From an uncultured Winogradskyella sp. (lineage in GTDB: Bacteria > Bacteroidota > Bacteroidia > Flavobacteriales > Flavobacteriaceae): a stretch of DNA of 64,000 nucleotides. A program made the position numbers and the translations under genes. The stretch covers positions 124,001 through 188,000 of the forward strand of contig NZ_CANLYI010000004.1 in NCBI RefSeq assembly GCF_947495255.1, read 5' to 3'. The notes under the pieces were generated by a model. That model was not told the DNA's origin. It did not search any database and saw only the letters and a program-made list of their open reading frames with translations. Shown here piece after piece: positions 1 to 64,000 of this stretch (position 1 is the stretch's first letter; each line of letters opens with the position of its first letter).

Positions 1-890
1 AACATTGTTAAAATCCCATGATTTTGGTAAACTTTATGAAGCACATAAAAGTTATCTTTAAAAATTTGAATGCCAAAAGAGTAAGTGAACATTATAAATA
101 TACCAATAGCGAATAATATAAAAAGCGCATAAATTCGTTTTACAGAAGTATAAAGTAAATACAATAAGAAAAGTAAATTGAATAAATAAATTGTTTTTGT
201 ACCAATCATAAAAGAAAAAACAATTGAACACAATAGAAAAATAAAATTAATGTTGGTTTTCTTATTTAAGTAACTGGCAAAGAAATACATTATTAAAATG
301 ATATATATATAACTTGAATGACTAGCGTGTAAAAAAAGACCATTGTAACCAAACCTATTAGAGAACCCTATATAAGTTTTAAATAAATCTAAATTAAAAA
401 TAAACCCAATCAGAATTGCAAAAGCATTTATTATAAAAATACCTTTAATTGTTGTGTCTAAATAACTCAATTGTTTTTTTGCAATTATTCTGTCAGTTTT
501 GTTTATAGGCTTAAAGGCATAGTACAAAATGAAAACAAAAACATATGAATTAAGCGTATATAAATTTAAAACGAGTCTGTTTAAAAAACTTTCCTTTAAA
601 AGAAAAAATTGTCCCAGTATATAAAACATAGTAAATAGAACTATGCCTTTTAATAATTGTTTACTAAATTCTTTCTTATAAATAAAAATATATCCACATA
701 AAAAAATTTCAACTAAAAGCTTAACAACCCCTGAGACTCTAGTGAAATCAAAATTACTAAACTTTAGATATTTACTTATAAATTCACTGAAGTAAAAAGC
801 AAATAAAATAAGAGAAGGTAATACTAACTTTATATCAAATGAATTAAAGTCAATCTTTTTTTGATCGAAGGATTCTATAGTATTTAACAT
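1..890 (-). CDS. O-antigen polymerase/ligase-like membrane protein (partial, C-terminus off window)
   Basis: This ORF is absent from the supplied track because its stop codon lies beyond base 1. Reading the minus strand from the ATG at 890 gives about 296 uninterrupted codons starting MLNTIESFDQKK. The product is a string of hydrophobic helices with short charged loops and a long aromatic-rich loop containing FLHASHSSYIYI, the layout of Wzy/EpsG-type polymerases and O-antigen ligases. Such proteins act in the inner membrane, joining undecaprenyl-linked repeat units or transferring finished chains. It overlaps the upstream glycosyltransferase gene by 41 bases, so the two are co-transcribed. 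Sequence identity in this family is very low, so polymerase versus ligase cannot be decided by eye. Confidence 0.7.
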   Translation of the reverse strand, partial: MLNTIESFDQKKIDFNSFDIKLVLPSLILFAFYFSEFISKYLKFSNFDFTRVSGVVKLLVEIFLCGYIFIYKKEFSKQLLKGIVLFTMFYILGQFFLLKESFLNRLVLNLYTLNSYVFVFILYYAFKPINKTDRIIAKKQLSYLDTTIKGIFIINAFAILIGFIFNLDLFKTYIGFSNRFGYNGLFLHASHSSYIYIILIMYFFASYLNKKTNINFIFLLCSIVFSFMIGTKTIYLFNLLFLLYLLYTSVKRIYALFILFAIGIFIMFTYSFGIQIFKDNFYVLHKVYQNHGILTM

Positions 891-1629
891 TCCATTTTAT
901 TGTAAACTTTATTATACTTTTTATATTCCAAAAATTATACTTACTAAAAATATTTTTTGAACTAGTCTCATTTAAGTGATGAAATACTATCGCGTCTGAT
1001 ACTGCAATAATTTTAAACCCTTTATTATGAGCTTCAAAACAAATATCAATATCTTCGCAATATAACCTATATCTTTCGTCTAAAAGACACTCATTTTCTT
1101 TGAGTAATTTATCGCTAATTAACATACATGCACCAAGACACCAATCTATTTCGGGTCCTTGCATTTGTGATTCGTCTAAAGCTTTTAAAATCCCTAATCT
1201 CTTTTTAAATACATTGATAAAATTAGGAAAATGTTTCCAAGTCTTTTGGAGTCTTCCGTCTGGATATTTTAATAATGGTGTAGTAATAGCAATTTTAGGA
1301 TTGTTTTGCATGGTTTTATATAGAATATCTATAAAATCCATTTCAAAATAAGTATCCGGATTTAATAATAAAAAATACTTTGTTTTAAGATTGAAGTGCC
1401 TAATTAGATCATTATTGTTCTTAGAGAACCCTTCTAATTTCTTTTTAATTAAAACAGAATTACTGTAGGAACTATTTAAGAGTATCTCTGCAGTGTTATC
1501 ACTAGATTTAGCATCACAGAAATAAACGTTTTTTATATTAAAGCGTGTTAAAGAGTTTAATAATTTTTGAATAAAGTCTCCGTGATTATGAGTAACCACA
1601 AGAATACTAATATTTCCTTCTTTAGCCAT
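850..1629 (-). CDS. Glycosyltransferase family 2 (rhamnosyltransferase-like)
   Basis: A 259-residue GT2-type enzyme with a GT-A fold. The N-terminal ISILVVTHNHGDFI strand-loop and the NPDT element (residues 90-93), which takes the place of the metal-binding DXD, are typical. WCLGACMLI near 163-171 followed by YCEDIDIC near 190-197 matches the acceptor/catalytic segment of rhamnosyl-type GT2 enzymes related to WbbL. It should add a sugar to the lipid-linked repeat unit on the cytoplasmic face. Production of dTDP-rhamnose by the rfb genes at 14-17.5 kb makes rhamnose a plausible donor sugar, but this is inference. It overlaps both flanking genes, so it belongs to the long operon. The plus-strand ORF 1100-1351 is its shadow. 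Confidence 0.85.
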   Translation of the reverse strand: MAKEGNISILVVTHNHGDFIQKLLNSLTRFNIKNVYFCDAKSSDNTAEILLNSSYSNSVLIKKKLEGFSKNNNDLIRHFNLKTKYFLLLNPDTYFEMDFIDILYKTMQNNPKIAITTPLLKYPDGRLQKTWKHFPNFINVFKKRLGILKALDESQMQGPEIDWCLGACMLISDKLLKENECLLDERYRLYCEDIDICFEAHNKGFKIIAVSDAIVFHHLNETSSKNIFSKYNFWNIKSIIKFTIKWNVKYYRILRSKKD

Positions 1630-2662
1630 GAAAAGTAATTTTTTTTAGTTCCTTTATATAATCAGCAAACGAATAATTACTAAGATAGGTACGTCTTACA
1701 ATAGGTTTAATTTCTTCTTTAGTTCTCGAAAACTTATTAAACAATATTTCGAAATTATCTAAATCGTTATTTAAAACTTCAGCTACATTATCATCACAAA
1801 GATTTTGCGATACAACTTGTTCTGTTGTGAATACGGTTAGTCCACTCATTAGAGCCTCTATATAAACCAATGGAGAAACTTCATAATTTTCATCACTTAA
1901 AAATAATAATGCATCATTTTGCTGTAATGCTTCAAATTTATCATTTTCATTTAGTAAAGGTCCATAATAAGTAAGAAATTGATACTCTTTGTTTAATGCT
2001 TTAATCAATGTCTGGTCTTTATCACATAAAATACCACCATAGATATTTAGCTTACATTTAATGCCTTTTGCTTTAATTAATTGTGCTAATTTATCGATTC
2101 TATAAATTCCTTTTGCTTTAGAAATATTAGATAAAAAAATAAAATTTACCTCATCAGATTGGTTATATCTCAAAGGTTTAGATGTATAGTAATCTGGCAA
2201 CGCATTAGGTAATAAAAAACAACTTAGTCCTAATGCTTCAATAATTTTGAATTGAGCTTTATTTATAACAATAATTTTTGTTTTTAAAAACAACCTTTTG
2301 TTATAAAACTTAATTTTATCCTCCAATCCATTTGCATGAATATGAATCGTAACATTTAAGGTTTTAAAATGACAAACAAATAAGATGATTAAATCGCGAT
2401 AAAAAGCAAATCCTTTTGGTGTAAAATTAAGATAGACACTGTCCTTTTTTCTAATTTTAAAAAGTCGTTTAATGACCTTTAAAAGAAACGATATTTTACT
2501 AAAACTAAACTTACCAAAATTATCATAGTCCTTGGCTTGTGCTGTATCTATTGTATTAATTTCTATTTCATTATCTAATTCAAGAGCATCTTTTATATGC
2601 GTAGATATAACCTTAACACCATTGTTGGGTCCAGAAATCGGAAAAACAAAGAATAGACTCAT
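1622..2662 (-). CDS. Glycosyltransferase family 4 (GT-B fold)
   Basis: A 346-residue retaining-type glycosyltransferase. The N-terminal half starts with the usual G-rich acceptor loop (PISGPNNGVKVI), and the C-terminal half contains FIFLSNISKAKGI, the start of the donor-binding Rossmann domain, and YEVSPLVYIEALMSGL, matching the EX7E-type donor motif of GT4 enzymes. It acts on lipid-linked polysaccharide intermediates at the inner face of the membrane. It overlaps the next gene downstream by 8 bases and lies 9 bases after the O-antigen ligase-like gene upstream. Donor and acceptor cannot be deduced from sequence. Confidence 0.85.
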   Translation of the reverse strand: MSLFFVFPISGPNNGVKVISTHIKDALELDNEIEINTIDTAQAKDYDNFGKFSFSKISFLLKVIKRLFKIRKKDSVYLNFTPKGFAFYRDLIILFVCHFKTLNVTIHIHANGLEDKIKFYNKRLFLKTKIIVINKAQFKIIEALGLSCFLLPNALPDYYTSKPLRYNQSDEVNFIFLSNISKAKGIYRIDKLAQLIKAKGIKCKLNIYGGILCDKDQTLIKALNKEYQFLTYYGPLLNENDKFEALQQNDALLFLSDENYEVSPLVYIEALMSGLTVFTTEQVVSQNLCDDNVAEVLNNDLDNFEILFNKFSRTKEEIKPIVRRTYLSNYSFADYIKELKKITFHG

Positions 2663-2671
2663 TTAGCGTTT

Positions 2672-3913
2672 TCACTTAATTTTTTGATTATTATTAAAAT
2701 TCACATTTACGAGTAAACATGTAAAAAAGACAAAGAAAATAATTCCTTTATTTCTTACCAAAGCAGACTCTGTTAAATTAAAACACAAATATATAAACCC
2801 TATCGCAATTAAAAGCTTATTATGACTTACAAGTCCCTTTTTAAATATAACGAAGAATAGCGAGACTAATACTAAAAACCCAAAAACACCTGTATATATA
2901 AACTCAGTTAGATATTGATTATGTGAATTAAACTTTTGGGTTTTTCCATGAATAAAATTATTCTTTTCGTAATACTTCATCAATTCATCAATCTCATCTC
3001 CTGGAGAAACTCCTGTCCAAAAATTATTTGATATAAGATCTATTGAGCAATAATATTTAGCAACTCTTGCTCTAACAGCAGTAAAATTAGAGCCAGAAAA
3101 ATCGCGAGATGTAATATCATTTTTTATATCTATACCATTTAATTTATCTACTACAAATAGTGATGAGAGCGAGACACTAACAAGCAATAAAGCTGCAATA
3201 AATAATTTAAATTTAGTATGCTTTTTTAGTAAAAACCCAAAATAAACTATCATTATTAAAAACAATCCCGTCAATAAAAATGAATTAAGAAAAAACAATA
3301 ACACTGTTAAATATAGAGTTAGCGTTAATCTAAGCGCCATATTTATGTTTAATATTCCTTTTGACTCAATCCCATCATAACCAATAATAAATAGCGCAAA
3401 CAACACTTGAGTTCCAAAATAAATAGGGTGTGTACCTTCTATAACTTTTGTCAGCTCCATATATGAGAAAAAATTACCATTAATCTGGTTAAATGGATTT
3501 GGAGATGCATAATACAAGGTTCTTAAAATAGCCGCACTATAAAAGATAAGACTTGCCAATAGAATTGACAAAACATACCATTTTAAGGTTTTAAAGACGA
3601 GTTTTTTATTAATAAAACCAGAAAACAAATAACAAATTATAGGTATTACTAAGAAAACAATACGGTGCTCTAATTTTTTAAACCCTCTATCTAAATTATT
3701 TGTGTATAACAACGCAATGACCATTAAAGCAAATAACAATATAAGCGGTGTATATAAAGGTTCCCACTTCTTTACAGACATTCTATTTGTTGCAGAATAG
3801 ACAATCGCAGTAACCAGAGTTAAAATAATAGCAATATTGTTAGCTAACATCCAAAATGGAATCGTAACTGCAATAGTTATGAATAAAAAATCAACTACTT
3901 TTTCGTACTTCAT
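2672..3913 (-). CDS. O-antigen ligase/polymerase family membrane protein
   Basis: A 413-residue polytopic inner-membrane protein with about ten to twelve hydrophobic helices. A large periplasmic loop in the second half ends in FNSHNQYLTEFIYTGVFG, which matches the Wzy_C/O-antigen ligase motif with its conserved His and Asn before a helix. It either ligates the finished polymer to lipid A core or polymerises repeat units. Its 5-prime end overlaps the next polymerase-like gene by 23 bases. Three proteins of this general class lie in this locus, so at least two functions (polymerase and ligase, or two polymerases) are probably divided between them. Confidence 0.8.
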   Translation of the reverse strand: MKYEKVVDFLFITIAVTIPFWMLANNIAIILTLVTAIVYSATNRMSVKKWEPLYTPLILLFALMVIALLYTNNLDRGFKKLEHRIVFLVIPIICYLFSGFINKKLVFKTLKWYVLSILLASLIFYSAAILRTLYYASPNPFNQINGNFFSYMELTKVIEGTHPIYFGTQVLFALFIIGYDGIESKGILNINMALRLTLTLYLTVLLFFLNSFLLTGLFLIMIVYFGFLLKKHTKFKLFIAALLLVSVSLSSLFVVDKLNGIDIKNDITSRDFSGSNFTAVRARVAKYYCSIDLISNNFWTGVSPGDEIDELMKYYEKNNFIHGKTQKFNSHNQYLTEFIYTGVFGFLVLVSLFFVIFKKGLVSHNKLLIAIGFIYLCFNLTESALVRNKGIIFFVFFTCLLVNVNFNNNQKIK

Positions 3914-5042
3914 AACTTTCTGGTTGTAGACTGTAATATATTATCAATAGATAAAAGATAAAAAGTGTATCAAAATAGATAAATACATTATCTGACAAAA
4001 ATAAGAGATTCATAAATATTAAAAGAGGAATCGCCTTTTTGCTCACTAAGTTAATTTTAAAAAAACCAAAAACCCATATTAAGTAGGAAACAAAACCCAT
4101 TTCCACTATTATTTTTAGAATATCAGAATGTAAGAAACTAATATTCTCAAAATTAGCAGACAAAAATAAATTAGTAGAACCTAACGAATTACCAAAGAAA
4201 ATATTAGATGAAAAATGATTAATTGTATCTGTATAAACTCTTAATCTTCCTTGTGTAAACCAATTGGGACTAATACCTGTGATATCAGTTATCAACTGGT
4301 CAAAATTACCTTGTATAAAATTATATATTATTATTAATAACGTAAAATTGAGAAATATAAACCAATAGTAAACATTTTTCTTATTTGAAGCTTTTTTATT
4401 TCTAATACTAAAAAACCAGTATACAGCCAACCCAAGCAATGCGCCTACTATTGAAATTCTTTTAAAAGCCAACAAAAATAAAATGATAGACACAATTGTT
4501 CTCACTTTTCGTTTTTCTATAATATAAAAGATCATAAACAAACCAAATGGGAAAGCCATCCAAGATTCTGTTTTTAGGGATGATGTTTTTAGCGCTAGGA
4601 TAAAATCATTTATAATATTAACATTAAAGAAAAAGCTAATATTGGTAATAATAAAAATTATAGCATAGACAACAAATAGTGAGTCTAAAATAACACCTAC
4701 CGGCTTTTTAATAACTGTGGTTATTAAAATTATGGATAAAATAGGTAACAATATTAAAAGCGCCTCTTCAAAAAATCGAAAAGACAAATCGTAACTAACT
4801 ATAGAAACAAATAAGTTAAGAATAATTAAACCCGAAAAAAGCAAAAGGTTTTTTAAAGGCGTCGCATAAATTTTTAATTTTCTAATCCCAGAAAATGCAA
4901 ATAATAAAAAAATAGGCGGTATCAAATATTTGGTATAGCGTAAAACCGAACCATAGTTAGTTGAAATAGCGGATACACCAACCAACAGGCACAAAAACCA
5001 TAGTAATAAAGAATCTTTTTTTACTATTAGTTTTTTATCCAT
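3891..5042 (-). CDS. Wzy-like O-antigen polymerase/ligase membrane protein
   Basis: A 383-residue, multi-helix membrane protein. The segment SFLHSDILKIIVEMGFVSYLI near the C-terminus is the family hallmark (HSD plus a following helix with a small residue) seen in Wzy polymerases and WaaL ligases. An additional loop with the string WFTQGRLRVY precedes it, resembling the conserved Arg-rich periplasmic loop that contacts the undecaprenyl-diphosphate sugar. It overlaps the 5035-6054 gene by 8 bases and the 2672-3913 gene by 23 bases, so translation is coupled. Which of the polymerase-like genes acts on the main repeat unit is unknown. Confidence 0.78.
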   Translation of the reverse strand: MDKKLIVKKDSLLLWFLCLLVGVSAISTNYGSVLRYTKYLIPPIFLLFAFSGIRKLKIYATPLKNLLLFSGLIILNLFVSIVSYDLSFRFFEEALLILLPILSIILITTVIKKPVGVILDSLFVVYAIIFIITNISFFFNVNIINDFILALKTSSLKTESWMAFPFGLFMIFYIIEKRKVRTIVSIILFLLAFKRISIVGALLGLAVYWFFSIRNKKASNKKNVYYWFIFLNFTLLIIIYNFIQGNFDQLITDITGISPNWFTQGRLRVYTDTINHFSSNIFFGNSLGSTNLFLSANFENISFLHSDILKIIVEMGFVSYLIWVFGFFKINLVSKKAIPLLIFMNLLFLSDNVFIYFDTLFIFYLLIIYYSLQPESYEVRKSS

Positions 5043-6054
5043 TTAAAAGTCTTTCTAAATCAAAATTATTTTTTTCTCTAAATGTTTTAAATAGTAAGTC
5101 GTTATCTAAATAATCTTCATAAGAAAAAACCTCACAACCATATTCACTCGCATAAAACAATAATGATGTTGTAAAACCATAAACTTTTAAGCCAGAATTT
5201 GTTAAAATAATTTGCTCAAATGCAATATTATTGGGTATAACTTCTGTGTTTATGTTGTGTTGTTTAATTAGGTTTTCGATTTTAATACAGTTCGTTTTAG
5301 ATTGTGCAGGATGAAATTTTATATAAATTTTACCGGCTGTAACATCTTCTAATATTCTTTTTATTCCGTTAAGCATTGTGCTTAACTTCATATTGCCTTG
5401 CTCAACAGCTCCTTCTAAAACTAATACAGAGCTCCCAGAAATGTCATAATCGATATGATTAGATGGTAGCATTTTTATTCTTTCTACATGATATGGTAAA
5501 CCCTGAAATCCTTTTGAAGTAATTGAATAAAAAATTGAAGGTGTCTTTTTAGCAAATCTTGTTAAATCAAAAGTTTTGACAAAAAAGATACGTTTTTTTC
5601 CAATAAACGGTAATGCATTTAAAGTACTCTTAACCAATTCCTTTACGATGCTCTTGTCATTATTATTCATTAAGTATAATGAATAGGCATTTACACCTTC
5701 TTCTATAATATGAAGTTCGTCGCATTGATTGTGAGTTACTATAATCTGCATTGCAGGATGAAATACATGTGGCAAATACGCTCTAAACTTTATACCATCT
5801 CTAAATTGATTAGTTAATAGTTTATCAATCTTATTAATCTGCTTATGTTTTTTGTAAAAATTTGTGAGTCCAAAAGAATCTAAATCATCATGTATATCAG
5901 TAATGTCTATTATTGTGAAGTTACTAATTTCATCGTTTTCATAGTTTCTAGAAATCACAAATACAATATCCTCATTTACCAAATGAAACTTTTTAATAAT
6001 CGCTTTAGTCACATAATAAGTTAAATGGCTATGTATATAAAAGAGATTTTTCAT
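5035..6054 (-). CDS. Polysialyltransferase-like glycosyltransferase
   Basis: A 339-residue protein with the two short motifs that define the bacterial polysialyltransferase/lipooligosaccharide sialyltransferase group: an acidic-acidic-Gly motif (EEG, residues 118-120, in IIEEGVNAY) and an HP motif (residues 248-249, in IKFHPAQ). A third feature, SGLKVYGFTTSLLFYA near 287-301, resembles the C-terminal nucleotide-binding segment with its Ser/Thr pair. Such enzymes use CMP-activated sugars in a GT-B-like fold. The gene is four cistrons downstream of an acylneuraminate-type cytidylyltransferase in the same operon, which fits a CMP-keto-sugar donor. Overall similarity is distant, so the exact family (GT38, GT52 or related) and the donor are inferred. 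Confidence 0.68.
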   Translation of the reverse strand: MKNLFYIHSHLTYYVTKAIIKKFHLVNEDIVFVISRNYENDEISNFTIIDITDIHDDLDSFGLTNFYKKHKQINKIDKLLTNQFRDGIKFRAYLPHVFHPAMQIIVTHNQCDELHIIEEGVNAYSLYLMNNNDKSIVKELVKSTLNALPFIGKKRIFFVKTFDLTRFAKKTPSIFYSITSKGFQGLPYHVERIKMLPSNHIDYDISGSSVLVLEGAVEQGNMKLSTMLNGIKRILEDVTAGKIYIKFHPAQSKTNCIKIENLIKQHNINTEVIPNNIAFEQIILTNSGLKVYGFTTSLLFYASEYGCEVFSYEDYLDNDLLFKTFREKNNFDLERLLNG

Positions 6055-7484
6055 TTAAACTTATTCACTAGGTTTTTGAAGAATTTACGCTCTAAAATTA
6101 TTAAAATAATCAAATAATAGAATATAGACAAAGGTACAATGTAATACTTTTTTTCATCTGCTATAAATAAATCTTTTGCTATAAAATAGAATGGTAAAGC
6201 TACTAAAGTAGATACTATTATTACTTTAAGAATTTGAATAATTGGGAAGTATGAGAACAAGTTTGTTGATAGCCTTCTATTAATAAATAAAATAGGAATA
6301 ATTACGGTAGTATAGCTTGCTATTAATGTTGCAATGACAGCTCCAATATTTCCATATATTGGAATCAAAATCAAATTACAAATAACATTCACCACAGCAC
6401 TCGCAACAACATGGATTGGAGCTAAGTTTTTTAATCCAATTATACCCATAAAAATACTAAACGGAAAAACTGATATTAAAAAACGTAAGGTGTATATTTT
6501 AAAAATACTTCCTGATTCTTCAAACCGAGAACCAAATAGTAGAATGATTATCTCTGTAGAAAACAAAAAGCAGAATACTATAATTGGAAGTAATAAAACA
6601 GAAATTTGTTTCGTCGTTGTTTTAGTAAGTTTTAGTGTTTTTGTAATATGGTTATCTCGTAATAGTTCTGTTATTTTAGGGGTAATCACGGTAAATAACG
6701 ATGTTGTAATCACTGCAATAAAAGGAATATTAAATGCACCAACTTGATAGAAAGCAAATACCTCTGGAGTTTCTATGGCAGAGATCATATATTTATCTAT
6801 TTGCATATTTAGTATGCCTGCTAAAACCAAAAATATAGTTGGCAACACAAATTTTAATTCTTCATTCTTTAGATTAACATCTGTTTTAAAATTAAACTCT
6901 TTAAATGATTTAGCAAAAGGAATACTATACACTAAAAACTTCACCACTTCGTATATTAAGAAAAACTGTAAGATTTCAGTAATTGTAAACTCATGGGTTC
7001 CGAAATAAAAAAAGCCAGCTAGATAACTTATTAAAAACAAAAAGCTAGTTACGTTTAAATAATTGAGCTTATCAGAGAATAAGAAGAAATTAGAGAAAAA
7101 AGTATTCGTTATTTTAAACAAAATAATAAATACAAAATAGACAATATAGATTGGAAAAAAATCATTTTCGAACCATAAAGCAAGCTTGTCCTTTAGTACA
7201 AAAAAAAGAAATGCGGCTAACATGGAAAAGAAAATCATACTAAAGAAAAAGCGCTTGTATAGCGCGTTTTTCTCTAAAAAGGTATTGTATTTACTAATAT
7301 AATAATTGAGTGTTGTCGGAAACGCAGATGCGACCGTTACCGCAAAGGTTAGGATAACGAAAAACTGCTGAAGCTTACCAAATTCAGAAACGTCTAAAAT
7401 CACTCTAGCTAAACCAATGTTTAAAACTAAAGTCTCTAGAAGTCTAATAAAATTACTTGCACTATATTTTAATTGAGTTTTCAA
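6051..7484 (-). CDS. Wzx-type polysaccharide flippase (MATE/PST superfamily)
   Basis: A 477-residue membrane protein with 12 to 14 predicted helices and no soluble domain. The N-terminus (YSASNFIRLLETLVLNIGLARVI) and the segment AFYQVGAFNIPFIAV match lipid-linked oligosaccharide flippases of the polysaccharide-transport family. It should move undecaprenyl-diphosphate-linked repeat units to the periplasmic side, where the polymerase-like proteins act. It overlaps its neighbours on both sides by 4 bases. Plus-strand ORFs 6334-6747 and 6775-7008 are shadows of it. The presence of a Wzx-type protein, Wzy-like proteins and a Wzz-like protein indicates a Wzx/Wzy-dependent pathway and not an ABC-exporter pathway. 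Confidence 0.9.
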   Translation of the reverse strand: MKTQLKYSASNFIRLLETLVLNIGLARVILDVSEFGKLQQFFVILTFAVTVASAFPTTLNYYISKYNTFLEKNALYKRFFFSMIFFSMLAAFLFFVLKDKLALWFENDFFPIYIVYFVFIILFKITNTFFSNFFLFSDKLNYLNVTSFLFLISYLAGFFYFGTHEFTITEILQFFLIYEVVKFLVYSIPFAKSFKEFNFKTDVNLKNEELKFVLPTIFLVLAGILNMQIDKYMISAIETPEVFAFYQVGAFNIPFIAVITTSLFTVITPKITELLRDNHITKTLKLTKTTTKQISVLLLPIIVFCFLFSTEIIILLFGSRFEESGSIFKIYTLRFLISVFPFSIFMGIIGLKNLAPIHVVASAVVNVICNLILIPIYGNIGAVIATLIASYTTVIIPILFINRRLSTNLFSYFPIIQILKVIIVSTLVALPFYFIAKDLFIADEKKYYIVPLSIFYYLIILIILERKFFKNLVNKFK

Positions 7485-8113
7485 TTCAGTTTTACGGCAT
7501 CTTGACTAAATGTAGAAATATAATTTGGGCTTACCTCCTTTAGGCTTTGGTTATTATAACCATAAAAAGAGATATCATTATTATCAGCGGCTTCAAAATC
7601 ATTTATAGAATCACCTATTAAACACGTACTCTGCTTTTCGTAGTTATGTTTACTAATAATATCTTTAACCAACTTGTTTTTAGCTGTTGGCGAACCTTCA
7701 ATAGATAAGAAATATGCAGATAAATTTAATTCCTTACATAAAAAACGAAGCTCTTCTTGATCAGATCCTGAGACAATGTGAAACTTATAATTACTATAAT
7801 TTTTTTCTATAAATGAAACACTATCTTTTATTAGATTTTTTTGGTCTATAAGAGATTCTCTCATAATAACAGAAAAACGATTAGCATAATCCAAAATTTC
7901 CTCTTCAGTTGTTTCTCTACCAATTATGTGTTCAAAAAAATATCTTATTTTAACATATCTAGAAAGACCACCATTATATCTGTGATAATCAACAAGCTTA
8001 TCAACTTCTAACGGCTTAAAGTCTTTAAAGATCTCTCTAAACCCAAAGTCTCTAACTTGCATGGAGTCTAATATAACACCATCGAAATCCCATAGAATTG
8101 TTTTAAATTTCAT
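7481..8113 (-). CDS. HAD-superfamily sugar phosphatase
   Basis: A 210-residue HAD subfamily IA hydrolase. Motif I is WDFDGVILDS (nucleophile Asp9, general acid Asp11), motif II is SGSD (115-118), the motif III lysine lies in TAKNKLVK, and motif IV is IGDSINDFEAAD. The cap domain lies between motifs I and II, as in phosphoglycolate-phosphatase-like enzymes. Placement between the cytidylyltransferase (start 8788, end 8114, no gap) and the flippase (4-base overlap) suggests it removes the phosphate from a 3-deoxy-2-keto sugar acid phosphate before CMP activation, like KdsC or the KDN-9-phosphate phosphatases. The substrate is inference from context. Confidence 0.82.
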   Translation of the reverse strand: MKFKTILWDFDGVILDSMQVRDFGFREIFKDFKPLEVDKLVDYHRYNGGLSRYVKIRYFFEHIIGRETTEEEILDYANRFSVIMRESLIDQKNLIKDSVSFIEKNYSNYKFHIVSGSDQEELRFLCKELNLSAYFLSIEGSPTAKNKLVKDIISKHNYEKQSTCLIGDSINDFEAADNNDISFYGYNNQSLKEVSPNYISTFSQDAVKLN

Positions 8114-8788
8114 TTAATTAAGGTGTTTATATATTAATTCTGCCATATCAAAATCGTCCGGCCAGTCAATATCAAATGATGCATAACCTTTTGTTTCATA
8201 TAAAAACGGTTTGTTTCCAATTCGATCTAATGTTTCAATGTATTTAGAAACGGAATTTATAAAAATACCACTATTTATCTCATAAAGCTTTGGTAACGTT
8301 TGAGTTCTTGGCCATTTTTCTTTATTCCTATCGTAATTAATACTTCCGTTTTTATCCCATAAAAACGTTTGTAAGTTATTTACAGACATTAAACTATCAA
8401 ATGTATCTTCTTCTAAATTTTTAAGATACGTTTTTATAGCTAAATCATAATGTTCTGCTTTTAAAAATGGTGATGTGACATGTGTCCATAATACATGGCC
8501 AGATTTTATTATTTTAGGCACATATTTAATTAGATCATCTGTACTAGTAGAGGATGATGCTAGATGCTCTGGTCTATTGTCTACAATAATTTTATCACCA
8601 AAGCGCTCTACAATTTTCTTTACTTCATTATCATTTGTAGAAACAACTATAGTGTCAACTAGCTTAGCTTTTAATAATTCTTTAATCTTTAAAAATAATA
8701 ATCCTCCTTCTACTTCAGCAAAAGGCTTCGTGTTTTTATTAGGAACTCTTTCACTACCTGCTCTACATGGTAAAAATACTGTAATCAT
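8114..8788 (-). CDS. Acylneuraminate cytidylyltransferase family protein (CMP-sugar synthetase)
   Basis: A 224-residue nucleotidyltransferase. The P-loop-like motif PCRAGSERVPNKN (residues 7-19) corresponds to the IPARGGSKRIPxKN signature of CMP-sialic acid and CMP-Kdo synthetases. Further family marks are NRPEHLASSSTST, TSPFLKAEH, PRTQTLPKLYEINSGIF and a C-terminal FDIDWPDDFDMAE carrying the metal-binding aspartates. It would transfer CMP from CTP onto a 2-keto-3-deoxy sugar acid. The gene directly abuts the HAD phosphatase and overlaps the aldolase by one base, so the three are translationally coupled. No sialic acid synthase (NeuB) or epimerase (NeuC) gene is seen in the window, so the substrate is probably made by the adjacent HMGL-type aldolase. 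Confidence 0.88.
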   Translation of the reverse strand: MITVFLPCRAGSERVPNKNTKPFAEVEGGLLFLKIKELLKAKLVDTIVVSTNDNEVKKIVERFGDKIIVDNRPEHLASSSTSTDDLIKYVPKIIKSGHVLWTHVTSPFLKAEHYDLAIKTYLKNLEEDTFDSLMSVNNLQTFLWDKNGSINYDRNKEKWPRTQTLPKLYEINSGIFINSVSKYIETLDRIGNKPFLYETKGYASFDIDWPDDFDMAELIYKHLN

Positions 8789-10338
8789 TATATTAGACTA
8801 TGAATTGAAGATGTTGATAAATTCTTATATTTTGTAGGTGTTAAGGCTAATACATTTAAGTTTTTAATTAATAACAAATCGTTAATAATAGCCTGATTTT
8901 CTTGTGCTAATATCTGTTGTGTTTGGTTAATTAAGGCATCATAACCATCAAAACCGACTAAATATACATTGTGGACTCCAAGATCTAAACCTATTTGAAT
9001 AGCGATAGTTAGAGGTGATTCCGTGGATGATTTAGTAAAGCTTATAGAAGAGAGTTCTTTAGATATTGATTTAATCTCTTTGGGAATAACCGTACCCATT
9101 ACTCTAGGAAATGGCGGATATATGCACGTTTGAGATAGTTTTGTGTGGTCATTTATGTTACTTAATAACTTTTCGCTCTCAAAGCCAGATAAAGCATAAA
9201 ACTGATCACATTTCACGTCTAAATAATCCGATACATTCCGTGCGCCAGCATGTATTAAACATACACTCTTTTCTTTTTTTATTAATTTTTTAATCGCAGT
9301 GTTATGATTTCTTGCTGATTTTCCTCCTCCCAAAATAATAGTAGTTTTGTAAAACCTCTCTTCTTTTTCTAGAATTGGTAATTTAAAATTATCCTCAATA
9401 TCTTCCTTTTGGTTTTTTAATGCATTTACCACACTACTCATAGGATATCTATTCATCCCAACCCATTCCATCACTTGCTTTTGAGGAAGTGAAAAAGCAC
9501 CAGAAAACATATATGGTAAATTTGTTCCCCAACCATGTTTCTTTTTCATGTCTTCAAATGAAGCAACGACTTTACCTAATTTAGTATATTCTATTTCTAT
9601 GTTTTTAGCTTTATTTAAATAAGTTAAAAAAAGTTCTGTTTTTAGATTACCTGCTCCTCTTCCCATTCCTGTAATTGTACAATCTACAATCTCACAACCT
9701 TCATTTATAGAAGTAATAGTATTAATGAGTGCCATTTCTAAATTATTATGTCCGTGAAAACCAAGTTTTACATTCGTTTTTGATTTTACTAAGGTCATAA
9801 TGTCTACAACATCATTTGGCATGATACCTCCAAAAGAATCTACCATATAAAAATAGTCTATAGTATCTTCTAGTCCTTCTAAGTCATTTAAAAAATCAGA
9901 ATCTTGTTTCCAATTAGACATATACATAACATTAAAAGCGACCTCAAAACCCATCAACTTTACGGCTTTTGCTAACTCTATTGCTCTTTTAAAGTTTTTT
10001 GGGTCTATGGCAATCCTAACCATAGCAATATATTTAAGGCATGGCTTTAATAAATCTTCTACATGATGACCTCTTATATCCTTTTCATTAAGAATTATAG
10101 CCAGTTTTTTTGAAGGCATTAACGCTTTCAATTCTGCCATTACATGTTCTGGGCAATAAAAATATTCTCCTAAATACCCATTTAAAGGAATGCTTCGGTA
10201 GCCAATTTCTACATATTCAATGGGAAGAACCTCTATGGCCCTACAATAATCATGTACAAGGTCTTTATTAAAGTCCCAATTAGTATAATAACCACCATCT
10301 CTTAATGTACAATCTAGTGTCTTAAATTTTTTTTCCAT
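8788..10338 (-). CDS. HMGL-like aldolase fused to a DUF115/GT42-like C-terminal domain
   Basis: A 516-residue two-domain protein. Residues 1 to about 300 form a DRE-TIM metallolyase barrel: LDCTLRDGG (8-16) is the catalytic and metal-binding start, VDSFGGIMPND follows at 166, HGHNN (195-199) gives the HxH metal ligands and GMGRGAGN (224-231) the next conserved loop. Family members include HMG-CoA lyase and 4-hydroxy-2-oxovalerate aldolase. Residues 330-516 start with IILGGGKSAR and include SPLTIAIQIGLDLGVHNVYLVGFDGYDAL; by eye this resembles the Rossmann-like DUF115/MptE and GT42 sialyltransferase superfamily. The role is probably carbon-carbon bond formation to build a keto sugar acid that the neighbouring HAD and CMP-transferase genes process. 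The function of the C-terminal domain is unknown. Confidence 0.8.
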   Translation of the reverse strand: MEKKFKTLDCTLRDGGYYTNWDFNKDLVHDYCRAIEVLPIEYVEIGYRSIPLNGYLGEYFYCPEHVMAELKALMPSKKLAIILNEKDIRGHHVEDLLKPCLKYIAMVRIAIDPKNFKRAIELAKAVKLMGFEVAFNVMYMSNWKQDSDFLNDLEGLEDTIDYFYMVDSFGGIMPNDVVDIMTLVKSKTNVKLGFHGHNNLEMALINTITSINEGCEIVDCTITGMGRGAGNLKTELFLTYLNKAKNIEIEYTKLGKVVASFEDMKKKHGWGTNLPYMFSGAFSLPQKQVMEWVGMNRYPMSSVVNALKNQKEDIEDNFKLPILEKEERFYKTTIILGGGKSARNHNTAIKKLIKKEKSVCLIHAGARNVSDYLDVKCDQFYALSGFESEKLLSNINDHTKLSQTCIYPPFPRVMGTVIPKEIKSISKELSSISFTKSSTESPLTIAIQIGLDLGVHNVYLVGFDGYDALINQTQQILAQENQAIINDLLLIKNLNVLALTPTKYKNLSTSSIHSLI

Positions 10339-10345
10339 AGCTCTA

Positions 10346-10864
10346 CTAAAATAATCCCATTACCATCTCTTCAATATTTATTGTAACAAAGAATGGGTCA
10401 TAAAAATTATTTATTGTTTGTCTTTTATACGTGTTAATTCCGTCTGTTTTTTCTAAGTACTTGTTTGGTTTAAAAATTAAATCGAACTCGTTAGAGTTAA
10501 TTATCTTTTTTTTATTGCCAGTAGAAAAAACGACTTCATCAATTTTAATAACGGTATTATGTTCTTTAGCCCCAACATCTAAACGCAGTTTTATTGGGTA
10601 TATTTCTTTAGGAAGATTAAAAACTAATTCTTGAGTATTGTTACCTCCTTTAACCTTTAAACTTACGTGCTCGTCTGGGTTATATTGACTTAAAATGTGC
10701 TCCGAAAAAAACAAATCAAAAGTATCATCTTCTACAACAATAGCTTTCACTGTAACTGTTAAGAATTCTTGTTTTGCTTTAGCGTTGTCAATAATAGTTG
10801 GTTTATTTTTTTCCTCACAACAAAAAAGTGTTAGCAAAACAAAAACTACTAATACTTTTCTCAT
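10346..10864 (-). CDS. Lipoprotein, paralogue of the AlgJ-like protein's N-terminal domain
   Basis: A 172-residue protein with a short hydrophobic N-terminus ending FCCEE, which fits a lipobox (Leu-Phe-Cys-Cys), so a lipoprotein is likely. It shows no known catalytic motif. It aligns by eye along most of its length with residues 31-160 of the AlgJ-like protein encoded divergently at 12408: both contain an E(D/N)D-F-x-(L/V)F(F/Y)SE segment, then LRLD(V/L)G, then PNK(Y/F)-(L/I) and finally YDP(F/Y)-(F/L)-x-(T/S). This points to duplication of a beta-rich accessory domain. It is the first gene of the long minus-strand operon and sits just after a good promoter. A role in polymer modification or binding is inference. 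Confidence 0.72.
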   Translation of the reverse strand: MRKVLVVFVLLTLFCCEEKNKPTIIDNAKAKQEFLTVTVKAIVVEDDTFDLFFSEHILSQYNPDEHVSLKVKGGNNTQELVFNLPKEIYPIKLRLDVGAKEHNTVIKIDEVVFSTGNKKKIINSNEFDLIFKPNKYLEKTDGINTYKRQTINNFYDPFFVTINIEEMVMGLF

Positions 10865-10891
10865 TAAAAATTTGTTTTAAAATCAATAAAA

Positions 10892-10921
10892 CAAAGATAC
10901 AATAGTAATCTAGTATACCAA
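10892..10921 (-). promoter_or_regulatory. Flavobacterial-type promoter of the polysaccharide operon
   Basis: On the minus strand the sequence reads TTG (10921-10919), 19 bases of spacer, then TATCTTTG (10899-10892). This matches the Bacteroidota primary sigma-factor consensus TTG-N17-23-TAnnTTTG. The first codon of the lipoprotein gene is 28 bases beyond the -7 element, so a short leader of about 20 bases is expected. It probably drives the whole run of overlapping genes down to base 1 and beyond. Confidence 0.7.
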
Positions 10922-10968
10922 GTAGTCTTATTTTGAGAATGTCAGTGAAAAAATAGAATTATTACGAC

Positions 10969-10976
10969 TATCTTTG
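10969..10976 (+). promoter_or_regulatory. Probable -7 element for the MBOAT/AlgJ operon
   Basis: TATCTTTG lies 20 bases before the ATG of the MBOAT gene and fits the TAnnTTTG -7 element. No TTG was found at the right distance upstream, so the promoter is weaker or depends on an activator. It is divergent from the promoter at 10892-10921, so the two polysaccharide operons share one 130-base control region. Confidence 0.5.
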
Positions 10977-10996
10977 AGTTTAATCAATCAGTTTCA

Positions 10997-12403
10997 ATGG
11001 TATTTAGTTCTACTGTATTTCTATTCCTTTTTCTCCCCATTTTTTTAACAATACATTTTATAATCCAAAAAAAATACCGAAACATTTTCATTCTGTTTTC
11101 AAGTTTGTTCTTTTATGCTTGGGGCGAATTTTATCTTGTGTTTTTAATGATTTGCTCTATTTGCGTGAATTATCTTATTGGCTTAGGACTCTCTCGTTTT
11201 GAAGGCAAACAAAAAAAAACCATACTTTTACTAGGTGTTTTAGCTAATTTACTCGTCCTAGTTTATTATAAATATACTGGATTTATTATTGACAACCTTG
11301 CAAATATTGGGCTAAATATACCTGTGAATGCTGATAGTATTATTCTTCCTATTGGTGTTTCGTTTTTTACGTTTCAAAATATCTCCTACCTCGTAGATGT
11401 TTACCGTAAAGAAGTACCTAGTCAAAAAAATCTTGTGCATTTAGGTTTATATATCTCACTTTTTCCGCAATTAATTGCTGGTCCAATTGTTAGATATGCA
11501 GACATTCACAAAGAGATAAAAAACAGAAAAATTGATGCGGCAATGTTTGAATCTGGTATTCAAAAATTTATTAGAGGTTTAGCAAAAAAAGTGCTTATCG
11601 CTAATAGTTTAGGTTTTATTGCTGATAAAACTTTTGAAATTGCACCATCAGATTTATCTTCAGGTATTGCTTGGCTAGGCATTATATGTTATTCTCTTCA
11701 AATATATTTCGACTTTTCGGGTTACTCAGATATGGCTATAGGATTGGGTCGTATGCTAGGCTTTAATTTTAAAGAAAACTTCAACTATCCTTACATTTCT
11801 AAATCTATAAAAGAATTTTGGAGAAGATGGCACATTTCATTATCGTCCTGGTTTAGAGATTATCTTTATATTCCTTTAGGAGGAAATAGAAAAGGAAAAC
11901 AACGTATGTATTTAAACCTCATCATTGTATTTTTAGTAACAGGTTTGTGGCATGGTGCAAGTTGGAACTTTGTTGTTTGGGGACTATTTCATGGTTTTTT
12001 TATTCTGCTCGAAAGAAATATATCTTTTCCATGGGCTAAAAAATTTACATTTCTAAGTCATTTTTATCTTTTACTCACAGTATCGATAGGGTGGGTTTTC
12101 TTCAGGTCCGAAGACTTAACTTATGCTGTATACTATATTGCAAAACTATTTTCCTTTTCTAAAGGAACTGATATTTCGCCAATTATGTATTTAAACAATT
12201 ATGTTGTTTTTATCTTAGTTATCGCACTGCTTTTTTGCACACCAATAAAGACATTTATAAAAAATAAAATATCAGCACTAGTTATTAATAATTCGACCTT
12301 GAGCAATTCATTAGGACGAGTTTTTTATTTAATACTATTTGCTTTTACAATTTTAGAATTGTCTCAAACTACTTATAATCCTTTTATTTATTTTAGATTT
12401 TAA
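10997..12403 (+). CDS. MBOAT-family O-acyltransferase (AlgI-like)
   Basis: A 468-residue polytopic membrane protein of the membrane-bound O-acyltransferase family. The hallmark region DFSGYSDMAIGLGRMLGFNFKENFNYPY, then EFWRRWHISLSSWFRDYLYIPLGG, and the active-site histidine in GLWHGASWNFVVWGLFHG are all present and in order. Proteins of this type carry an acyl group (usually acetyl) across the inner membrane for transfer to a polysaccharide such as alginate. It is followed 4 bases later by an AlgJ/AlgX-like gene, the classic partner that completes the transfer in the periplasm. The location between two sugar-polymer operons suggests O-acetylation of the polymer made here; the substrate is inferred. 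Confidence 0.92.
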   Translation: MVFSSTVFLFLFLPIFLTIHFIIQKKYRNIFILFSSLFFYAWGEFYLVFLMICSICVNYLIGLGLSRFEGKQKKTILLLGVLANLLVLVYYKYTGFIIDNLANIGLNIPVNADSIILPIGVSFFTFQNISYLVDVYRKEVPSQKNLVHLGLYISLFPQLIAGPIVRYADIHKEIKNRKIDAAMFESGIQKFIRGLAKKVLIANSLGFIADKTFEIAPSDLSSGIAWLGIICYSLQIYFDFSGYSDMAIGLGRMLGFNFKENFNYPYISKSIKEFWRRWHISLSSWFRDYLYIPLGGNRKGKQRMYLNLIIVFLVTGLWHGASWNFVVWGLFHGFFILLERNISFPWAKKFTFLSHFYLLLTVSIGWVFFRSEDLTYAVYYIAKLFSFSKGTDISPIMYLNNYVVFILVIALLFCTPIKTFIKNKISALVINNSTLSNSLGRVFYLILFAFTILELSQTTYNPFIYFRF

Positions 12404-12407
12404 TATT

Positions 12408-14075
12408 ATGAGTAAGAAAACATCTTTTATTATTTCAATCCTTGTTTTTATTCTAGGCTATTTTCTCTTAAGCTTAAAAAAAACTAAGCCTAATGAGATT
12501 GAAATAACCATTGAAGCTAAGGTATTAGAAAATGATAATTTTCAAGTTTTCTATTCTGAATCTCAAAATTTTAATCAAGAACAAAGTACTAGAATTAATG
12601 TTTTTGGCTCTAATGATTCTCAAAATATTAATTTTAAAATACCTCTTCAAAACATAGAAAATTTAAGATTAGATTTAGGTATTAATAAAGCGCAAAAAAA
12701 CATTGAGTTAAAAAGTATAACGCTTAAAACCGAGACTGATAAAGTCGTCTATAATGCAGGTGATGTTTCAACTTATTTTAGTCCTAATAAATTTATTAAC
12801 ATCAATAAAGGCATATTAACATTAAATGAAGTTGCTAATGTTTATGACCCTTACTTAATCTCTACAGAATTAGTTACGGCAGATATCGCTAAAATATCAC
12901 AGATTAAAAACTATATTAGTCCATTAATTGCTATAGTTATTTCCCTTATTATAGGACTTTCAGTTTTCTTTTTTTGCGTGACGGGAATCAAGAATTCAGT
13001 ACCTTATAAGCCATCACAAATTATTTTTATAACCATTTTTATCGTAGCTCTATTTTCACCTCTAATAGTTAAATTGTTAGGCGTTAATCCTAAAACTAAT
13101 TTTGTAGAAAAAAGAGAATTAAATACTTTTCCTGATTTTGAATTTTCAAAAGTTTACACGAAGAAATTTGAAGCTTATTATAATGACAATTTTGGACTAA
13201 GAAACTTCTTTGTTAAATATTCTGGACTAACCAAAATATACTTATTTAAAACATCTCCTGCACCTGATAGAGCTATATTTGGAAAAGACCATCATATGTT
13301 CTCAGGAAGACCTTATGTTTTAAATCCTAAGTTATTTTCTCATTCAGATTTAAAATATAAATGTGAAAGTATCATTGCAAGAAAAACGAAACTCAACAAA
13401 CAAAACATTACTTATATAGCAGGTTTTTGGCCTAATAAACACTCCATATATCCAGAATTGCTACCAAGTAATGTATATATATCTTTTAAAGATAAAAAAG
13501 CCATTAGCGATCAAATGGTCGAGTACTTTAAGGATAAAGACTTTAACTTTTTTGATGTAAGAGAGGATTTAAAGGCAAAGAAAAATGATTATAATTTATA
13601 TCAAAAGTTAGATGGACATTGGAATGAATATGGTGCATATTTTGCTTATCGTTCTTTCTGTAAACAAACAAAAAAAGAACTTCAACTAACCGCATTTGAT
13701 TTAGATAAGTTTAATGTTGAAGAAAACACCATATATGGAGGTGATCTTACAAACATTATTGGTGTTAATAGAATTGATGGTTATTCAGATATTTTACCAA
13801 AATTCTCTTTAAAAAACCCATCAGAAGGCTTCATGTATTTAGATACAAATGGTTTTCCGCCTCAAACAGTTAGAACAAAAAACACAAACTGTAATAACAA
13901 ACTGAAAGTATTAGTTTTTAGAGATTCTTATACTATTAACTTGGTTCAATTTCTATCTCTGCATTTTTATGAAGTAACTTATATTTGGAAAACGTATGAT
14001 GAAACTTATGTAAATAAGTTAAATCCAAATATTGTTATTAGCGGTAAATTAGAAGGCAGCGTTAAGTATATCTAA
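12408..14075 (+). CDS. AlgJ/AlgX-like SGNH O-acetyltransferase partner with extra N-terminal domain
   Basis: A 555-residue membrane-anchored protein. One hydrophobic helix lies at residues 7-23, then a beta-rich segment (about 31-160) shared with the lipoprotein at 10346, then two more helices (about 172-191 and 204-223). The remainder is an AlgJ/AlgX/DHHW-type SGNH domain: DRAIFGKDHHMF, LDGHWNEYGAYF (Asp402 and His404) and LVFRDSYTIN, where RDSY around 505-508 takes the place of the GDS nucleophile loop. It probably transfers the acyl group delivered by the MBOAT protein to the nascent polysaccharide in the periplasm. The helix-domain-helix-helix front end is unlike the single-helix AlgJ. 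Confidence 0.82.
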   Translation: MSKKTSFIISILVFILGYFLLSLKKTKPNEIEITIEAKVLENDNFQVFYSESQNFNQEQSTRINVFGSNDSQNINFKIPLQNIENLRLDLGINKAQKNIELKSITLKTETDKVVYNAGDVSTYFSPNKFININKGILTLNEVANVYDPYLISTELVTADIAKISQIKNYISPLIAIVISLIIGLSVFFFCVTGIKNSVPYKPSQIIFITIFIVALFSPLIVKLLGVNPKTNFVEKRELNTFPDFEFSKVYTKKFEAYYNDNFGLRNFFVKYSGLTKIYLFKTSPAPDRAIFGKDHHMFSGRPYVLNPKLFSHSDLKYKCESIIARKTKLNKQNITYIAGFWPNKHSIYPELLPSNVYISFKDKKAISDQMVEYFKDKDFNFFDVREDLKAKKNDYNLYQKLDGHWNEYGAYFAYRSFCKQTKKELQLTAFDLDKFNVEENTIYGGDLTNIIGVNRIDGYSDILPKFSLKNPSEGFMYLDTNGFPPQTVRTKNTNCNNKLKVLVFRDSYTINLVQFLSLHFYEVTYIWKTYDETYVNKLNPNIVISGKLEGSVKYI

Positions 14076-14096
14076 TTTAGAAAAAACTGGTTTGTA

Positions 14097-14948
14097 CTAT
14101 AATTTTGAAATAGCAATCACCAAACTCTCTTTCCAATTAGGAATCTCAAGACCTAATGTTTTCGTTATTTTTGAAGTCTCTAAAACACTGTACTTTGGTC
14201 GTTCTGCTTTTGTTGGGTAATCTTTAGTTTCTATTTTATTTAACTTAACGTTGCTTTCACTTATTCTAAATATTTCCTTAGCAAAACCGTACCAGCTGAT
14301 AACACCTTTGTTACTGTAATGATAAATGCCATAAGATGTGTTTGTAGATGCAATTAAACGAAGAATAACATTTGCCAAGTCTACAGCATAAGTTGGACTA
14401 CCAATTTGATCACCAACTACACCTAACTCATCTCTAGTGCTTCCCAAGCGCAACATGGTTTTTAAGAAATTATTCCCAAATTCTGAATACAACCAAGACG
14501 TTCTTAAAATAAAATGATTTTCTAAGGTCTTAGAAATTTCTATTTCACCTTTTAGCTTTGTTTCGCCATACACTCCAATAGGTTTCGTATTAGAGTTTTC
14601 AGTGTATGGTGTGCTTCCTTTTCCGTCAAAGACAAAATCTGTAGAGATGTGGACTAAAGTTACCTGATATTTAAGACATGCTTCTGCTAAATTTTTAGCC
14701 CCTATTACATTAATTTTATAAGCTAATTCTGTTTCTGTTTCTGCATTATCTACATTTGTATATGCTGCGCAGTTTATACAATAGTCATATTGTTGAACAC
14801 TAAGAGCAGACTCAACTTTAACTTTATTAGTAATATCTAATTCTGAGGATGCTTTAAAGTCAAATTCTAGATTAGGATATTGATGTGCAACGCTCTTAAT
14901 ACATTGTGCTAATTGACCGTCCTTTCCAGTAACCAGTACTTTTAACAT
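14097..14948 (-). CDS. rfbD: dTDP-4-dehydrorhamnose reductase
   Basis: A 283-residue extended short-chain dehydrogenase. It starts with the NAD(P)-binding loop VTGKDGQLAQ and has STDFVFDG, the catalytic YGETK pair (Tyr and Lys) and GDQIGSPTYA, all typical of RfbD/RmlD. It performs the last step of dTDP-L-rhamnose synthesis, reducing the 4-keto group with NAD(P)H. It is encoded last in the rfbBACD run: the order along the minus strand is rfbB, rfbA, rfbC, rfbD, with a 7-base overlap with rfbC. It ends 21 bases from the stop of the convergent AlgJ-like gene. Confidence 0.96.
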   Translation of the reverse strand: MLKVLVTGKDGQLAQCIKSVAHQYPNLEFDFKASSELDITNKVKVESALSVQQYDYCINCAAYTNVDNAETETELAYKINVIGAKNLAEACLKYQVTLVHISTDFVFDGKGSTPYTENSNTKPIGVYGETKLKGEIEISKTLENHFILRTSWLYSEFGNNFLKTMLRLGSTRDELGVVGDQIGSPTYAVDLANVILRLIASTNTSYGIYHYSNKGVISWYGFAKEIFRISESNVKLNKIETKDYPTKAERPKYSVLETSKITKTLGLEIPNWKESLVIAISKL

Positions 14949-15490
14949 TTCTCTGCATTTTTAAATTGTGGTAATACTAAATCTTTTTCGGATAGAATAA
15001 AATCAGAAACTGGTAATTGCCAATTAATATTCAAATCTGTATCGTTATAGATAACTCCTGCTTCAGATTCCTTATTGTAAAAATTATCGCATTTATAACT
15101 AAAAATAGTTTCGTCTTCTAAAACAATAAATCCATGAGCAAAACCTCTAGGAACAAATAATTGGGTTTTATTAGCTTCCGTTAGTTCTATTGAAATATGT
15201 TCTCCAAATGTTTCTGAGTCTAACCTCATATCTACAGCTACGTCTAAAACACTACCCTTTACAACCCTAACTAATTTCGCTTGAGCATATATGCCTGATT
15301 GATAATGTAAACCTCTTAAAACACCTTTAGATGATTGAGATTCGTTGTCTTGCACAAAACTAATATCTAAGTTTAATTTTGAATTAAATGTCTTTTGGTT
15401 AAAAGATTCTATAAAATAACCGCGTTTGTCGCTAAATATGCTAGGCTGAATTACATAACAACCTTTTAATTTTGTTTCCTTTACAGTCAT
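14942..15490 (-). CDS. rfbC: dTDP-4-dehydrorhamnose 3,5-epimerase
   Basis: A 182-residue cupin-fold epimerase, of standard family length. Key elements are FQKTF-like SFNQKTF, NESQSSKGVLRGLHYQ with the catalytic histidine, KLVRVVKGSVLDVAVDMR, FVPRGFAHGFIVLEDE and the tyrosine-containing YKCDNFYNKESEAGVIYND. It converts dTDP-4-keto-6-deoxyglucose to the L-lyxo form used by RfbD. It overlaps rfbD by 7 bases and starts one base after the rfbA stop codon, so it is coupled to both. Confidence 0.96.
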   Translation of the reverse strand: MTVKETKLKGCYVIQPSIFSDKRGYFIESFNQKTFNSKLNLDISFVQDNESQSSKGVLRGLHYQSGIYAQAKLVRVVKGSVLDVAVDMRLDSETFGEHISIELTEANKTQLFVPRGFAHGFIVLEDETIFSYKCDNFYNKESEAGVIYNDTDLNINWQLPVSDFILSEKDLVLPQFKNAEKC

Positions 15491-15491
15491 T

Positions 15492-16355
15492 CTATTCCGA
15501 TACTAAACTTAATAAATGTTTTCCGTAGCCGCTTTTTGTTAATGGCTCGACTATTTTTTTAAATTGATTTTTATCTATATAGCCCATTTTGTATGCGGCT
15601 TCTTCTATTGCACCAATCTTTAAACCTTGTCGTTCTTCTATAACTTGAACAAACTGTGAGGCTTGCATAAGAGATTTAAACGTTCCAGTATCTAACCAAG
15701 CTGTTCCTTTGTCTAATACACTAACCTTTAAGTTTCCTTGATTTAAATACGTCTTATTTATATCCGTAATTTCTAATTCTCCCCTTTTACTAGGTTTTAT
15801 GTTTTTAGCGATTTCAACAACAGAATTATCATAAAAATAAATTCCAGGAACGGCATAGTTAGATTTTGGTGTTATAGGTTTTTCTTCGATTGAAATTGCA
15901 ACATCATTTTGATCAAACTCTACAACGCCATAACGTTCTGGGTCATGAACATGATAAGCATAAATAATTCCGCCATTTGGATCGTTATTTTGTTGCAATA
16001 AATCAGCTAAACCAGATCCATAGAAAATATTATCACCTAAAATTAAAGCTACTTTATCGTTACCTATAAATTCTTCTCCAATTATAAAGGCTTCAGCTAA
16101 ACCATTTGGGGATTCTTGCACTGCGTATTGAAAGTTACAGCCATAACACTTTCCATCTCCTAATAATTTTTGAAATAAAGGTAAGTCTTGAGGTGTTGAA
16201 ATAATTAAAATCTCCTTAATCCCAGACAACATTAGTGTAGAAATCGGATAATAAATCATCGGTTTATCGTAAACAGGCATTAACTGCTTACTTACGGCTA
16301 AGGTTAATGGGTGCAATCGGGTGCCTGATCCACCAGCCAAAACTATTCCTTTCAT
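15492..16355 (-). CDS. rfbA: Glucose-1-phosphate thymidylyltransferase
   Basis: The track ORF starts at 16406, but the family start is [18 protein letters not shown], which puts the ATG at 16355 and gives 287 residues, the normal RfbA length. The 17 extra track residues show no family feature. [11 protein letters not shown] is the nucleotide-binding loop; [17 protein letters not shown] and ISIEEKP are other RfbA signatures, with [14 protein letters not shown] near the C-terminal end. It forms dTDP-glucose from dTTP and glucose-1-phosphate, the entry step to dTDP-rhamnose, and is normally feedback-inhibited by dTDP-rhamnose. Confidence 0.95.
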
Positions 16356-16450
16356 GTGATTATATTTAATGTTTTTTAAGGTCACATAGTGTTCTCTATT
16401 AATCATATCCTTGAATGATAAACTTTAGAACTTGCTCTTTTCGTGCTCTT

Positions 16451-17464
16451 TTAATTTTTGTACTTATCTAAATACCACTGAATTGTTTTTAATATCCCTG
16501 TTTCAAAATTTTCATCAGCTTTCCAATTAAGTTCCTTTTCAATTTTAGAGGCATCAATAGCATACCTAAAATCATGTCCTGGCCTATCTTTTACAAAAGT
16601 AATTTGTTCAGAATAAAGATTTGTATTTGGTGATAATTCATCTAATATATCACAAATTTTATGTGCTATATATAAATTATCGCGTTCATTTTTTCCTCCT
16701 ATATTATAAGTTTCTCCTGCCTTTCCATTTTGAAATGCTAAATCGATACCTTTACAATGATCTTCTACATATAGCCAGTCTCTAATGTTTTTTCCATCAC
16801 CATATATTGGTATAAGCTCATTATTAATCGCTTTTCTAATAATAGTTGGAATAAGCTTCTCATCATGTTGTTTAGGACCATAGTTGTTGCTACAATTTGT
16901 GGTAACCACATTCATTCCATAGGTATGGAAATAACTTCTCACAATAAAGTCTGATGACGCTTTTGAAGCACTGTAAGGGCTATTAGGCGCATAAGGTGTT
17001 TCTTCTGTAAATAAACCTGTTTTACCTAAAGTTCCATAAACCTCATCTGTAGAAATATGTAGGAATCTGTTTTCTTCACAACCCTCTTTAACTGAAAAAG
17101 GAGCATCCATCCAATGATTCTTTGCCGTATTTAATAAATTAAATGTGCCATAAACATTTGTATTGATAAATGTATCTGGATTAGTAATAGAATTATCCAC
17201 GTGAGACTCTGCTGCAAAATGAATAACACCAGAAAATTCATACTTACCAAAAAGACTTTTCACTAATTTTTTATCACATATATCTCCTTTTACAAAAGTG
17301 TAATTAACGTTCGTTTCTAACTCCTTTAAATTTGAAAGATTACCAGCATACGTTAACAAATCTAAATTAACGATTTCAATTTGTCTATTAGTATTTAACA
17401 AATAAGAGATAAAATTAGAACCAATAAAACCCGCACCACCAGTTATTAAGATTTTTTTACTCAT
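16451..17464 (-). CDS. rfbB: dTDP-glucose 4,6-dehydratase
   Basis: A 337-residue extended SDR enzyme with the NAD-binding motif ITGGAGFIGSNF at the N-terminus, HFAAESHVDNSI, the catalytic STDEVYGTLG region and the YSASKASSD Tyr-x3-Lys pair, followed by RDWLYVEDHCKGID. These are diagnostic for RfbB/RmlB. It converts dTDP-glucose to dTDP-4-keto-6-deoxyglucose. It overlaps the Wzz-like gene by 8 bases, so chain-length control and rhamnose synthesis appear to be one transcription unit. Confidence 0.96.
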   Translation of the reverse strand: MSKKILITGGAGFIGSNFISYLLNTNRQIEIVNLDLLTYAGNLSNLKELETNVNYTFVKGDICDKKLVKSLFGKYEFSGVIHFAAESHVDNSITNPDTFINTNVYGTFNLLNTAKNHWMDAPFSVKEGCEENRFLHISTDEVYGTLGKTGLFTEETPYAPNSPYSASKASSDFIVRSYFHTYGMNVVTTNCSNNYGPKQHDEKLIPTIIRKAINNELIPIYGDGKNIRDWLYVEDHCKGIDLAFQNGKAGETYNIGGKNERDNLYIAHKICDILDELSPNTNLYSEQITFVKDRPGHDFRYAIDASKIEKELNWKADENFETGILKTIQWYLDKYKN

Positions 17465-18509
17465 AATCTTTTATGAATTTGAATGCCTTTAAAGCCAAAA
17501 AGATCAAAAAGAAAAAGATCAATGTTAACAGAGGAAAAAGTAAAGAATAGCGTTGCATAATATTATTATCCGTCTTACCAATTTTATCAAAATTAGATAA
17601 AACATCATAATAAGTATTTTCTTCCGCAACTATTTGATTTAGCTTATTCAAGTTTCTTCTAAGTTCTTGCTCTTTTAAAAACAGTTCATACTCCTTTGTT
17701 TGCGTTTTCTCAATTTGGAGAGGTAATGCTCCTCCTAATCCAAGCGATAAATTTGGTTTTTTTGAATCATTTTTAATGGCTTCTAAATACGTTTTTTGAA
17801 TGCTATCTAAACGTTCTAATTGCTTATTTAGTGATTCACGTTCAATATATGCCAATGTATCTCTTACCTTTTTTTGGTGCTCAGAAAAACCATTCTCAAA
17901 CGTTTTTCTAAACCCTTCTGCTAACTTAGGAAAAATATCAATTTTAGAAGATTTTGCCTTAATAGCAAACAACCTACCAGACATTAAATCCCTATTTTTT
18001 AAATAGTCTACATAACTTAATTCGTCAACTAAAGACGTGTCTATTGACATTACATACTCATCATATTCCACAAATAAATCGTTCTGCGTTTCTGGACCAG
18101 CTAAAAGCTCAAAACCGACTAATACTTCAGCATCAGATTCATCAATTTCAAAAACTTCAGATAATTCACTTAAGTTTTTAGAACCAATTAATGAATTAAA
18201 ATAACCGATATTACTAGCGAGTTGGTATTTAGAATCAAAATGAGGTTTAACTACCATTTCAGAAAAATAGATAGGATCCTTAGACTTTTCAAATACATAA
18301 CCTAAAACAGCAGTGATAACAAGTGCTGCTGCAACTATCTTAAAATTATCAACTAATGGTTTTATGGCGTGAATTATCGCAGAGAAAATCCCTTTGAATA
18401 TGCTACCTATAAAAGCAAATAACTTCTCAAACAATTTACCAATTGCATTAAATAATTGCCCTAAATCAACCTCTTCGTTATTTGGTTGTTGTGGTAATTT
18501 TTCACTCAT
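17457..18509 (-). CDS. Wzz-like chain-length determinant protein
   Basis: A 350-residue inner-membrane protein. A first helix lies around residues 57-73 (IVAAALVITAVLGYVF), a coiled-coil-rich periplasmic domain follows (many E, K and L heptads in LNKQLERLDSIQKTYL and ELFLKEQELRRNLNKLNQIVAEE), and a second helix is near the C-terminus (LFPLLTLIFFFLIFLALKAF). This two-helix layout with a coiled-coil middle is that of Wzz/polysaccharide co-polymerases without a kinase domain. A 55-residue amphipathic N-terminal extension precedes the first helix. It should control polymer chain length with the Wzy-like proteins. Plus-strand ORF 17800-18006 is a shadow. Confidence 0.78.
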   Translation of the reverse strand: MSEKLPQQPNNEEVDLGQLFNAIGKLFEKLFAFIGSIFKGIFSAIIHAIKPLVDNFKIVAAALVITAVLGYVFEKSKDPIYFSEMVVKPHFDSKYQLASNIGYFNSLIGSKNLSELSEVFEIDESDAEVLVGFELLAGPETQNDLFVEYDEYVMSIDTSLVDELSYVDYLKNRDLMSGRLFAIKAKSSKIDIFPKLAEGFRKTFENGFSEHQKKVRDTLAYIERESLNKQLERLDSIQKTYLEAIKNDSKKPNLSLGLGGALPLQIEKTQTKEYELFLKEQELRRNLNKLNQIVAEENTYYDVLSNFDKIGKTDNNIMQRYSLLFPLLTLIFFFLIFLALKAFKFIKDYE

Positions 18510-18512
18510 GTG

Positions 18513-20204
18513 TTATGAATTAAATATTTGTTCTAGTATCTTTTTTGTAATAACGTAAGTTGGTTTTACACCAGATGTCCCTAAACCACCAGAAGCTAAA
18601 GTACTCCCTGTTTCTAATGGGTTATCACTTGCATAATATGCATATCTTACTTTTACATCTTTATTAATACTGCCTCTTACTCGAGATGCTGCTTGTATTG
18701 CTTTTTGGTAATGTGCACCTTCCATTTCTAAGCCAATAACGTTCCAAGTTGAATTCTTAAAAAACTTCAATATCTCTTTATTTTGAAGCGAAGTACCTAA
18801 TACTGTAACCATTGTGCCTTCATAAACAGAAACGCCACAATCTAATAAATCATCTTTACTAAGTTCATTTTTAAAAGGATAATTATCCGCAGTACCCTCA
18901 AAAATATGTGCATTCGGAATCATTACATCACCTTTTCCACCTTCTAAAATTCCAGCTTTTCCCATTATTGAAATAGACTTCACATCTAAATGAACATTCT
19001 TCCCATTAACTTTAATAGGTTTTAAAAATTCATCTAAAGTTTCATAAGCCTGCTCTCCAAAGGCATAATCCATAACAAAAATTACCGCTTTGTTTTCTTT
19101 TACTTCTTCCAAATACTTAAATTCTGAATTAGAAAAGTCTATCTTGTCGGTATCAAAAATCTGAACATCAATATTGGTCCCAGAACTATCTTTTATTGGA
19201 ATCATTCCACTTTGCAACGCTGATTTTTCAACTTTATTGCGTAAAACCGAGTTTTTAGAATCACTTAAAGCTTCATAGGTTTCAAAAATATCTTTTTTAG
19301 CATCAGCACCTTTCAGTGTTCCTTTTGCAAACAAAGAATTCATTACACTATGCATATTAGCACTAATGATGTGAATAGGTCGCTCTAACAATCCGTTTTT
19401 GTGTAATGCTGATTTAATAGTATCAGCCCACATTTCGCCATGGATATGGTGGCCTAAGCGTTCCCTTAAAACCGGACTAAAAGTAATTGTGCGCTTATTG
19501 TTATTAATTGTTTCTTCAATCGCTAATTTACCTAACCAGTAAACAATGTGTAATAAACGCTCTGGTTGGGTATCGGTAGCAAATTTTGGATAAGCTTCCG
19601 TTAATTCATTAAACGTTCTACCTAAAATATTCGCTGTATGTGTAATTGCAATTTCGCGTTCTTTCTGTGTCAGTTTTTTAGTTGAAGAAACGGCATTTTC
19701 TAATTTCTGCCAATCTCTAACCGTTGTCCCTTCCTCATCAATAATGACGCGTTTACTAATTTTATGAGACTCAACAAACAAGAATGTAAGATGCGTTAAG
19801 ATATCGTAAATCTCAGAACGGCCTCTTGTAATTTCTATATTCATTTGCTCATCGTCAATACGATAGCAGTTACGTCTTCTTTTTGGTGGAATTATAGCTT
19901 TAAAATGTGAATTACCATAACCTTCATCACTAGTTAAGTTAATAAATGTACACTCTTCAATGCCTTGTGGTAAACGGTCTACAACATATAGTAACCCTTC
20001 TAATTCTGCTTTTTCCTCTCCAATTGAACCATAAATTTCTGGTCGTAAAAGCAATAAGGCTTCACGTAATGTTTCTCCAGAAACACCCATTGGTTTATAA
20101 AACCCACGATTAAAGAGGTGACGCATTGTAATATACATGCGTTCTATGGCACTAGAACTTTCTTGAGCTCTAGTTCTTTTATCTATTTTTTTCATTGTAC
20201 TCAT
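18513..20204 (-). CDS. DUF6909-like protein with nucleoside-phosphorylase-like C-terminus
   Basis: A 563-residue soluble protein, conserved in Flavobacteriia as far as I recall, where it is probably the family called DUF6909. The N-terminal half is helical and basic with no motif I know. The C-terminal half shows a run of features of the PNP/MTA-nucleosidase superfamily: SIMGKAGILEGGKGDVMIPNAHIFEG, MVTVLGTSLQ, VIGLEMEGAHYQKAI (compare the family's E-M-E substrate motif) and YYASDNPLETG (compare the Ser-Asp catalytic motif). This suggests binding or cleavage of a nucleoside-like ligand. It lies directly upstream of wzz (3-base gap) but probably has no polysaccharide role. A TATATTTG -7 element at 20221-20228 precedes its start. 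Confidence 0.7.
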   Translation of the reverse strand: MSTMKKIDKRTRAQESSSAIERMYITMRHLFNRGFYKPMGVSGETLREALLLLRPEIYGSIGEEKAELEGLLYVVDRLPQGIEECTFINLTSDEGYGNSHFKAIIPPKRRRNCYRIDDEQMNIEITRGRSEIYDILTHLTFLFVESHKISKRVIIDEEGTTVRDWQKLENAVSSTKKLTQKEREIAITHTANILGRTFNELTEAYPKFATDTQPERLLHIVYWLGKLAIEETINNNKRTITFSPVLRERLGHHIHGEMWADTIKSALHKNGLLERPIHIISANMHSVMNSLFAKGTLKGADAKKDIFETYEALSDSKNSVLRNKVEKSALQSGMIPIKDSSGTNIDVQIFDTDKIDFSNSEFKYLEEVKENKAVIFVMDYAFGEQAYETLDEFLKPIKVNGKNVHLDVKSISIMGKAGILEGGKGDVMIPNAHIFEGTADNYPFKNELSKDDLLDCGVSVYEGTMVTVLGTSLQNKEILKFFKNSTWNVIGLEMEGAHYQKAIQAASRVRGSINKDVKVRYAYYASDNPLETGSTLASGGLGTSGVKPTYVITKKILEQIFNS

Positions 20205-20231
20205 ACGTTACTTTAACACACAAATATAGCT

Positions 20232-21734
20232 TTATTTAGTCAGATTAAGTTGGTGTAGACTGTCAGCTATTTTTCGGTCGTTAGATAGTCTCGGAATTTT
20301 ATTTTGTCCACCTAACTTCCCTATTGATTTCATGTAAGATTGAAATCCATCTTTCTTTATTTTTGTAATCTTTAACGGCCTTAAAACTTTACCATCAATT
20401 AAGTCTAAATAATAAGAGTTTTGTTTTTTTAATGAGGTCTCTAAGGCTTCAAGTAATTCAGCTTCATTTTCTGGTTCATTTTCAAATTCAATTAACCATT
20501 CGTGGTATGGTAAGCCTTCTTCTGGGTTTATTTGAGGTGCAACCGTAAATTCGTTAACCGAAATAGAAGTGTTTTCAGTCGCTTCCTTTAAAGCCAGTTC
20601 TACTTCTTTCCCAATAACATGTTCACCAAAGGCTGAAATAAAATGCTTAATTCTTCCACTTACAATCACTCTATATGGTTTTAATGATGTAAACTGAACA
20701 GTGTCTCCTATATTGTATGCCCAAAGTCCGGCTGTAGTAGAAATAATCATTACGTAATTTACGTCTAACTTTACATCTGCAATGGTGATACGTTTTGGGT
20801 TAACTTCAAAGAAATATTCTGCTTCTACGAATTCATAAAAAATGCCAGAATTAAGCTGAAGTAACATGCCCTTTTCATCCTGTTTATCTTGAAATGCAAA
20901 AAATCCTTCACTAGCAGGATACAGTTCTATGCTATCTACTTTTCTTCCTATTAAATTTTCGAATTTGGCTCTATAAGGTTCATAATTTACACCTCCAAAA
21001 ATGAAAAGGTTAAAATTCTTAAAAAGGTCACCAACGTTTTTACCAGACTTTTCAATCAGTTTTTCAAAATACATTTGCACCCAAGAAGGAATACCAGAAA
21101 TTATGCTCATATCCTCATTTATGGTTTCATCTACAATGGCTTCAACCTTAGTTTCCCAATCATCAATGCAATTTGTTTCAAGACTTGGTAATCGGTTTTT
21201 CTGAAGATATTTAGGAACATAATGTGCTACAATACCTGAAAGTCTACCTAATTTAATACCATTCTTTTCTTCTAAAATAGGGCTCCCTTGAAGAAAAATC
21301 ATTTTACCATCTACGAACTTTGCATTTCCTGTTTCGTTAATATAAAGTAGAATCGCATTTCTAGCCGCTTCTATGTGTGTTGGCATGCTTTCCTTAGTTA
21401 TAGGAATGTATTTTGCGCCAGAAGTTGTACCAGAAGTTTTAGCGAAGTAAATTGGTTTCCCTTTCCAGAGAATATCTTCTTCACCTGCAACAACACGTTC
21501 TACATATGGTTTTAATTCTTCGTAATCTCTTATGGGAACATTATTCTGAAATTCTTTAAAAGAGGATATAGAACTAAAATTATGGTCTTTACCAAATGTT
21601 GTATGTTTAGCTTCAGAAACTAAATTATCAAAAACCTTTTGTTGGGTCTCAACCGGATTGGATGACCATTTTTGAATTCGTTTTGCAATATATTTTGCAA
21701 ATGGTTTTGAAAGAGCGGCTTTAATTGATGGCAT
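20232..21734 (-). CDS. GH3 auxin-responsive promoter family protein (acyl-acid amido synthetase-like)
   Basis: A 500-residue member of the GH3/ANL-type adenylating family. The ATP-binding loop AKTSGTTSGAKYIPIT (98-113) is clear, YPASEGFFAFQ is the second adenylate motif, and YNIGDTVQF gives the conserved Asp that binds ribose. Plant GH3 proteins join amino acids to small carboxylic acids through acyl-AMP; the natural substrate of the bacterial homologues is not known to me. The stop of the M23 peptidase gene overlaps the start by one base, so they are co-transcribed. Plus-strand ORF 21001-21204 is a shadow. Confidence 0.88.
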   Translation of the reverse strand: MPSIKAALSKPFAKYIAKRIQKWSSNPVETQQKVFDNLVSEAKHTTFGKDHNFSSISSFKEFQNNVPIRDYEELKPYVERVVAGEEDILWKGKPIYFAKTSGTTSGAKYIPITKESMPTHIEAARNAILLYINETGNAKFVDGKMIFLQGSPILEEKNGIKLGRLSGIVAHYVPKYLQKNRLPSLETNCIDDWETKVEAIVDETINEDMSIISGIPSWVQMYFEKLIEKSGKNVGDLFKNFNLFIFGGVNYEPYRAKFENLIGRKVDSIELYPASEGFFAFQDKQDEKGMLLQLNSGIFYEFVEAEYFFEVNPKRITIADVKLDVNYVMIISTTAGLWAYNIGDTVQFTSLKPYRVIVSGRIKHFISAFGEHVIGKEVELALKEATENTSISVNEFTVAPQINPEEGLPYHEWLIEFENEPENEAELLEALETSLKKQNSYYLDLIDGKVLRPLKITKIKKDGFQSYMKSIGKLGGQNKIPRLSNDRKIADSLHQLNLTK

Positions 21735-22603
21735 TATTCAAAATCTATAAAATTTGTTGGGTTTACAGGATAACCTTTACTCCATAATTCGAAATGAAGA
21801 TGTGGTCCTGTGGTTAGTTCACCACTATCACCAGACATGGCAATAACTTCACCAGACTTCACTAAATCTCCTTGTGACTTTGTGATTGCTGCATTGTGTT
21901 TGTAAACAGAAATTAACTCTCTGTTATGTTCTATAATGACTACGTAACCAGTTTCTACAGTCCATTCTGCAAAAATCACGGTTCCGTCTGCTGTTGCTTT
22001 AACTGGTGTGTTTTCTGGAACAACGATATCTACAGCAAAATGCTTCTCTTCTAAATTGTAACTTTCTGAAATAGTACCATTTACAGGTGGAAAAAGCACA
22101 TAACTAGAATGGTCACCTGCAATTTCAAATAAATTGTATTTATCTTCTTTACCAACTTTTTCTCTTAATAATGAATCTTCACGACTCGTTGGTACTTGTA
22201 AAATATCGAGGTCATTTTTAGCTGCTTCTATTAAAGAATCTCTATTAAAATCTAGCGTAGAAACATCTCCTGTTAGTACTTTTCTAATAGATGCAAAATA
22301 CAATTTATCGACTTCTAATTTCTGAACTAAAGAGTCTGTTTTATAATTTAACAACGTAGCTTCTTTTTTCAGTTTTGCAGAAGAATAACCAGGAATATAC
22401 TCTCTTAATGGCGTAAATGCAATCAGTAGAACAGTAAGAAAAACAAGTGAAATAGCAGAAATTGACGTCAAAATAAAAACATTGAGACGCGTTAACTTAA
22501 TTGCAAAGCGCTCTTCAAAAGTATCTTCGTTTAAGATGACTAAACGATACTTATGAAGCAGCTTTTTAGCTAATTTCTTTTCCTTTTTTTTCTTTTTTGC
22601 CAT
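21734..22603 (-). CDS. M23 family metallopeptidase (LytM domain) with membrane anchor
   Basis: I place the start at 22603 (MAKKKKKEKK), not at the track start 22630, because a very basic N-terminus is normal for this family; this gives 289 residues. KYRLVILNEDTFEERF precedes a helix (VFILTSISAISLVFLTVLLIAF), then a coiled-coil linker and a C-terminal LytM domain with the zinc ligands in HFAVDIVV and GPHLHFELW. It is a periplasmic peptidoglycan endopeptidase or a regulator of amidases. It is divergent from tatA, with TAATTTTG at 22616-22609 just before the ATG; if used as the promoter, the leader would be nearly absent. Confidence 0.87.
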   Translation of the reverse strand: MAKKKKKEKKLAKKLLHKYRLVILNEDTFEERFAIKLTRLNVFILTSISAISLVFLTVLLIAFTPLREYIPGYSSAKLKKEATLLNYKTDSLVQKLEVDKLYFASIRKVLTGDVSTLDFNRDSLIEAAKNDLDILQVPTSREDSLLREKVGKEDKYNLFEIAGDHSSYVLFPPVNGTISESYNLEEKHFAVDIVVPENTPVKATADGTVIFAEWTVETGYVVIIEHNRELISVYKHNAAITKSQGDLVKSGEVIAMSGDSGELTTGPHLHFELWSKGYPVNPTNFIDFE

Positions 22604-22716
22604 TAAAACAAAATTAGTTAAAATACTCAAATAGCACCATTATAAAGTCCTAAAGTTGCTATTACAACGCTATAATTAAACTATAATTACTAACTTTGCA
22701 ATCTAAATTAAAAGTT

Positions 22717-22899
22717 ATGAGTTTAAACATTGTCCCATTAATGATTGGATGGCCTCAAGTAATTCTTATTGCTGTTGTTGTTTTATTGCTATTTGGTGGT
22801 AAAAAGATTCCAGAATTAATGAAAGGATTAGGAAGCGGTTTAAAAGAATTTAAAAACGCTAACAAAGATGATTCTGTTGACGCTAAAGAGAAAGAATAG
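22717..22899 (+). CDS. tatA: Sec-independent protein translocase TatA
   Basis: The track start at 22696 adds seven residues (MQSKLKV) that no TatA has; the ATG at 22717 gives [18 protein letters not shown], 60 residues, as expected. The single helix ([20 protein letters not shown]) is followed by the [21 protein letters not shown] amphipathic segment that is the TatA/E signature. TatA multimers form the pore that moves folded twin-arginine proteins. No tatC is seen nearby. A TAACTTTG -7 element lies at 22691-22698, 18 bases ahead of the start. Confidence 0.93.
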
Positions 22900-22928
22900 C
22901 AAATAAACAACGGGAAAACCCATTGTAT

Positions 22929-22972
22929 AAAAAAGGTCTTCTAAAACAATTGTTTTAGAAGACCTTTTTTTG
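22929..22972. terminator. Bidirectional intrinsic terminator
   Basis: A perfect palindrome of 42 bases: AAAAAAGGTCTTCTAAAACA followed by its exact complement, ending in a run of seven T on the plus strand and six on the minus strand. It lies between convergent tatA and the DUF4837 gene, so it can stop transcription from both sides. Confidence 0.92.
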
Positions 22973-22996
22973 TCTCATAATACGACTTAATAGCGA

Positions 22997-23980
22997 TTAT
23001 TTAATCACAATCGATTTAATAATCGCCTCTAATTCAAAAATATAGTCTCTCTTTGGTAATGATGGCGCATAAACATAGCCATCTGCTACTAAATATCTGT
23101 TGTTAATTTTATCTTCTATAGCATATGTTATAAATGGTCCACCCATACTGTAACCTTGCATATCCCACATTCCTCTTACTTCGTAAGCTGGTTTGTTATC
23201 TATGATTGCATTAAATAAAGATGGCGCATAAGCTTCTTCAACAGCCATATAAATACCATCTTCACCAAGAATCTTAGCTTTAGTAATATTATTACGCATT
23301 TTTACAATATCTACAATTGTACTATCACCTTTAGAAATCGTTTCCATTGGCACTTCGTAAAGCATTAAATCAATAGTCTTTGTATTTGATAAACTTTTTC
23401 TAATCCAGAAGAAATCGTCTTCAGCTTTACCAATTCTATAAGCAGAAGGCATATCTATTGTAATACCCAACTTATCCTCCATTGCTTTATCATCTAATAA
23501 TGAAAGGTTGATCCTTCTTAGATTCTCCTTAACTTCTTCCTTATTAAAAGCATCAATAATTTTATCTCTATTTTCAGTTAATTGTGCAATAATATCTTTA
23601 TCCGTTTTACCTCCTACAATTACAACAGTTTGCGGTTTAGCAAAAGCTTCGTGTACTATTTTAGTCGTTGCTTCTACGTTGCCTTTTTCTATTTTTAACA
23701 CTATTCTACTCCTAGCCGCAAAACCATCGAAAACTTGTGGCGGAATTTGTCTCACATTATACATTGGCTCTTCTGTTGGTAAACCATTTAATGGTGCTGC
23801 GAAAATCTTTCGGATATTTTCTCCAACATTATCTTCCCATAATATGTTATCTACAACAACTGAAATTGAATTAAGATTACCATTAGAATCTGGTAAATAA
23901 ATCTTATTCTCGTCCTTCTTAGTTGTTTCGCCACAAGACAATAACAACGCACAAAATAATACAGTATAAAACGCTCTCAT
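22997..23980 (-). CDS. DUF4837 family lipoprotein
   Basis: A 327-residue protein beginning MRAFYTVLFCALLLSCGE, with a Leu-Ser-Cys lipobox, so it is probably a periplasm-facing lipoprotein. The segment LPDSNGNLNSISVVVDNILWEDNVGENIRKIFAAPLNGLPTEEPMYNVRQI is the typical beginning of the Bacteroidota family DUF4837. No catalytic site is known or apparent. It is downstream of the lytic transglycosylase gene, 24 bases apart on the same strand, hinting at an envelope role. The plus-strand ORF 23508-23900 is a shadow. Confidence 0.86.
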   Translation of the reverse strand: MRAFYTVLFCALLLSCGETTKKDENKIYLPDSNGNLNSISVVVDNILWEDNVGENIRKIFAAPLNGLPTEEPMYNVRQIPPQVFDGFAARSRIVLKIEKGNVEATTKIVHEAFAKPQTVVIVGGKTDKDIIAQLTENRDKIIDAFNKEEVKENLRRINLSLLDDKAMEDKLGITIDMPSAYRIGKAEDDFFWIRKSLSNTKTIDLMLYEVPMETISKGDSTIVDIVKMRNNITKAKILGEDGIYMAVEEAYAPSLFNAIIDNKPAYEVRGMWDMQGYSMGGPFITYAIEDKINNRYLVADGYVYAPSLPKRDYIFELEAIIKSIVIK

Positions 23981-24004
23981 AAATTTAAAATTTTGTTGAT
24001 TTAT

Positions 24005-25564
24005 CTATTTTGAAACAATTAATGTTGTTCCTATTTTGAGTTTATTACTACTAATATCGTTCCAATCTTTAATATTTTGAACAGAAACTCCAGGAAATTT
24101 TTGGGCAATGGTCCAAAGCGAATCTCCAGAGCTCACAATATAGGTTTGTTTTCCTTCGGTATTAATTACTTTTTTGGGAGGTTTAGACTGGCTAACTGCT
24201 CCATGATTTCTTGGGTAAATTGTTAAACGCTGTCCTATTTTAAGGTTATTACTTCTTAAACCATTCCATTGTTTTAACTGACTTACTCTTACACCATGTT
24301 TTCTAGCAATTTTACCTAAGTAATCACCATTTGCTACCCTATACCTAATTTTCGTATCTGAACTAATAACTTCTGGTAAAGGTTTTTCACGCTGGTTAAA
24401 CTCGGCATTAGCAAACTCATAAATACGATCTTCGTTTGTTACAAATTTACCAATAGCTTCACGAGGTAACCGTAATGAATACGTTTTGCCTTCAACCTTT
24501 GGAATTATATCTAATTTATAAGATGGATTTAAAAACTGTAATTCTTCAATTTTAATTCCTGTAGCTTCAGCAATGTGGTCTAAAGAAATCATTTGCTTTA
24601 CATGAACAGTATCGGTTTGAATCAATTGAAAAGGTGGACGTTCAGGTTTAAAACCATGCTCTTCAGCATATTCAAAAATATACATCGTCGCTAAAAATGC
24701 AGGAACATAGCCAGCCGTTTCTCTAGGTAAATTACTTCTTATATTCCAATAATTCTTAGAACCGCCAGATCGTCTAATCGCTTTATTTACGTTTCCTGGA
24801 CCCGAATTATAAGCTGCTAAAGCCAAATCCCAATCACCAAAAATGCGATACATTCTTCCTAAGTACTCTGCTGCAGCTGTAGTAGATTTTATTGGGTCAC
24901 TGCGATCATCTACATAACTACTTACGTCCAAATCGTGCTCTTTACCAGTGCCATACATAAATTGCCAAATACCAGTTGCACCAACTCTAGAGCGTGCTCT
25001 TGGTTTTAAGGCAGATTCTACAATCGCTAAATATTTCATTTCTAATGGAATATCATGATTGTCAAATTCTTGCTCGAACATTGGAAAATAAAAATGGCTT
25101 AATCCCATTAAACGTTCCATTGATGTGCGTCTATGTTTTAAATACCCTTTTATAACACTTTCTAAAGACGTATTGTATTCTACGTTAAAAGGTGTTCTGG
25201 CATTAAGTCTTGCAAGCCTTGCTTTTAATGTATCCGTAGAAAGCTCAGGATAATAAACTGGAGCATAATCTAACTCAGTTACCGATTTGTAAATAGTATC
25301 ATAAAGTGAATTACTATAAAGTTCCTCTAGCCACTTTGCATCTAGTTCCGCAGCTTGTGGTAGGTCCTTTAAACTCTTAACACCTGACGTGTCTACTTTG
25401 GCTTGTATTTTTTTTCCTGTTGAAAAAAGCTTACCGTCTAAAACTTCGCCTTTAGTTGAATCAACTTGAGAGGAATTATTAGAAATGCTATCTGATTTAG
25501 TTTGAGAAAACCCACTAAATATAGACAAGCAAAGACAGGCCAATAAAAACGTTTTTAATGTCAT
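24005..25564 (-). CDS. Membrane-bound lytic murein transglycosylase (MltD-like, SLT plus two LysM)
   Basis: A 519-residue secreted protein with an N-terminal signal (MTLKTFLLACLCLSIFSGFSQ). The central SLT domain contains LAIVESALKPRARSRVGATGIWQFM with the catalytic glutamate and YNSGPGNVNKAIRR. Two LysM repeats at the C-terminus begin YRVANGDYLGKIARKHGV and YIVSSGDSLWTIAQKFPGV and bind peptidoglycan glycan strands. The enzyme cleaves the MurNAc-GlcNAc bond to a 1,6-anhydro product during wall turnover. The architecture equals E. coli MltD. It precedes the DUF4837 gene by 24 bases. Confidence 0.92.
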   Translation of the reverse strand: MTLKTFLLACLCLSIFSGFSQTKSDSISNNSSQVDSTKGEVLDGKLFSTGKKIQAKVDTSGVKSLKDLPQAAELDAKWLEELYSNSLYDTIYKSVTELDYAPVYYPELSTDTLKARLARLNARTPFNVEYNTSLESVIKGYLKHRRTSMERLMGLSHFYFPMFEQEFDNHDIPLEMKYLAIVESALKPRARSRVGATGIWQFMYGTGKEHDLDVSSYVDDRSDPIKSTTAAAEYLGRMYRIFGDWDLALAAYNSGPGNVNKAIRRSGGSKNYWNIRSNLPRETAGYVPAFLATMYIFEYAEEHGFKPERPPFQLIQTDTVHVKQMISLDHIAEATGIKIEELQFLNPSYKLDIIPKVEGKTYSLRLPREAIGKFVTNEDRIYEFANAEFNQREKPLPEVISSDTKIRYRVANGDYLGKIARKHGVRVSQLKQWNGLRSNNLKIGQRLTIYPRNHGAVSQSKPPKKVINTEGKQTYIVSSGDSLWTIAQKFPGVSVQNIKDWNDISSNKLKIGTTLIVSK

Positions 25565-25637
25565 GGTTTACAAATTGATTCTTAGTAATCAACGTTATAT
25601 AAACGTTGGAATCTTTAAAAATAGTGTTTTTTTGCTA

Positions 25638-26825
25638 TTAATCTAATATAGCAGCAATTCCTGGTAAAGTTTTACCTTCTAAGCTTTCTAACATTGCACC
25701 ACCACCTGTACTTACGTAACTTACTTTATTTTCAAAACCAAATTGTTTCACAGCAGCAACAGAATCACCTCCACCAACTAAAGAAAATGCTCCGTTTTTA
25801 GTAGCATTTGCTATAGAGTTTCCAAGTTCAATTGTACCATTTGCAAAACTTTCCATTTCAAAAACTCCTAAAGGACCGTTCCATAGAATCGTTTTACATT
25901 GGTTAACAACGGCATCAAAGTTTGCTATAGATTTTGGACCAGCATCCAAACCTTGCCATCCATCAGGAATATGCATAACATCACAAACTTTCGTATTTGC
26001 ATCGTTACTAAAAGCATCAGCAGCAATAACATCTACAGGTATATGTATTTGTACACCTTTCGCTTTGGCTTGCTTTAAGATATCTAAAGCTAATTCCATC
26101 TTATCATCTTCGCAAATAGAATCTCCAATACTTCCACCTTGTGCTTTAATGAAGGTAAATGTCATTCCTCCTCCAATAATTAAATGATCTACTTTATCTA
26201 AAATATTCTCAATAACCGTAATTTTTGAAGATACTTTTGCACCACCAAGAACAGCTAAGACCGGTTTTTCACCGTCTTCCATCACCTTTTTGATACTATC
26301 AATTTCTTTAGCTAATAAAAGTCCAAAACATTTGAGTTCTGGGAAAAATTGAGCCACAATTGTTGTAGATGCATGTGCTCTATGTGCTGTACCAAAAGCA
26401 TCATTTACATAAATATCTCCTAATTTAGATAATTGTTCTGCAAAGGCTTTATCGCCTTGTTTTTCTTCTTCATGAAAACGTAAATTTTCAAGCAATAAAA
26501 TCTCTCCTGGCTGTAAGGCATTAGCCATTTCTTCTGCTTCAGCGCCTACACAATCACCTGCAAATTTAACTTCTACACCTAAAATGTCTTCAATCTTATT
26601 TACAATATGCTTTAAAGAGTACTCATCTTGTACTCCTTTTGGCCTTCCTAAATGCGACATTAAAACACAGCTTCCACCATCTTCTAAAATTTTAATAATT
26701 GTTGGTTTTGCAGATACAATTCTTGTTGCGTCTGTTACTTCAAAACTATCATTTAATGGTACATTAAAATCTACTCGAATTAATGCTCTTTTATTTTTAA
26801 AATTGAAATCGTTTAATGTCTTCAT
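25638..26825 (-). CDS. pgk: Phosphoglycerate kinase
   Basis: A 395-residue enzyme with all family marks: [12 protein letters not shown] at the N-terminus, [50 protein letters not shown] and the C-terminal GGGDSVAAV loop that holds the nucleotide. It transfers phosphate from 1,3-bisphosphoglycerate to ADP in glycolysis. The gene stands alone with a 73-base gap to the transglycosylase gene and a 263-base divergent gap to holB. A TATATTTG -7 element lies at 26867-26874 on the minus strand. The plus-strand ORF 26584-26835 is its shadow. Confidence 0.97.
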
Positions 26826-27088
26826 GAGAATATAAATAAGATGTGAAAATATTTTATTTTGAATAACAAATATAAAGATTAGTAAGTTATAAAATATACT
26901 TTAATGAATCACTTTTTAATAATCGCATGCCTTTATTTACGATAACCTTTTCGCTTATCTACAATATATATATTTTAGATTCAAATAATATAATTGAAGT
27001 ATAATTTTAATTCTCTAGTTTGAAAATAATGATGAACTCGAATTAAAAATTAAAGAATAGATTAATAAAAAAAACATAGTTTTGCTTT

Positions 27089-28243
27089 ATGCAATTTTCT
27101 GAAGTTTTAGGTCAAAAACATATTAAAAAACACCTTACCACAAGTGTTGATGCTGGTAGAATAGCACATGCACAATTATTTGTTGGTCCTGAGGGTTCTG
27201 GTACACTACCAATGGCATTGGCTTATGCCCAATACATTTTATGTAGCAACGTAAATGGTGAAAATACAGGCGGAAAGGATTCTTGTAATATAAAATTTAA
27301 GAATTTTTCGCACCCAGATTTACATTTTGCATTTCCGGTAACCACAAGTGATAAAGTAAAAAGTAAACCTGTTTCTAGTTTCTACTTAGAAGAATGGCGA
27401 CAACTTTTAGACCAACAACCTTACGGAAACTTATTTGATTGGTACAAAATGCTCGGTGTTGATAATAAACAAGGGCAAATTGGTGTTGAAGAGGCCTTAC
27501 AAATTGTAAAATCACTAACTCTTAAATCTTACGAAGGTGGTTACAAAGTAATGCTCATTTGGATGGCTGAAAAAATGAATACAGCAAGTGCCAACAAACT
27601 TTTGAAATTAATTGAAGAGCCACCAGAAAAAACGATATTCATACTTATTGCCGAAGACGAAGAGCAGATTATAAATACCATCCGTTCGCGTTGCCAGATA
27701 TTACATTTTCCACCTCTTGCAGAAGAAGCTATTTCTGAAGCTTTGATTAAAAACTATCAGATTGAACAATCGGTAGCTACTAAAATTGCCCATCAGGCTA
27801 ACGGAAATTACAACAAAGCTTGTGACCTTATTTATCACGATAGTGAAGATATACAGTTCGAAAAATGGTTTGTTATATGGATTAGATCAGCCTTTAAAGC
27901 TAAAGGTAACAAAGCTGCAATTCATGATTTAATTTCATGGTCAGAAGAAATTGCCAAAACAGGTCGAGAAACTCAGAAGAAATTTCTCAATTTCTGTCTA
28001 GATTACTTTAGACAAGCTTTACTTCTTAATTATCAAGCAAATGAATTGGTTTATTTAGAGCCAAAGTCAAACGATTTTAAGCTCGAAAAGTTTGCTCCTT
28101 TTGTACATAACTCTAATATTATGGAAATTTCAGAAGAACTTCAAGATGCCATATATCATATAGAGCGTAATGGTAATTCTAAGATTGTTCTCACTGATTT
28201 ATCCATAAAGCTAACGAGATTGTTGCATAAGAAATCAGAATAG
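27089..28243 (+). CDS. holB: DNA polymerase III subunit delta prime
   Basis: A 384-residue clamp-loader subunit. The AAA+ core begins MQFSEVLGQKHIKKHLTTSVDAGRIAHAQLF with GPEGSGTLPMA as a degenerate P-loop lacking the Lys, as expected for delta prime, which does not hydrolyse ATP. The segment CSNVNGENTGGKDSCNIKFKNFSHPDLHF carries zinc-type cysteines, and TIRSRCQILHF is the SRC motif of clamp loaders. It helps load the beta clamp at primed sites. TAGTTTTG at 27077-27084 is a -7 element 4 bases ahead of the ATG, so the transcript may have almost no leader. It ends one base from the convergent MFS gene. Confidence 0.9.
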   Translation: MQFSEVLGQKHIKKHLTTSVDAGRIAHAQLFVGPEGSGTLPMALAYAQYILCSNVNGENTGGKDSCNIKFKNFSHPDLHFAFPVTTSDKVKSKPVSSFYLEEWRQLLDQQPYGNLFDWYKMLGVDNKQGQIGVEEALQIVKSLTLKSYEGGYKVMLIWMAEKMNTASANKLLKLIEEPPEKTIFILIAEDEEQIINTIRSRCQILHFPPLAEEAISEALIKNYQIEQSVATKIAHQANGNYNKACDLIYHDSEDIQFEKWFVIWIRSAFKAKGNKAAIHDLISWSEEIAKTGRETQKKFLNFCLDYFRQALLLNYQANELVYLEPKSNDFKLEKFAPFVHNSNIMEISEELQDAIYHIERNGNSKIVLTDLSIKLTRLLHKKSE

Positions 28244-28244
28244 T

Positions 28245-29387
28245 CTACAAATTATTTTTTTGAGTTTTAAAAAATAATTGAGAAATAGGAATGAACATTA
28301 ACCCGCAAACGACTAGCGTAAAAAAAGCGTTTTTTAGTCCAAATGCATGCGATAAATAACCAATAAGTAGTGGTCCAATAAACATACCTACAATAGCATA
28401 AGTCCCAATAATAGAAATAGCCATTCCTGCAGAGTATTTTTTTGATTTACCAGCTAAAATATAGGTCATTGGAAAAATGGCAGAAACACCTATTCCTACT
28501 AAGCAGAATCCAATTAATGCCGTCCAAAATTGTGGAAATAAAATAGTTGTTAATGTACCTGTTGAAATCAACAAACCACTAATAATATATAGTTTTGGCA
28601 TGCCAATTTTATCTAATACTTTATCTAAGAAAAATCTAGACGTCGCCATAAAAACCATAAATAACAAATAACCATAAGTGAAGACATCCTCTTTAACAAC
28701 CTCTTTAAAATAGATACCACTCCAATCAAACATACCACCTTCGCATATCGCAGCAAAAAAGATAAGTAAACCTAAATAAAATATAAAAGGGTCTGGTTTG
28801 CCAATAATGAGCTTATTTCCAGTTATAGACTTGTCTTTTGTTAGTGAATATTTATAAGCAATTATAGTCGCTAAGATTGTTATTAGAGCAATAGCTAAAA
28901 AGTGATTTTGAATAGTAACATTAAACCTTACCATAAACGTAGAAAAAACTACGCCTACGACTCCTCCAAGGCTCCATACACCATGAAAAGAACCAATAAT
29001 TTTTTTCTCATACAGTGCTTGCAACGTAATAGACTGAGCGTTCATTGCTATATTTAATACTCGCATACAAATAGAAAATAGAGCTAATACAATTATTAAT
29101 AAAACGGAAGTTTTAACTAAACTAATTCCCAATAATGAGAGGGAGAAAAAAAGAAAAGAAACCAGGAGTAAATCTCTATTGTTAAACTTAGAAATTAACC
29201 AACCAGACGTTACTGTGCCAATTAAAGCTGCAAATGGCATTACCAATAAAATACTACCTAACTGAGCATCATTTAAATTAAAATACGCCTTTAAGGTTGG
29301 AATACGCGAAGCCCAAGTCGCAAAACACAAACCTGAAAGAAAAAAATAGCCACTTAAAGCAACACGGTTAACCTGTTTTGTATTCAA
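28245..29387 (-). CDS. MFS transporter
   Basis: A 380-residue protein with 12 hydrophobic helices, the size of a compact major facilitator. ATWASRIPTLKAYFNLNDAQLGSILLVMPFAALIGTVTSGWLISKFNNR gives the first three helices and the loop 2-3 motif of the family. It resembles the YbjJ/FucP-like group of sugar or metabolite permeases, but the substrate cannot be read off. It lies downstream of the ompH gene with a terminator in between, so it is probably transcribed on its own or by read-through. Confidence 0.85.
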   Translation of the reverse strand: MNTKQVNRVALSGYFFLSGLCFATWASRIPTLKAYFNLNDAQLGSILLVMPFAALIGTVTSGWLISKFNNRDLLLVSFLFFSLSLLGISLVKTSVLLIIVLALFSICMRVLNIAMNAQSITLQALYEKKIIGSFHGVWSLGGVVGVVFSTFMVRFNVTIQNHFLAIALITILATIIAYKYSLTKDKSITGNKLIIGKPDPFIFYLGLLIFFAAICEGGMFDWSGIYFKEVVKEDVFTYGYLLFMVFMATSRFFLDKVLDKIGMPKLYIISGLLISTGTLTTILFPQFWTALIGFCLVGIGVSAIFPMTYILAGKSKKYSAGMAISIIGTYAIVGMFIGPLLIGYLSHAFGLKNAFFTLVVCGLMFIPISQLFFKTQKNNL

Positions 29388-29411
29388 CCTTATTTAATTT
29401 TTTTTATTTAA

Positions 29412-29442
29412 CTAAAAAGAGTCAGGCTTTATACCTGACTCT
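29412..29442 (-). terminator. Intrinsic terminator of the OmpH-like gene
   Basis: On the minus strand AGAGTCAGG, a 7-base loop and CCTGACTCT form a 9-base-pair stem followed by five T. It lies 25 bases past the stop of the OmpH-like gene and just before the MFS gene. Confidence 0.85.
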
Positions 29443-29466
29443 ATTCTAAATTTTATAATACATTAA

Positions 29467-30012
29467 CTATTCCTCTGACTTAGGCTCTTCTTTTGAACCA
29501 CTCGCTTTGTAAGCTTCATTAATTTCTTTAGTTACAACTTCAGTTATGTCGTTAGCTTCAATTCCATAAACAACACTACCTGCTTGATTCTTACCTAAAA
29601 TAAAAGTATAACCGTTCTTTTTTCCGTAATCTTCTACAAATGCATTCATTTTTGAAATTACAGAATCCATTTCTACATTAAACATTTGCTCCATTTGTTG
29701 TTGTTGCATTTGCATTTGTTGCTGAACTGGTTGCCATTTTTGAGAAAAAGCCTGAGACTCTTGTTGTTGTTTTTGTGGCGATAATTTACTTATACGTTGT
29801 TGTATAGATTGCATTTCCATTTGGTAAACCATAGCAATACTATCTCTCCTTTTAGAAAAGATTTCATTTTGAGTTTTAAACTTACCCTCAGTATCAATTT
29901 TCATTTGATAATCGTTAATCACTTCACCATTATCTATAAATGCTATTTTTTGTTGTTCTTGGCAAGAAGCCGCTCCAACCAAAACCATTAAACCTAAAAT
30001 TACCTTCTTCAT
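29467..30012 (-). CDS. OmpH/Skp-family periplasmic chaperone-like lipoprotein
   Basis: A 181-residue protein starting MKKVILGLMVLVGAASCQEQQKIAFIDNGEVI, with an Ala-Ser-Cys lipobox and the IAFID(N/S) strand that opens the Skp fold. The middle is a coiled coil very rich in Gln and Met (QQQQMQMQQQQMEQMFNVEMD). The C-terminal strand GYTFILGKNQAGSVVYGIEANDIT completes the family pattern. Skp proteins hold unfolded outer-membrane proteins. The lipid anchor and the Gln-rich arm differ from E. coli Skp. TACATTTG (30088-30081) is a possible -7 element. Confidence 0.87.
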   Translation of the reverse strand: MKKVILGLMVLVGAASCQEQQKIAFIDNGEVINDYQMKIDTEGKFKTQNEIFSKRRDSIAMVYQMEMQSIQQRISKLSPQKQQQESQAFSQKWQPVQQQMQMQQQQMEQMFNVEMDSVISKMNAFVEDYGKKNGYTFILGKNQAGSVVYGIEANDITEVVTKEINEAYKASGSKEEPKSEE

Positions 30013-30268
30013 TTTTTTTTGTTATTTAATTATTTACGAAATCTCAAAACTCTCATGTTTGCGTTTCAATTTAATTTTTGCAAATGTATAAAAGTTCAGT
30101 TTTGTTTTCATGAATTTTTACACTATTGATATTTTCTATACTATTTTATGTGTCATATTTTTAAAATCTATCAAAAACAAAGCCATATAAAGCGATTTAA
30201 GCACGTTTTAAAATTTCGACTTGTTATTCCGTATTTACAATTAAGATACAAAAACAGTGTTGCTTATA

Positions 30269-31129
30269 TTACGATTCAGCGTTCTTTAAGACATAAATAT
30301 GCGAAGAATACTCCTCAGAACGATTTGCTTTGCGATTAGATTGCCATCCTATCCAAAATGCTTTGATGGGATTCATAAATCCAGATTTATATTTTTCTGA
30401 AAGTAAACAGACATAATAAGCGTCAAATTTCATTGGTAAGGTTTTTACCAATGTCATATTCTTAGTTTTAAATATTTCTGAAATTGAAGTTTTAGAAAAA
30501 TGCCAAAGATGTCTTGGCACATCAAAAGCAGCCCAAAAATTTTTATAATAGTCTGCATCATAACTTTTATAATTGGGAACAGCAATTACCAAAGTACCAT
30601 TTGGTTTTAAAAGTGATTTAAATAAGGTAGTATGCATTTCTAAATCTGGTAAATGTTCTAAAACATGCCAAAGTGTAATAACATCAAAACTATTAGGTTT
30701 AAGCTTCTTTAATTTTTCAGTTTCAAAAACCGAATTACTAGTTTTTGAATTTGCTATTTTACGCGCGCTTTCGTTTGGTTCAATCCCTGTAACCTTCCAA
30801 TTATCATTTAAAGCCGTTTGTAAAAAATCACCTGTTCCGCATCCAATATCTAAAAGTGATTTAGTTTCTGACTCAAAAGAATTAATTAATTTCAATTTTC
30901 GCTTTAGAGAAATTTCCCTCACCTTGTGGTATGCAAATTCTAATAGATTTCGCTTCGTATCTGTATGCGAAATATAGTCTTCACTTTTATAATATTCAGA
31001 TAACTTTTCTCCCTTTGGTTGAGGAAAAGTTTCTAACATATCAAGTTCCTTATTGTATAATAATTGGAACTGGTCGCCAGAAACTGAATGGTCTTTTAGG
31101 GTTAGGTATGTTTGTTTATTGTTTGGCAC
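30269..31129 (-). CDS. Class I SAM-dependent methyltransferase
   Basis: A 286-residue Rossmann-fold methyltransferase. Motif I is LLDIGCGTGDFLQTALNDNWKVTGIEPNESARKIA, motif II/III is FDVITLWHVLEHLPDLEMHTTLF and the segment LKPNGTLVIAVPNYKSYDADYY matches the post-motif strand. The N-terminal FQLLYNKELDMLETFPQPKGEKLSEYYKSEDYISH resembles the family of Bacteroidota methyltransferases usually called Methyltransf_23-type. The substrate is unknown. It lies on the minus strand 33 bases after the small membrane protein gene. Plus-strand ORFs here are shadows. Confidence 0.85.
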   Translation of the reverse strand: MPNNKQTYLTLKDHSVSGDQFQLLYNKELDMLETFPQPKGEKLSEYYKSEDYISHTDTKRNLLEFAYHKVREISLKRKLKLINSFESETKSLLDIGCGTGDFLQTALNDNWKVTGIEPNESARKIANSKTSNSVFETEKLKKLKPNSFDVITLWHVLEHLPDLEMHTTLFKSLLKPNGTLVIAVPNYKSYDADYYKNFWAAFDVPRHLWHFSKTSISEIFKTKNMTLVKTLPMKFDAYYVCLLSEKYKSGFMNPIKAFWIGWQSNRKANRSEEYSSHIYVLKNAES

Positions 31130-31162
31130 GAATTCTATTTACATTTTAAATAATTTACAATA

Positions 31163-31708
31163 TCAATGATATAATATTTCTTCAATTTGTCTAACAAATG
31201 AAACATTATCCTTTTTTGAAATGAAAAATGCGGAAGGATTAAGTGCACCTGTAAGCGCCAAAACCCCATAATTTTCATTAAATAGGGTGGGTTCTATTCC
31301 ATCAACTATTGGATTCTTCATCTTATAACAATCAAATGAATTTCCTTCTGAATCGGACAATACTTTTAATTTATCTACTTCATATTGAGAGCCAATATCA
31401 AAACTCAAAATTTTAGAATTCAAATTATAGCCAATCTTTAAACTTCTTGACAAGTCTGTTTCGCTAATATAATTATACATAATTACTGAATCTGTAATTG
31501 TTTTACTTAGTCGATATTCAGTTCTTAGTTTTAAAGAATCATTAAACAATCCATACAAATACCGTGTTTCAGAAATGGTAGGATTTTGTACAAAAGTCTG
31601 TTCATTATATTTTTCTTGGACATCACTTAGCATATAAAAAGTAAATCCAATCGTTGACAAAACAATAATTGCGAAAACAAAAATCAGTATGTCTTTAGTT
31701 TTATTCAA
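31163..31708 (-). CDS. Hypothetical membrane-anchored protein
   Basis: A 181-residue protein I do not recognise. The first 27 residues (NKTKDILIFVFAIIVLSTIGFTFYML) form one helix, probably an anchor with the rest outside the cytoplasm. The exported part is beta-rich (RYLYGLFNDSLKLRTEYRLSKTI) and has no motif known to me. It lies between mnmG and the methyltransferase gene. A parS-like 16-mer sits between its ATG and the mnmG stop codon. No function is proposed. Confidence 0.75.
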   Translation of the reverse strand: MNKTKDILIFVFAIIVLSTIGFTFYMLSDVQEKYNEQTFVQNPTISETRYLYGLFNDSLKLRTEYRLSKTITDSVIMYNYISETDLSRSLKIGYNLNSKILSFDIGSQYEVDKLKVLSDSEGNSFDCYKMKNPIVDGIEPTLFNENYGVLALTGALNPSAFFISKKDNVSFVRQIEEILYH

Positions 31709-31713
31709 ATGAT

Positions 31714-31729
31714 TGTTTCACGTGGAACA
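31714..31729. other. parS-like ParB-binding site (right-hand mnmG flank)
   Basis: TGTTTCACGTGGAACA differs at one position from the bacterial parS consensus TGTTTCACGTGAAACA. It lies in a 26-base gap between mnmG and the hypothetical gene. A second copy lies at 33622. The match to a rare 16-mer twice around one gene is not expected by chance. Confidence 0.75.
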
Positions 31730-31734
31730 TTATT

Positions 31735-33606
31735 TTATCTTCCTAAATAAACCAATAAAACAGAAATATCATTAGGTGAAACTCCACTAATTCGAGATGC
31801 TTGAGAAATGGTTACTGGTTTAATTTTATCTAATTTTTGCCTAGCCTCTATACTCATGGATTTCAATTTTGAATAATCAAAATCAGCAGGAATCTTTAAA
31901 CCTTCTAATCGATTTAATTTATCGGCATTGTTTTTTTCCTTCTCAATATAACCAGCATATTTTACTTGAATTTCAGTTTGCTCTATTACTTCATTATCTA
32001 AATCATTAGCCTGAATATAGTTTTCTACAGCTTCAAATTTACGTACATCATCTATTGTAATATTTGGTCGAGCATATAACTTAAACATTTTATCTTGCTG
32101 CTTAACAGTTGCAGAATTCTTAGATTCTAAAACAGGATTAGCTTCATCTGGTGTTATACTTGTATCTTTAAAAAACTGCACAAAGGCTTCAGATTTAGAT
32201 TGCTTTTCTTCCATACGTCTTAATCGTTTTTCCGATGCTAAACCTAAACCATAACCTTTTGGTGTTAACCTAAAGTCTGCGTTATCTTGTCTTAAAAGCG
32301 TTCTATATTCGGCACGAGATGTAAACATTCTATAAGGCTCTTCAGTACCTTTTGTAATTAAGTCATCTATTAAAACACCAATATAAGCTTCATCACGCTG
32401 TAATGTAAACGCTTCCTTTTCTTGCACTTTTAAACTCGCATTAATACCAGCCATCAAACCTTGAGAAGCTGCTTCTTCGTAACCCGTTGTTCCATTTATC
32501 TGACCAGCGAAATATAAGCCTTCAACTAACTTAGTTTCTAATGTGTGCTTTAATTGTGTTGGTGGAAAATAATCGTATTCAATTGCATAACCTGGTCTAA
32601 AGAATTTTACGTTTTCAAAACCTACAACAGAACGTAAGGCTTTAAATTGAACATCTTCTGGTAATGACGTAGAGAATCCATTTATATAATATTCGCACGT
32701 ATTCCACCCTTCTGGTTCTACAAATAATTGATGTCTATCCTTATCAGCAAACCGATTAATCTTATCTTCAATTGAAGGACAATAACGAGGGCCAACACTT
32801 TTAATTCGACCATTAAACATTGGCGAACGGTCAAAACCTTCACGCAATAAATCATGGACCGCTTCACTCGTATAAGTCAAATGACAAGAACGCTGATGTG
32901 TTAGTGGTTTTGTAATATCCAAATATGAAAATTTTTCAGGATTCTCATCTCCTGGCTGTTCAACCATTTTTGAAAAATCTAAAGAACGACCATCAACTCT
33001 TGGTGGTGTTCCTGTTTTCATTCTTCCAGATTCGAAACCTAAATTTACAAGTTGTTCTGTAATTCCGGTTGCCGCTCTTTCACCTGCTCTTCCTCCTCCA
33101 AAATTCTTATCGCCAATATGAATTAATCCATTTAAAAAAGTTCCGTTAGTAAGTACAACTGACTTTGCTCTCACCTCAACTCCGAGTGATGTTTTTACAC
33201 CAACCACTTTGTGATTTTTAACAATAAGACCAGATACCATCTCTTGATAGAAGTCAAGATTTTCGGTTCCTTCTAAAAGCATTCTCCAATCTTCCGCAAA
33301 ACGCATTCTATCAGATTGCACTCTAGGACTCCACATTGCAGGTCCTTTAGATTTATTAAGCATCTTAAATTGTATCGCAGATGTATCTGAAACGATTCCG
33401 CTATAACCTCCAAGCGCATCAATCTCTCTTACAATTTGCCCTTTTGCTATTCCTCCCATTGCAGGATTACAAGACATCTGAGCGATGTTTTGAAGATTCA
33501 TGGTAATCAATAATGTTTTGCTTCCCATATTTGCAGCAGCCGCAGCAGCTTCACTTCCTGCGTGACCTGCACCAACAACTATAACATCATATTCCTCGTT
33601 AAACAT
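31735..33606 (-). CDS. mnmG: tRNA uridine-5-carboxymethylaminomethyl modification enzyme MnmG (GidA)
   Basis: A 623-residue FAD protein. The N-terminal dinucleotide-binding loop VVGAGHAGSEAAAAAANMG is followed by CNPAMGGIAKGQIVREIDALGG, CPSIEDKINRF, LPEDVQ and a long C-terminal helical domain (SMSIEARQKLDKIKPVTISQASRISGVSPNDISVLLVYLG). With MnmE it installs carboxymethylaminomethyl at wobble uridine 34 of several tRNAs. In many bacteria mnmG lies close to oriC and the par genes, which fits the two flanking parS-like sites. TATATTTG at 33671-33664 is a possible -7 element upstream. Confidence 0.97.
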   Translation of the reverse strand: MFNEEYDVIVVGAGHAGSEAAAAAANMGSKTLLITMNLQNIAQMSCNPAMGGIAKGQIVREIDALGGYSGIVSDTSAIQFKMLNKSKGPAMWSPRVQSDRMRFAEDWRMLLEGTENLDFYQEMVSGLIVKNHKVVGVKTSLGVEVRAKSVVLTNGTFLNGLIHIGDKNFGGGRAGERAATGITEQLVNLGFESGRMKTGTPPRVDGRSLDFSKMVEQPGDENPEKFSYLDITKPLTHQRSCHLTYTSEAVHDLLREGFDRSPMFNGRIKSVGPRYCPSIEDKINRFADKDRHQLFVEPEGWNTCEYYINGFSTSLPEDVQFKALRSVVGFENVKFFRPGYAIEYDYFPPTQLKHTLETKLVEGLYFAGQINGTTGYEEAASQGLMAGINASLKVQEKEAFTLQRDEAYIGVLIDDLITKGTEEPYRMFTSRAEYRTLLRQDNADFRLTPKGYGLGLASEKRLRRMEEKQSKSEAFVQFFKDTSITPDEANPVLESKNSATVKQQDKMFKLYARPNITIDDVRKFEAVENYIQANDLDNEVIEQTEIQVKYAGYIEKEKNNADKLNRLEGLKIPADFDYSKLKSMSIEARQKLDKIKPVTISQASRISGVSPNDISVLLVYLGR

Positions 33607-33621
33607 ATTGAATTTTTATTT

Positions 33622-33637
33622 TGTTCCACGTGGAACA
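33622..33637. other. parS-like ParB-binding site (left-hand mnmG flank)
   Basis: TGTTCCACGTGGAACA is a perfect palindrome (18 bases with the flanking T and A) and differs from the parS consensus at two symmetric positions, the variant also known from Pseudomonas. It lies 15 bases before the mnmG start codon, so it could also touch its promoter. Confidence 0.8.
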
Positions 33638-33685
33638 ATTAAATTATTAAAATTTTGGATTTGCAAATATACGCTGAAATCGTGA

Positions 33686-34099
33686 CTATAGATTTCGCTT
33701 TGCTAAGTAATAATCCTCTTTAGACCTCATCATCTTTTCATCGTCTTCCGATTTATCTTTGTAACCACAATAATGCAACACACCATGAATGATTACTCGC
33801 GCCATTTCATCATTAAAAGATACTTTAAAATCTGAAGCATTTTCCTTCACTCTATCCACTGAAATATAAATATCACCATGTAGTTCTTTTCCTACTGAAT
33901 AATCGAAGCTAATAATGTCCGTTAGTGTATCGTGATTTAAGAAATCAACATTCAATTTGTGTAAATAATCGTCTGAACAAAAAATGTAATTTATCTCTCC
34001 TTCTTTACAATGTTCTTCTAAAATGGTATTGCTAATCCAGTCTGAAAAACCTTGTTCTTCGTCTAAATTAAAATCGGTTTCGTAGTTAAAACTAATCAT
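33686..34099 (-). CDS. ybeY: rRNA maturation RNase YbeY
   Basis: A 137-residue endoribonuclease of UPF0054. The metal-site region reads MARVIIHGVLHYCGYKDKSEDDEKMM, matching HGxLHxxGYxH except that the third histidine is replaced by Asp (GYKDK). The arginine before the motif is kept (MAR). YbeY processes 16S rRNA 3-prime ends and acts in ribosome quality control. The gene overlaps the DUF4175 gene by 8 bases and is followed by mnmG after a 79-base gap that includes a parS-like site. The Asp in place of His may be the normal form in this phylum. Confidence 0.9.
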   Translation of the reverse strand: MISFNYETDFNLDEEQGFSDWISNTILEEHCKEGEINYIFCSDDYLHKLNVDFLNHDTLTDIISFDYSVGKELHGDIYISVDRVKENASDFKVSFNDEMARVIIHGVLHYCGYKDKSEDDEKMMRSKEDYYLAKRNL

Positions 34100-37000
34100 T
34101 GGTTTTCTTAAAATACTCTTGAATTTTTTTCTTTAAATGATTTTGCAAAGGTAATGCTTGACGATTTAAAATTTCAGTTGTATTAAAATATTGTTTTGCC
34201 GTAGGAATCTGACTTGGATTATTTTGATTAAATTCTTCTTTATTAGTTTCAGATTTACGCTTGGTGTCTTGACCTTGCATAAAAGTCGCGTTCTCCATCT
34301 TTAATAATTTATGTTGTACATCCATCATTTTTTGAAGCGTTTGGTTTGTAAATCCTGTATTCAACAAATCGAGTTCAATCTCTTCCATTTGCTTTATTAG
34401 TTGTCCGGCAGATTCAATTCTTCCTTCCTTACCAAGTCTGTCTTCTAGTGCTTGACGCAATAATTGTTGTTTCTGATAAATCTTAAATAATTCTCCATTC
34501 TGCTCCTCACTTCCACCTTCACCATAACCGTCATTTTTTTCGCCTTCACCTTCGCCATTGCCAGCACCACCATTTTTACCATCTTTTCCATTCTTGCCCT
34601 TACCTTCTCCATTTTTACCTTGACCATCACCTTCTTTCTGTCCACCTTCATTGCCCTCATCTTTCTGTTCACCATTCTTACCAGACTTTCCACCTTTTCC
34701 ACCTTTTCCTTGTCCTTCTCCACTCTTACCGTTATCACCGCTTTTACCGTCATTTCCTTCTTTTCCAGCTTTACCCTTATCCCCTGGTTTTTCACCTTCA
34801 CCTTCTTTTCCATCTTTACCAGGTTTCTGTCCTTCACCTTCCTTACCCTTATCGCCTTCTTCACCCTTTTCTCCTTCTTTACCCTCTTCACCTTTCTTTA
34901 CGCCTTCTTCCATCTTTTTATTGAGTTCTTCTTGACTCATAATAATATCTTCCAATTGAGATTCTCCTTCGCCTTCACCTTGAGACGGATTCATATCCAT
35001 TTCCATGTTATCTAAAACATCACTTAAAAAACTCGCTAATTCATTAGTAGAAGTTACTGCGTATTGTTGTGCACCAACGCCTTGGTACAAACGATTTTCT
35101 GAGAGCTGTTCTAGGGCTTTATCGATGTTAAAATAAACCTCTGTAATTTGCGAATTCACTTTTTCAGAAATCTTAGGTTGTCTTAAGGATAACGCAAACA
35201 AACTATCATCTATATGTTCAAAATGTTCTCTTAAATTACTTTGTTCAATAATATACTTTCCGTAGTTATTATTATTGATTCCTATACTTTCAAAAGTTTC
35301 CATAAGAGCCTCTTGGTCGAAAGAATACAGTAACGAATTTTCTAATATTTGACGTAACGCATCAATATCTTCTGCCGCTTGGTCTCCTCCTCCTCCTCCT
35401 CCAGCCGCAGCTTTCTTAAGCATATCACTGATTTCCTTCATTTTCTGAGCAGCTTGCTTTTGCTTCTTTTTAGCCTTCTCTTGCTGTTCCTTAGCTTTTT
35501 CAGCATCTTCTTTAGATTCACTATCTTCTTTCTGTTCTAAGGCTTCTTTGGCTTCCTTTTGGTCGAATTTTATCTCATCTTCTAAAAATTCATCTCTAGC
35601 AATCTTCATAGGTTTTTGAAGTTGCCTGTCTTCGCGTTTTAAATCTTCTAAATCTTTTTGAAGTTTATCAAAATCCTCATTCAATTTTTCTTGAGCTTCT
35701 TTGGTGTTTTCTTTTTCCTTTTTGGATAACTCGTCTTGTTCTTCTGACAGTTTTTCTAATTCACTTGAAACTTTCTCAGCCTTCTTCATCACATAAAAAC
35801 GTTTCGTCAACTCTAAAAGTTGCTTCATGCTACGTTTCTTATTCTTGTTTTGTTTGGCTAATTCTTCAAGCTTTTGTGTGAACTCTTCCTTGTTGATTTT
35901 ATCCTTTAATTCTTCAAGCTCTTTGAGTAATTCTTCGTCTTTCTTTAATTGTTCTTCATTCTCTTTTAAACGTTCCTTTAAATCTTCTTTAAATTGGTCG
36001 TCTTTCTTTTCGTCTTTTTGAAATTCTTCTAAATTATCTTGTAGTTTTTTGTTGAAATTTTTCATCAACTGTTCCTGATTTTTCTGACGTTTTAAGAACT
36101 CTTCAAATTTCTTCTTGTCATTAAAATTTAGACTTTCTTTTTCCTTTTGGGTTTTAGATAATTCTTCGAGTTTTTTATCTTGCTCTTGAAGTTTATCGAA
36201 CGTTTTACTAATATCTTTTATAGTTTCATTTTGCTCGTTAAGCTGCTTCTGCTCTTCTTCATCTTTAGTCAATTTTCGGTAACTAAATGTTGAACTTTTT
36301 GTACGCTTATAATTATGTAATGCATCGTTATCAAAAACCTCAAAATACAGTTGGTAACTTACACCATCTTCTAGGTTGAACTGATTAGGAAACGCACTAA
36401 CAAACTCACTAAAATTAGACTTTGAAATATTAATAGGCTCTACTACTTTTTTTGATTCATCTTCACTAGGATAATACACCAATTGTAGCTTTGTTAAACC
36501 ATAATCATCACTTGCTTGACCATAGAAATACAAACTTTGTTGGTCTATTGAATCTATTTGAACCTTGATATTCAACTCTGGATAAATATCCTTTACTACA
36601 TTAATATTGTACGCCAAATTCTCGTAATCTTTTAAATCACCATTACTTGTTGTAATACTGTAATTGTAATTTTTATAAAGTTGTTTTGACCCTTCAAAAT
36701 TACCGTTGTCTTTAGACTTAAAACTTAAGGTATCTTGAGCATAAATATGAACACCTGTGGTGGATTTTGTCTTTGCTTTCCAGGTGATTTTAGTCCCTTC
36801 AGGAATAACAGCAGAACCTGTACTTTTTAAAACTTCATCTTGTTTTTTGGTGTGTGATGGGTAATCTAATACCATTTCAAAATTCACCAAATTTGGTGTG
36901 TTCACCACAGTTAATTTATACGGTTTTGATGTGACATCATTTGCTGATAAGGTAAACTCAACCGCTTCTTTGGGTAAACTGAATGTGTACTGAAATTCGC

Positions 37001-37730
37001 CAGCTGCAATTTGTTGCAAAAAGTACGATTGACCGTTAAATTTAATTTGTGCGTTCTCAGGAATTACATTTCCTGCAGTTGAAACTTGTAACCTAAAATC
37101 TTTATTTTCTATAGCTTGAAGCGATTCATTCAATACAAAAAACTGAAAAGGTGCTGGTGGCTCGTATGCCGTTTTGTAATTAACAACACGTTCGTAACTA
37201 TCACTAAACCAATTTATTTTTCCGGTAACAAACGACAACAATAAAATAGCAATAGGAATAGCTGCATATTTTAAATATTTGGTATTTGATTTAAAATTAA
37301 CGGCTGATTTAAAAGGAATGGGTTGTAACTCTTGAGACTTCTGCTCTATACTTGCTAATAGTAAATCGGATTGTTGAGGGCTTTGATTAAGTTGAAGTAC
37401 GTTTAATAGTTTATCGTTCACTTCTGGAAAATGATTTCCTATAAGTTTTGAAGCCGTTTCAAAATTGATACCTTGTCTTAGTTTGAATAAATGTGACAAC
37501 GGAATGGCTATGAATTTAACGAAGAGTGCTAATTCTACTGCGATAAACGTCCAAAATAATATCGTTCTAGCTGTTGGATTAAGCCATAACACATATTCTA
37601 CTAATAATGTAATTATAAGATATAACAAACCAATGGCGAAAAATAAGATAGCACCTTTTAGTAGTTCATTGGTATAATACCTTTTAATGAATTGCTCTAG
37701 CTTTTGTTTTATAGTTTCGAAATTGCTCAT
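34092..37730 (-). CDS. DUF4175 family giant membrane protein
   Basis: A 1212-residue protein of Bacteroidota-type DUF4175. Two helices lie near the N-terminus (LLKGAILFFAIGLLYLIITLLVEYV; TILFWTFIAVELALFVKFIA) and a third around 153-165 (YAAIPIAILLLSFVTG). A beta-rich domain to about residue 490 precedes a very long charged coiled coil (about 490-780), a poly-Gly stretch (AAAGGGGGGDQ) and a Gly-Lys-Asp-Gly-rich, collagen-like region (about 950-1085). The family function is not known to me. It overlaps ybeY by 8 bases. Extreme purine bias of the coding strand creates the ORFs 34445-34891, 34620-35015, 34651-34935 and 35827-36021, which are shadows. Confidence 0.85.
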   Translation of the reverse strand: MSNFETIKQKLEQFIKRYYTNELLKGAILFFAIGLLYLIITLLVEYVLWLNPTARTILFWTFIAVELALFVKFIAIPLSHLFKLRQGINFETASKLIGNHFPEVNDKLLNVLQLNQSPQQSDLLLASIEQKSQELQPIPFKSAVNFKSNTKYLKYAAIPIAILLLSFVTGKINWFSDSYERVVNYKTAYEPPAPFQFFVLNESLQAIENKDFRLQVSTAGNVIPENAQIKFNGQSYFLQQIAAGEFQYTFSLPKEAVEFTLSANDVTSKPYKLTVVNTPNLVNFEMVLDYPSHTKKQDEVLKSTGSAVIPEGTKITWKAKTKSTTGVHIYAQDTLSFKSKDNGNFEGSKQLYKNYNYSITTSNGDLKDYENLAYNINVVKDIYPELNIKVQIDSIDQQSLYFYGQASDDYGLTKLQLVYYPSEDESKKVVEPINISKSNFSEFVSAFPNQFNLEDGVSYQLYFEVFDNDALHNYKRTKSSTFSYRKLTKDEEEQKQLNEQNETIKDISKTFDKLQEQDKKLEELSKTQKEKESLNFNDKKKFEEFLKRQKNQEQLMKNFNKKLQDNLEEFQKDEKKDDQFKEDLKERLKENEEQLKKDEELLKELEELKDKINKEEFTQKLEELAKQNKNKKRSMKQLLELTKRFYVMKKAEKVSSELEKLSEEQDELSKKEKENTKEAQEKLNEDFDKLQKDLEDLKREDRQLQKPMKIARDEFLEDEIKFDQKEAKEALEQKEDSESKEDAEKAKEQQEKAKKKQKQAAQKMKEISDMLKKAAAGGGGGGDQAAEDIDALRQILENSLLYSFDQEALMETFESIGINNNNYGKYIIEQSNLREHFEHIDDSLFALSLRQPKISEKVNSQITEVYFNIDKALEQLSENRLYQGVGAQQYAVTSTNELASFLSDVLDNMEMDMNPSQGEGEGESQLEDIIMSQEELNKKMEEGVKKGEEGKEGEKGEEGDKGKEGEGQKPGKDGKEGEGEKPGDKGKAGKEGNDGKSGDNGKSGEGQGKGGKGGKSGKNGEQKDEGNEGGQKEGDGQGKNGEGKGKNGKDGKNGGAGNGEGEGEKNDGYGEGGSEEQNGELFKIYQKQQLLRQALEDRLGKEGRIESAGQLIKQMEEIELDLLNTGFTNQTLQKMMDVQHKLLKMENATFMQGQDTKRKSETNKEEFNQNNPSQIPTAKQYFNTTEILNRQALPLQNHLKKKIQEYFKKTND

Positions 37731-37752
37731 TTAGCCAATTATAATTCTTCTT

Positions 37753-38676
37753 TTAACTCCAGTTTATCAAATTATCTTTATCAACAATAGACCAACTGTG
37801 CGGATGACGCTCTCCATTAGAACGGTAACCTTTATTTTCTGTTGCAATATACTGCACGTCTTTAAACCCAAAATCCTTCAAAGATTCAGATAGGCTTTTT
37901 ATATAATATGCATTCATTTCATCATATTTAGCCATTGTTCTTTCTTTCCACCAAAGCGTATCTGGTTCTGTATAAAGTCTAATTCTTGTGTTTTTTAAGT
38001 TTTCTATATTATCAAAATTATTCGTCTCTGACGTAAACACAGCAAACGCTTCATAGTTAGAAATGTTTTTATGAGGATTACCAAATTCTTTTCTTAATGT
38101 TTGCAGTATCCATGTGCTTTCTTCCATTGTAGAATTAGACAAATTACGCTTTATGTTTTTTTCTGAAGTCTTATACAAAGCTACTAAATCAATAGGCGAA
38201 TCAACAATAAAAACACCTTCTGGAACTAAATTAGAATTTCCATTAGTCATGTAATCACTTATTAAAAGTGCCATATTTCCACCACTAGAAAATCCACCTA
38301 TAAAAATATTATCTTCAGGCAATTTATGCTCATTAAAAATAAATTGAAGTTCCTTAGTTAGTTCTTCTAATTCACTTTTTCCGAGCCATAATTTTCTATT
38401 ATAGTTCATATACAAAACGGCAACGTCATTATTTTTAGCGTTTTCAAGTATTTTAAATTCTCGCTTTACATCTTTAGCCGTTTCAGGAAAACCTCCAAAA
38501 AGCACTAAGCTTGCTTTTATATTTTTTGTTGGTTGATGTAATTCATAATTATCGCGTTTTATCTCTATAAACTTTTCTTCTACTAAGTTTTCTGTTTCCT
38601 CTTTTACCTCTTTCACTTCATTTTTACATGAGATAAAAACAGTAATTATTAATAGTATTACTAAAAGCTTCTTCAT
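37753..38676 (-). CDS. Alpha/beta hydrolase-like lipoprotein
   Basis: A 307-residue protein with signal MKKLLVILLIITVFISCKNE, whose Ile-Ser-Cys is a lipobox. The nucleophile elbow is IFIGGFSSGGNMAL (Ser in GFSSGG), the oxyanion region is LVLFGGFPET, and a C-terminal HPHSWSIVD could give the catalytic histidine. VDSPIDLVALY resembles the acid turn. This is a probable secreted esterase or peptidase-type alpha/beta hydrolase of unknown substrate. It lies 22 bases from the DUF4175 gene on the same strand and is divergent from gltX. Confidence 0.77.
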   Translation of the reverse strand: MKKLLVILLIITVFISCKNEVKEVKEETENLVEEKFIEIKRDNYELHQPTKNIKASLVLFGGFPETAKDVKREFKILENAKNNDVAVLYMNYNRKLWLGKSELEELTKELQFIFNEHKLPEDNIFIGGFSSGGNMALLISDYMTNGNSNLVPEGVFIVDSPIDLVALYKTSEKNIKRNLSNSTMEESTWILQTLRKEFGNPHKNISNYEAFAVFTSETNNFDNIENLKNTRIRLYTEPDTLWWKERTMAKYDEMNAYYIKSLSESLKDFGFKDVQYIATENKGYRSNGERHPHSWSIVDKDNLINWS

Positions 38677-38842
38677 GGATTCAATTGTAAAATAAAAAAT
38701 GCTAAACTACACTCTATATTACCTTTAACTGACTAAACTACAAATTTATTTTAATCGAAAATAGTTGAAAACTAATAAGATTCTGTTAATATAGAAGAAT
38801 TAACGCTTAAATACGGTAAAACTTAACAACTGCTTATTTTCT

Positions 38843-38872
38843 TTGTTCTAAAAATCTATCAAACTATCTTTG
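38843..38872 (+). promoter_or_regulatory. Promoter of gltX
   Basis: TTG (38843-38845), 19-base spacer and TATCTTTG (38865-38872) give a full match to the Bacteroidota consensus. The -7 element ends 17 bases before the gltX ATG, implying a leader of about 10 bases. Confidence 0.75.
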
Positions 38873-38889
38873 CGCTTTAATATACAATT

Positions 38890-40404
38890 ATGTCTAAAAA
38901 AGTACGTGTGCGTTTTGCACCAAGTCCAACAGGACCATTACATATTGGTGGTGTAAGAACCGCTTTATTCAACTATTTATTTGCCAAAAAACATGGTGGT
39001 GATTTTGTCCTCAGAATTGAGGATACAGACCAAAATCGTTATGTTGAAGGTGCTGAAGATTACATCGTTGAATCATTAAATTGGTGTGGCATTTCTTTTG
39101 ATGAAGGCCCAAATAAAAACGAAAAATTCGGTCCTTACAGACAAAGTGAGCGTAAGGATTTGTATAAACAATATGCAGATGAATTAATAGCAAGCGGAAA
39201 TGCTTATTATGCTTTTGATACTGCAGAACAATTAGATGCTGAGCGTAAAGGACATGAAGAAAAAGGTAAAACTTTTATTTACAACTGGCATAACCGTGAA
39301 AGAGGACGTTTAGTTAACTCTTTAGTTTTAACTGAAGACGAAACGAAAGCTAAAATTGATGCTGGTGAGGATTTTGTAATTCGTTTTAAATCGCCTCAAG
39401 ATGAAACGTTACATCTTACAGATATTATTCGTGGAAACATAAAAATTGATACCAATGTTTTAGACGATAAAGTGTTATTTAAAAGTGATGGCATGCCAAC
39501 CTATCACCTAGCGAATATTGTCGATGACCATTTAATGGAAATTACACATGTTATCCGTGGTGAAGAATGGTTACCATCTTTAGCATTGCATAAATTATTA
39601 TATGATGCATTTGGTTGGGAAGCACCAGAATTTGCACATTTGCCATTGATTTTAAAACCAACAGGAAAAGGAAAACTAAGCAAGCGTGATGGAGATAAAA
39701 TGGGCTTTCCTGTATTTCCTTTAGAATATACAGCACCAGACGGAACGGTTTCTAGAGGTTATAAAGAAGATAGCTATTTCCCAGAAGCGGTTGTAAATTT
39801 CTTAGCCTTTTTAGGATGGAATCCTGGAACGGAACAAGAGATTTTCAGTTTAGAGCAATTAGTTGCTGATTTTGATTTAGCAAGAGTAAATAAAGCTGGC
39901 GCACGTTTTGACCCAGATAAAACCAAATGGTTTAATCATCATTACATGCAACAGCAATTAGATTTAGATTTAGCTGAGCAGTTTAAAGCTATAAGACCAG
40001 AATTATCAGACATTGATGTTAATTACATCGCTTTAGTTGTTGGGTTAATTAAAGAACGTGCAACGTTTGTTAATGATTTTTGGGATTTGAGTCACTTCTT
40101 TTTTACAGCGCCAACAGCTTATGATGAAAAAGCGTCTAAAAAAGCTCTAAAAGAAGGAACAGCTGATGTAATGACAAAGGTTATTGAACTTGTTAATGCT
40201 ACTGATGACTTTACGGTTGAAAATCTTCAAACCAACATTAAAGGTTGGATTACTGATAACGAAATTGGTTTTGGTAAAGTTATGATGCCTTTAAGGCTCG
40301 CTTTAGTTGGAGCATTACAAGGACCAGATGTTTTTGATATTATGTATATGATTGGTAAAACAGAAACGGTTAGTCGAATTGAAGCTTTAATCAAGCAAGT
40401 TTAG
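38890..40404 (+). CDS. gltX: Glutamate-tRNA ligase
   Basis: A 504-residue class I aminoacyl-tRNA synthetase. RFAPSPTGPLHIGGVRTALFNYLFAK is the HIGH region, LRIEDTDQNRYVEG follows it, HVIRGEEWLPSLALHKLLYDAFG matches the family and GKLSKRDGDKMGFP is the KMSKS loop. It charges tRNA-Glu. The partner glnS at 44340 makes Gln-tRNA directly, so Glu need not be mischarged here. A clear promoter precedes it and a hairpin with 16-base arms follows it. The minus-strand ORFs inside are shadows. Confidence 0.97.
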   Translation: MSKKVRVRFAPSPTGPLHIGGVRTALFNYLFAKKHGGDFVLRIEDTDQNRYVEGAEDYIVESLNWCGISFDEGPNKNEKFGPYRQSERKDLYKQYADELIASGNAYYAFDTAEQLDAERKGHEEKGKTFIYNWHNRERGRLVNSLVLTEDETKAKIDAGEDFVIRFKSPQDETLHLTDIIRGNIKIDTNVLDDKVLFKSDGMPTYHLANIVDDHLMEITHVIRGEEWLPSLALHKLLYDAFGWEAPEFAHLPLILKPTGKGKLSKRDGDKMGFPVFPLEYTAPDGTVSRGYKEDSYFPEAVVNFLAFLGWNPGTEQEIFSLEQLVADFDLARVNKAGARFDPDKTKWFNHHYMQQQLDLDLAEQFKAIRPELSDIDVNYIALVVGLIKERATFVNDFWDLSHFFFTAPTAYDEKASKKALKEGTADVMTKVIELVNATDDFTVENLQTNIKGWITDNEIGFGKVMMPLRLALVGALQGPDVFDIMYMIGKTETVSRIEALIKQV

Positions 40405-40415
40405 TGTACCAACTA

Positions 40416-40448
40416 AGACCTGTCAGGTTTTAAAAACCTGACAGGTCT
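40416..40448 (+). terminator. Palindromic repeat between gltX and SGNH hydrolase gene
   Basis: AGACCTGTCAGGTTTT, one A, then the exact complement AAAACCTGACAGGTCT. The hairpin starts 11 bases after the gltX stop. No T-run follows it, so termination is uncertain; the same core (CCTGTCAGG) is what I remember as a dispersed repeat in Flavobacteriia. Confidence 0.6.
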
Positions 40449-40461
40449 GAAAATTATATAT

Positions 40462-41445
40462 ATGAAGTCCAATTTTTTCATTTTAATCTTTGTTTTAACG
40501 CTAGTTACTTCATGTAAAAGTGAAAAAAAATCAGAAATAGATTTAGTGACTAAAGAATTGCCTTTACACAATAAACGTGTATTAATTTTAGGTAATAGTA
40601 TTACGCAACATGGTCATTATGTAGACTTTATAGAATATTATCTACGTAAGCAATATACTGATAATCAATTAGATATTATCAGTATAGGCTTATCTAGTGA
40701 AACTATTTCTGGGACCTCAGAAGACCAACGTGAGTATCCTAGACCAAATGTTAGAACACGATTAGATAAGGCTTTAACTGAAATTAAACCAGATTTAGTT
40801 ATTGCGTGTTATGGGATGAATGATGGAAATTATCATCCACTAGATAGCCTTAGATTTCAAGAATATAAAACTGGCATTTCAGAATTAAAAACTAAGGTTG
40901 AAGGCATCAATGCTCAATTAATTTTGATGACACCAACTATTTTTGACCCAAATCCTATTGAAGAACGCGTGTCAAAAGATGGTGAAAAACATGAATATTG
41001 GCACCCATATTATAAGTATAATGATGTATTAGAAGCGTATGCTGATTGGTTGTTGAGTATAGAAACTGATGCGCTTCAAGTTATAGATTTACACCATCAC
41101 CTTGGTCCTATTTTGGCTGAAATGAAAACGATTAAAGCAGATTCTACTTTTATTCCAGATGGTGTTCATCCTAATAAAATTGGACATTTATATATGGCTC
41201 AAAAAATTTTAAAAGATTTATATCCTGAAATTTCTATTGAACATCCTATTGCTGAAATAGAGTTTTTAAAAATAGATTCGCTTTATAGTTTAGTTAGCAA
41301 AAGACGCGAACTACGTTCTGAAGGTTGGCGCAATTACGTTGGTTATACTAAAAATGGTGAGACTATAAAATGGGATTCTATTTCTGCTACCAAAACGGAA
41401 GTAGAAAAATTAGATAAAGCCATTGAAAACTTAATGAGTAAATAG
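40462..41445 (+). CDS. SGNH/GDSL hydrolase-type lipoprotein
   Basis: A 327-residue protein with signal MKSNFFILIFVLTLVTSCKSE (Thr-Ser-Cys lipobox). The SGNH blocks are visible: RVLILGNSITQHGH (GNS replaces GDS), VIACYGMNDGNYH (block III Gly-x-Asn-Asp) and PDGVHPNKIGHLYMA (block V catalytic Asp-x-x-His). It is a surface or periplasmic esterase, often a carbohydrate O-acetylesterase in this phylum. A possible counterpart of the polysaccharide acetylation genes is conjecture. It follows gltX after the hairpin repeat. Confidence 0.88.
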   Translation: MKSNFFILIFVLTLVTSCKSEKKSEIDLVTKELPLHNKRVLILGNSITQHGHYVDFIEYYLRKQYTDNQLDIISIGLSSETISGTSEDQREYPRPNVRTRLDKALTEIKPDLVIACYGMNDGNYHPLDSLRFQEYKTGISELKTKVEGINAQLILMTPTIFDPNPIEERVSKDGEKHEYWHPYYKYNDVLEAYADWLLSIETDALQVIDLHHHLGPILAEMKTIKADSTFIPDGVHPNKIGHLYMAQKILKDLYPEISIEHPIAEIEFLKIDSLYSLVSKRRELRSEGWRNYVGYTKNGETIKWDSISATKTEVEKLDKAIENLMSK

Positions 41446-41455
41446 GAATTTATTA

Positions 41456-42133
41456 CTACAATGTAATATTTAAAGTTAAAGCCATTAAAGATTGATTCCC
41501 TTTAAACTTATCACTAGTTCCAATATTTAAATCTTGGTTATTTAATTTACCTAGCATATTTGTAAAGCCATAAATATATTGCGCTCTAATAAACAAACGT
41601 CTTACACCTAAAGTTAAACCTACAGCACCATTGGCATTAAAGTTTGATATTTTTCTGATATCTTCAGTCAATAAACTATTATAACCTATAATAATATAGC
41701 CTTCTTTACTTTCGTCCTTAAGTTCTAATTCGCTATTATATTGTAGAATAGGACCCACATCTAATGTTAGGTTATTACTAATTAATTTTATGTGAAACAA
41801 GAAAGAAATGTCAGCAGTAAACATTTTGTATTCTACAAACTCATTAGTTAAAAGTCCAATTTTAGATGCATTAATATCTACATGGTTCTGAGATAATTGC
41901 ATAGTATAACTAACATTATACCATCTATGAGGAAGGTCTACTGAAGCAGACATTCCGCCAATAAAACCAGTATTAGCTTTAGTTTCAAAATTATCTGTCA
42001 GAATATCAAATTGTGTAACGCCTCCTTGTAAACCAATACCATTTTTGATTTTATAATTTTTGCGTTGTGCGTAACTTATTGTAACAAAAAGGATACAAAT
42101 GACGACTAATAGAATAGATTTTGTGTTTTTCAT
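41456..42133 (-). CDS. Outer membrane beta-barrel protein (PorT-like)
   Basis: A 225-residue protein with a signal peptide (MKNTKSILLVVICILFVTISYAQ) and alternating hydrophobic strands such as YNVSYTMQLSQNHVDI and LTLDVGPILQYNSELEL, ending in a terminal strand SLMALTLNITL. This is the shape of a small 8-stranded outer-membrane barrel like those grouped as PorT or OMP_b-brl. No motif gives a function. It lies convergent with the SGNH gene and divergent from the SPFH gene. Confidence 0.8.
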   Translation of the reverse strand: MKNTKSILLVVICILFVTISYAQRKNYKIKNGIGLQGGVTQFDILTDNFETKANTGFIGGMSASVDLPHRWYNVSYTMQLSQNHVDINASKIGLLTNEFVEYKMFTADISFLFHIKLISNNLTLDVGPILQYNSELELKDESKEGYIIIGYNSLLTEDIRKISNFNANGAVGLTLGVRRLFIRAQYIYGFTNMLGKLNNQDLNIGTSDKFKGNQSLMALTLNITL

Positions 42134-42229
42134 GCTAATAATTAAAAGCTGATAGAGACAAACCTAAGTAAAATAATTAATATTACTTACTTTTAGAGTC
42201 TCGTATTATTTAACCTTAAAAAACGTGTT

Positions 42230-43162
42230 ATGGGTCAATTTATTCTAGTTCCAATTATATTTTTTGGAATAATCATTTTAATTTCATCCTTTTTTGTGGT
42301 GAAACAACAAACCGCAGCCATTATAGAACGCTTTGGTAAATTTCATAGTATTAGACAATCTGGTTTACACCTTAAAATTCCTTTAGTAGATAAAGTAGCC
42401 GGAAAACTGAGTTTAAAAATTCAACAATTAGATGTTATTATAGAAACTAAAACATTAGATGATGTATTTGTTCGTCTTAAAGTTTCTGTTCAATATAAAG
42501 TGATTAGAGAAAAAGTTTATGACGCATTTTACAAACTAGATTATCCACATGATCAGATTACATCTTATGTATTTGATGTTGTGCGTGCTGAAGTTCCTAA
42601 AATGAAATTAGATGATGTATTTGTGCGTAAAGATGATGTTGCTATAGCAGTAAAAACAGAATTAAATGATGCCATGATGGAGTATGGTTACGATATCATT
42701 AAAACCTTAGTAACTGATATTGATCCAGATGCACAAGTAAAAGCTGCTATGAACAGAATTAATGCTGCTGATAGAGAAAAAACAGCTGCTCAATTTGAAG
42801 GTGATGCTGCAAGAATTTTAATTGTAGAGAAAGCAAAAGCTGAGGCAGAAAGTAAACGTTTACAAGGACAAGGTATTGCAGATCAAAGACGTGAAATAGC
42901 ACGTGGTTTAGAAGAGTCTGTAGATGTTTTAAATAGAGTTGGTATTAACTCACAAGAAGCATCTGCACTTATCGTTGTTACACAACATTATGATACGTTA
43001 CAATCCATTGGAAGTGAAACAAATAGTAATTTAATATTGTTACCTAATTCACCACAAGCAGGAAGTACAATGCTTAACGATATGGTGGCAAGTTTTACAG
43101 CTAGTAATCAAATTGGTGAAGCAATGAAGGCCTCTAAGAACAAAAAGAAAAACGATGAATAA
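42230..43162 (+). CDS. SPFH/band-7 domain protein (stomatin-like)
   Basis: A 310-residue protein with an N-terminal helix (FILVPIIFFGIIILISSFFVV) and an SPFH domain: VKQQTAAIIERFGKFHSIRQSGLHLKIPLVDKVAGKLSLKIQQLDV. The heptad region EKTAAQFEGDAARILIVEKAKAEAESKRLQGQGIADQRREIARGL is typical of bacterial slipins, which oligomerise at membrane microdomains. A basic C-terminal tail (KASKNKKKNDE) follows. It overlaps the next gene by 8 bases, indicating an operon. Confidence 0.92.
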   Translation: MGQFILVPIIFFGIIILISSFFVVKQQTAAIIERFGKFHSIRQSGLHLKIPLVDKVAGKLSLKIQQLDVIIETKTLDDVFVRLKVSVQYKVIREKVYDAFYKLDYPHDQITSYVFDVVRAEVPKMKLDDVFVRKDDVAIAVKTELNDAMMEYGYDIIKTLVTDIDPDAQVKAAMNRINAADREKTAAQFEGDAARILIVEKAKAEAESKRLQGQGIADQRREIARGLEESVDVLNRVGINSQEASALIVVTQHYDTLQSIGSETNSNLILLPNSPQAGSTMLNDMVASFTASNQIGEAMKASKNKKKNDE

Positions 43163-43670
43163 ATTAAAGAATATTCTATTATTAGTATTATTAGTGAGCA
43201 GTACAATTGCATTTTCCCAAACTAAAGAAAGTGCTATAAAAGATGCTACAGCAACAACAAAAGCCAATATAGACATGGATTTTGATACTGTAATAAAACA
43301 CACTTTACCTGCTGTATTAGACATGATGGGTGGAAAAGATGCTGCTTTACAGGTTTTAAAATCTACTATGGAAGGTGCAAAAGCACAAGGTTTAGTATTT
43401 GAAAAAGCGGAAGTTATTAAGGTATCTGAACTAACTAAAGAGCAAGGTCAATCGCGCTGTATAGTTGAAGGCTACACACAAATGACCATGTCTGGACAAC
43501 GAGTAAAGACTAAAATTCATTACATTGGAATATATAATGATGTTGATAAATACTGGTGGTTTGTAGAAGCAAAGCAATTGAATAATAAAGTTTTGGCTAA
43601 TAAAATATTACCAAATTTTGAAACTGCTCTTGAGATTCCTGAAGATGATGTACAGGTTGAAAAGATTTAA
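43155..43670 (+). CDS. Hypothetical secreted protein, operon with SPFH gene
   Basis: A 171-residue protein with a signal peptide (MNKLKNILLLVLLVSSTIAFSQ). The mature part is helical then beta-rich (VKTKIHYIGIYNDVDKYWWFVEAKQLNN) and carries no motif I recognise. The 8-base overlap with the SPFH gene suggests coupled translation. It is followed by a strong terminator. The minus-strand ORF 43049-43324 is a shadow. Confidence 0.78.
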   Translation: MNKLKNILLLVLLVSSTIAFSQTKESAIKDATATTKANIDMDFDTVIKHTLPAVLDMMGGKDAALQVLKSTMEGAKAQGLVFEKAEVIKVSELTKEQGQSRCIVEGYTQMTMSGQRVKTKIHYIGIYNDVDKYWWFVEAKQLNNKVLANKILPNFETALEIPEDDVQVEKI

Positions 43671-43686
43671 TTAAGTATTATACTAT

Positions 43687-43722
43687 AAAAAAAGCCCTCT
43701 AGCATTTTAGAGGGCTTTTTTT
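43687..43722. terminator. Intrinsic terminator
   Basis: AAAAGCCCTCT, an 8-base loop AGCATTTT and AGAGGGCTTTT pair, with seven T on the plus side and a matching A-run on the minus side. It separates the convergent SPFH operon and the DUF1761 gene. Confidence 0.92.
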
Positions 43723-43731
43723 ATTTTAAGT

Positions 43732-44223
43732 TTATTTTAAACCACATAGAATACTTCCCATTACAGTTAAAGTTACAATCCAATACCCAACATTTACAAA
43801 AATATACTTTACGCTTTTACGCTCAAATAGTGCAATAGTCCCAATAATTGGAAGTGCACCAAGTACGCCAAACATAGCACCATGTAATGCACCATGTTTA
43901 TAAGTTCTAAAAGTATTTCCGTAATCTGCCATAAACGCTTTAAACGATGGTTCTGCTAACTCTGGTTCTGCTCCTACCATGCTTAAAGCTCCCCATTGAT
44001 GGTTTGTAAATTGCATTAACAAGAAACTCAACATTGCCGCAAAAATTAAGGCTAAACCAAAAATAATAGCAATGTTTCCACTTTTCATACGTTCTTCGGT
44101 CATTCCAGATTCGCGCATCCAAGTAATCCCAAATCCAAATTTAGGATTGTACCATAAAGCTCCAATAAATAAGGCCGCAACAGCTGCAATTGGTATCGCA
44201 ATTAGATTGATAGGTAATTCCAT
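43732..44223 (-). CDS. DUF1761 family membrane protein
   Basis: A 163-residue protein with four hydrophobic helices. MELPINLIAIPIAAVAALFIGALWYNPKFGFGITWMRESGMTEE is the signature beginning of DUF1761, and the repeated pattern of Trp and Gly-rich helix ends fits. Function is not known to me. It stands between two terminators, so it is a single transcription unit. ORFs 43940-44122 and 44072-44257 are shadows. Confidence 0.85.
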   Translation of the reverse strand: MELPINLIAIPIAAVAALFIGALWYNPKFGFGITWMRESGMTEERMKSGNIAIIFGLALIFAAMLSFLLMQFTNHQWGALSMVGAEPELAEPSFKAFMADYGNTFRTYKHGALHGAMFGVLGALPIIGTIALFERKSVKYIFVNVGYWIVTLTVMGSILCGLK

Positions 44224-44263
44224 AATGTCTTTTGTTTTATTAGTTAGTTTGAATTAAAAGTAC

Positions 44264-44296
44264 AAAAAAACCTCTAAACGCTAACGTTAGAGGTTT
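44264..44296 (-). terminator. Intrinsic terminator of glnS
   Basis: On the minus strand AAACCTCTAA, a loop and TTAGAGGTTT form a 10-base-pair stem followed by seven T in total. It lies 43 bases past the glnS stop. Confidence 0.88.
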
Positions 44297-44339
44297 ATGA
44301 CTTAAAGATATACTCAAATTCAGTATGTCAAATTTTTAA

Positions 44340-46349
44340 CTAAATTTCTGAAGCTTCAGCTACTAAAATCTCGTTTTTATCTTCTTTTGCTTTTTCAATG
44401 AAATCATTAATTGCTTCATTTTCTTCTAAGCCATTTTTAAGCAACACTTTTAACGCAATTAAAACTGCGATGCGAGTACCTGATTTTTTCACTGCAGTGC
44501 AAAATAATGGCTCTAAATCATCATAAGCAACATCTTTAGCTAACGCTTGTATTTCAGATTTAACTTTTTGTTGTTTTTCCTCTGGCAAATTGGTGTATTT
44601 TTTACCAAATTGCTGAATAACACTAATCGCAGAACGTTTTTGTTGTTGCGGTTTTGGTTTATTCTGGTTTTCATTATTTTGAGGTTTAGGCTTTTGTTTT
44701 GCCCAACTATCTCTTAACCCAACCGTTTTGTTGAATACTAATTTTTGAGGTGTAGAATCATTGTCTACATTAAAATAACCTAAACGTTGAAACTGAAACT
44801 GCTCTCCTACTTCAACATCTGCTAAACTTGGTTCTAAATAACCTGTTTTTATTGTTAAAGAATTCGGGTTTAAGAATTCCATAAAGTCTTTATCCTTATC
44901 ACTATCTGGTGATTCGTGCATAAACAAACGATCGTATTCTCTTATCTCTGCGGTAATAGCATGTTTAATAGATACCCAATGCAACGTTCCTTTTACTTTT
45001 TTAGACGTATCTTCATCATACGTACACTGAATTTCTAATATATCTCCATTTTGGTCTTTTACAACCTCATTAGCTTTAATGATGTACGCATTTTTTAAAC
45101 GAACTTCACCACCAAGTTTCAACCTAAAATATTTGTTTCTGGCTTCTTCCTTAAAATCGTCTCTTTCGATATAAATTTCTCTTGAAAAAGGTACTTTTCT
45201 AAATCCAGCTGAATCATCTTCCTGGTTATTTTCAGCTTCTAACCATTCCTCTTTATCTTTAGGATAATTGGTTATAACTACTTTTACTGGATCTAAAACA
45301 GCCATTACTCTATTAGCTGTTTTATTTAAATTCTCACGAATACAGAACTCTAAAAGCGATACATCAATAATATTTTCGCGCTTAGCAACACCTACTTTTT
45401 CAATGAATTTACGAATAGAATTTGGTGTATAACCACGACGACGTAAACCAGAAATCGTTGGCATACGAGGATCATCCCAGCCAGAAACTATACCTTCTTC
45501 AACTAAACGTAATAACTTACGCTTACTCATTATGGTATAACTCAAATTTAAACGTGCAAATTCACGTTGTTTAGGTGGTAATGGAAATTTATCCTTACTG
45601 TATTCATAAACATTATCTCTAAACCAATCGTAAAGCTTTCTGTGAGGTTTAAATTCTAATGAACATAGTGAATGCGAAATTTGTTCTAAGTAATCACTTT
45701 CTCCATGCGTCCAATCGTACATTGGGTAAATACACCAATCATCACCAGTTCTATGATGATGTGCATACATAATACGATACATAATTGGATCTCGCATTAA
45801 CATATTTGGATCCTTCATGTCAATTTTAGCACGCAATAAATGTGTACCTGCTGGAAATTTTCCGGCTTTCATACCTTCAAATAATTCCAAATTTTCTTCA
45901 ACACTACGATCTCTATATGGACTATTTGTACCTACTTGTGTTGGTGTTCCTTTTTGTTTCGCCATCACTTCAGAAGATTGAGAATCTACATAAGCTTTAC
46001 CGTCTTTAATCATTAAAACTGCCCAATCGTATAACTTCTGAAAATAATCTGATGAGTACAATTCATTTTCCCATTTATAACCTAACCAAGCAATATCGCG
46101 TTTTATAGCATCAACATACTCTTGCTCTTCTTTAGCAGGATTGGTATCATCGAACCTTAAGTTTACAGGTGCATCATACCGCTCTCCTAAGCCAAAACTA
46201 ATACCAATGGCTTTGGTATGCCCAATATGTAAATAACCATTTGGTTCTGGCGGAAAACGAAAACGAAGCTTATCTTTTGGTAAACCGTTTGCTAAATCTT
46301 CTTCTATGATATGCTCAATAAAATTGAGTGACTTTATTTCTTCTGACAT
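44340..46349 (-). CDS. glnS: Glutamine-tRNA ligase with C-terminal extension
   Basis: A 669-residue class I synthetase, about 110 residues longer than the E. coli enzyme. FRFPPEPNGYLHIGHTKAI is the HIGH region, VNLRFDDTNPAKEE and YSSDYFQKLYDWA are family-specific, TIMSKRKLLRLVEEG is the KMSKS loop and GWDDPRMPTISGLRRRGYT follows it. The core ends near residue 560; then comes a linker rich in K, P, Q and N (KPKPQNNENQNKPKPQQQ) and a helical tail of about 95 residues (SAISVIQQFGKKY to the end). It charges tRNA-Gln directly. The tail resembles nothing I can name and may be an RNA-binding addition, as other lineages have added YqeY domains. Confidence 0.94.
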   Translation of the reverse strand: MSEEIKSLNFIEHIIEEDLANGLPKDKLRFRFPPEPNGYLHIGHTKAIGISFGLGERYDAPVNLRFDDTNPAKEEQEYVDAIKRDIAWLGYKWENELYSSDYFQKLYDWAVLMIKDGKAYVDSQSSEVMAKQKGTPTQVGTNSPYRDRSVEENLELFEGMKAGKFPAGTHLLRAKIDMKDPNMLMRDPIMYRIMYAHHHRTGDDWCIYPMYDWTHGESDYLEQISHSLCSLEFKPHRKLYDWFRDNVYEYSKDKFPLPPKQREFARLNLSYTIMSKRKLLRLVEEGIVSGWDDPRMPTISGLRRRGYTPNSIRKFIEKVGVAKRENIIDVSLLEFCIRENLNKTANRVMAVLDPVKVVITNYPKDKEEWLEAENNQEDDSAGFRKVPFSREIYIERDDFKEEARNKYFRLKLGGEVRLKNAYIIKANEVVKDQNGDILEIQCTYDEDTSKKVKGTLHWVSIKHAITAEIREYDRLFMHESPDSDKDKDFMEFLNPNSLTIKTGYLEPSLADVEVGEQFQFQRLGYFNVDNDSTPQKLVFNKTVGLRDSWAKQKPKPQNNENQNKPKPQQQKRSAISVIQQFGKKYTNLPEEKQQKVKSEIQALAKDVAYDDLEPLFCTAVKKSGTRIAVLIALKVLLKNGLEENEAINDFIEKAKEDKNEILVAEASEI

Positions 46350-46503
46350 GTTTTAGGTATTCGCTGTTGGCAATTAGCTGTTGGTAAAATCTATACACAA
46401 CAATAAAACTCAACATCATTGTTCCAGTTGGTAAAATTAAACAAATTGTAACATTAATTTACTTTTTTAGACTGATAGTATGTATCAATAATCTTATACA
46501 ATT

Positions 46504-46704
46504 ATGAATTATAAATGTCCAAAATGCGATAACACAACTTATGAAGTTGGCGAAATGAGAGCCACAGGTGGTAGATGGTCTAAAATATTTGACATTCAGA
46601 ATAAGAAATTTAGTTCTGTTACGTGTAAAAAATGTAGTTATACTGAGTTTTATAAAGCTAAAACAAGTGCATTGAGTAATATTTTTGATTTGTTTACTAA
46701 TTAA
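46504..46704 (+). CDS. Zinc-ribbon nucleic-acid-binding protein
   Basis: A 66-residue protein with two CxxC pairs: YKCPKCDN at the N-terminus and VTCKKCSYTEFYK in the second half, with a loop GEMRATGGRWSKIFDIQNKKF between. It matches the predicted Zn-ribbon family represented by B. subtilis YpzJ. It lies between glnS (divergent) and folB. The upstream 150 bases hold short direct repeats (GCTGTTGG at 46363 and 46377) of no obvious role. Confidence 0.8.
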   Translation: MNYKCPKCDNTTYEVGEMRATGGRWSKIFDIQNKKFSSVTCKKCSYTEFYKAKTSALSNIFDLFTN

Positions 46705-46781
46705 TTATTTCTTCTACTCAACTCAGCAAGCATATAGCTATAAACTGATTAAAATTCATTAAGAAATATTACTTTTGAATT

Positions 46782-47144
46782 ATGGGAATAATAAAAGTTG
46801 AAAATATAAGAGTATTTGCAAATCATGGTTGTTTAAAAGAAGAAACAGCGATTGGTAGCGATTACAGAGTAGATTTAGAAGTTAAGGCCAACTTAAAAAA
46901 GTCTTCAAAAACTGATGAACTACATGATACTGTAGATTATGTATTTTTAAACAAAGTAGTTAGAGAAGAAATGGCAATACCTTCTAAACTTTTAGAAACA
47001 GTTGCTAAGCGTATTTTAGATCGTGTTTTTAAAGAAGACTCATTAATCACTAAAGCCAAAGTTGGTGTTAGTAAAATAAACCCTCCAATTGGTGGTGACG
47101 TTGAAATGGTTACGATAAAAATGACTCAAAAGCGAAAAAAGTAA
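46782..47144 (+). CDS. folB: Dihydroneopterin aldolase
   Basis: A 120-residue enzyme, normal length for FolB. MGIIKVENIRVFANHGCLKEETAIGSDYRVDLEVKANL contains the N-terminal strand and the conserved HGC motif; DTVDYVFLNKVVREEMAIPSKLLETVAKRILDRVF includes the catalytic region with LLE(T/x)(V/x)A, and KVGVSKINPPIGGDVEMVTI has the proline-rich loop. It splits 7,8-dihydroneopterin in folate synthesis. It is 77 bases after the zinc-ribbon gene and 129 bases before tRNA-Cys. Confidence 0.92.
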   Translation: MGIIKVENIRVFANHGCLKEETAIGSDYRVDLEVKANLKKSSKTDELHDTVDYVFLNKVVREEMAIPSKLLETVAKRILDRVFKEDSLITKAKVGVSKINPPIGGDVEMVTIKMTQKRKK

Positions 47145-47198
47145 TACAGCTTTTTACTACAAATAGATTGAAACATCAAAACATAGCTTAAAATATAA

Positions 47199-47228
47199 TT
47201 GTTATAACGTATATAATTTTTATATTTG
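47199..47228 (+). promoter_or_regulatory. Promoter of tRNA-Cys
   Basis: TTG (47199-47201), a 19-base spacer and TATATTTG (47221-47228) match the Bacteroidota consensus exactly. Transcription would begin near 47235, leaving a leader of about 39 bases to be removed by RNase P. Confidence 0.75.
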
Positions 47229-47273
47229 CGCTCTCATTAAATTAATGAGATTCCTAATTTACTAGGAAAATAA

Positions 47274-47347
47274 GGTGTCGTGGCCGAGTGGCTAGGCAGT
47301 GGTCTGCAACACCATCTACAGCGGTTCGAATCCGCTCGACACCTCCA
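47274..47347 (+). tRNA. tRNA-Cys (anticodon GCA)
   Basis: A cloverleaf can be drawn by hand: acceptor GGTGTCG pairs with CGACACC, the D arm is GCC-GAGTGGCTA-GGC, the anticodon loop is CTGCAAC giving GCA, the T arm is AGCGG-TTCGAAT-CCGCT and the discriminator is T, as in tRNA-Cys. The CCA end is encoded (47345-47347). One G-T pair closes the anticodon stem. It is flanked by a promoter and a terminator. Confidence 0.95.
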
Positions 47348-47379
47348 AAAGAGTTACTTTTTAAGTAGCTCTTTTTTTT
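47347..47379 (+). terminator. Terminator after tRNA-Cys
   Basis: GAGTTACTT and AAGTAGCTC pair through nine positions with one T-G wobble, around a TTT loop, followed by a run of eight or so T. It directly abuts the tRNA 3-prime end. Confidence 0.85.
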
Positions 47380-47411
47380 GTTTAAATTTTAAGAAAGTTT
47401 ATAAATAATAT

Positions 47412-47954
47412 TTAATTCTCATTTAACTGTTTAGCATTTCTATCGATTAAAAAATAATCATATATCAATAGAATGCTCATTAGTAAAATTCCAGTAGTAA
47501 ACAATAATGCGCCATAAGGCCAATGTTGAATTTTAAATAATATTCCGAAAAACAAAGCAAAGATAGTCATTGAAATTAAAAGAAAATAGAAAGCCTTAAG
47601 GAATGCATTCTTCTTGTATTTTCTATTTTTAAAATAATAGATACCTTCAAATATAAACCAGTAAATAAAGAGAATTAGTAATGCTATTTCAAATATATAA
47701 GGAATATTAATAGCATGAAATGCACTGTTTAAGTAACTAAAAATCCAAAGTAAAATCATAGCAAGTTTTACATAATCTAAACTTTCTTTATTCCTTTTAA
47801 AAATAAAACGAAAGGTGTATAATAATCCAACTAAAATACTTCCTATAAGCATTAAAATATTTGCATAAGGCCAATACATTATTTTAAACAACGCACCAAA
47901 AATTAAAATAATAATTGATAGACGTAAAGGAAAGGTTAAAATCTTATTTTGCAT
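47412..47954 (-). CDS. Membrane protein with two GldL-like motifs
   Basis: A 180-residue, mainly hydrophobic protein with about six helices. The motif LFKIMYWPYANILMLIG (residues 22-38) is repeated as LFKIQHWPYGALLFTTG (139-155). This FKI-x-(H/Y)WP motif is the N-terminal signature of GldL, the gliding and type IX secretion motor component. The protein lacks GldL's cytoplasmic tail and so is a related small protein, not GldL itself. It is on the minus strand 21 bases downstream of the LysE-type gene. Function is unknown. Confidence 0.78.
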   Translation of the reverse strand: MQNKILTFPLRLSIIILIFGALFKIMYWPYANILMLIGSILVGLLYTFRFIFKRNKESLDYVKLAMILLWIFSYLNSAFHAINIPYIFEIALLILFIYWFIFEGIYYFKNRKYKKNAFLKAFYFLLISMTIFALFFGILFKIQHWPYGALLFTTGILLMSILLIYDYFLIDRNAKQLNEN

Positions 47955-47975
47955 TTATATAGTTTCCATTAAAGT

Positions 47976-48659
47976 TTAGTTAATAGGATTAACCTTCTCA
48001 ATTTGCTCAATACTCTTTTCATAAAGTTCTGGAAACAAACCTTGACTTAAAAGAATAATACCGAAGATTAAAATTACCAAAGACACAATTTTCTTAGTCT
48101 TAAAAATACGTCGAGGTGTGAGTTTATTTCGTAATCGTTTTGCAGCAGCAATTTTTACTAAATCAGTTAAAAAATAAGAGATTAACATAGTTGCAATAAA
48201 AATCATTACGCCATTTTTAGAAGTTGTTATAGATGTACCAATAACTATAAAGCCTAACCAACCCAACAGTACACCAATATTAATAAAATTGAGTAAAAAT
48301 CCTTTAATAAAAAGTTTACCGTAATCCTTTTTTGGTAACTCTATTCTGTGATGCTCTTTAACAATAGAACGGAAAGATTTAGAGGTTTTTATAAAGCTTA
48401 TAAGGCCATATATAAAAAGTAAAACACCACCAAAAACTAATAATTTTGGATCATCTTTAATTTTATCTAAAAGGGAATCTGTACTCTTAAAAATAACGAA
48501 GATAAAAACGATATCAGCGAAAATAACACCAAGGTCAAAAATAATAGCACTAGTAAAACCTTTGGTTGCACCTGTTTCTAATAATACAAAAAAAACAGGA
48601 CCAATGGTAAAGGCTAAAATAATTCCAAACGGAATCGCTGTTAATATATCGTCTAACAT
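47976..48659 (-). CDS. LysE/RhtB-family translocator
   Basis: A 227-residue membrane protein with six helices. The beginning MLDDILTAIPFGIILAFTIGPVFFVLLETGATKGFTSAIIFDLGVIFADIVFIF includes the family's G-P-(V/G)-P-x-hydrophobic motif in helix 1. It is a probable exporter of amino acids or small metabolites. It forms a minus-strand run with the GldL-motif gene. The substrate is unknown. Confidence 0.83.
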   Translation of the reverse strand: MLDDILTAIPFGIILAFTIGPVFFVLLETGATKGFTSAIIFDLGVIFADIVFIFVIFKSTDSLLDKIKDDPKLLVFGGVLLFIYGLISFIKTSKSFRSIVKEHHRIELPKKDYGKLFIKGFLLNFINIGVLLGWLGFIVIGTSITTSKNGVMIFIATMLISYFLTDLVKIAAAKRLRNKLTPRRIFKTKKIVSLVILIFGIILLSQGLFPELYEKSIEQIEKVNPIN

Positions 48660-48703
48660 CTATAATCTTGCTGTTTACACAAATGTAACAAACTAAGCCG
48701 AAT

Positions 48704-49375
48704 TTACATACGTTTTATTCTACCTCCAAGAAGTGTGTTTTCATTAATTTCTTTTGGCTTACCATAAATAAATACATCTCCACCTGCTTTAATACGTACA
48801 TCTACAGTTTCAGTAGCATTTACATAAGCTTCACCAGCTGCATTAATACTGACTTCTGTATTTTCTGTAATAAATTCTTCACCATTAAAAACACCACCAG
48901 TGTAAATCGTAATATCTTGATTTTTAGAACTGCCTGTAATATTAATTACTCCACCTGTAACAGCTCTAAAATTTGCATATGTAGATTCTAGTGATAAAGT
49001 GATTTCTGCGCCTTCTTGTGTCCTTAAATCAACCTCATATTGCTTTAAAGTTTCTTTTAACGTAACTTTAGCACCTTCGTTAGCATCAATAATATCTACT
49101 GAAGTAAAATATAACTCAACTACTGTATCATTACCATCGTAACTTTCTTCAAGATTCATACGTATTTTAAGTTTTCCGTTGTTGTTTACAACTTCAACAT
49201 CCTTTCTGTTTTTTCCTGAAATAATCACTTTATTCTCATCTGACTCAATCATTTTTACATGAATTAAATCAAAGACTTTTACGGTTGAGAATTCACCTAT
49301 TGTTTTCTCAATAGTGTCTTGAGCGTTTATTGTAAAACCTATAGTCATTAGGATTATTAAGCATATATTTTTCAT
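48704..49375 (-). CDS. DUF2807 (head GIN) domain protein
   Basis: A 223-residue secreted protein with signal MKNICLIILMTIGFTINAQ. The remainder is a right-handed beta-helix of repeats with G-x-(A/V)-x-(V/I) strands, including EGAKVTLKETLKQYEVDLRTQEGAEITLSLES and GGVINITGSSKNQDITIYTGGVFNGEEF, typical of DUF2807. Role unknown; commonly found in Bacteroidota envelopes. It is 10 bases downstream of the small membrane protein gene. Confidence 0.87.
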   Translation of the reverse strand: MKNICLIILMTIGFTINAQDTIEKTIGEFSTVKVFDLIHVKMIESDENKVIISGKNRKDVEVVNNNGKLKIRMNLEESYDGNDTVVELYFTSVDIIDANEGAKVTLKETLKQYEVDLRTQEGAEITLSLESTYANFRAVTGGVINITGSSKNQDITIYTGGVFNGEEFITENTEVSINAAGEAYVNATETVDVRIKAGGDVFIYGKPKEINENTLLGGRIKRM

Positions 49376-49385
49376 AATTAATAAT

Positions 49386-49622
49386 TTATTTTAAGGTAAT
49401 TACTTTATTAATAAATAACCATTTGAGTTGAATTTCGTCTCCAGAACGTTTTTTAACAATACGTCTTTGTGGTGATAATAACACCGTTATTACAGCAGAA
49501 ATTGCTGTTAATAAATACCTGTTAATATCACTGTAAACCAATTGAATTCCGAATCTTATTACCAGATAAGTCACAAAGAATATTAAAAAAACGTAGATGC
49601 TTGCTTTTGTAGATGTCTTCAT
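49386..49622 (-). CDS. Small two-helix membrane protein
   Basis: A 78-residue protein with two hydrophobic helices (ASIYVFLIFFVTYLVIRFGIQ and YLLTAISAVITVLLS) and a basic C-terminus with RRIVKKRSGDEIQLKWLFINK. No family is recognised. It lies between the YbjQ-type gene (2-base gap) and the DUF2807 gene on the minus strand, so the three are probably one operon. Confidence 0.68.
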   Translation of the reverse strand: MKTSTKASIYVFLIFFVTYLVIRFGIQLVYSDINRYLLTAISAVITVLLSPQRRIVKKRSGDEIQLKWLFINKVITLK

Positions 49623-49624
49623 AA

Positions 49625-49924
49625 TTAAACGGCAACTTTTACTGCTGTTCCTGTTACTGAAACCATAGCATAATTAGATGTTGTTAACTCTATTTCAATT
49701 TTAATACCAACAACAGCATTTGCATTTAATTTTGCAGCATTATTTTGTAATGTTTGAAAAGCTTCTTCCTTTACAGCTTCAATACTATTCTGTAATTTTG
49801 TATAATATTTTGAAGCACTGAAACCCATAGAAACAACTTCTTTATTTAGAGCAACACCTGTTACTATACCTAAATAATCTATTATTTTATGGTCTTCTAT
49901 AGAATTAGTTGTGGTGAGTATCAT
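49625..49924 (-). CDS. YbjQ/UPF0145 family protein
   Basis: A 99-residue protein beginning MILTTTNSIEDHKIIDYLGIVTGVALNK, the family's typical start. KLQNSIEAVKEEAFQTLQNNAAKLNANAVVGIKIEIELTTSN covers the conserved helix and the ANAVVGI(K/R)(I/V) strand. YbjQ folds as a beta-rich oligomer sometimes called heavy-metal-binding, but its function is not settled. It is 104 bases downstream of rnr and begins the small operon. Confidence 0.9.
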   Translation of the reverse strand: MILTTTNSIEDHKIIDYLGIVTGVALNKEVVSMGFSASKYYTKLQNSIEAVKEEAFQTLQNNAAKLNANAVVGIKIEIELTTSNYAMVSVTGTAVKVAV

Positions 49925-50027
49925 AATTTGAATATTTTCTTATTAGTAATTTTATATACCGTAAAGTTACAATTCTATTCGCTTTCAATGAATTTTAATA
50001 TGCCTTCATAAAAAACGAGAACTGTTA

Positions 50028-52274
50028 TTACTCACTATCAACTTCTGGTTTCCCAACCATATAAAAATCAAGATGTTTCTTGGTTAAATCTGCATTTTTA
50101 ACTTTTACAATAACTTCATCTCCTAGTTGATACATGATACTAGATTTTTTACCAACCATAGCATATTGATCCTGGTCAAACTGATAGTGATCATCTTTCA
50201 TATCTCTAACACTTACCATACCTTCACATTTATTAGAAATTATTTCTATATAAATTCCCCAATCTGTTACACCAGAAATAACACCCAAAAATTCTTCGTC
50301 TTGATGATCTTGCATAAAACGAATTTGCATGTATTTAATAGAATCGCGCTCTGCTTTAGTTGCTAAATATTCCATATTACTAGAATGTTTACAACGTTCT
50401 TCGTAAATTTCTTCGTTAGCTGATTTTCCACCATCTAAATACAATTGTAATAAACGATGCGCCATTACATCTGGATAACGACGAATAGGCGATGTAAAGT
50501 GACTGTAATACTCAAAAGCTAAACCATAATGACCAATATTATGTGTTGTATACTCGGCTTTAGACATGGTTCTAATCGTTAATGTATCTACTAAATTTTG
50601 TTCTTTTTTACCAACAACATCTTTTAGTAAGTTATTTAAAGATGATGCAATACTACCTTTATCTTTAAAATTTAATTTATGTCCAAAACGTGCTACAACC
50701 GTTTGAAGTTGTGCTAGTTTTTCATCATTAGGTTCATCATGCACACGATACACAAAGGTTTTCTTTTGTTTTCCAACAAATTCTGACACCTTTCTGTTAG
50801 CTAATAGCATAAATTCTTCAATCATTTTATTCGCATCTTTACTTGTTTTAAAGAATACGCCTACTGGATTTGCTTCTTCATCTAAATCGAATTTTACTTC
50901 AACTTTATCAAAAGAAATGGCTCCATCTCGCATACGTGCATTTCGCATTTTACGAGCCAATTGATTCATTTTTATAGTTGCTTGTGCAATATCTACATCA
51001 GTTTGATATTCTTCTCCAGTTAATGAGACCTCTGCAGGAATTGTAGTATCAATCTTTTTCTTATGCTTTAAAACATCAACTTCGTTAATTGTTGCGTTGT
51101 TTTCAATGATAGCTTGCGCTTCTTCATATGCAAAACGTGCATCAGAATAGGTTACTGTTCTACCAAACCATTCGTTTTTAATTTCGCATTTTTCATTCAT
51201 TTGAAACACTGCAGAAAACGTATATTTTTCTTCGTGTGGGCGTAATGAACATGCTCCATTAGATAAAACTTCTGGCAACATAGGCACTACTCTATCTACT
51301 AAATAAATAGAGGTTGCACGCTCATAAGCTTCATCATCTAAAACAGTTCCTGGTTGCAAATAATGCGATACATCTGCAATATGTATTCCTATTTCATATA
51401 AGCCATTATCTAACACTTTAAAAGATAAAGCATCATCAAAATCTTTAGCATCTTTTGGATCTATGGTAAAGGTTAAATCTTTACGCATATCTCTACGCTT
51501 TGCAATTTCTTCTGGTTTAATTTCTAAATCAATGTTGTTGGCATAATCTTCTACCTCTTTAGGAAACTCCATTGGTAATCCATATTCTGCCATAATAGAG
51601 TTAATCTCAGTACCATGTTCACCTGGTTTACCAAGTACTTCAATAACTTTACCGTTTGGTGAATCTGATTTTTCTGGCCAATCTTCTAAAGAAACCAATA
51701 CTTTATCACCATCTTCGGCTTTATTAATTTTATTGATAGGTACAAAAATATCAGTGTACATTTTGTTGCTATCTGCTACAACAAAGGCAAAATTCTTTTT
51801 CTCATGAATTTGAATAGTACCAACATATTCCGTTTTTGCACGTTTAATAATATTGGTAATTTCTCCTTCTTGTTTGCCTCTATGACGTCTCTTATAAGCG
51901 TAAAATTCTACTTCATCACCATTTAAAGCTTTATTAATATTGTTTGAAGCAATAAATACGTCTTCTTCAAAATCATCGCAAATAATATAACCGTTTCCTT
52001 TAGCAGCTAAATCTAAAATACCTGTATGATATTCTGTATTTACTATAGCTTTAAATTTACCACGATCCACTTCTTCAATCTCTTGTTTTGCTTTAAGTTG
52101 TTGAAGTTTCTTTATAATTTGATTGCGACTACTAGCATCATTAACGCCTAGTTTAGCTGCAATTTGTTTGTAATTAAAAGTTGAGTTTCTTTCTTTTTTT
52201 AAAATACTAAGAATTGTATTTGTAAGGTTGGAAATCTTGTTATGTGAAGGTTTCCTGTGTTTCTTTTTTGTCAT
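50028..52274 (-). CDS. rnr: Ribonuclease R
   Basis: A 748-residue 3-prime to 5-prime exoribonuclease. A winged-helix N-terminal part (about 1-75) is followed by cold-shock domains, the RNB catalytic core (TIDPKDAKDFDDALSFKVLDNGLYEIGIHIADVSHYLQPG and YLVDRVVPMLPEVLSNGACSLRPHEEKY with its metal-binding aspartates; YGLAFEYYSHFTSPIRRYPDVMAHRLL) and a C-terminal S1 domain (EFLGVISGVTDWGIYIEI). It degrades structured RNAs and participates in rRNA quality control. It is divergent from rpiB across the long AT-rich gap. TAACTTTG at 52371-52364 is a possible -7 element. The ORF 50127-50366 is a shadow. Confidence 0.96.
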   Translation of the reverse strand: MTKKKHRKPSHNKISNLTNTILSILKKERNSTFNYKQIAAKLGVNDASSRNQIIKKLQQLKAKQEIEEVDRGKFKAIVNTEYHTGILDLAAKGNGYIICDDFEEDVFIASNNINKALNGDEVEFYAYKRRHRGKQEGEITNIIKRAKTEYVGTIQIHEKKNFAFVVADSNKMYTDIFVPINKINKAEDGDKVLVSLEDWPEKSDSPNGKVIEVLGKPGEHGTEINSIMAEYGLPMEFPKEVEDYANNIDLEIKPEEIAKRRDMRKDLTFTIDPKDAKDFDDALSFKVLDNGLYEIGIHIADVSHYLQPGTVLDDEAYERATSIYLVDRVVPMLPEVLSNGACSLRPHEEKYTFSAVFQMNEKCEIKNEWFGRTVTYSDARFAYEEAQAIIENNATINEVDVLKHKKKIDTTIPAEVSLTGEEYQTDVDIAQATIKMNQLARKMRNARMRDGAISFDKVEVKFDLDEEANPVGVFFKTSKDANKMIEEFMLLANRKVSEFVGKQKKTFVYRVHDEPNDEKLAQLQTVVARFGHKLNFKDKGSIASSLNNLLKDVVGKKEQNLVDTLTIRTMSKAEYTTHNIGHYGLAFEYYSHFTSPIRRYPDVMAHRLLQLYLDGGKSANEEIYEERCKHSSNMEYLATKAERDSIKYMQIRFMQDHQDEEFLGVISGVTDWGIYIEIISNKCEGMVSVRDMKDDHYQFDQDQYAMVGKKSSIMYQLGDEVIVKVKNADLTKKHLDFYMVGKPEVDSE

Positions 52275-53208
52275 TTAATTTGTAATCATATTCATTTCCT
52301 ATAAGTGATAGGAATTCTAATTTAAAACTTAATTAAGGCGAAGAGAGGTTATTAAGTTTAATACAAAGTTACGTTTTAATTTTTTAATGGTGTTTATAGA
52401 ACGTTAAATTAATGAAAAAGCACTGTAAAATTTACAGTGCTTTAGGTTAGAATTATAATATTAAAACTAGTTTATAATTAACTTTTTAGACCGTTTTCCT
52501 TTGTTTGTTTCTATTTCTATTAAGTATAAACATAGTATTAATTTGAGTTATTCACTCATTAAATAGAGAATTTATATTTTACTAAAAGTATATTATTATA
52601 AAACAGATTTTAATACCATTTACCTATTATTCACTAAAATTTACAGTTATCAACATATATATACATATAATCAGTTTTCTTTTAAAATTTTAAAAAATAA
52701 ATGGTGGTTATTATAGTATGTTAATAGTGACTATAACTTTTTGAAATTTTATTTTGATTAACCGTAGTTTACATTTTACAACATTTTAGTTAACATTAAA
52801 TTTACATATAACTACTTCATTTTAAAGCTAAATTAAAAAGCTATTAACAGTTGTTAATAACAGATGTTAATAGAAATAACTGATATGTTTATTTATAAAT
52901 CTTGTTCATTTCACTACAAATGATCTTTAATAACTATCTCTAAAAAAATAGCTAACTAATTAGGTTATCTCATCTGTTTTTTGGTTTGGAAAAATAAGTG
53001 GATAAACCTAATTTTAGTTTTAAAGAGTTGTGAACAGTTATTAACAAGTAGTGATCATTTTTAGTTGTACTTATGAACAGTGATAATAAAAGCTTATAAA
53101 GAACTTAAGTTTCAAACTTAAAATTTATGAATAAGTATGCCGTTATAAGTTATGCTTACTTATAAGCAATTATTAACTTTGATGTTTAATAACAAAACAC
53201 TTTTTATT
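52275..53208. other. Long AT-rich intergenic region with candidate oriC
   Basis: The 934 bases between divergent rnr and rpiB contain no believable gene. From about 52540 to 53050 there are nine 9-mers close to the DnaA box TTATNCACA: TTATTCACT twice (52548, 52627), TTATCAACA (52647), AGTGGATAA (52997, complement of TTATCCACT) and five of the CTATTAACA/TTATTAACA class (52719, 52841, 52852, 52865, 53038), three of them within 33 bases. Long A/T-only runs could be the unwinding element. No dnaA or other replication gene borders it. Mixed orientation of genes to the right gives no strand-bias support. I regard it as a candidate only. Confidence 0.5.
52417..52443. repeat. Perfect 27-base palindrome in the rnr-rpiB gap
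   Basis: AAAGCACTGTAAA, one base A, then the exact complement TTTACAGTGCTTT. It has the look of a terminator stem but no gene ends here, because both neighbours are transcribed away from it. A T-run is absent beyond the stem itself. Confidence 0.65.
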
Positions 53209-53643
53209 ATGAAAATTTCTATAGGTAATGACCATGCTGGACCAGATTATAAATTTACTATCGTAAAACATTTAGAAGCTAAAGGCTATACAGTTACAAA
53301 TTACGGAACAGATACGTTAGATAGTGTTGATTATCCAGATTTTGTACATCCTGTTGCTAAAGATGTTGAAGCTAAAAAAGTAGATTTTGGTATCTTAATT
53401 TGTGGAAGTGCAAATGGTGTAGCAATGACTGCTAATAAGTATCAACATGTAAGAGCTGGTGTTTGTTGGACTAACGAAATTACAGAATTAACACGTTTAC
53501 ATAATAATGCTAACATTATATGTATTCCTGCGCGTTTTACATCAATTCCACAAGCCATTAAAATGGTAGATACGTTTTTAGAAACAAAGTTTGAAGGTGG
53601 TCGTCATCAAAATAGAGTAGATAAGATTCCAGCATCATGTTAA
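53209..53643 (+). CDS. rpiB: Ribose-5-phosphate isomerase B
   Basis: The track ORF starts at 53152, but the family start MKISIGNDHAGPDYK corresponds to the ATG at 53209, giving 144 residues, the usual RpiB length. NDHAG, YGTDTLDSVDYPDF and GILICGSANGVAMTANK (with the catalytic Cys) are diagnostic. It interconverts ribose-5-phosphate and ribulose-5-phosphate. TAACTTTG (53174-53181) is a possible -7 element. The stop codon is followed immediately by the ATG of the transporter gene. Confidence 0.93.
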   Translation: MKISIGNDHAGPDYKFTIVKHLEAKGYTVTNYGTDTLDSVDYPDFVHPVAKDVEAKKVDFGILICGSANGVAMTANKYQHVRAGVCWTNEITELTRLHNNANIICIPARFTSIPQAIKMVDTFLETKFEGGRHQNRVDKIPASC

Positions 53644-54555
53644 ATGAGTCACTCACATAATCATTCACATAATCATAAAGATTTACAAGGACAGAAGTTA
53701 TTAATTTCAATATTCTTAAATATTGTTATAACAGTAGCTCAGGTTATTGGCGGACTAGTTTCTGGAAGTTTATCTTTACTTAGTGATGCCTTACATAATT
53801 TTAGCGATGTTATTTCTCTGATAGTAAGTTATGTAGCTTCTAAATTATCTAAGCAAAAAGCATCAATAAATAGAACTTTTGGTTATAAACGAGCAGAAAT
53901 TCTTGCTGCTTTTATCAATGCAAGTACGTTAATAATTGTAGCTGTATTATTAATAATTGAAGCCGTAAAACGTTTTAATAACCCGCAAGAAGTAGAATCT
54001 AATCTTGTAATTTGGTTATCTATTATTGCAATTATTGGTAATGGCTTAAGTGTTTTATTATTAAAAAAAGATTCTAAAAATAATATAAATATGCGTTCTG
54101 CATATCTGCATTTGCTTACAGATATGTTAGCAAGTGTTGCTGTATTAATAGGTGGATTATTAATGAAGTATTACCAATTATTTTGGGTAGATAGTTTATT
54201 AACATTGTTAATTGCTTTGTATTTAATTTGGGTTGGATATGATTTATTAAAGGTCTCTACGAAGATGCTTATGTTGTTTACACCAGATGATATCAATATA
54301 AAAAAGGTAGTAAGAGCTGTCAATAAACTACCTAAAGTAAGTAAGCTTCACCATGTACATATTTGGAATTTAAGTGATGACGAATTACATTTAGAAGCCC
54401 ATTTAGATTTATCAGAAGATATTACGACTACAGAATTTAATAATTTGCTTTTAAAAATTGAGACTATTTTACACAACGAGTTTAATATTAACCATGTCAC
54501 TATTCAACCAGAGTTTAATAAAGAAGATCCTAAGGAGGTAATTGTACAAGACTAA
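53644..54555 (+). CDS. Cation diffusion facilitator family transporter
   Basis: A 303-residue CDF protein. The His-rich N-terminus MSHSHNHSHNHKD probably binds zinc. Six helices follow with LLSDALHNFSDVISLIVSY in helix 2 (HxxxD) and YLHLLTDMLASVAV in helix 5 (HxxxD), the four-residue transport site of zinc-type CDF exporters. The C-terminal domain contains HHVHIWNLSDDELHLEAHLDL, the metal-binding dimer domain. It should pump zinc or a related ion out of the cytoplasm. It starts directly after rpiB and overlaps the acetyltransferase gene by one base. Confidence 0.94.
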   Translation: MSHSHNHSHNHKDLQGQKLLISIFLNIVITVAQVIGGLVSGSLSLLSDALHNFSDVISLIVSYVASKLSKQKASINRTFGYKRAEILAAFINASTLIIVAVLLIIEAVKRFNNPQEVESNLVIWLSIIAIIGNGLSVLLLKKDSKNNINMRSAYLHLLTDMLASVAVLIGGLLMKYYQLFWVDSLLTLLIALYLIWVGYDLLKVSTKMLMLFTPDDINIKKVVRAVNKLPKVSKLHHVHIWNLSDDELHLEAHLDLSEDITTTEFNNLLLKIETILHNEFNINHVTIQPEFNKEDPKEVIVQD

Positions 54556-54998
54556 TGCTAGATATATTCACTAAAAAATTCAATGAATTAACAACACAAC
54601 AACTCTACGAATTGCTTCAATTAAGAAGTGAAGTTTTTGTAGTAGAACAAGATTGTGTATACCAAGATATTGATGGTAAAGATCAAAAAGCGCTTCATAT
54701 TTTAGGTTATAAGAATGAAAAATTAGTGGCTTATACAAGACTATTTAAACCAGGTGATTACTTTAAAAAATCAAGTATTGGTAGAGTAGTAGTTTTAAAA
54801 ACTGAAAGGCAACATAAGTGTGGTTATGATATTATGGAGGCTTCAATTGAGGCTATAAAAAATCATTATAACGAAACTGAAATTAAGATTTCAGCACAAG
54901 TTTATTTGAAGAAATTTTACAATAACTTAGAATTTAAAGAAATAGGAGAGGAATACTTAGAAGATGGTATTCCTCATATTGCGATGATGCGTTCTTAA
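54555..54998 (+). CDS. GNAT family N-acetyltransferase (ElaA-like)
   Basis: A 147-residue protein with the ElaA pattern: FNELTTQQLYELLQLRSEVFVVEQDCVYQDIDGKDQKALHILGY at the N-terminus, then the acetyl-CoA strand IGRVVVLKTERQHKCGYDIMEASIEA, in which RxxGxG is altered to a KCGYDI form, and LKKFYNNLEFKEIGEEYLEDGIPHIAM. The substrate is unknown. It shares the operon with rpiB and the CDF transporter and ends 7 bases from the convergent OmpA-type gene. Confidence 0.9.
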   Translation: MLDIFTKKFNELTTQQLYELLQLRSEVFVVEQDCVYQDIDGKDQKALHILGYKNEKLVAYTRLFKPGDYFKKSSIGRVVVLKTERQHKCGYDIMEASIEAIKNHYNETEIKISAQVYLKKFYNNLEFKEIGEEYLEDGIPHIAMMRS

Positions 54999-55005
54999 CA
55001 GAAAT

Positions 55006-55842
55006 TTATTTCTTCTCGTAAATCTTAGTTACCAAAATTTCTACACGTCTGTCTAATTTAGGTTCGCCACCAAGTGGTGCTTTACGTCGCATACCAGCAA
55101 ATTTCATACGGTAAGGTTTTACACCTGCTTTTACTAAATAATCATATATATATTTAGCACGTGCCATAGAAAGGTTACGTTTTTTAGTCTTACGATCAAT
55201 GGCATCTCTTGTACCTTCTGTACAGCATACATGACCTTCTATAGTGAAATAAACATTGGTACGTTCTACTAAAATTTCTGCAATGCCATCGAGTACCAAT
55301 TTAGATTCTTTGGTTAAATAACTGTAACCGGTTCTAAATAAAAGATTTTCGAGTAAAATTTTATCACCTTCTTTTAATTCACCTTTTAGAATTTCTTCTG
55401 TATTTGGTGTTTTTGGTTTTTCTTCTTTTGGTTTTGGAGGATAAACAGGTGTTACAATAATTTCTACTTTACGGTTTAAACCACGTATTTTACTTAAATT
55501 TTCTTCGTGAATAACATTTACTAAGATTTCACCTTTACCATCAACATTGGTGATTACAGATTCATCAAATTCGTTATTAGAGAATACTTCTTTAATAGAT
55601 TCTGCTCTATTTTGAGATAATACAAGGTTATAATTATCACTACCTCTATCATCCGTAAAACCATAGATAGATATTTTTTGGATATCAATATCTTCAATTT
55701 CAGTTAAAAAGAGTAATAATCTACTGTGTTCTGTTTCGGGAATATCGTGTTGATCGGTTTCGAAATAAACTTCGTGTTTCAATTCTTCCTGAGAAAAAGA
55801 GAATTGAAAACATAAGCATAAAAGGATAACTAGGGACTTCAT
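55006..55842 (-). CDS. Protein with two tandem OmpA-like domains
   Basis: A 278-residue secreted protein with signal MKSLVILLCLCFQFSFSQ. Domain 1 (about 25-132) has IYGFTDDRGSDNYNLVLSQNRAESI and LNRKVEIIV; domain 2 (about 160-275) has IEGHVCCTEGTRDAI, KKRNLSMARAKYIYDYL and LDRRVEILV, both the peptidoglycan-binding motif order of OmpA C-terminal domains. A Pro/Lys linker (PPKPKEEKPKTP) joins them. No beta-barrel is present, so it is a periplasmic peptidoglycan-binding protein. It lies 63 bases after the S41 protease gene. Confidence 0.88.
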   Translation of the reverse strand: MKSLVILLCLCFQFSFSQEELKHEVYFETDQHDIPETEHSRLLLFLTEIEDIDIQKISIYGFTDDRGSDNYNLVLSQNRAESIKEVFSNNEFDESVITNVDGKGEILVNVIHEENLSKIRGLNRKVEIIVTPVYPPKPKEEKPKTPNTEEILKGELKEGDKILLENLLFRTGYSYLTKESKLVLDGIAEILVERTNVYFTIEGHVCCTEGTRDAIDRKTKKRNLSMARAKYIYDYLVKAGVKPYRMKFAGMRRKAPLGGEPKLDRRVEILVTKIYEKK

Positions 55843-55905
55843 TTTATAATAATTTTCTTACTAACAGAAAATGTTTATGATGATAAATATAGAAAAAAAT
55901 TACGT

Positions 55906-57540
55906 TTATCTCAAAATACTCGTGTATTGTGTTGGATTATTGAGGATATTTAACGCTTTCTTTATTTCATTATTATTTGCGGTATAATAAGTATATAAAC
56001 CTTCACTGTAAAAATATCGTTTAATAATTTCGTCTGTTAGTAATGATTTTAATTGTTTTTTATTGCTATCAATAGCACTAGATTTATAAGATTGTAATGC
56101 ATTAGTTAAGTCATTGTATTCTGATTTAATCACGGCATCTAGTTCTTCTTCTTTTGCTACATTAATTGCATTTGTTAAAGCTATTTCGGTTTTAGTTTTA
56201 AAATTAAAACCACTTGTTTTTATATAGTTTTTAAATTTTTTAAAGTCTGAGTCTGATAATTCAAAGCCTTTTAAATCTTCAACTTTATGATCGTAATAAT
56301 ATTTTGTTGCAAAATTAAATACTAGATTTTCATTTGATATTGCTTTAGAAATAGGTGTTTGTTTTGAAAATTCTACTTCAATATCTGGTTGTACGCCTCC
56401 ACCATCATAAACAGCTCTACCGTTTTTTGTTTTAAAGGCATTATAATTTTCTTCTTGTGTTCTTGTTGCTTTTCCGTTTTCGTCTCTATTCCAATAATCT
56501 AATGCTTGAATACAGCGACCAGAAGGTGTATAGTATCTAGAAATAGTTATTTTCATTTGTGTACCATATGTTAATGGTTTTGGTCTTTGTACTAAGCCTT
56601 TTCCGAAACTTCTGGTACCAACCACAACTGCTCTATCCATATCTTGTAAAGCACCAGAAACAATTTCACTGGCAGAAGCACTGCTTCCGTCAATTAAGAC
56701 TACTAGTGGGATTTCGGTATCAATAGGTTCACGTTGTGTATGATATGTCTTATTATATTTTTTAACTTTAGATTTAGTAGTTACTACTAACTGATTTTTA
56801 GGCACAAAAATGTTAGTGACATTGACTGCTTCATGCAATAAACCACCAGGATTTCCTCTTAAATCTAAAATAAGTTGCGTTGCCCCTTGATTTTTTAAAG
56901 CTTTAATAGCTCTAATAGTTTCTGAAGATGCTTTATCATTAAATTTTCTTAGTACTACATAACCCGTTTTCTCATCTACCATAGAATAATGAGGTACTGC
57001 TTTAATATCTAAAGACTCTCTAATAATTTTTACTGTATTGGTTTTACCTTGACGTTTGTAAGTAATAGAAACTTCAGTACCTGCAGCACCTTGTAGTAAA
57101 TTAGCAGCATCATCTTTAAAATCTTCTACTGTTACTTTATCTACTTTTATAATTTCATCACCTGCTTTTAAACCTGCTTTATCAGCTGCATAATTTTGGT
57201 ATGGCTCAACAATCACCAATTTATCTTTTAGCGTTAAAACTTTTGCTCCAATACCTGTATAATCGCCTGCATTATTTATTCTAGAAGCTTCTACATCTTG
57301 TTCGTTATAAAATTGTGTATAAGGATCTAAATCCTCTAACATGCTCTTAATAGCCGTATCCATTAAATCACCAGGATTGGTATCATCAACGTAATTCATG
57401 TTAATTTCTTTAAAAAGCGTTGTAAATATTTCTATTTGTTTTGCAATTTCGAAGAAATCATTTTTAAATGCTGTGGTACTAAAAAAGATAATTACTGCTA
57501 CAGCAGGAAATAGTATTTTTTTATGTAAAAGTCTTTTCAT
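55906..57540 (-). CDS. S41 family C-terminal processing peptidase
   Basis: I prefer the start at 57540 (MKRLLHKKILFPAVAVIIFFSTTAF), giving a signal or anchor helix directly; the track ORF has 14 more residues. 544 residues. The PDZ domain includes GDYTGIGAKVLTLKDKLVIVEPYQNYAADKAGLKAGDEIIKVD, and the Ser-Lys dyad is in DGSSASASEIVSGALQDMDRAVVVGTRSFGKGLVQ. YTPSGRCIQ closes the protease domain. It degrades or processes periplasmic proteins with certain C-termini. It is downstream of rnpA (75 bases) on the same strand. Confidence 0.92.
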   Translation of the reverse strand: MKRLLHKKILFPAVAVIIFFSTTAFKNDFFEIAKQIEIFTTLFKEINMNYVDDTNPGDLMDTAIKSMLEDLDPYTQFYNEQDVEASRINNAGDYTGIGAKVLTLKDKLVIVEPYQNYAADKAGLKAGDEIIKVDKVTVEDFKDDAANLLQGAAGTEVSITYKRQGKTNTVKIIRESLDIKAVPHYSMVDEKTGYVVLRKFNDKASSETIRAIKALKNQGATQLILDLRGNPGGLLHEAVNVTNIFVPKNQLVVTTKSKVKKYNKTYHTQREPIDTEIPLVVLIDGSSASASEIVSGALQDMDRAVVVGTRSFGKGLVQRPKPLTYGTQMKITISRYYTPSGRCIQALDYWNRDENGKATRTQEENYNAFKTKNGRAVYDGGGVQPDIEVEFSKQTPISKAISNENLVFNFATKYYYDHKVEDLKGFELSDSDFKKFKNYIKTSGFNFKTKTEIALTNAINVAKEEELDAVIKSEYNDLTNALQSYKSSAIDSNKKQLKSLLTDEIIKRYFYSEGLYTYYTANNNEIKKALNILNNPTQYTSILR

Positions 57541-57614
57541 GAGTCTGCTTATAATGTTTTTGAAGTCGCATTGAGACTTCAATATATAAAATTACAACTT
57601 TAATACTTTAGACC

Positions 57615-58025
57615 TTATGCGTCTGAAGTATTAGATTTTGTATTTTCTACCAAAAGTTCATTTTTGGCGATGAATTTTTTAAACAACAATTTCATACTAT
57701 GATTAAGTTTATCAAAAGTTGTTCCATCTTTACTAAGATATAAAATCATAAACGCAAAAGAATGAGAACTATTGTTAAAATAAAGCTGTTTATTAAGCCT
57801 GTACGCTTCACGTAATAAACGTTTAATTTGGTTTCTAGATACTGCTGTTTTATGTAATCGTTTACTAACAGAAACACCAGTTTTTAGCTGCGAACCATCT
57901 TCAAAATCGGTTTTAATATATATAAGTTTAAGTGGGTAAGCTGTTACTGCCTTCCCTTCTGTAAAAAGTTGCTCTATGAGCTTTTTACTTTTTAATTTAT
58001 CCTTTTTAGAGTATTTAAAAGACAT
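57615..58025 (-). CDS. rnpA: Ribonuclease P protein component
   Basis: A 136-residue basic protein. SVSKRLHKTAVSRNQIKRLLREAYRLNK is the RNR motif of RnpA (RNQIKRLLRE), preceded by the FKYSKKDKLKSKKLIEQLFTEGKA start. It binds RNase P RNA and helps mature tRNA 5-prime ends. No rpmH is adjacent; in this phylum they are often not linked. It is followed on the same strand by the S41 peptidase gene. The 211 bases upstream hold no feature I can identify. Confidence 0.92.
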   Translation of the reverse strand: MSFKYSKKDKLKSKKLIEQLFTEGKAVTAYPLKLIYIKTDFEDGSQLKTGVSVSKRLHKTAVSRNQIKRLLREAYRLNKQLYFNNSSHSFAFMILYLSKDGTTFDKLNHSMKLLFKKFIAKNELLVENTKSNTSDA

Positions 58026-58236
58026 TTTAAGAAATTATGCTTTTAGTAAAGCTTTAAAAATTTACGGTATAATAAGTTAACAAAGTACGTTTAAATCTAA
58101 GCAATACTAAAGCTTTAGTGCCAAAAGTTTAATAACCTTAGTAAATGTATGTCTAAATTTTATTAGCAGTTTATTTACAATAATATTAAGTTATTTTTGT
58201 TGTTAAGATTTATTTTAACCCAAATCTACTAGTACA

Positions 58237-60231
58237 ATGACAAAGAAGAAATCTCTGTTTGTTATAACCTTACTCATTTTAGGTTTTGCTTTATACTCAT
58301 TTTACACGTTTTATATAGACAATAATGATAATTTGAAGTCTATATACTTAGTGCCAGAAGATGCGGTTTATATCATAGAAACTCAGGATCCTATTGATAA
58401 TTGGAATGACATTAGCAAAAGTGATATTTGGAAACACCTTAACACCAATTCTTATTTTAATGAATTAGCAGAAAGCCTTAATAAAATTGATACCATTTTT
58501 AAACAAGAAAAAAGTATTTTTAATAGAATTGGGAATAGAGAAATTTTAATATCTGCACATGTTTATAAGCCTAAGAAATATGATTTTTTCTATGTAGTAG
58601 ATTTACAGAAAATCGCAAAATTAAATATTCTAAAAAATCATTTAAACACCTTTACAAATAGTAATTATAAGGTGAGTAAGCGTAAATATCATAATCATGA
58701 AATTATAGAAATTTATGATGTTATAGAACGCGAAACTCTACATATTAGTTTTATTAAAAACCAAATGATAGCGTCTTATGTGCATTCTTTAGTTGAAGCA
58801 TCTATAGATCAATATCTAGAACCTAAGATTGGTAGAAATTTAGATTTTATTGAAGTTGAAAAAGAGGTTGGATATGGTGATATGTTTAGATTATACGTGC
58901 AGTACCAATATCTAGATGAGTATTTAAAAGTTTTTACTAACGATTCTGGTTCCTTAACAAAAACGCTGAGTAGTAGTTTACATTTTAGTGGGTTTAATTT
59001 TGATGTGGATGATAATTCCATCACAGCAAATGGCATCACCAATTTTAATGAAGAGGTTAGTTTATATTTAAAATCACTTCAGAATTCTGGAAATAGCTCT
59101 AGAAGAATTACAGAAATAGCACCAAAACAAACGGCCTTTTATTTAAGTTTTACTTTTGATCGTTTTGATAAATTCTACACAAATTTTGAAAACGTTTTAA
59201 AAGAAAAACCAGAAGAATTTAAAGCTTATTTAGATGGCACAGAACAAATTGAAAATTTCTTAAAAATAGATTTAAAAAAGCATTTTATAAGTTGGGTAGA
59301 TGATGAAGTAGCCTTAATTCAATTACACTCAACGGTTACAAATTCTAAAAAGGATGTTGCTTTTATTTTAAAAACAACGGATAGTGATGATGCTAAAAAG
59401 AATCTACAATTTATTTTAGAACAGATACGACGAAAAAGTCCGGTAAAATTTAAAGAAGTCAGTTACAAAGGGCATTCTATTAACTTTATGGACATTAAAG
59501 GTTTTTTTAAAATCGTATTAGGTGATTTATTTAAGGAAATTGATAAACCGTATTTTACTATTATAGATGATTATGTAGTGTTTAGTAATCACCCAAATAC
59601 ATTGAAGAGTATAATTACCAGCTACATTAATGACGAAACACTTGCAAATTTTGAACCTTTCGAAGATTTTGATAATAATTTTGATAGTAGGTCTAGTGTT
59701 TTTGCATACATCAATTCACCAAATTTATATAATAGTGCCTATAACTTTGTAGATGCTAATACAAAAAAGGAATTGAGGAATAATAAGGATTATTTTATTT
59801 GTTTTTCTCAAATTGGCATTCAACTAAAATCAGAAAATGACCTTTTTGAAACTAAAATTGTGGTAGACTATGAGGACCCTAAAATTGTAAAAACTAAATA
59901 TACATTTACAGATTCACCAATTAGTAACAAAGGAAACACAACGAGTAAACAAATAGAAATAACAGAGGAGACTATTAATAAAGAAACCGTTTTTAATATT
60001 AAAGAAATTTTCCCTTCAGATTTAACGGCTAAAAAATTTGAAAAGAAATACTACAACGGTAAACCAAGATTCTCTGTAGAGCTTAAAAATGGATTAAAAC
60101 AAGGCGACTATTTAGAGTATTACAATAATGGAAAATTAAAAATAAAAGGAAAATACAAACGAGATAAACAAGATGGTACTTGGCGTGTTTATAATTACAA
60201 AGGCGATGTTGTATTTAAAAAACGATTCTAA
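58237..60231 (+). CDS. Large DUF3352-like protein with C-terminal MORN/YwqK-like repeats
   Basis: A 664-residue protein with one N-terminal helix (KSLFVITLLILGFALYSFYTF) and a long soluble part. Segments such as IYLVPEDAVYIIETQDPIDNWNDISKSDIWKHL and YFTIIDDYVVFSNHPNTLKSIIT resemble the DUF3352 family. The end, KKYYNGKPRFSVELKNGLKQGDYLEYYNNGKLKIKGKYKRDKQDGTWRVYNYKGD, is a run of MORN/YwqK-type repeats (Y-x-NG-K, Gly-x-W/Y). Function not recognised. A TATTTTTG -7 element lies at 58192-58199. The minus-strand ORF 58809-59042 is a shadow. Confidence 0.75.
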   Translation: MTKKKSLFVITLLILGFALYSFYTFYIDNNDNLKSIYLVPEDAVYIIETQDPIDNWNDISKSDIWKHLNTNSYFNELAESLNKIDTIFKQEKSIFNRIGNREILISAHVYKPKKYDFFYVVDLQKIAKLNILKNHLNTFTNSNYKVSKRKYHNHEIIEIYDVIERETLHISFIKNQMIASYVHSLVEASIDQYLEPKIGRNLDFIEVEKEVGYGDMFRLYVQYQYLDEYLKVFTNDSGSLTKTLSSSLHFSGFNFDVDDNSITANGITNFNEEVSLYLKSLQNSGNSSRRITEIAPKQTAFYLSFTFDRFDKFYTNFENVLKEKPEEFKAYLDGTEQIENFLKIDLKKHFISWVDDEVALIQLHSTVTNSKKDVAFILKTTDSDDAKKNLQFILEQIRRKSPVKFKEVSYKGHSINFMDIKGFFKIVLGDLFKEIDKPYFTIIDDYVVFSNHPNTLKSIITSYINDETLANFEPFEDFDNNFDSRSSVFAYINSPNLYNSAYNFVDANTKKELRNNKDYFICFSQIGIQLKSENDLFETKIVVDYEDPKIVKTKYTFTDSPISNKGNTTSKQIEITEETINKETVFNIKEIFPSDLTAKKFEKKYYNGKPRFSVELKNGLKQGDYLEYYNNGKLKIKGKYKRDKQDGTWRVYNYKGDVVFKKRF

Positions 60232-60248
60232 GCTAAGAAACATAAAAT

Positions 60249-60284
60249 AAAAAAGAGCACAACCAATTAGTTGTGCTCTTTTTT
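60249..60284. terminator. Bidirectional intrinsic terminator
   Basis: AAAAAAGAGCACAAC, loop CAATTA, GTTGTGCTCTTTTTT: a 15-base-pair stem flanked by T-runs on both strands, between the convergent hypothetical and M1 peptidase genes. Confidence 0.92.
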
Positions 60285-60303
60285 AATTAAGATGATTAAT
60301 GAT

Positions 60304-62106
60304 TTACTCTAAAGTAAATACATTATTCGCTCTGTTTACATCTGCCATCATTTTAGAATGGTCAATTTCAACAGATTTTACAGCTTTTTTAGCATCAAAA
60401 GAATAGGTTGGCATTGCCCAAGCCCAATCATTGATAATAGTAGCTGAGGTTGGCTTTTCGCCACGCATCATTTGTAAAGGAATGTAAAAATCTTCAGTAG
60501 TTCCGTCTGTATAAGTTACAGAAAGATCAATAGGCATTGGCATTAAACCAATACGATCTAAAGTAATTGTGTTTCCTTCAACTGTATTTATACCATAGTC
60601 AATAGTGTTTGTAGTTTGTGCAAAATCTATAAAATACCAATCGAGTTCAAAATCTGTAACACGTTCTGCAGTTCTAATAATATCAAATGGTTTTGGGTGC
60701 TTAAAAGAAAAATCATAAAAATATTTTTTAATGGTTTTATCTAAATTATCATCGCCAATTACATAACCTAATTGCGCTAAGAATACAGCACCTTTACTAT
60801 AGGCAGCAGCTCCATAAACCTGATTGAATTTGTAACGGTCAGAATGTGTAGTCAATGGTTGTTCATAACCAGAATTAGCTAAACCAATGTAACCTCTATA
60901 AGAACCTGAAAGCGGATTAGGATTTTTATCATCCTTAAGCGAGTTCATTGCTAATGCAGAAATGTAACTAGTAAAACCTTCATCCATCCACTCATGTTTA
61001 GACTCGTTAGATGCTAACAAAAACTGAAACCAAGTATGTGCTAATTCATGCGCTGTAACGCCTAATAAGCTACCGTATTTACGTTTTCCAGTAATTAAGG
61101 TGCACATAGCATATTCCATTCCACCATCACCACCTTGAATAACCGAATACTGTTTGTAAGGATACTGACCAACATGAGTACTAAAGAAATCCATAAGTTT
61201 TGCTGTTTCAGCCGGTAACTTTTTCCAATTATCTAAATACGCTTGCTCTAAATCTTTTTTATAGTAGAAGTGAAGCAATGGACCATTTGGCATCTGAAAC
61301 GTATCATGTATAAAATCTGGATCTGCAGCCCAAGTAAAATCGTGCACATTAGGTGCTTTAAAATGATGGGTTTTCTTTCCAGATTTTTTTGTTGGTTCAC
61401 CTTGTAAATAGCCTGTACCACCAACAACATAATTTTTGTCGATTGTAAGCTTTACATCAAAGTTTCCCCAAACACCATGAAATTCTCTTCCAATATATGG
61501 ATCTGCATGCCAACCTTCGTCATCGTATTCTGCTAATTTAGGATACCATTGCGACATTGATAAAGCAACACCTTCCTCGTTATCTCTACCAGAACGACGA
61601 ATTTGAACAGGAACTTGAGCATCAAAATCCATATCAAAAGTTACTTTTTCACCTGGTTGAATAGGTTGATTTAATTTCACCTCTAAAACCGTTCCTACAG
61701 TTTCGTAAGAAATAGAAGTTCCATTTTGCTTTAACCCATTAACTTTAATATAACCTATTTCATTAGGTTGAAGTTTGCTAATACGGTCTGCAATTTTTGG
61801 ACTAGGATCCTTGATTGTACGTGAGCGCACATCCATTTCACTTCCAGGTTGAAAGGCATTAAAAAATAAATGATAATAGACTCTATTCAGTACATCTGGC
61901 GAGTTGTTAGTATAAACTAACTTCTGTTTGCCTTTGTACTGATAGTTGTTAACATCCATATCAATATCCATAGAATAATCTACGTGTTGTTGCCAATAAC
62001 CATTTATTGAATCTGCTACCTTAGTTATTCCTTTTGTAGATGGGTTTGAAGCACCACAAGAAGATAAAACTAAGAATGAGAAAAGGCTAAAAATGAAATG
62101 TTTCAT
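60304..62106 (-). CDS. M1 family zinc aminopeptidase, lipoprotein
   Basis: A 600-residue protein with lipobox-type signal (MKHFIFSLFSFLVLSSCGAS). The active site is HELAH (353-357) with the third zinc ligand Glu376 in EWMDEGF, and GGMEYA (328-333) stands for the GAMEN substrate motif. The first part is the beta-rich N-terminal domain of M1 enzymes, and the C-terminal ARM-like domain is shortened. It should remove amino-terminal residues from peptides outside the cytoplasm. It lies 21 bases after the S8 protease gene, so proteolysis by the two is probably coordinated. Minus-strand ORF 61248-61430 is a shadow. Confidence 0.92.
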   Translation of the reverse strand: MKHFIFSLFSFLVLSSCGASNPSTKGITKVADSINGYWQQHVDYSMDIDMDVNNYQYKGKQKLVYTNNSPDVLNRVYYHLFFNAFQPGSEMDVRSRTIKDPSPKIADRISKLQPNEIGYIKVNGLKQNGTSISYETVGTVLEVKLNQPIQPGEKVTFDMDFDAQVPVQIRRSGRDNEEGVALSMSQWYPKLAEYDDEGWHADPYIGREFHGVWGNFDVKLTIDKNYVVGGTGYLQGEPTKKSGKKTHHFKAPNVHDFTWAADPDFIHDTFQMPNGPLLHFYYKKDLEQAYLDNWKKLPAETAKLMDFFSTHVGQYPYKQYSVIQGGDGGMEYAMCTLITGKRKYGSLLGVTAHELAHTWFQFLLASNESKHEWMDEGFTSYISALAMNSLKDDKNPNPLSGSYRGYIGLANSGYEQPLTTHSDRYKFNQVYGAAAYSKGAVFLAQLGYVIGDDNLDKTIKKYFYDFSFKHPKPFDIIRTAERVTDFELDWYFIDFAQTTNTIDYGINTVEGNTITLDRIGLMPMPIDLSVTYTDGTTEDFYIPLQMMRGEKPTSATIINDWAWAMPTYSFDAKKAVKSVEIDHSKMMADVNRANNVFTLE

Positions 62107-62127
62107 GTAAAAATATATTTTATAGAA

Positions 62128-63726
62128 TTATAACTTTGAAGCCATAATTAAAGCATTATAAGCATTAACTATTCTTCCGGTTTTAGACAATTCTGAAAAT
62201 GGTTTCACATCAGAAGCATCACCACCTACAACTACTTTAGTTGTTAATGCTAAGCCAGATTCTAAAATCACTTGTTTTACCTGAGAAGCAGTTAATTTTG
62301 GATAATAAGAACGCACTAAAGCTGCAACACCAGCAACGGCAGGAGAAGCCATAGAAGTTCCACTTATACTCTTATAATCGTTTTCTGGGAATGTAGAATA
62401 AATAGCAGAACCTGGAGCAAATACATCTACGTTGTTTTTTCCGTAGTTAGAAAAACTAGAAACTAATTTAGATCCGTATTTAGATGTTAAAGAACCCACT
62501 CTAATGTACGTATTTGAAATCTCTACGAAATCAACATTATCATCAGGGAAATTAGGTTCAACATCTATGTTTTCACTAGAGTTACCTGCTGCATGTACAA
62601 ATACAACATCGTTATCTGAAGCATATTTTATAGCATCTCTTACCCATTGAGAATGTGGAGAAAAAGATTTACCAAAACTACCGTTAATTACTTTTGCACC
62701 ATTATCTACAGCGTAACGTATTGCTAAGGCAACATCTTTATCATATTCATCGCCATTTGGTACAGCTCTAACAGACATAATTTGTACATTGTTTGCTACA
62801 CCATTTGCACCTAAACCATTGTTACGTTCTGCACCAATAATACCAGCAACGTGTGTTCCATGAGATTCAGATTTTTTTACAGGTTTAACGTTTCCGTTAC
62901 CATAACCTTTATCAGATAAATCGTTAATATCGTCTCCAGTTTTACGACCATTAAAGTCTTTATTTAAGTTAAAGTTTAAACGTTCGTTAATACTTTCTAA
63001 TGCACCATCAATTTCTACAGTAGCTTCTGCTAAAGTTAAACCATTATCGTTCATACCTTGTGCTACTTGAATAGCTTGCGCTAAAGTTTCATCTTCAGTT
63101 TCTACAGTATTAACTTCTTTAATCGTATAATCACTTTTTCCGAAGTGTTTAGTTAAAGTTTTATGTGCATTTTTTACAGCTTGTGCAATTTGATCGTACT
63201 GTGTTTTACGACCTGTCCATAATTGGTAATCTTTATCGTACTGTGCTTTTGCAGCAGTAAAACTTGGGTTAGAGGTATCACCAGAAGCTAAAATACGTAC
63301 AAATTCTAATTGCTCATCGTAAGCATCTCCTAAGAAATTCCATCCATGGATATCATCTACATAACCATTTTTGTCATCATCAATACCATTGTTTGGTATT
63401 TCTCCTTTGTTTGTCCAGATAACACCATCTAAATCTTCATGATCAATATCAATACCAGAATCTATAACGGCAACAATTACAGTTTTACCTTTTTTATTAT
63501 TAATGATTTCAGCATAAGCTTTATCAACACTCATACCAGGAATCGTATCTTTTACAAGATCTAAATGTCCCCAATTATTCTTTTCTGCATCTGTTAGTTC
63601 TGTTACTTTTAACGGTGAAGTATCTATATTTTCAATTGGAGTAGAAATAATATCTCCTGTACCACAACCGAAAAATAGTGTTCCCGCAAATCCTAAGTAA
63701 GCAACTAGTTTGTAATTAAATTTCAT
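62128..63726 (-). CDS. S8 family subtilisin-like serine protease, lipoprotein
   Basis: A 532-residue protein with signal MKFNYKLVAYLGFAGTLFFGCGT (lipobox FFGC). The triad is Asp89 (VIDSGIDIDHEDL), His289 (ESHGTHVAGIIGA) and Ser458 (SISGTSMASPAVAG), with the oxyanion Asn in HAAGNSSE. The Asp and His are about 200 residues apart, far more than in subtilisin, because of an inserted charged helical segment (about 150-270). It probably degrades proteins at the cell surface. It is upstream of the M1 gene and 18 bases from the partial MBL gene on the same strand. Confidence 0.92.
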   Translation of the reverse strand: MKFNYKLVAYLGFAGTLFFGCGTGDIISTPIENIDTSPLKVTELTDAEKNNWGHLDLVKDTIPGMSVDKAYAEIINNKKGKTVIVAVIDSGIDIDHEDLDGVIWTNKGEIPNNGIDDDKNGYVDDIHGWNFLGDAYDEQLEFVRILASGDTSNPSFTAAKAQYDKDYQLWTGRKTQYDQIAQAVKNAHKTLTKHFGKSDYTIKEVNTVETEDETLAQAIQVAQGMNDNGLTLAEATVEIDGALESINERLNFNLNKDFNGRKTGDDINDLSDKGYGNGNVKPVKKSESHGTHVAGIIGAERNNGLGANGVANNVQIMSVRAVPNGDEYDKDVALAIRYAVDNGAKVINGSFGKSFSPHSQWVRDAIKYASDNDVVFVHAAGNSSENIDVEPNFPDDNVDFVEISNTYIRVGSLTSKYGSKLVSSFSNYGKNNVDVFAPGSAIYSTFPENDYKSISGTSMASPAVAGVAALVRSYYPKLTASQVKQVILESGLALTTKVVVGGDASDVKPFSELSKTGRIVNAYNALIMASKL

Positions 63727-63744
63727 TTTTTTTGTTTTAAAGCT

Positions 63745-64000
63745 TTAGTTAAATAGTGAGTTTGTTGTAAATGTTTCGTTTAGTCGTACACCTTTTTCAG
63801 TGTGTTTAACTGTTATAATTTCGTTATGAGCATCGTGTTCTAAAAACAGATAGAAGTTGTTATCTGCAGCCATGTTCAAAAATAATTCTTTTTCGTCTAA
63901 TGTTAATAAGGGTCTTGTATCATAACCCATTACAAACGGTAACGGTAAATGACCAACAGTTGGCAATAAATCTGCCATAAAACAAATGGTTTTTCCTTTG
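63745..64000 (-). CDS. MBL-fold metallo-hydrolase (partial, N-terminus off window)
   Basis: The track ORF starts at an internal Met (63978), but the frame stays open to base 64000, giving KGKTICFMADLLPTVGHLPLPFVMGYDTRPLLTLDEK before the stop at 63745. This is the C-terminal end of a metallo-beta-lactamase-fold hydrolase; ADLLPTVGHLPLPFVMGYD is a typical C-terminal segment with its metal-ligand Asp. The zinc-binding HxHxDH part is outside the window. It ends 18 bases before the S8 protease gene start, so the three genes may form one operon. Confidence 0.8.
   Translation of the reverse strand, partial: KGKTICFMADLLPTVGHLPLPFVMGYDTRPLLTLDEKELFLNMAADNNFYLFLEHDAHNEIITVKHTEKGVRLNETFTTNSLFN

Follow-up and report, generated by a model that had tools for sequence, protein, structure and literature searches.

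A two-domain DRE-TIM aldolase cassette proposed to supply a CMP-activated ulosonic acid for surface polysaccharide in Winogradskyella and other bacteria

Host recognition, phage adsorption and capsule structure are shaped by CMP-activated keto sugar acids, such as sialic, legionaminic and pseudaminic acid and Kdo, for which genome screens rely on NeuB or KdsA. The NeuB-type pathways for KDN and the sialic acids share a common logic, in which a pyruvate unit and an aldose or aldose phosphate yield an ulosonate or its phosphate, which passes through a phosphatase and a CMP synthetase to the transferases. For example, BT1713-BT1715 of Bacteroides thetaiotaomicron encode a KDN-9-P synthase, a phosphatase and a CMP-KDN synthetase. 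The NeuA/PseF and KdsB families of synthetases both activate a 2-keto sugar acid with CTP. In the current study, we examined a 64,000-nucleotide stretch of DNA, termed the window, which encodes a cassette with an aldolase of the HMGL/DRE-TIM group (ALD) in the position of the condensing enzyme. We consider this cassette likely to be a module for a CMP-activated 3-deoxy-2-ulosonic acid, destined for a Wzx/Wzy-type surface polysaccharide.

The five cassette genes lie on the minus strand, exactly where an earlier sequence-only reading had placed them, and are transcribed from 10338 to 5035 in the order ALD, CMP-ulosonate-synthetase-like, HAD, Wzx and GT38-type polysialyltransferase-like (Table 1). 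Adjacent genes either share 1 or 4 bases or simply abut, a spacing that is maintained from ALD to the polysialyltransferase-like gene, as in one operon. The lipoprotein-like gene located directly upstream of ALD (cluster c34) is also present in four related loci (L004, L005, L007 and L017), its association being optional.

Table 1. Features of the window cluster, with positions counted from the first letter of the window.
Feature	Position	Strand	Description
ALD, whole gene	8788-10338	-	516 aa; PF00682, 77 bits vs cut-off 29
ALD N-terminal domain, residues 1-321	9376-10338	-	DRE-TIM/HMGL-like TIM-barrel pyruvate aldolase, proposed ulosonate synthase
ALD C-terminal domain, ~residues 322-516	8788-9375	-	Rossmann-like; weak likeness to MptE and GT42 sialyltransferases
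CMP-ulosonate synthetase-like (NeuA/PseF type), 224 aa	8114-8788	-	PF02348, 60 bits vs 22.6, E 4e-16
HAD phosphatase-like, 210 aa	7481-8113	-	HAD_2, 55.8 bits vs 23.8, E 8e-15
Wzx flippase-like, 477 aa, TTG start	6051-7484	-	PF13440, 28 bits vs 23, E 1.6e-6
Polysialyltransferase-like (GT38 type), 339 aa	5035-6054	-	PF07388, 37.5 bits vs 23.3, E 2.6e-9
Wzy polymerase/ligase-like, same cluster, downstream	3891-5042	-	PF04932, E 9.5e-8
Second Wzy/ligase-like protein	2672-3913	-	PF04932, E 2e-15
GT4-like glycosyltransferase	1622-2662	-	PF00534, E 3.5e-7
GT2 glycosyltransferase	850-1629	-	PF00535, E 8e-13
Small lipoprotein-like gene, directly upstream of ALD	10346-10864	-	No Pfam match

Genomic context lends strong support to the central proposal of the sequence-only reading, a CMP-activated keto-sugar-acid pathway employing a DRE-TIM aldolase rather than NeuB or KdsA. 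Among 60 database genomes chosen by ALD sequence alone, 58 loci were evaluable, i.e. not cut at a contig end, and all 58 encode a CMP-ulosonate synthetase within 3 kb of ALD, immediately adjacent and on the same strand in 52, although not all of these loci are independent (L025 and L026 are identical). By gene order, the synthetase is located next to ALD in 53/60 loci, compared to 27/620 (4.4%) for the other genes of the same loci, which rules out a chance neighbourhood. The combination of aldolase, cytidylyltransferase and HAD, which the sequence-only reading had suggested searching for, recurs in other phyla as well. A two-domain ALD together with a CMP synthetase and an HAD protein (or a KDG-kinase homologue) is found in the window, in L004, in most of the 58 loci and in held-out loci, the held-out genomes with the same cassette being L075-L077, L079 and L081. 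One apparent exception, L078, also encodes KdsB-like, HAD and PF07388 proteins once the region is extended (L103), and the alphaproteobacterium Leisingera encodes ALD, an annotated KdsB and HAD in succession. Winogradskyella endarachnes, Bizionia argentinensis and Pedobacter cryoconitis are likewise cassette strains. When 395 genomes were searched in reverse, starting with the KdsB-like gene, both of the matches with Q-x-C-[IV]-Y adjoined ALD and HAD, whereas the five with the canonical KH-x-G-[ILV]-Y did not. No other conserved accessory gene was evident among the surveyed ALD loci, amino-sugar genes included, as would be expected if the acceptor is drawn from central metabolism. In four loci (L024, L027, L029 and L039), there is an additional HpcH/HpaI pyruvate aldolase, and ALD might therefore catalyse a different step there.

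The barrel domain of ALD matches PDB 3dxi_A (Phocaeicola vulgatus BVU_2661) with an E value of 4e-107, and its AlphaFold model (pLDDT 91.5) is closest in Foldseek comparisons to the same structure (1.1 A rmsd), followed by the 4-hydroxy-2-oxovalerate (HOA) aldolases 1nvm (E 4e-16) and 4lrs. Seven residues are invariant in the family (R13, D14, H195, H197, N199, R227 and N231), the first four of which form the RD and HxH metal ligands of the TIM barrel. With this fold and metal site in common, and with TIGR03217/PRK08195 as the best equivalog-type match, ALD could be viewed as a catabolic HOA aldolase residing in the cluster by accident, an activity that the sequence-only reading had named as one that would undo its proposal. 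This is extremely unlikely, as ALD scores only 89.9 bits against a TIGR03217 cut-off of 286, its linkage to CMP synthetases is conserved, and the catalytic base of HOA aldolase, His21, aligns with an invariant Tyr17 in ALD, so the mechanism must differ. Furthermore, no acylating acetaldehyde dehydrogenase is encoded beside the window ALD, nor is there one in the neighbour families that recur across the 60 loci, whereas a likely acylating aldehyde dehydrogenase, identified by eye, neighbours four single-domain relatives (L114, L116, L117 and L118). HOA catabolism was accordingly rejected on the basis of cut-off, partner gene and catalytic residue alike.

ALD proteins consist of two domains, the second of which had been overlooked in the sequence-only reading. 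Its model is of high quality (pLDDT 93.3) and weakly resembles the HPPK/MptE structure 8sd5 (Foldseek prob 0.99, TM 0.50, E 3e-3), the remaining matches being generic Rossmann folds. A profile match to the GT42 structure 2p2v has an E value of 0.058, and homologues of the domain match the MptE-like family PF01973 at E 0.045-0.082, which is below cut-off. Nearly all of the single-domain ALD relatives examined lack a CMP synthetase.

The window synthetase matches CMP-Neu synthetases in the PDB (E 1e-12) and scores 78.7 bits against PseF (TIGR03584), below the cut-off of 205.7. Among the 58 evaluable loci, 30 have a NeuA/PseF-type synthetase, 26 a KdsB-type and 2 have both, with about ten changes from one type to the other on the ALD tree. 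Given that both families activate the same class of substrate with CTP, such swapping points to the product class. The synthetases also carry distinctive motifs. NeuA-type proteins adjoining ALD have W-x-H-V-T-S-P (H in 27/32), as opposed to Q-P-T-S-P in the other NeuA-type proteins of these loci, and the KH-x-G motif of KdsB is replaced by KQ-x-C in 25/28 of the cassette KdsB-like proteins. Since sugar-contact residues are not named in the KdsB and NeuA literature examined, these H-to-Q and Q-to-H changes serve as family markers and not as proven changes of the pocket. It is conceivable that the product is ordinary Kdo, KDN or some other known ulosonic acid, in which case the enzyme would be new and the sugar would not; such a reading narrows the explanation that we favour and does not exclude it. 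NCBIfam subfamily models name many of the cassette synthetases 3-deoxy-manno-octulosonate cytidylyltransferase, and acceptors from central metabolism, such as arabinose 5-phosphate, would suffice. However, such a pathway would be redundant with the canonical KdsA and KdsB of the host, the three cassette KdsB-like proteins tested reach 128-152 bits, below the kdsB equivalog (TIGR00466) cut-off of 155.2, and the KQ-x-C replacement is not easily reconciled with it either. A known acid is therefore somewhat unlikely.

The absence of NeuB, NeuC and KdsA from the window was also correctly noted in the sequence-only reading: the sole genomic match to PF03102 is on contig C7 and a KdsA-like gene is on C12. 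Its description of the pathway as lacking NeuB and NeuC applies to the window only, as both are encoded elsewhere in the genome. C7 encodes NeuB (397.8 bits), NeuC (418.6 bits, above cut-off) and an acetyltransferase, with no synthetase adjoining; on C3, a LegF-like synthetase adjoins LegB-like and PtmE-like genes; and the canonical KdsA and KdsB are on C12 and C9, the latter scoring 187 for kdsB, compared to the cut-off of 155.2. The sequence-only reading had named a pathway of this kind, feeding the CMP-transferase, as one that would refute its proposal, and in part this applies: the genes do exist, but they have their own activating enzymes in the LegF-like protein and KdsB, and the window synthetase is thus not needed for them. 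Consequently, although the lack of a synthetase beside the C7 genes would be consistent with the window enzyme activating a nonulosonic acid from NeuB and NeuC, leaving the aldolase to an unrelated job, this scenario is very unlikely. In addition to the LegF-like partner on C3, on the strength of which such a supply was rejected, NeuB is present in only 6/60 ALD loci, the linkage of ALD and synthetase extends across phyla in loci without NeuB, and the W-x-H-V-T-S-P motif sets the ALD-adjoining synthetases apart from other NeuA-type proteins.

The phosphatase-like HAD protein, which has no informative relative in the PDB, keeps its DxD, SGSD and GDSxND motifs in 44-46/47 relatives. HAD is encoded in 46 ALD loci and is replaced by a KDG-kinase homologue in 7, all of Bacteroidales, the two never occurring together, whereas L028, L040 and L061 have neither. 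A KDG kinase is opposite in direction to a phosphatase, which counts against our preferred explanation. Downstream, the transferases of CMP-sugar families comprise PF07388 in 9 loci and GT29-like proteins in 9. The EEG and HP motifs attributed to the window PF07388 protein are indeed present as IIEEG and KFHP, and HP is common to sialyl- and beta-Kdo-transferases (PMC5517516). This protein, for which there is no PDB relative at all, is our proposed CMP-sugar transferase.

Based upon these features, a pathway can be proposed for the module. ALD would join pyruvate, as a metal-bound enolate, to an aldose acceptor, which is most likely phosphorylated and drawn from central metabolism, to yield a 3-deoxy-2-ulosonate or its phosphate. 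The HAD enzyme would then remove the phosphate, presumably before the synthetase uses CTP to form the CMP-ulosonate, which the PF07388 (GT38-type) enzyme, or elsewhere a GT29- or GT42-like one, would transfer to a glycan for export by Wzx. Among the candidate products, which range from hexulosonic to nonulosonic acids, a simple 3-deoxy-ulosonic acid without an amino group is favoured over an amino-nonulosonic acid, both by the lack of conserved amino-sugar genes and by the KDG-kinase homologue of the Bacteroidales loci. More tentatively, with the chances falling a little short of even, ALD may represent a sugar-acid synthase of a third class, in which a metal-dependent pyruvate aldolase carries a fused MptE/GT42-like domain for binding nucleotides or CMP-sugars. 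This enzyme, distributed patchily among Bacteroidota, Balneolota, Campylobacterota, SAR86 and Alphaproteobacteria, would supply surface glycans with an undescribed, non-aminated CMP-activated ulosonic acid overlooked by NeuB/KdsA-based surveys. Due to the KDG-kinase partner, this acid is perhaps 3-deoxy-hexulosonic or heptulosonic. If so, NeuB and KdsA screens would miss a widespread non-orthologous route, including in the human gut species P. vulgatus. No prior description of the cassette was found in the open-access papers searched, an absence that is itself weak evidence.

When compared to known systems, the cassette is in each case similar in part. The NeuB-dependent pathways share its CMP synthetase (PF02348), but the NeuB/PseI/LegI synthase (PF03102) is absent from the window operon; condensation is instead assigned to a DRE-TIM pyruvate aldolase that depends on a metal and has an additional C-terminal domain, as opposed to the PEP-dependent NeuB, and the HAD protein is of the HAD_2 type with a cap and not KdsC-like. 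The KdsA-KdsC-KdsB pathway of Kdo likewise has a phosphatase in common and, in about half of the cassettes, a KdsB-related synthetase, whereas the cassette includes no KdsA and its KdsB-like proteins lack KH-x-G, with those tested falling below the kdsB cut-off. Like the GT38 bacterial polysialyltransferases, the window protein exceeds the PF07388 cut-off and has D/E-D/E-G and HP motifs, but its cluster has no NeuB partner and it is a putative transferase. The HOA aldolases DmpG/BphI (1nvm) share the TIM barrel, the RD and HxH metal site and the pyruvate-type binding motif DS with ALD, which differs in Tyr17, in having GMGRGAGN for GMGAGAGN, in its C-terminal domain and in the missing aldehyde dehydrogenase partner. 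Also related is 3dxi, a structural-genomics entry named "putative aldolase", for which no paper was found in the open-access literature searched. It is the solved N-terminal domain of an ALD orthologue, whose gene in P. vulgatus (L044) adjoins those for a KDG-kinase homologue and a synthetase of the NeuA type, and the proposed pathway, if correct, would provide it with a function.

Protein families, fold, metal ligands and conserved gene linkage together establish a cassette composed of a two-domain HMGL/DRE-TIM aldolase (ALD), a CMP-ulosonate synthetase and either a HAD protein or a homologue of 2-keto-3-deoxygluconate (KDG) kinase. In the window, which spans positions 124001-188000 of contig C4 in a 4.2 Mb flavobacterial genome and whose ALD has its closest named relative in Winogradskyella endarachnes (93%), the cassette opens a five-gene operon with genes that overlap by 1 or 4 bases or abut. 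The order described by the sequence-only reading, from aldolase through synthetase, HAD and Wzx to a polysialyltransferase-like enzyme, is indeed present, with each product passing its Pfam cut-off. The surrounding cluster is of the Wzx/Wzy type and also encodes two Wzy/ligase-like proteins, glycosyltransferases and a dTDP-rhamnose operon. Just upstream of ALD lies a small lipoprotein-like gene, found again in L004, L005, L007 and L017 among the compared loci, whose product looks by eye like the N-terminal part of the DltD/AlgX-like protein encoded after a DltB-family MBOAT gene. This arrangement may serve to O-acetylate the polysaccharide of the cluster.

Coordinates of the operon and neighbouring genes (window positions), and of loci on other contigs of the same genome
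Feature	Position	Strand	Product	Pfam cut-off
Five-gene operon	5035-10338	-		
ALD (first of five)	8788-10338	-	516 aa	above
CMP-synthetase-like (second)		-	224 aa	above
HAD (third)		-	210 aa	above
Wzx-like (fourth)		-	477 aa, TTG start	above
PF07388 polysialyltransferase-like (fifth)		-	339 aa	above
Small lipoprotein-like gene	10346-10864	-		
DltB-family MBOAT gene	10997-12403			
DltD/AlgX-like gene	12408-14075	+	555 aa	
NeuB, NeuC, acetyltransferase (L002)	C7:315800-335700			
LegB-like, PtmE-like, LegF-like (L071)	C3:8000-27900			

Scanning genome contigs with ALD alone yielded 60 loci, two of which end inside ALD. In all of the remaining 58, a CMP-ulosonate synthetase is encoded within 3 kb (NeuA/PseF-type in 30, KdsB-type in 26, both in 2), and in 52 it is immediately adjacent on the same strand. 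By gene order, 53/60 ALD genes have a synthetase neighbour, versus 27/620 other genes of the same loci. Synthetase type switches 10 times on the ALD tree, although the exact number is not firm because some forks are poorly supported. A HAD gene accompanies ALD in 46 loci and a PfkB-type sugar kinase, homologous to KDG kinase (2afb, E 4e-90) and found in Bacteroidales, in 7; the two never occur together. The kinase loci are L044, L045, L047, L048, L049, L050 and L063, Phocaeicola vulgatus included. Downstream, PF07388 enzymes occur in 9 loci and GT29-like enzymes in 9 (one member scoring 38 bits versus 23); five further genes were labelled GT42-like by eye, the single one tested matching MptE-like only, below cut-off. 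An HpcH/HpaI-type pyruvate aldolase is also encoded in L024, L027, L029 and L039 and an extended SDR in L024, L039 and L103; either or both mark a cassette subtype with two pyruvate aldolases.

A second collection of 396 Bacteroidota genomes gave full-length ALD (>700 bits) in 9, the window's genome counted, with the next score at 180 bits; the family is therefore sharply bounded and patchy. L074 and L080 are genomes of the first set. At the new loci L075-L077, L079 and L081, synthetase and HAD genes adjoin ALD, and the seeming exception, L078, reads when extended (L103) ALD, SDR, small gene, KdsB-like, HAD, PF07388. Plasmid records also revealed an ALD of 536 aa and 26% identity in the alphaproteobacterium Leisingera sp. 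M527 (L105, NZ_CP081038.1), followed by an annotated KdsB and a HAD within a polysaccharide locus. In the reverse direction, a KdsB-like cassette gene searched against 395 genomes returned two Q-x-C-[IV]-Y matches, one from a genome already in the first set, both adjoining ALD and HAD, and five canonical KH-x-G-[ILV]-Y matches, none beside ALD and HAD. Single-domain relatives (~340 aa) from Mesorhizobium, Paraburkholderia, Priestia and Legionella, and those at L112-L114 and L116-L118, had no such CMP synthetase at their loci; at L114, L116, L117 and L118 they adjoin, by eye, an acylating-aldehyde-dehydrogenase-like gene. L115 (G343:C236) is a possible partial exception: the gene for its single-domain HMGL-like aldolase (~348 aa) immediately neighbours one for NeuB, and a protein with weak KdsB similarity is encoded ~2.5 kb away. 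This may be a different sugar-acid pathway, in which aldolase and NeuB enzyme types are paired.

The synthetases themselves carry altered markers. In KdsB-type members, KH-x-G-I-Y has H replaced by Q and G by C (25/28), as also in Leisingera (KQVCIY), and in NeuA-type members the Q of QPTSP is H (27/32); non-cassette NeuA-type proteins of the same loci keep this Q in 6/7 that align. Such changes would be compatible with a sugar that is neither Kdo nor sialic acid. The sequence-only reading had proposed a pathway lacking NeuB and NeuC, against which a NeuB/NeuC or Kdo pathway elsewhere in the genome would count. In form such pathways are there, but each has its own synthetase: NeuB and NeuC on contig C7 appear to form, with the LegF-like synthetase and its LegB-like and PtmE-like neighbours on C3, a split legionaminic-acid-like pathway, and a KdsA-like gene on C12 is matched by a canonical KdsB on C9 (187 bits, above cut-off). 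NeuB is present in only 6/60 ALD loci.

The N-terminal 320 residues of ALD match 3dxi (E 4e-107), the N-terminal domain of the "putative aldolase" BVU_2661 of Phocaeicola vulgatus, and the AlphaFold model of this domain (mean pLDDT 91.5) superposes on it at 1.1 Å. The next best structural matches are 4-hydroxy-2-oxovalerate (HOA) aldolases such as 1nvm, to whose metal site R13, D14, H195 and H197, invariant in 47 relatives, align. His21 of 1nvm, the catalytic base of HOA aldolases, is replaced by an invariant Tyr17, and GMGAGAGN by GMGRGAGN with R227 invariant; ALD is thus a separate family. As an HOA aldolase it scores 89.9 on TIGR03217 versus a cut-off of 286. The second domain (residues 322-516, pLDDT 93.3) is weakly similar to MptE (8sd5; probability 0.99, TM 0.50) and to GT42 sialyltransferases (profile E 0.058), and its GGG and GxDxY motifs contain invariant G337, G339, G462, D464 and Y466. 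Nucleotide or CMP-sugar binding by this domain is purely hypothetical.

Mechanistically, a pyruvate enolate would add to an aldose, which is probably a common metabolite, since conservation does not extend beyond ALD, synthetase and HAD (or kinase), and which the phosphatase in the cassette suggests is phosphorylated. The synthetase would then produce a CMP-ulosonate, the donor used by a transferase resembling GT38, GT29 or GT42. In Bacteroidales, the KDG-kinase homologue points to 2-keto-3-deoxy acid chemistry, though the direction of a kinase is opposite to that of HAD. No description of the cassette was found in a search of open-access literature. The logic of the pathway is already known; as far as we have found, it is the condensing enzyme and its domain fusion that are new.
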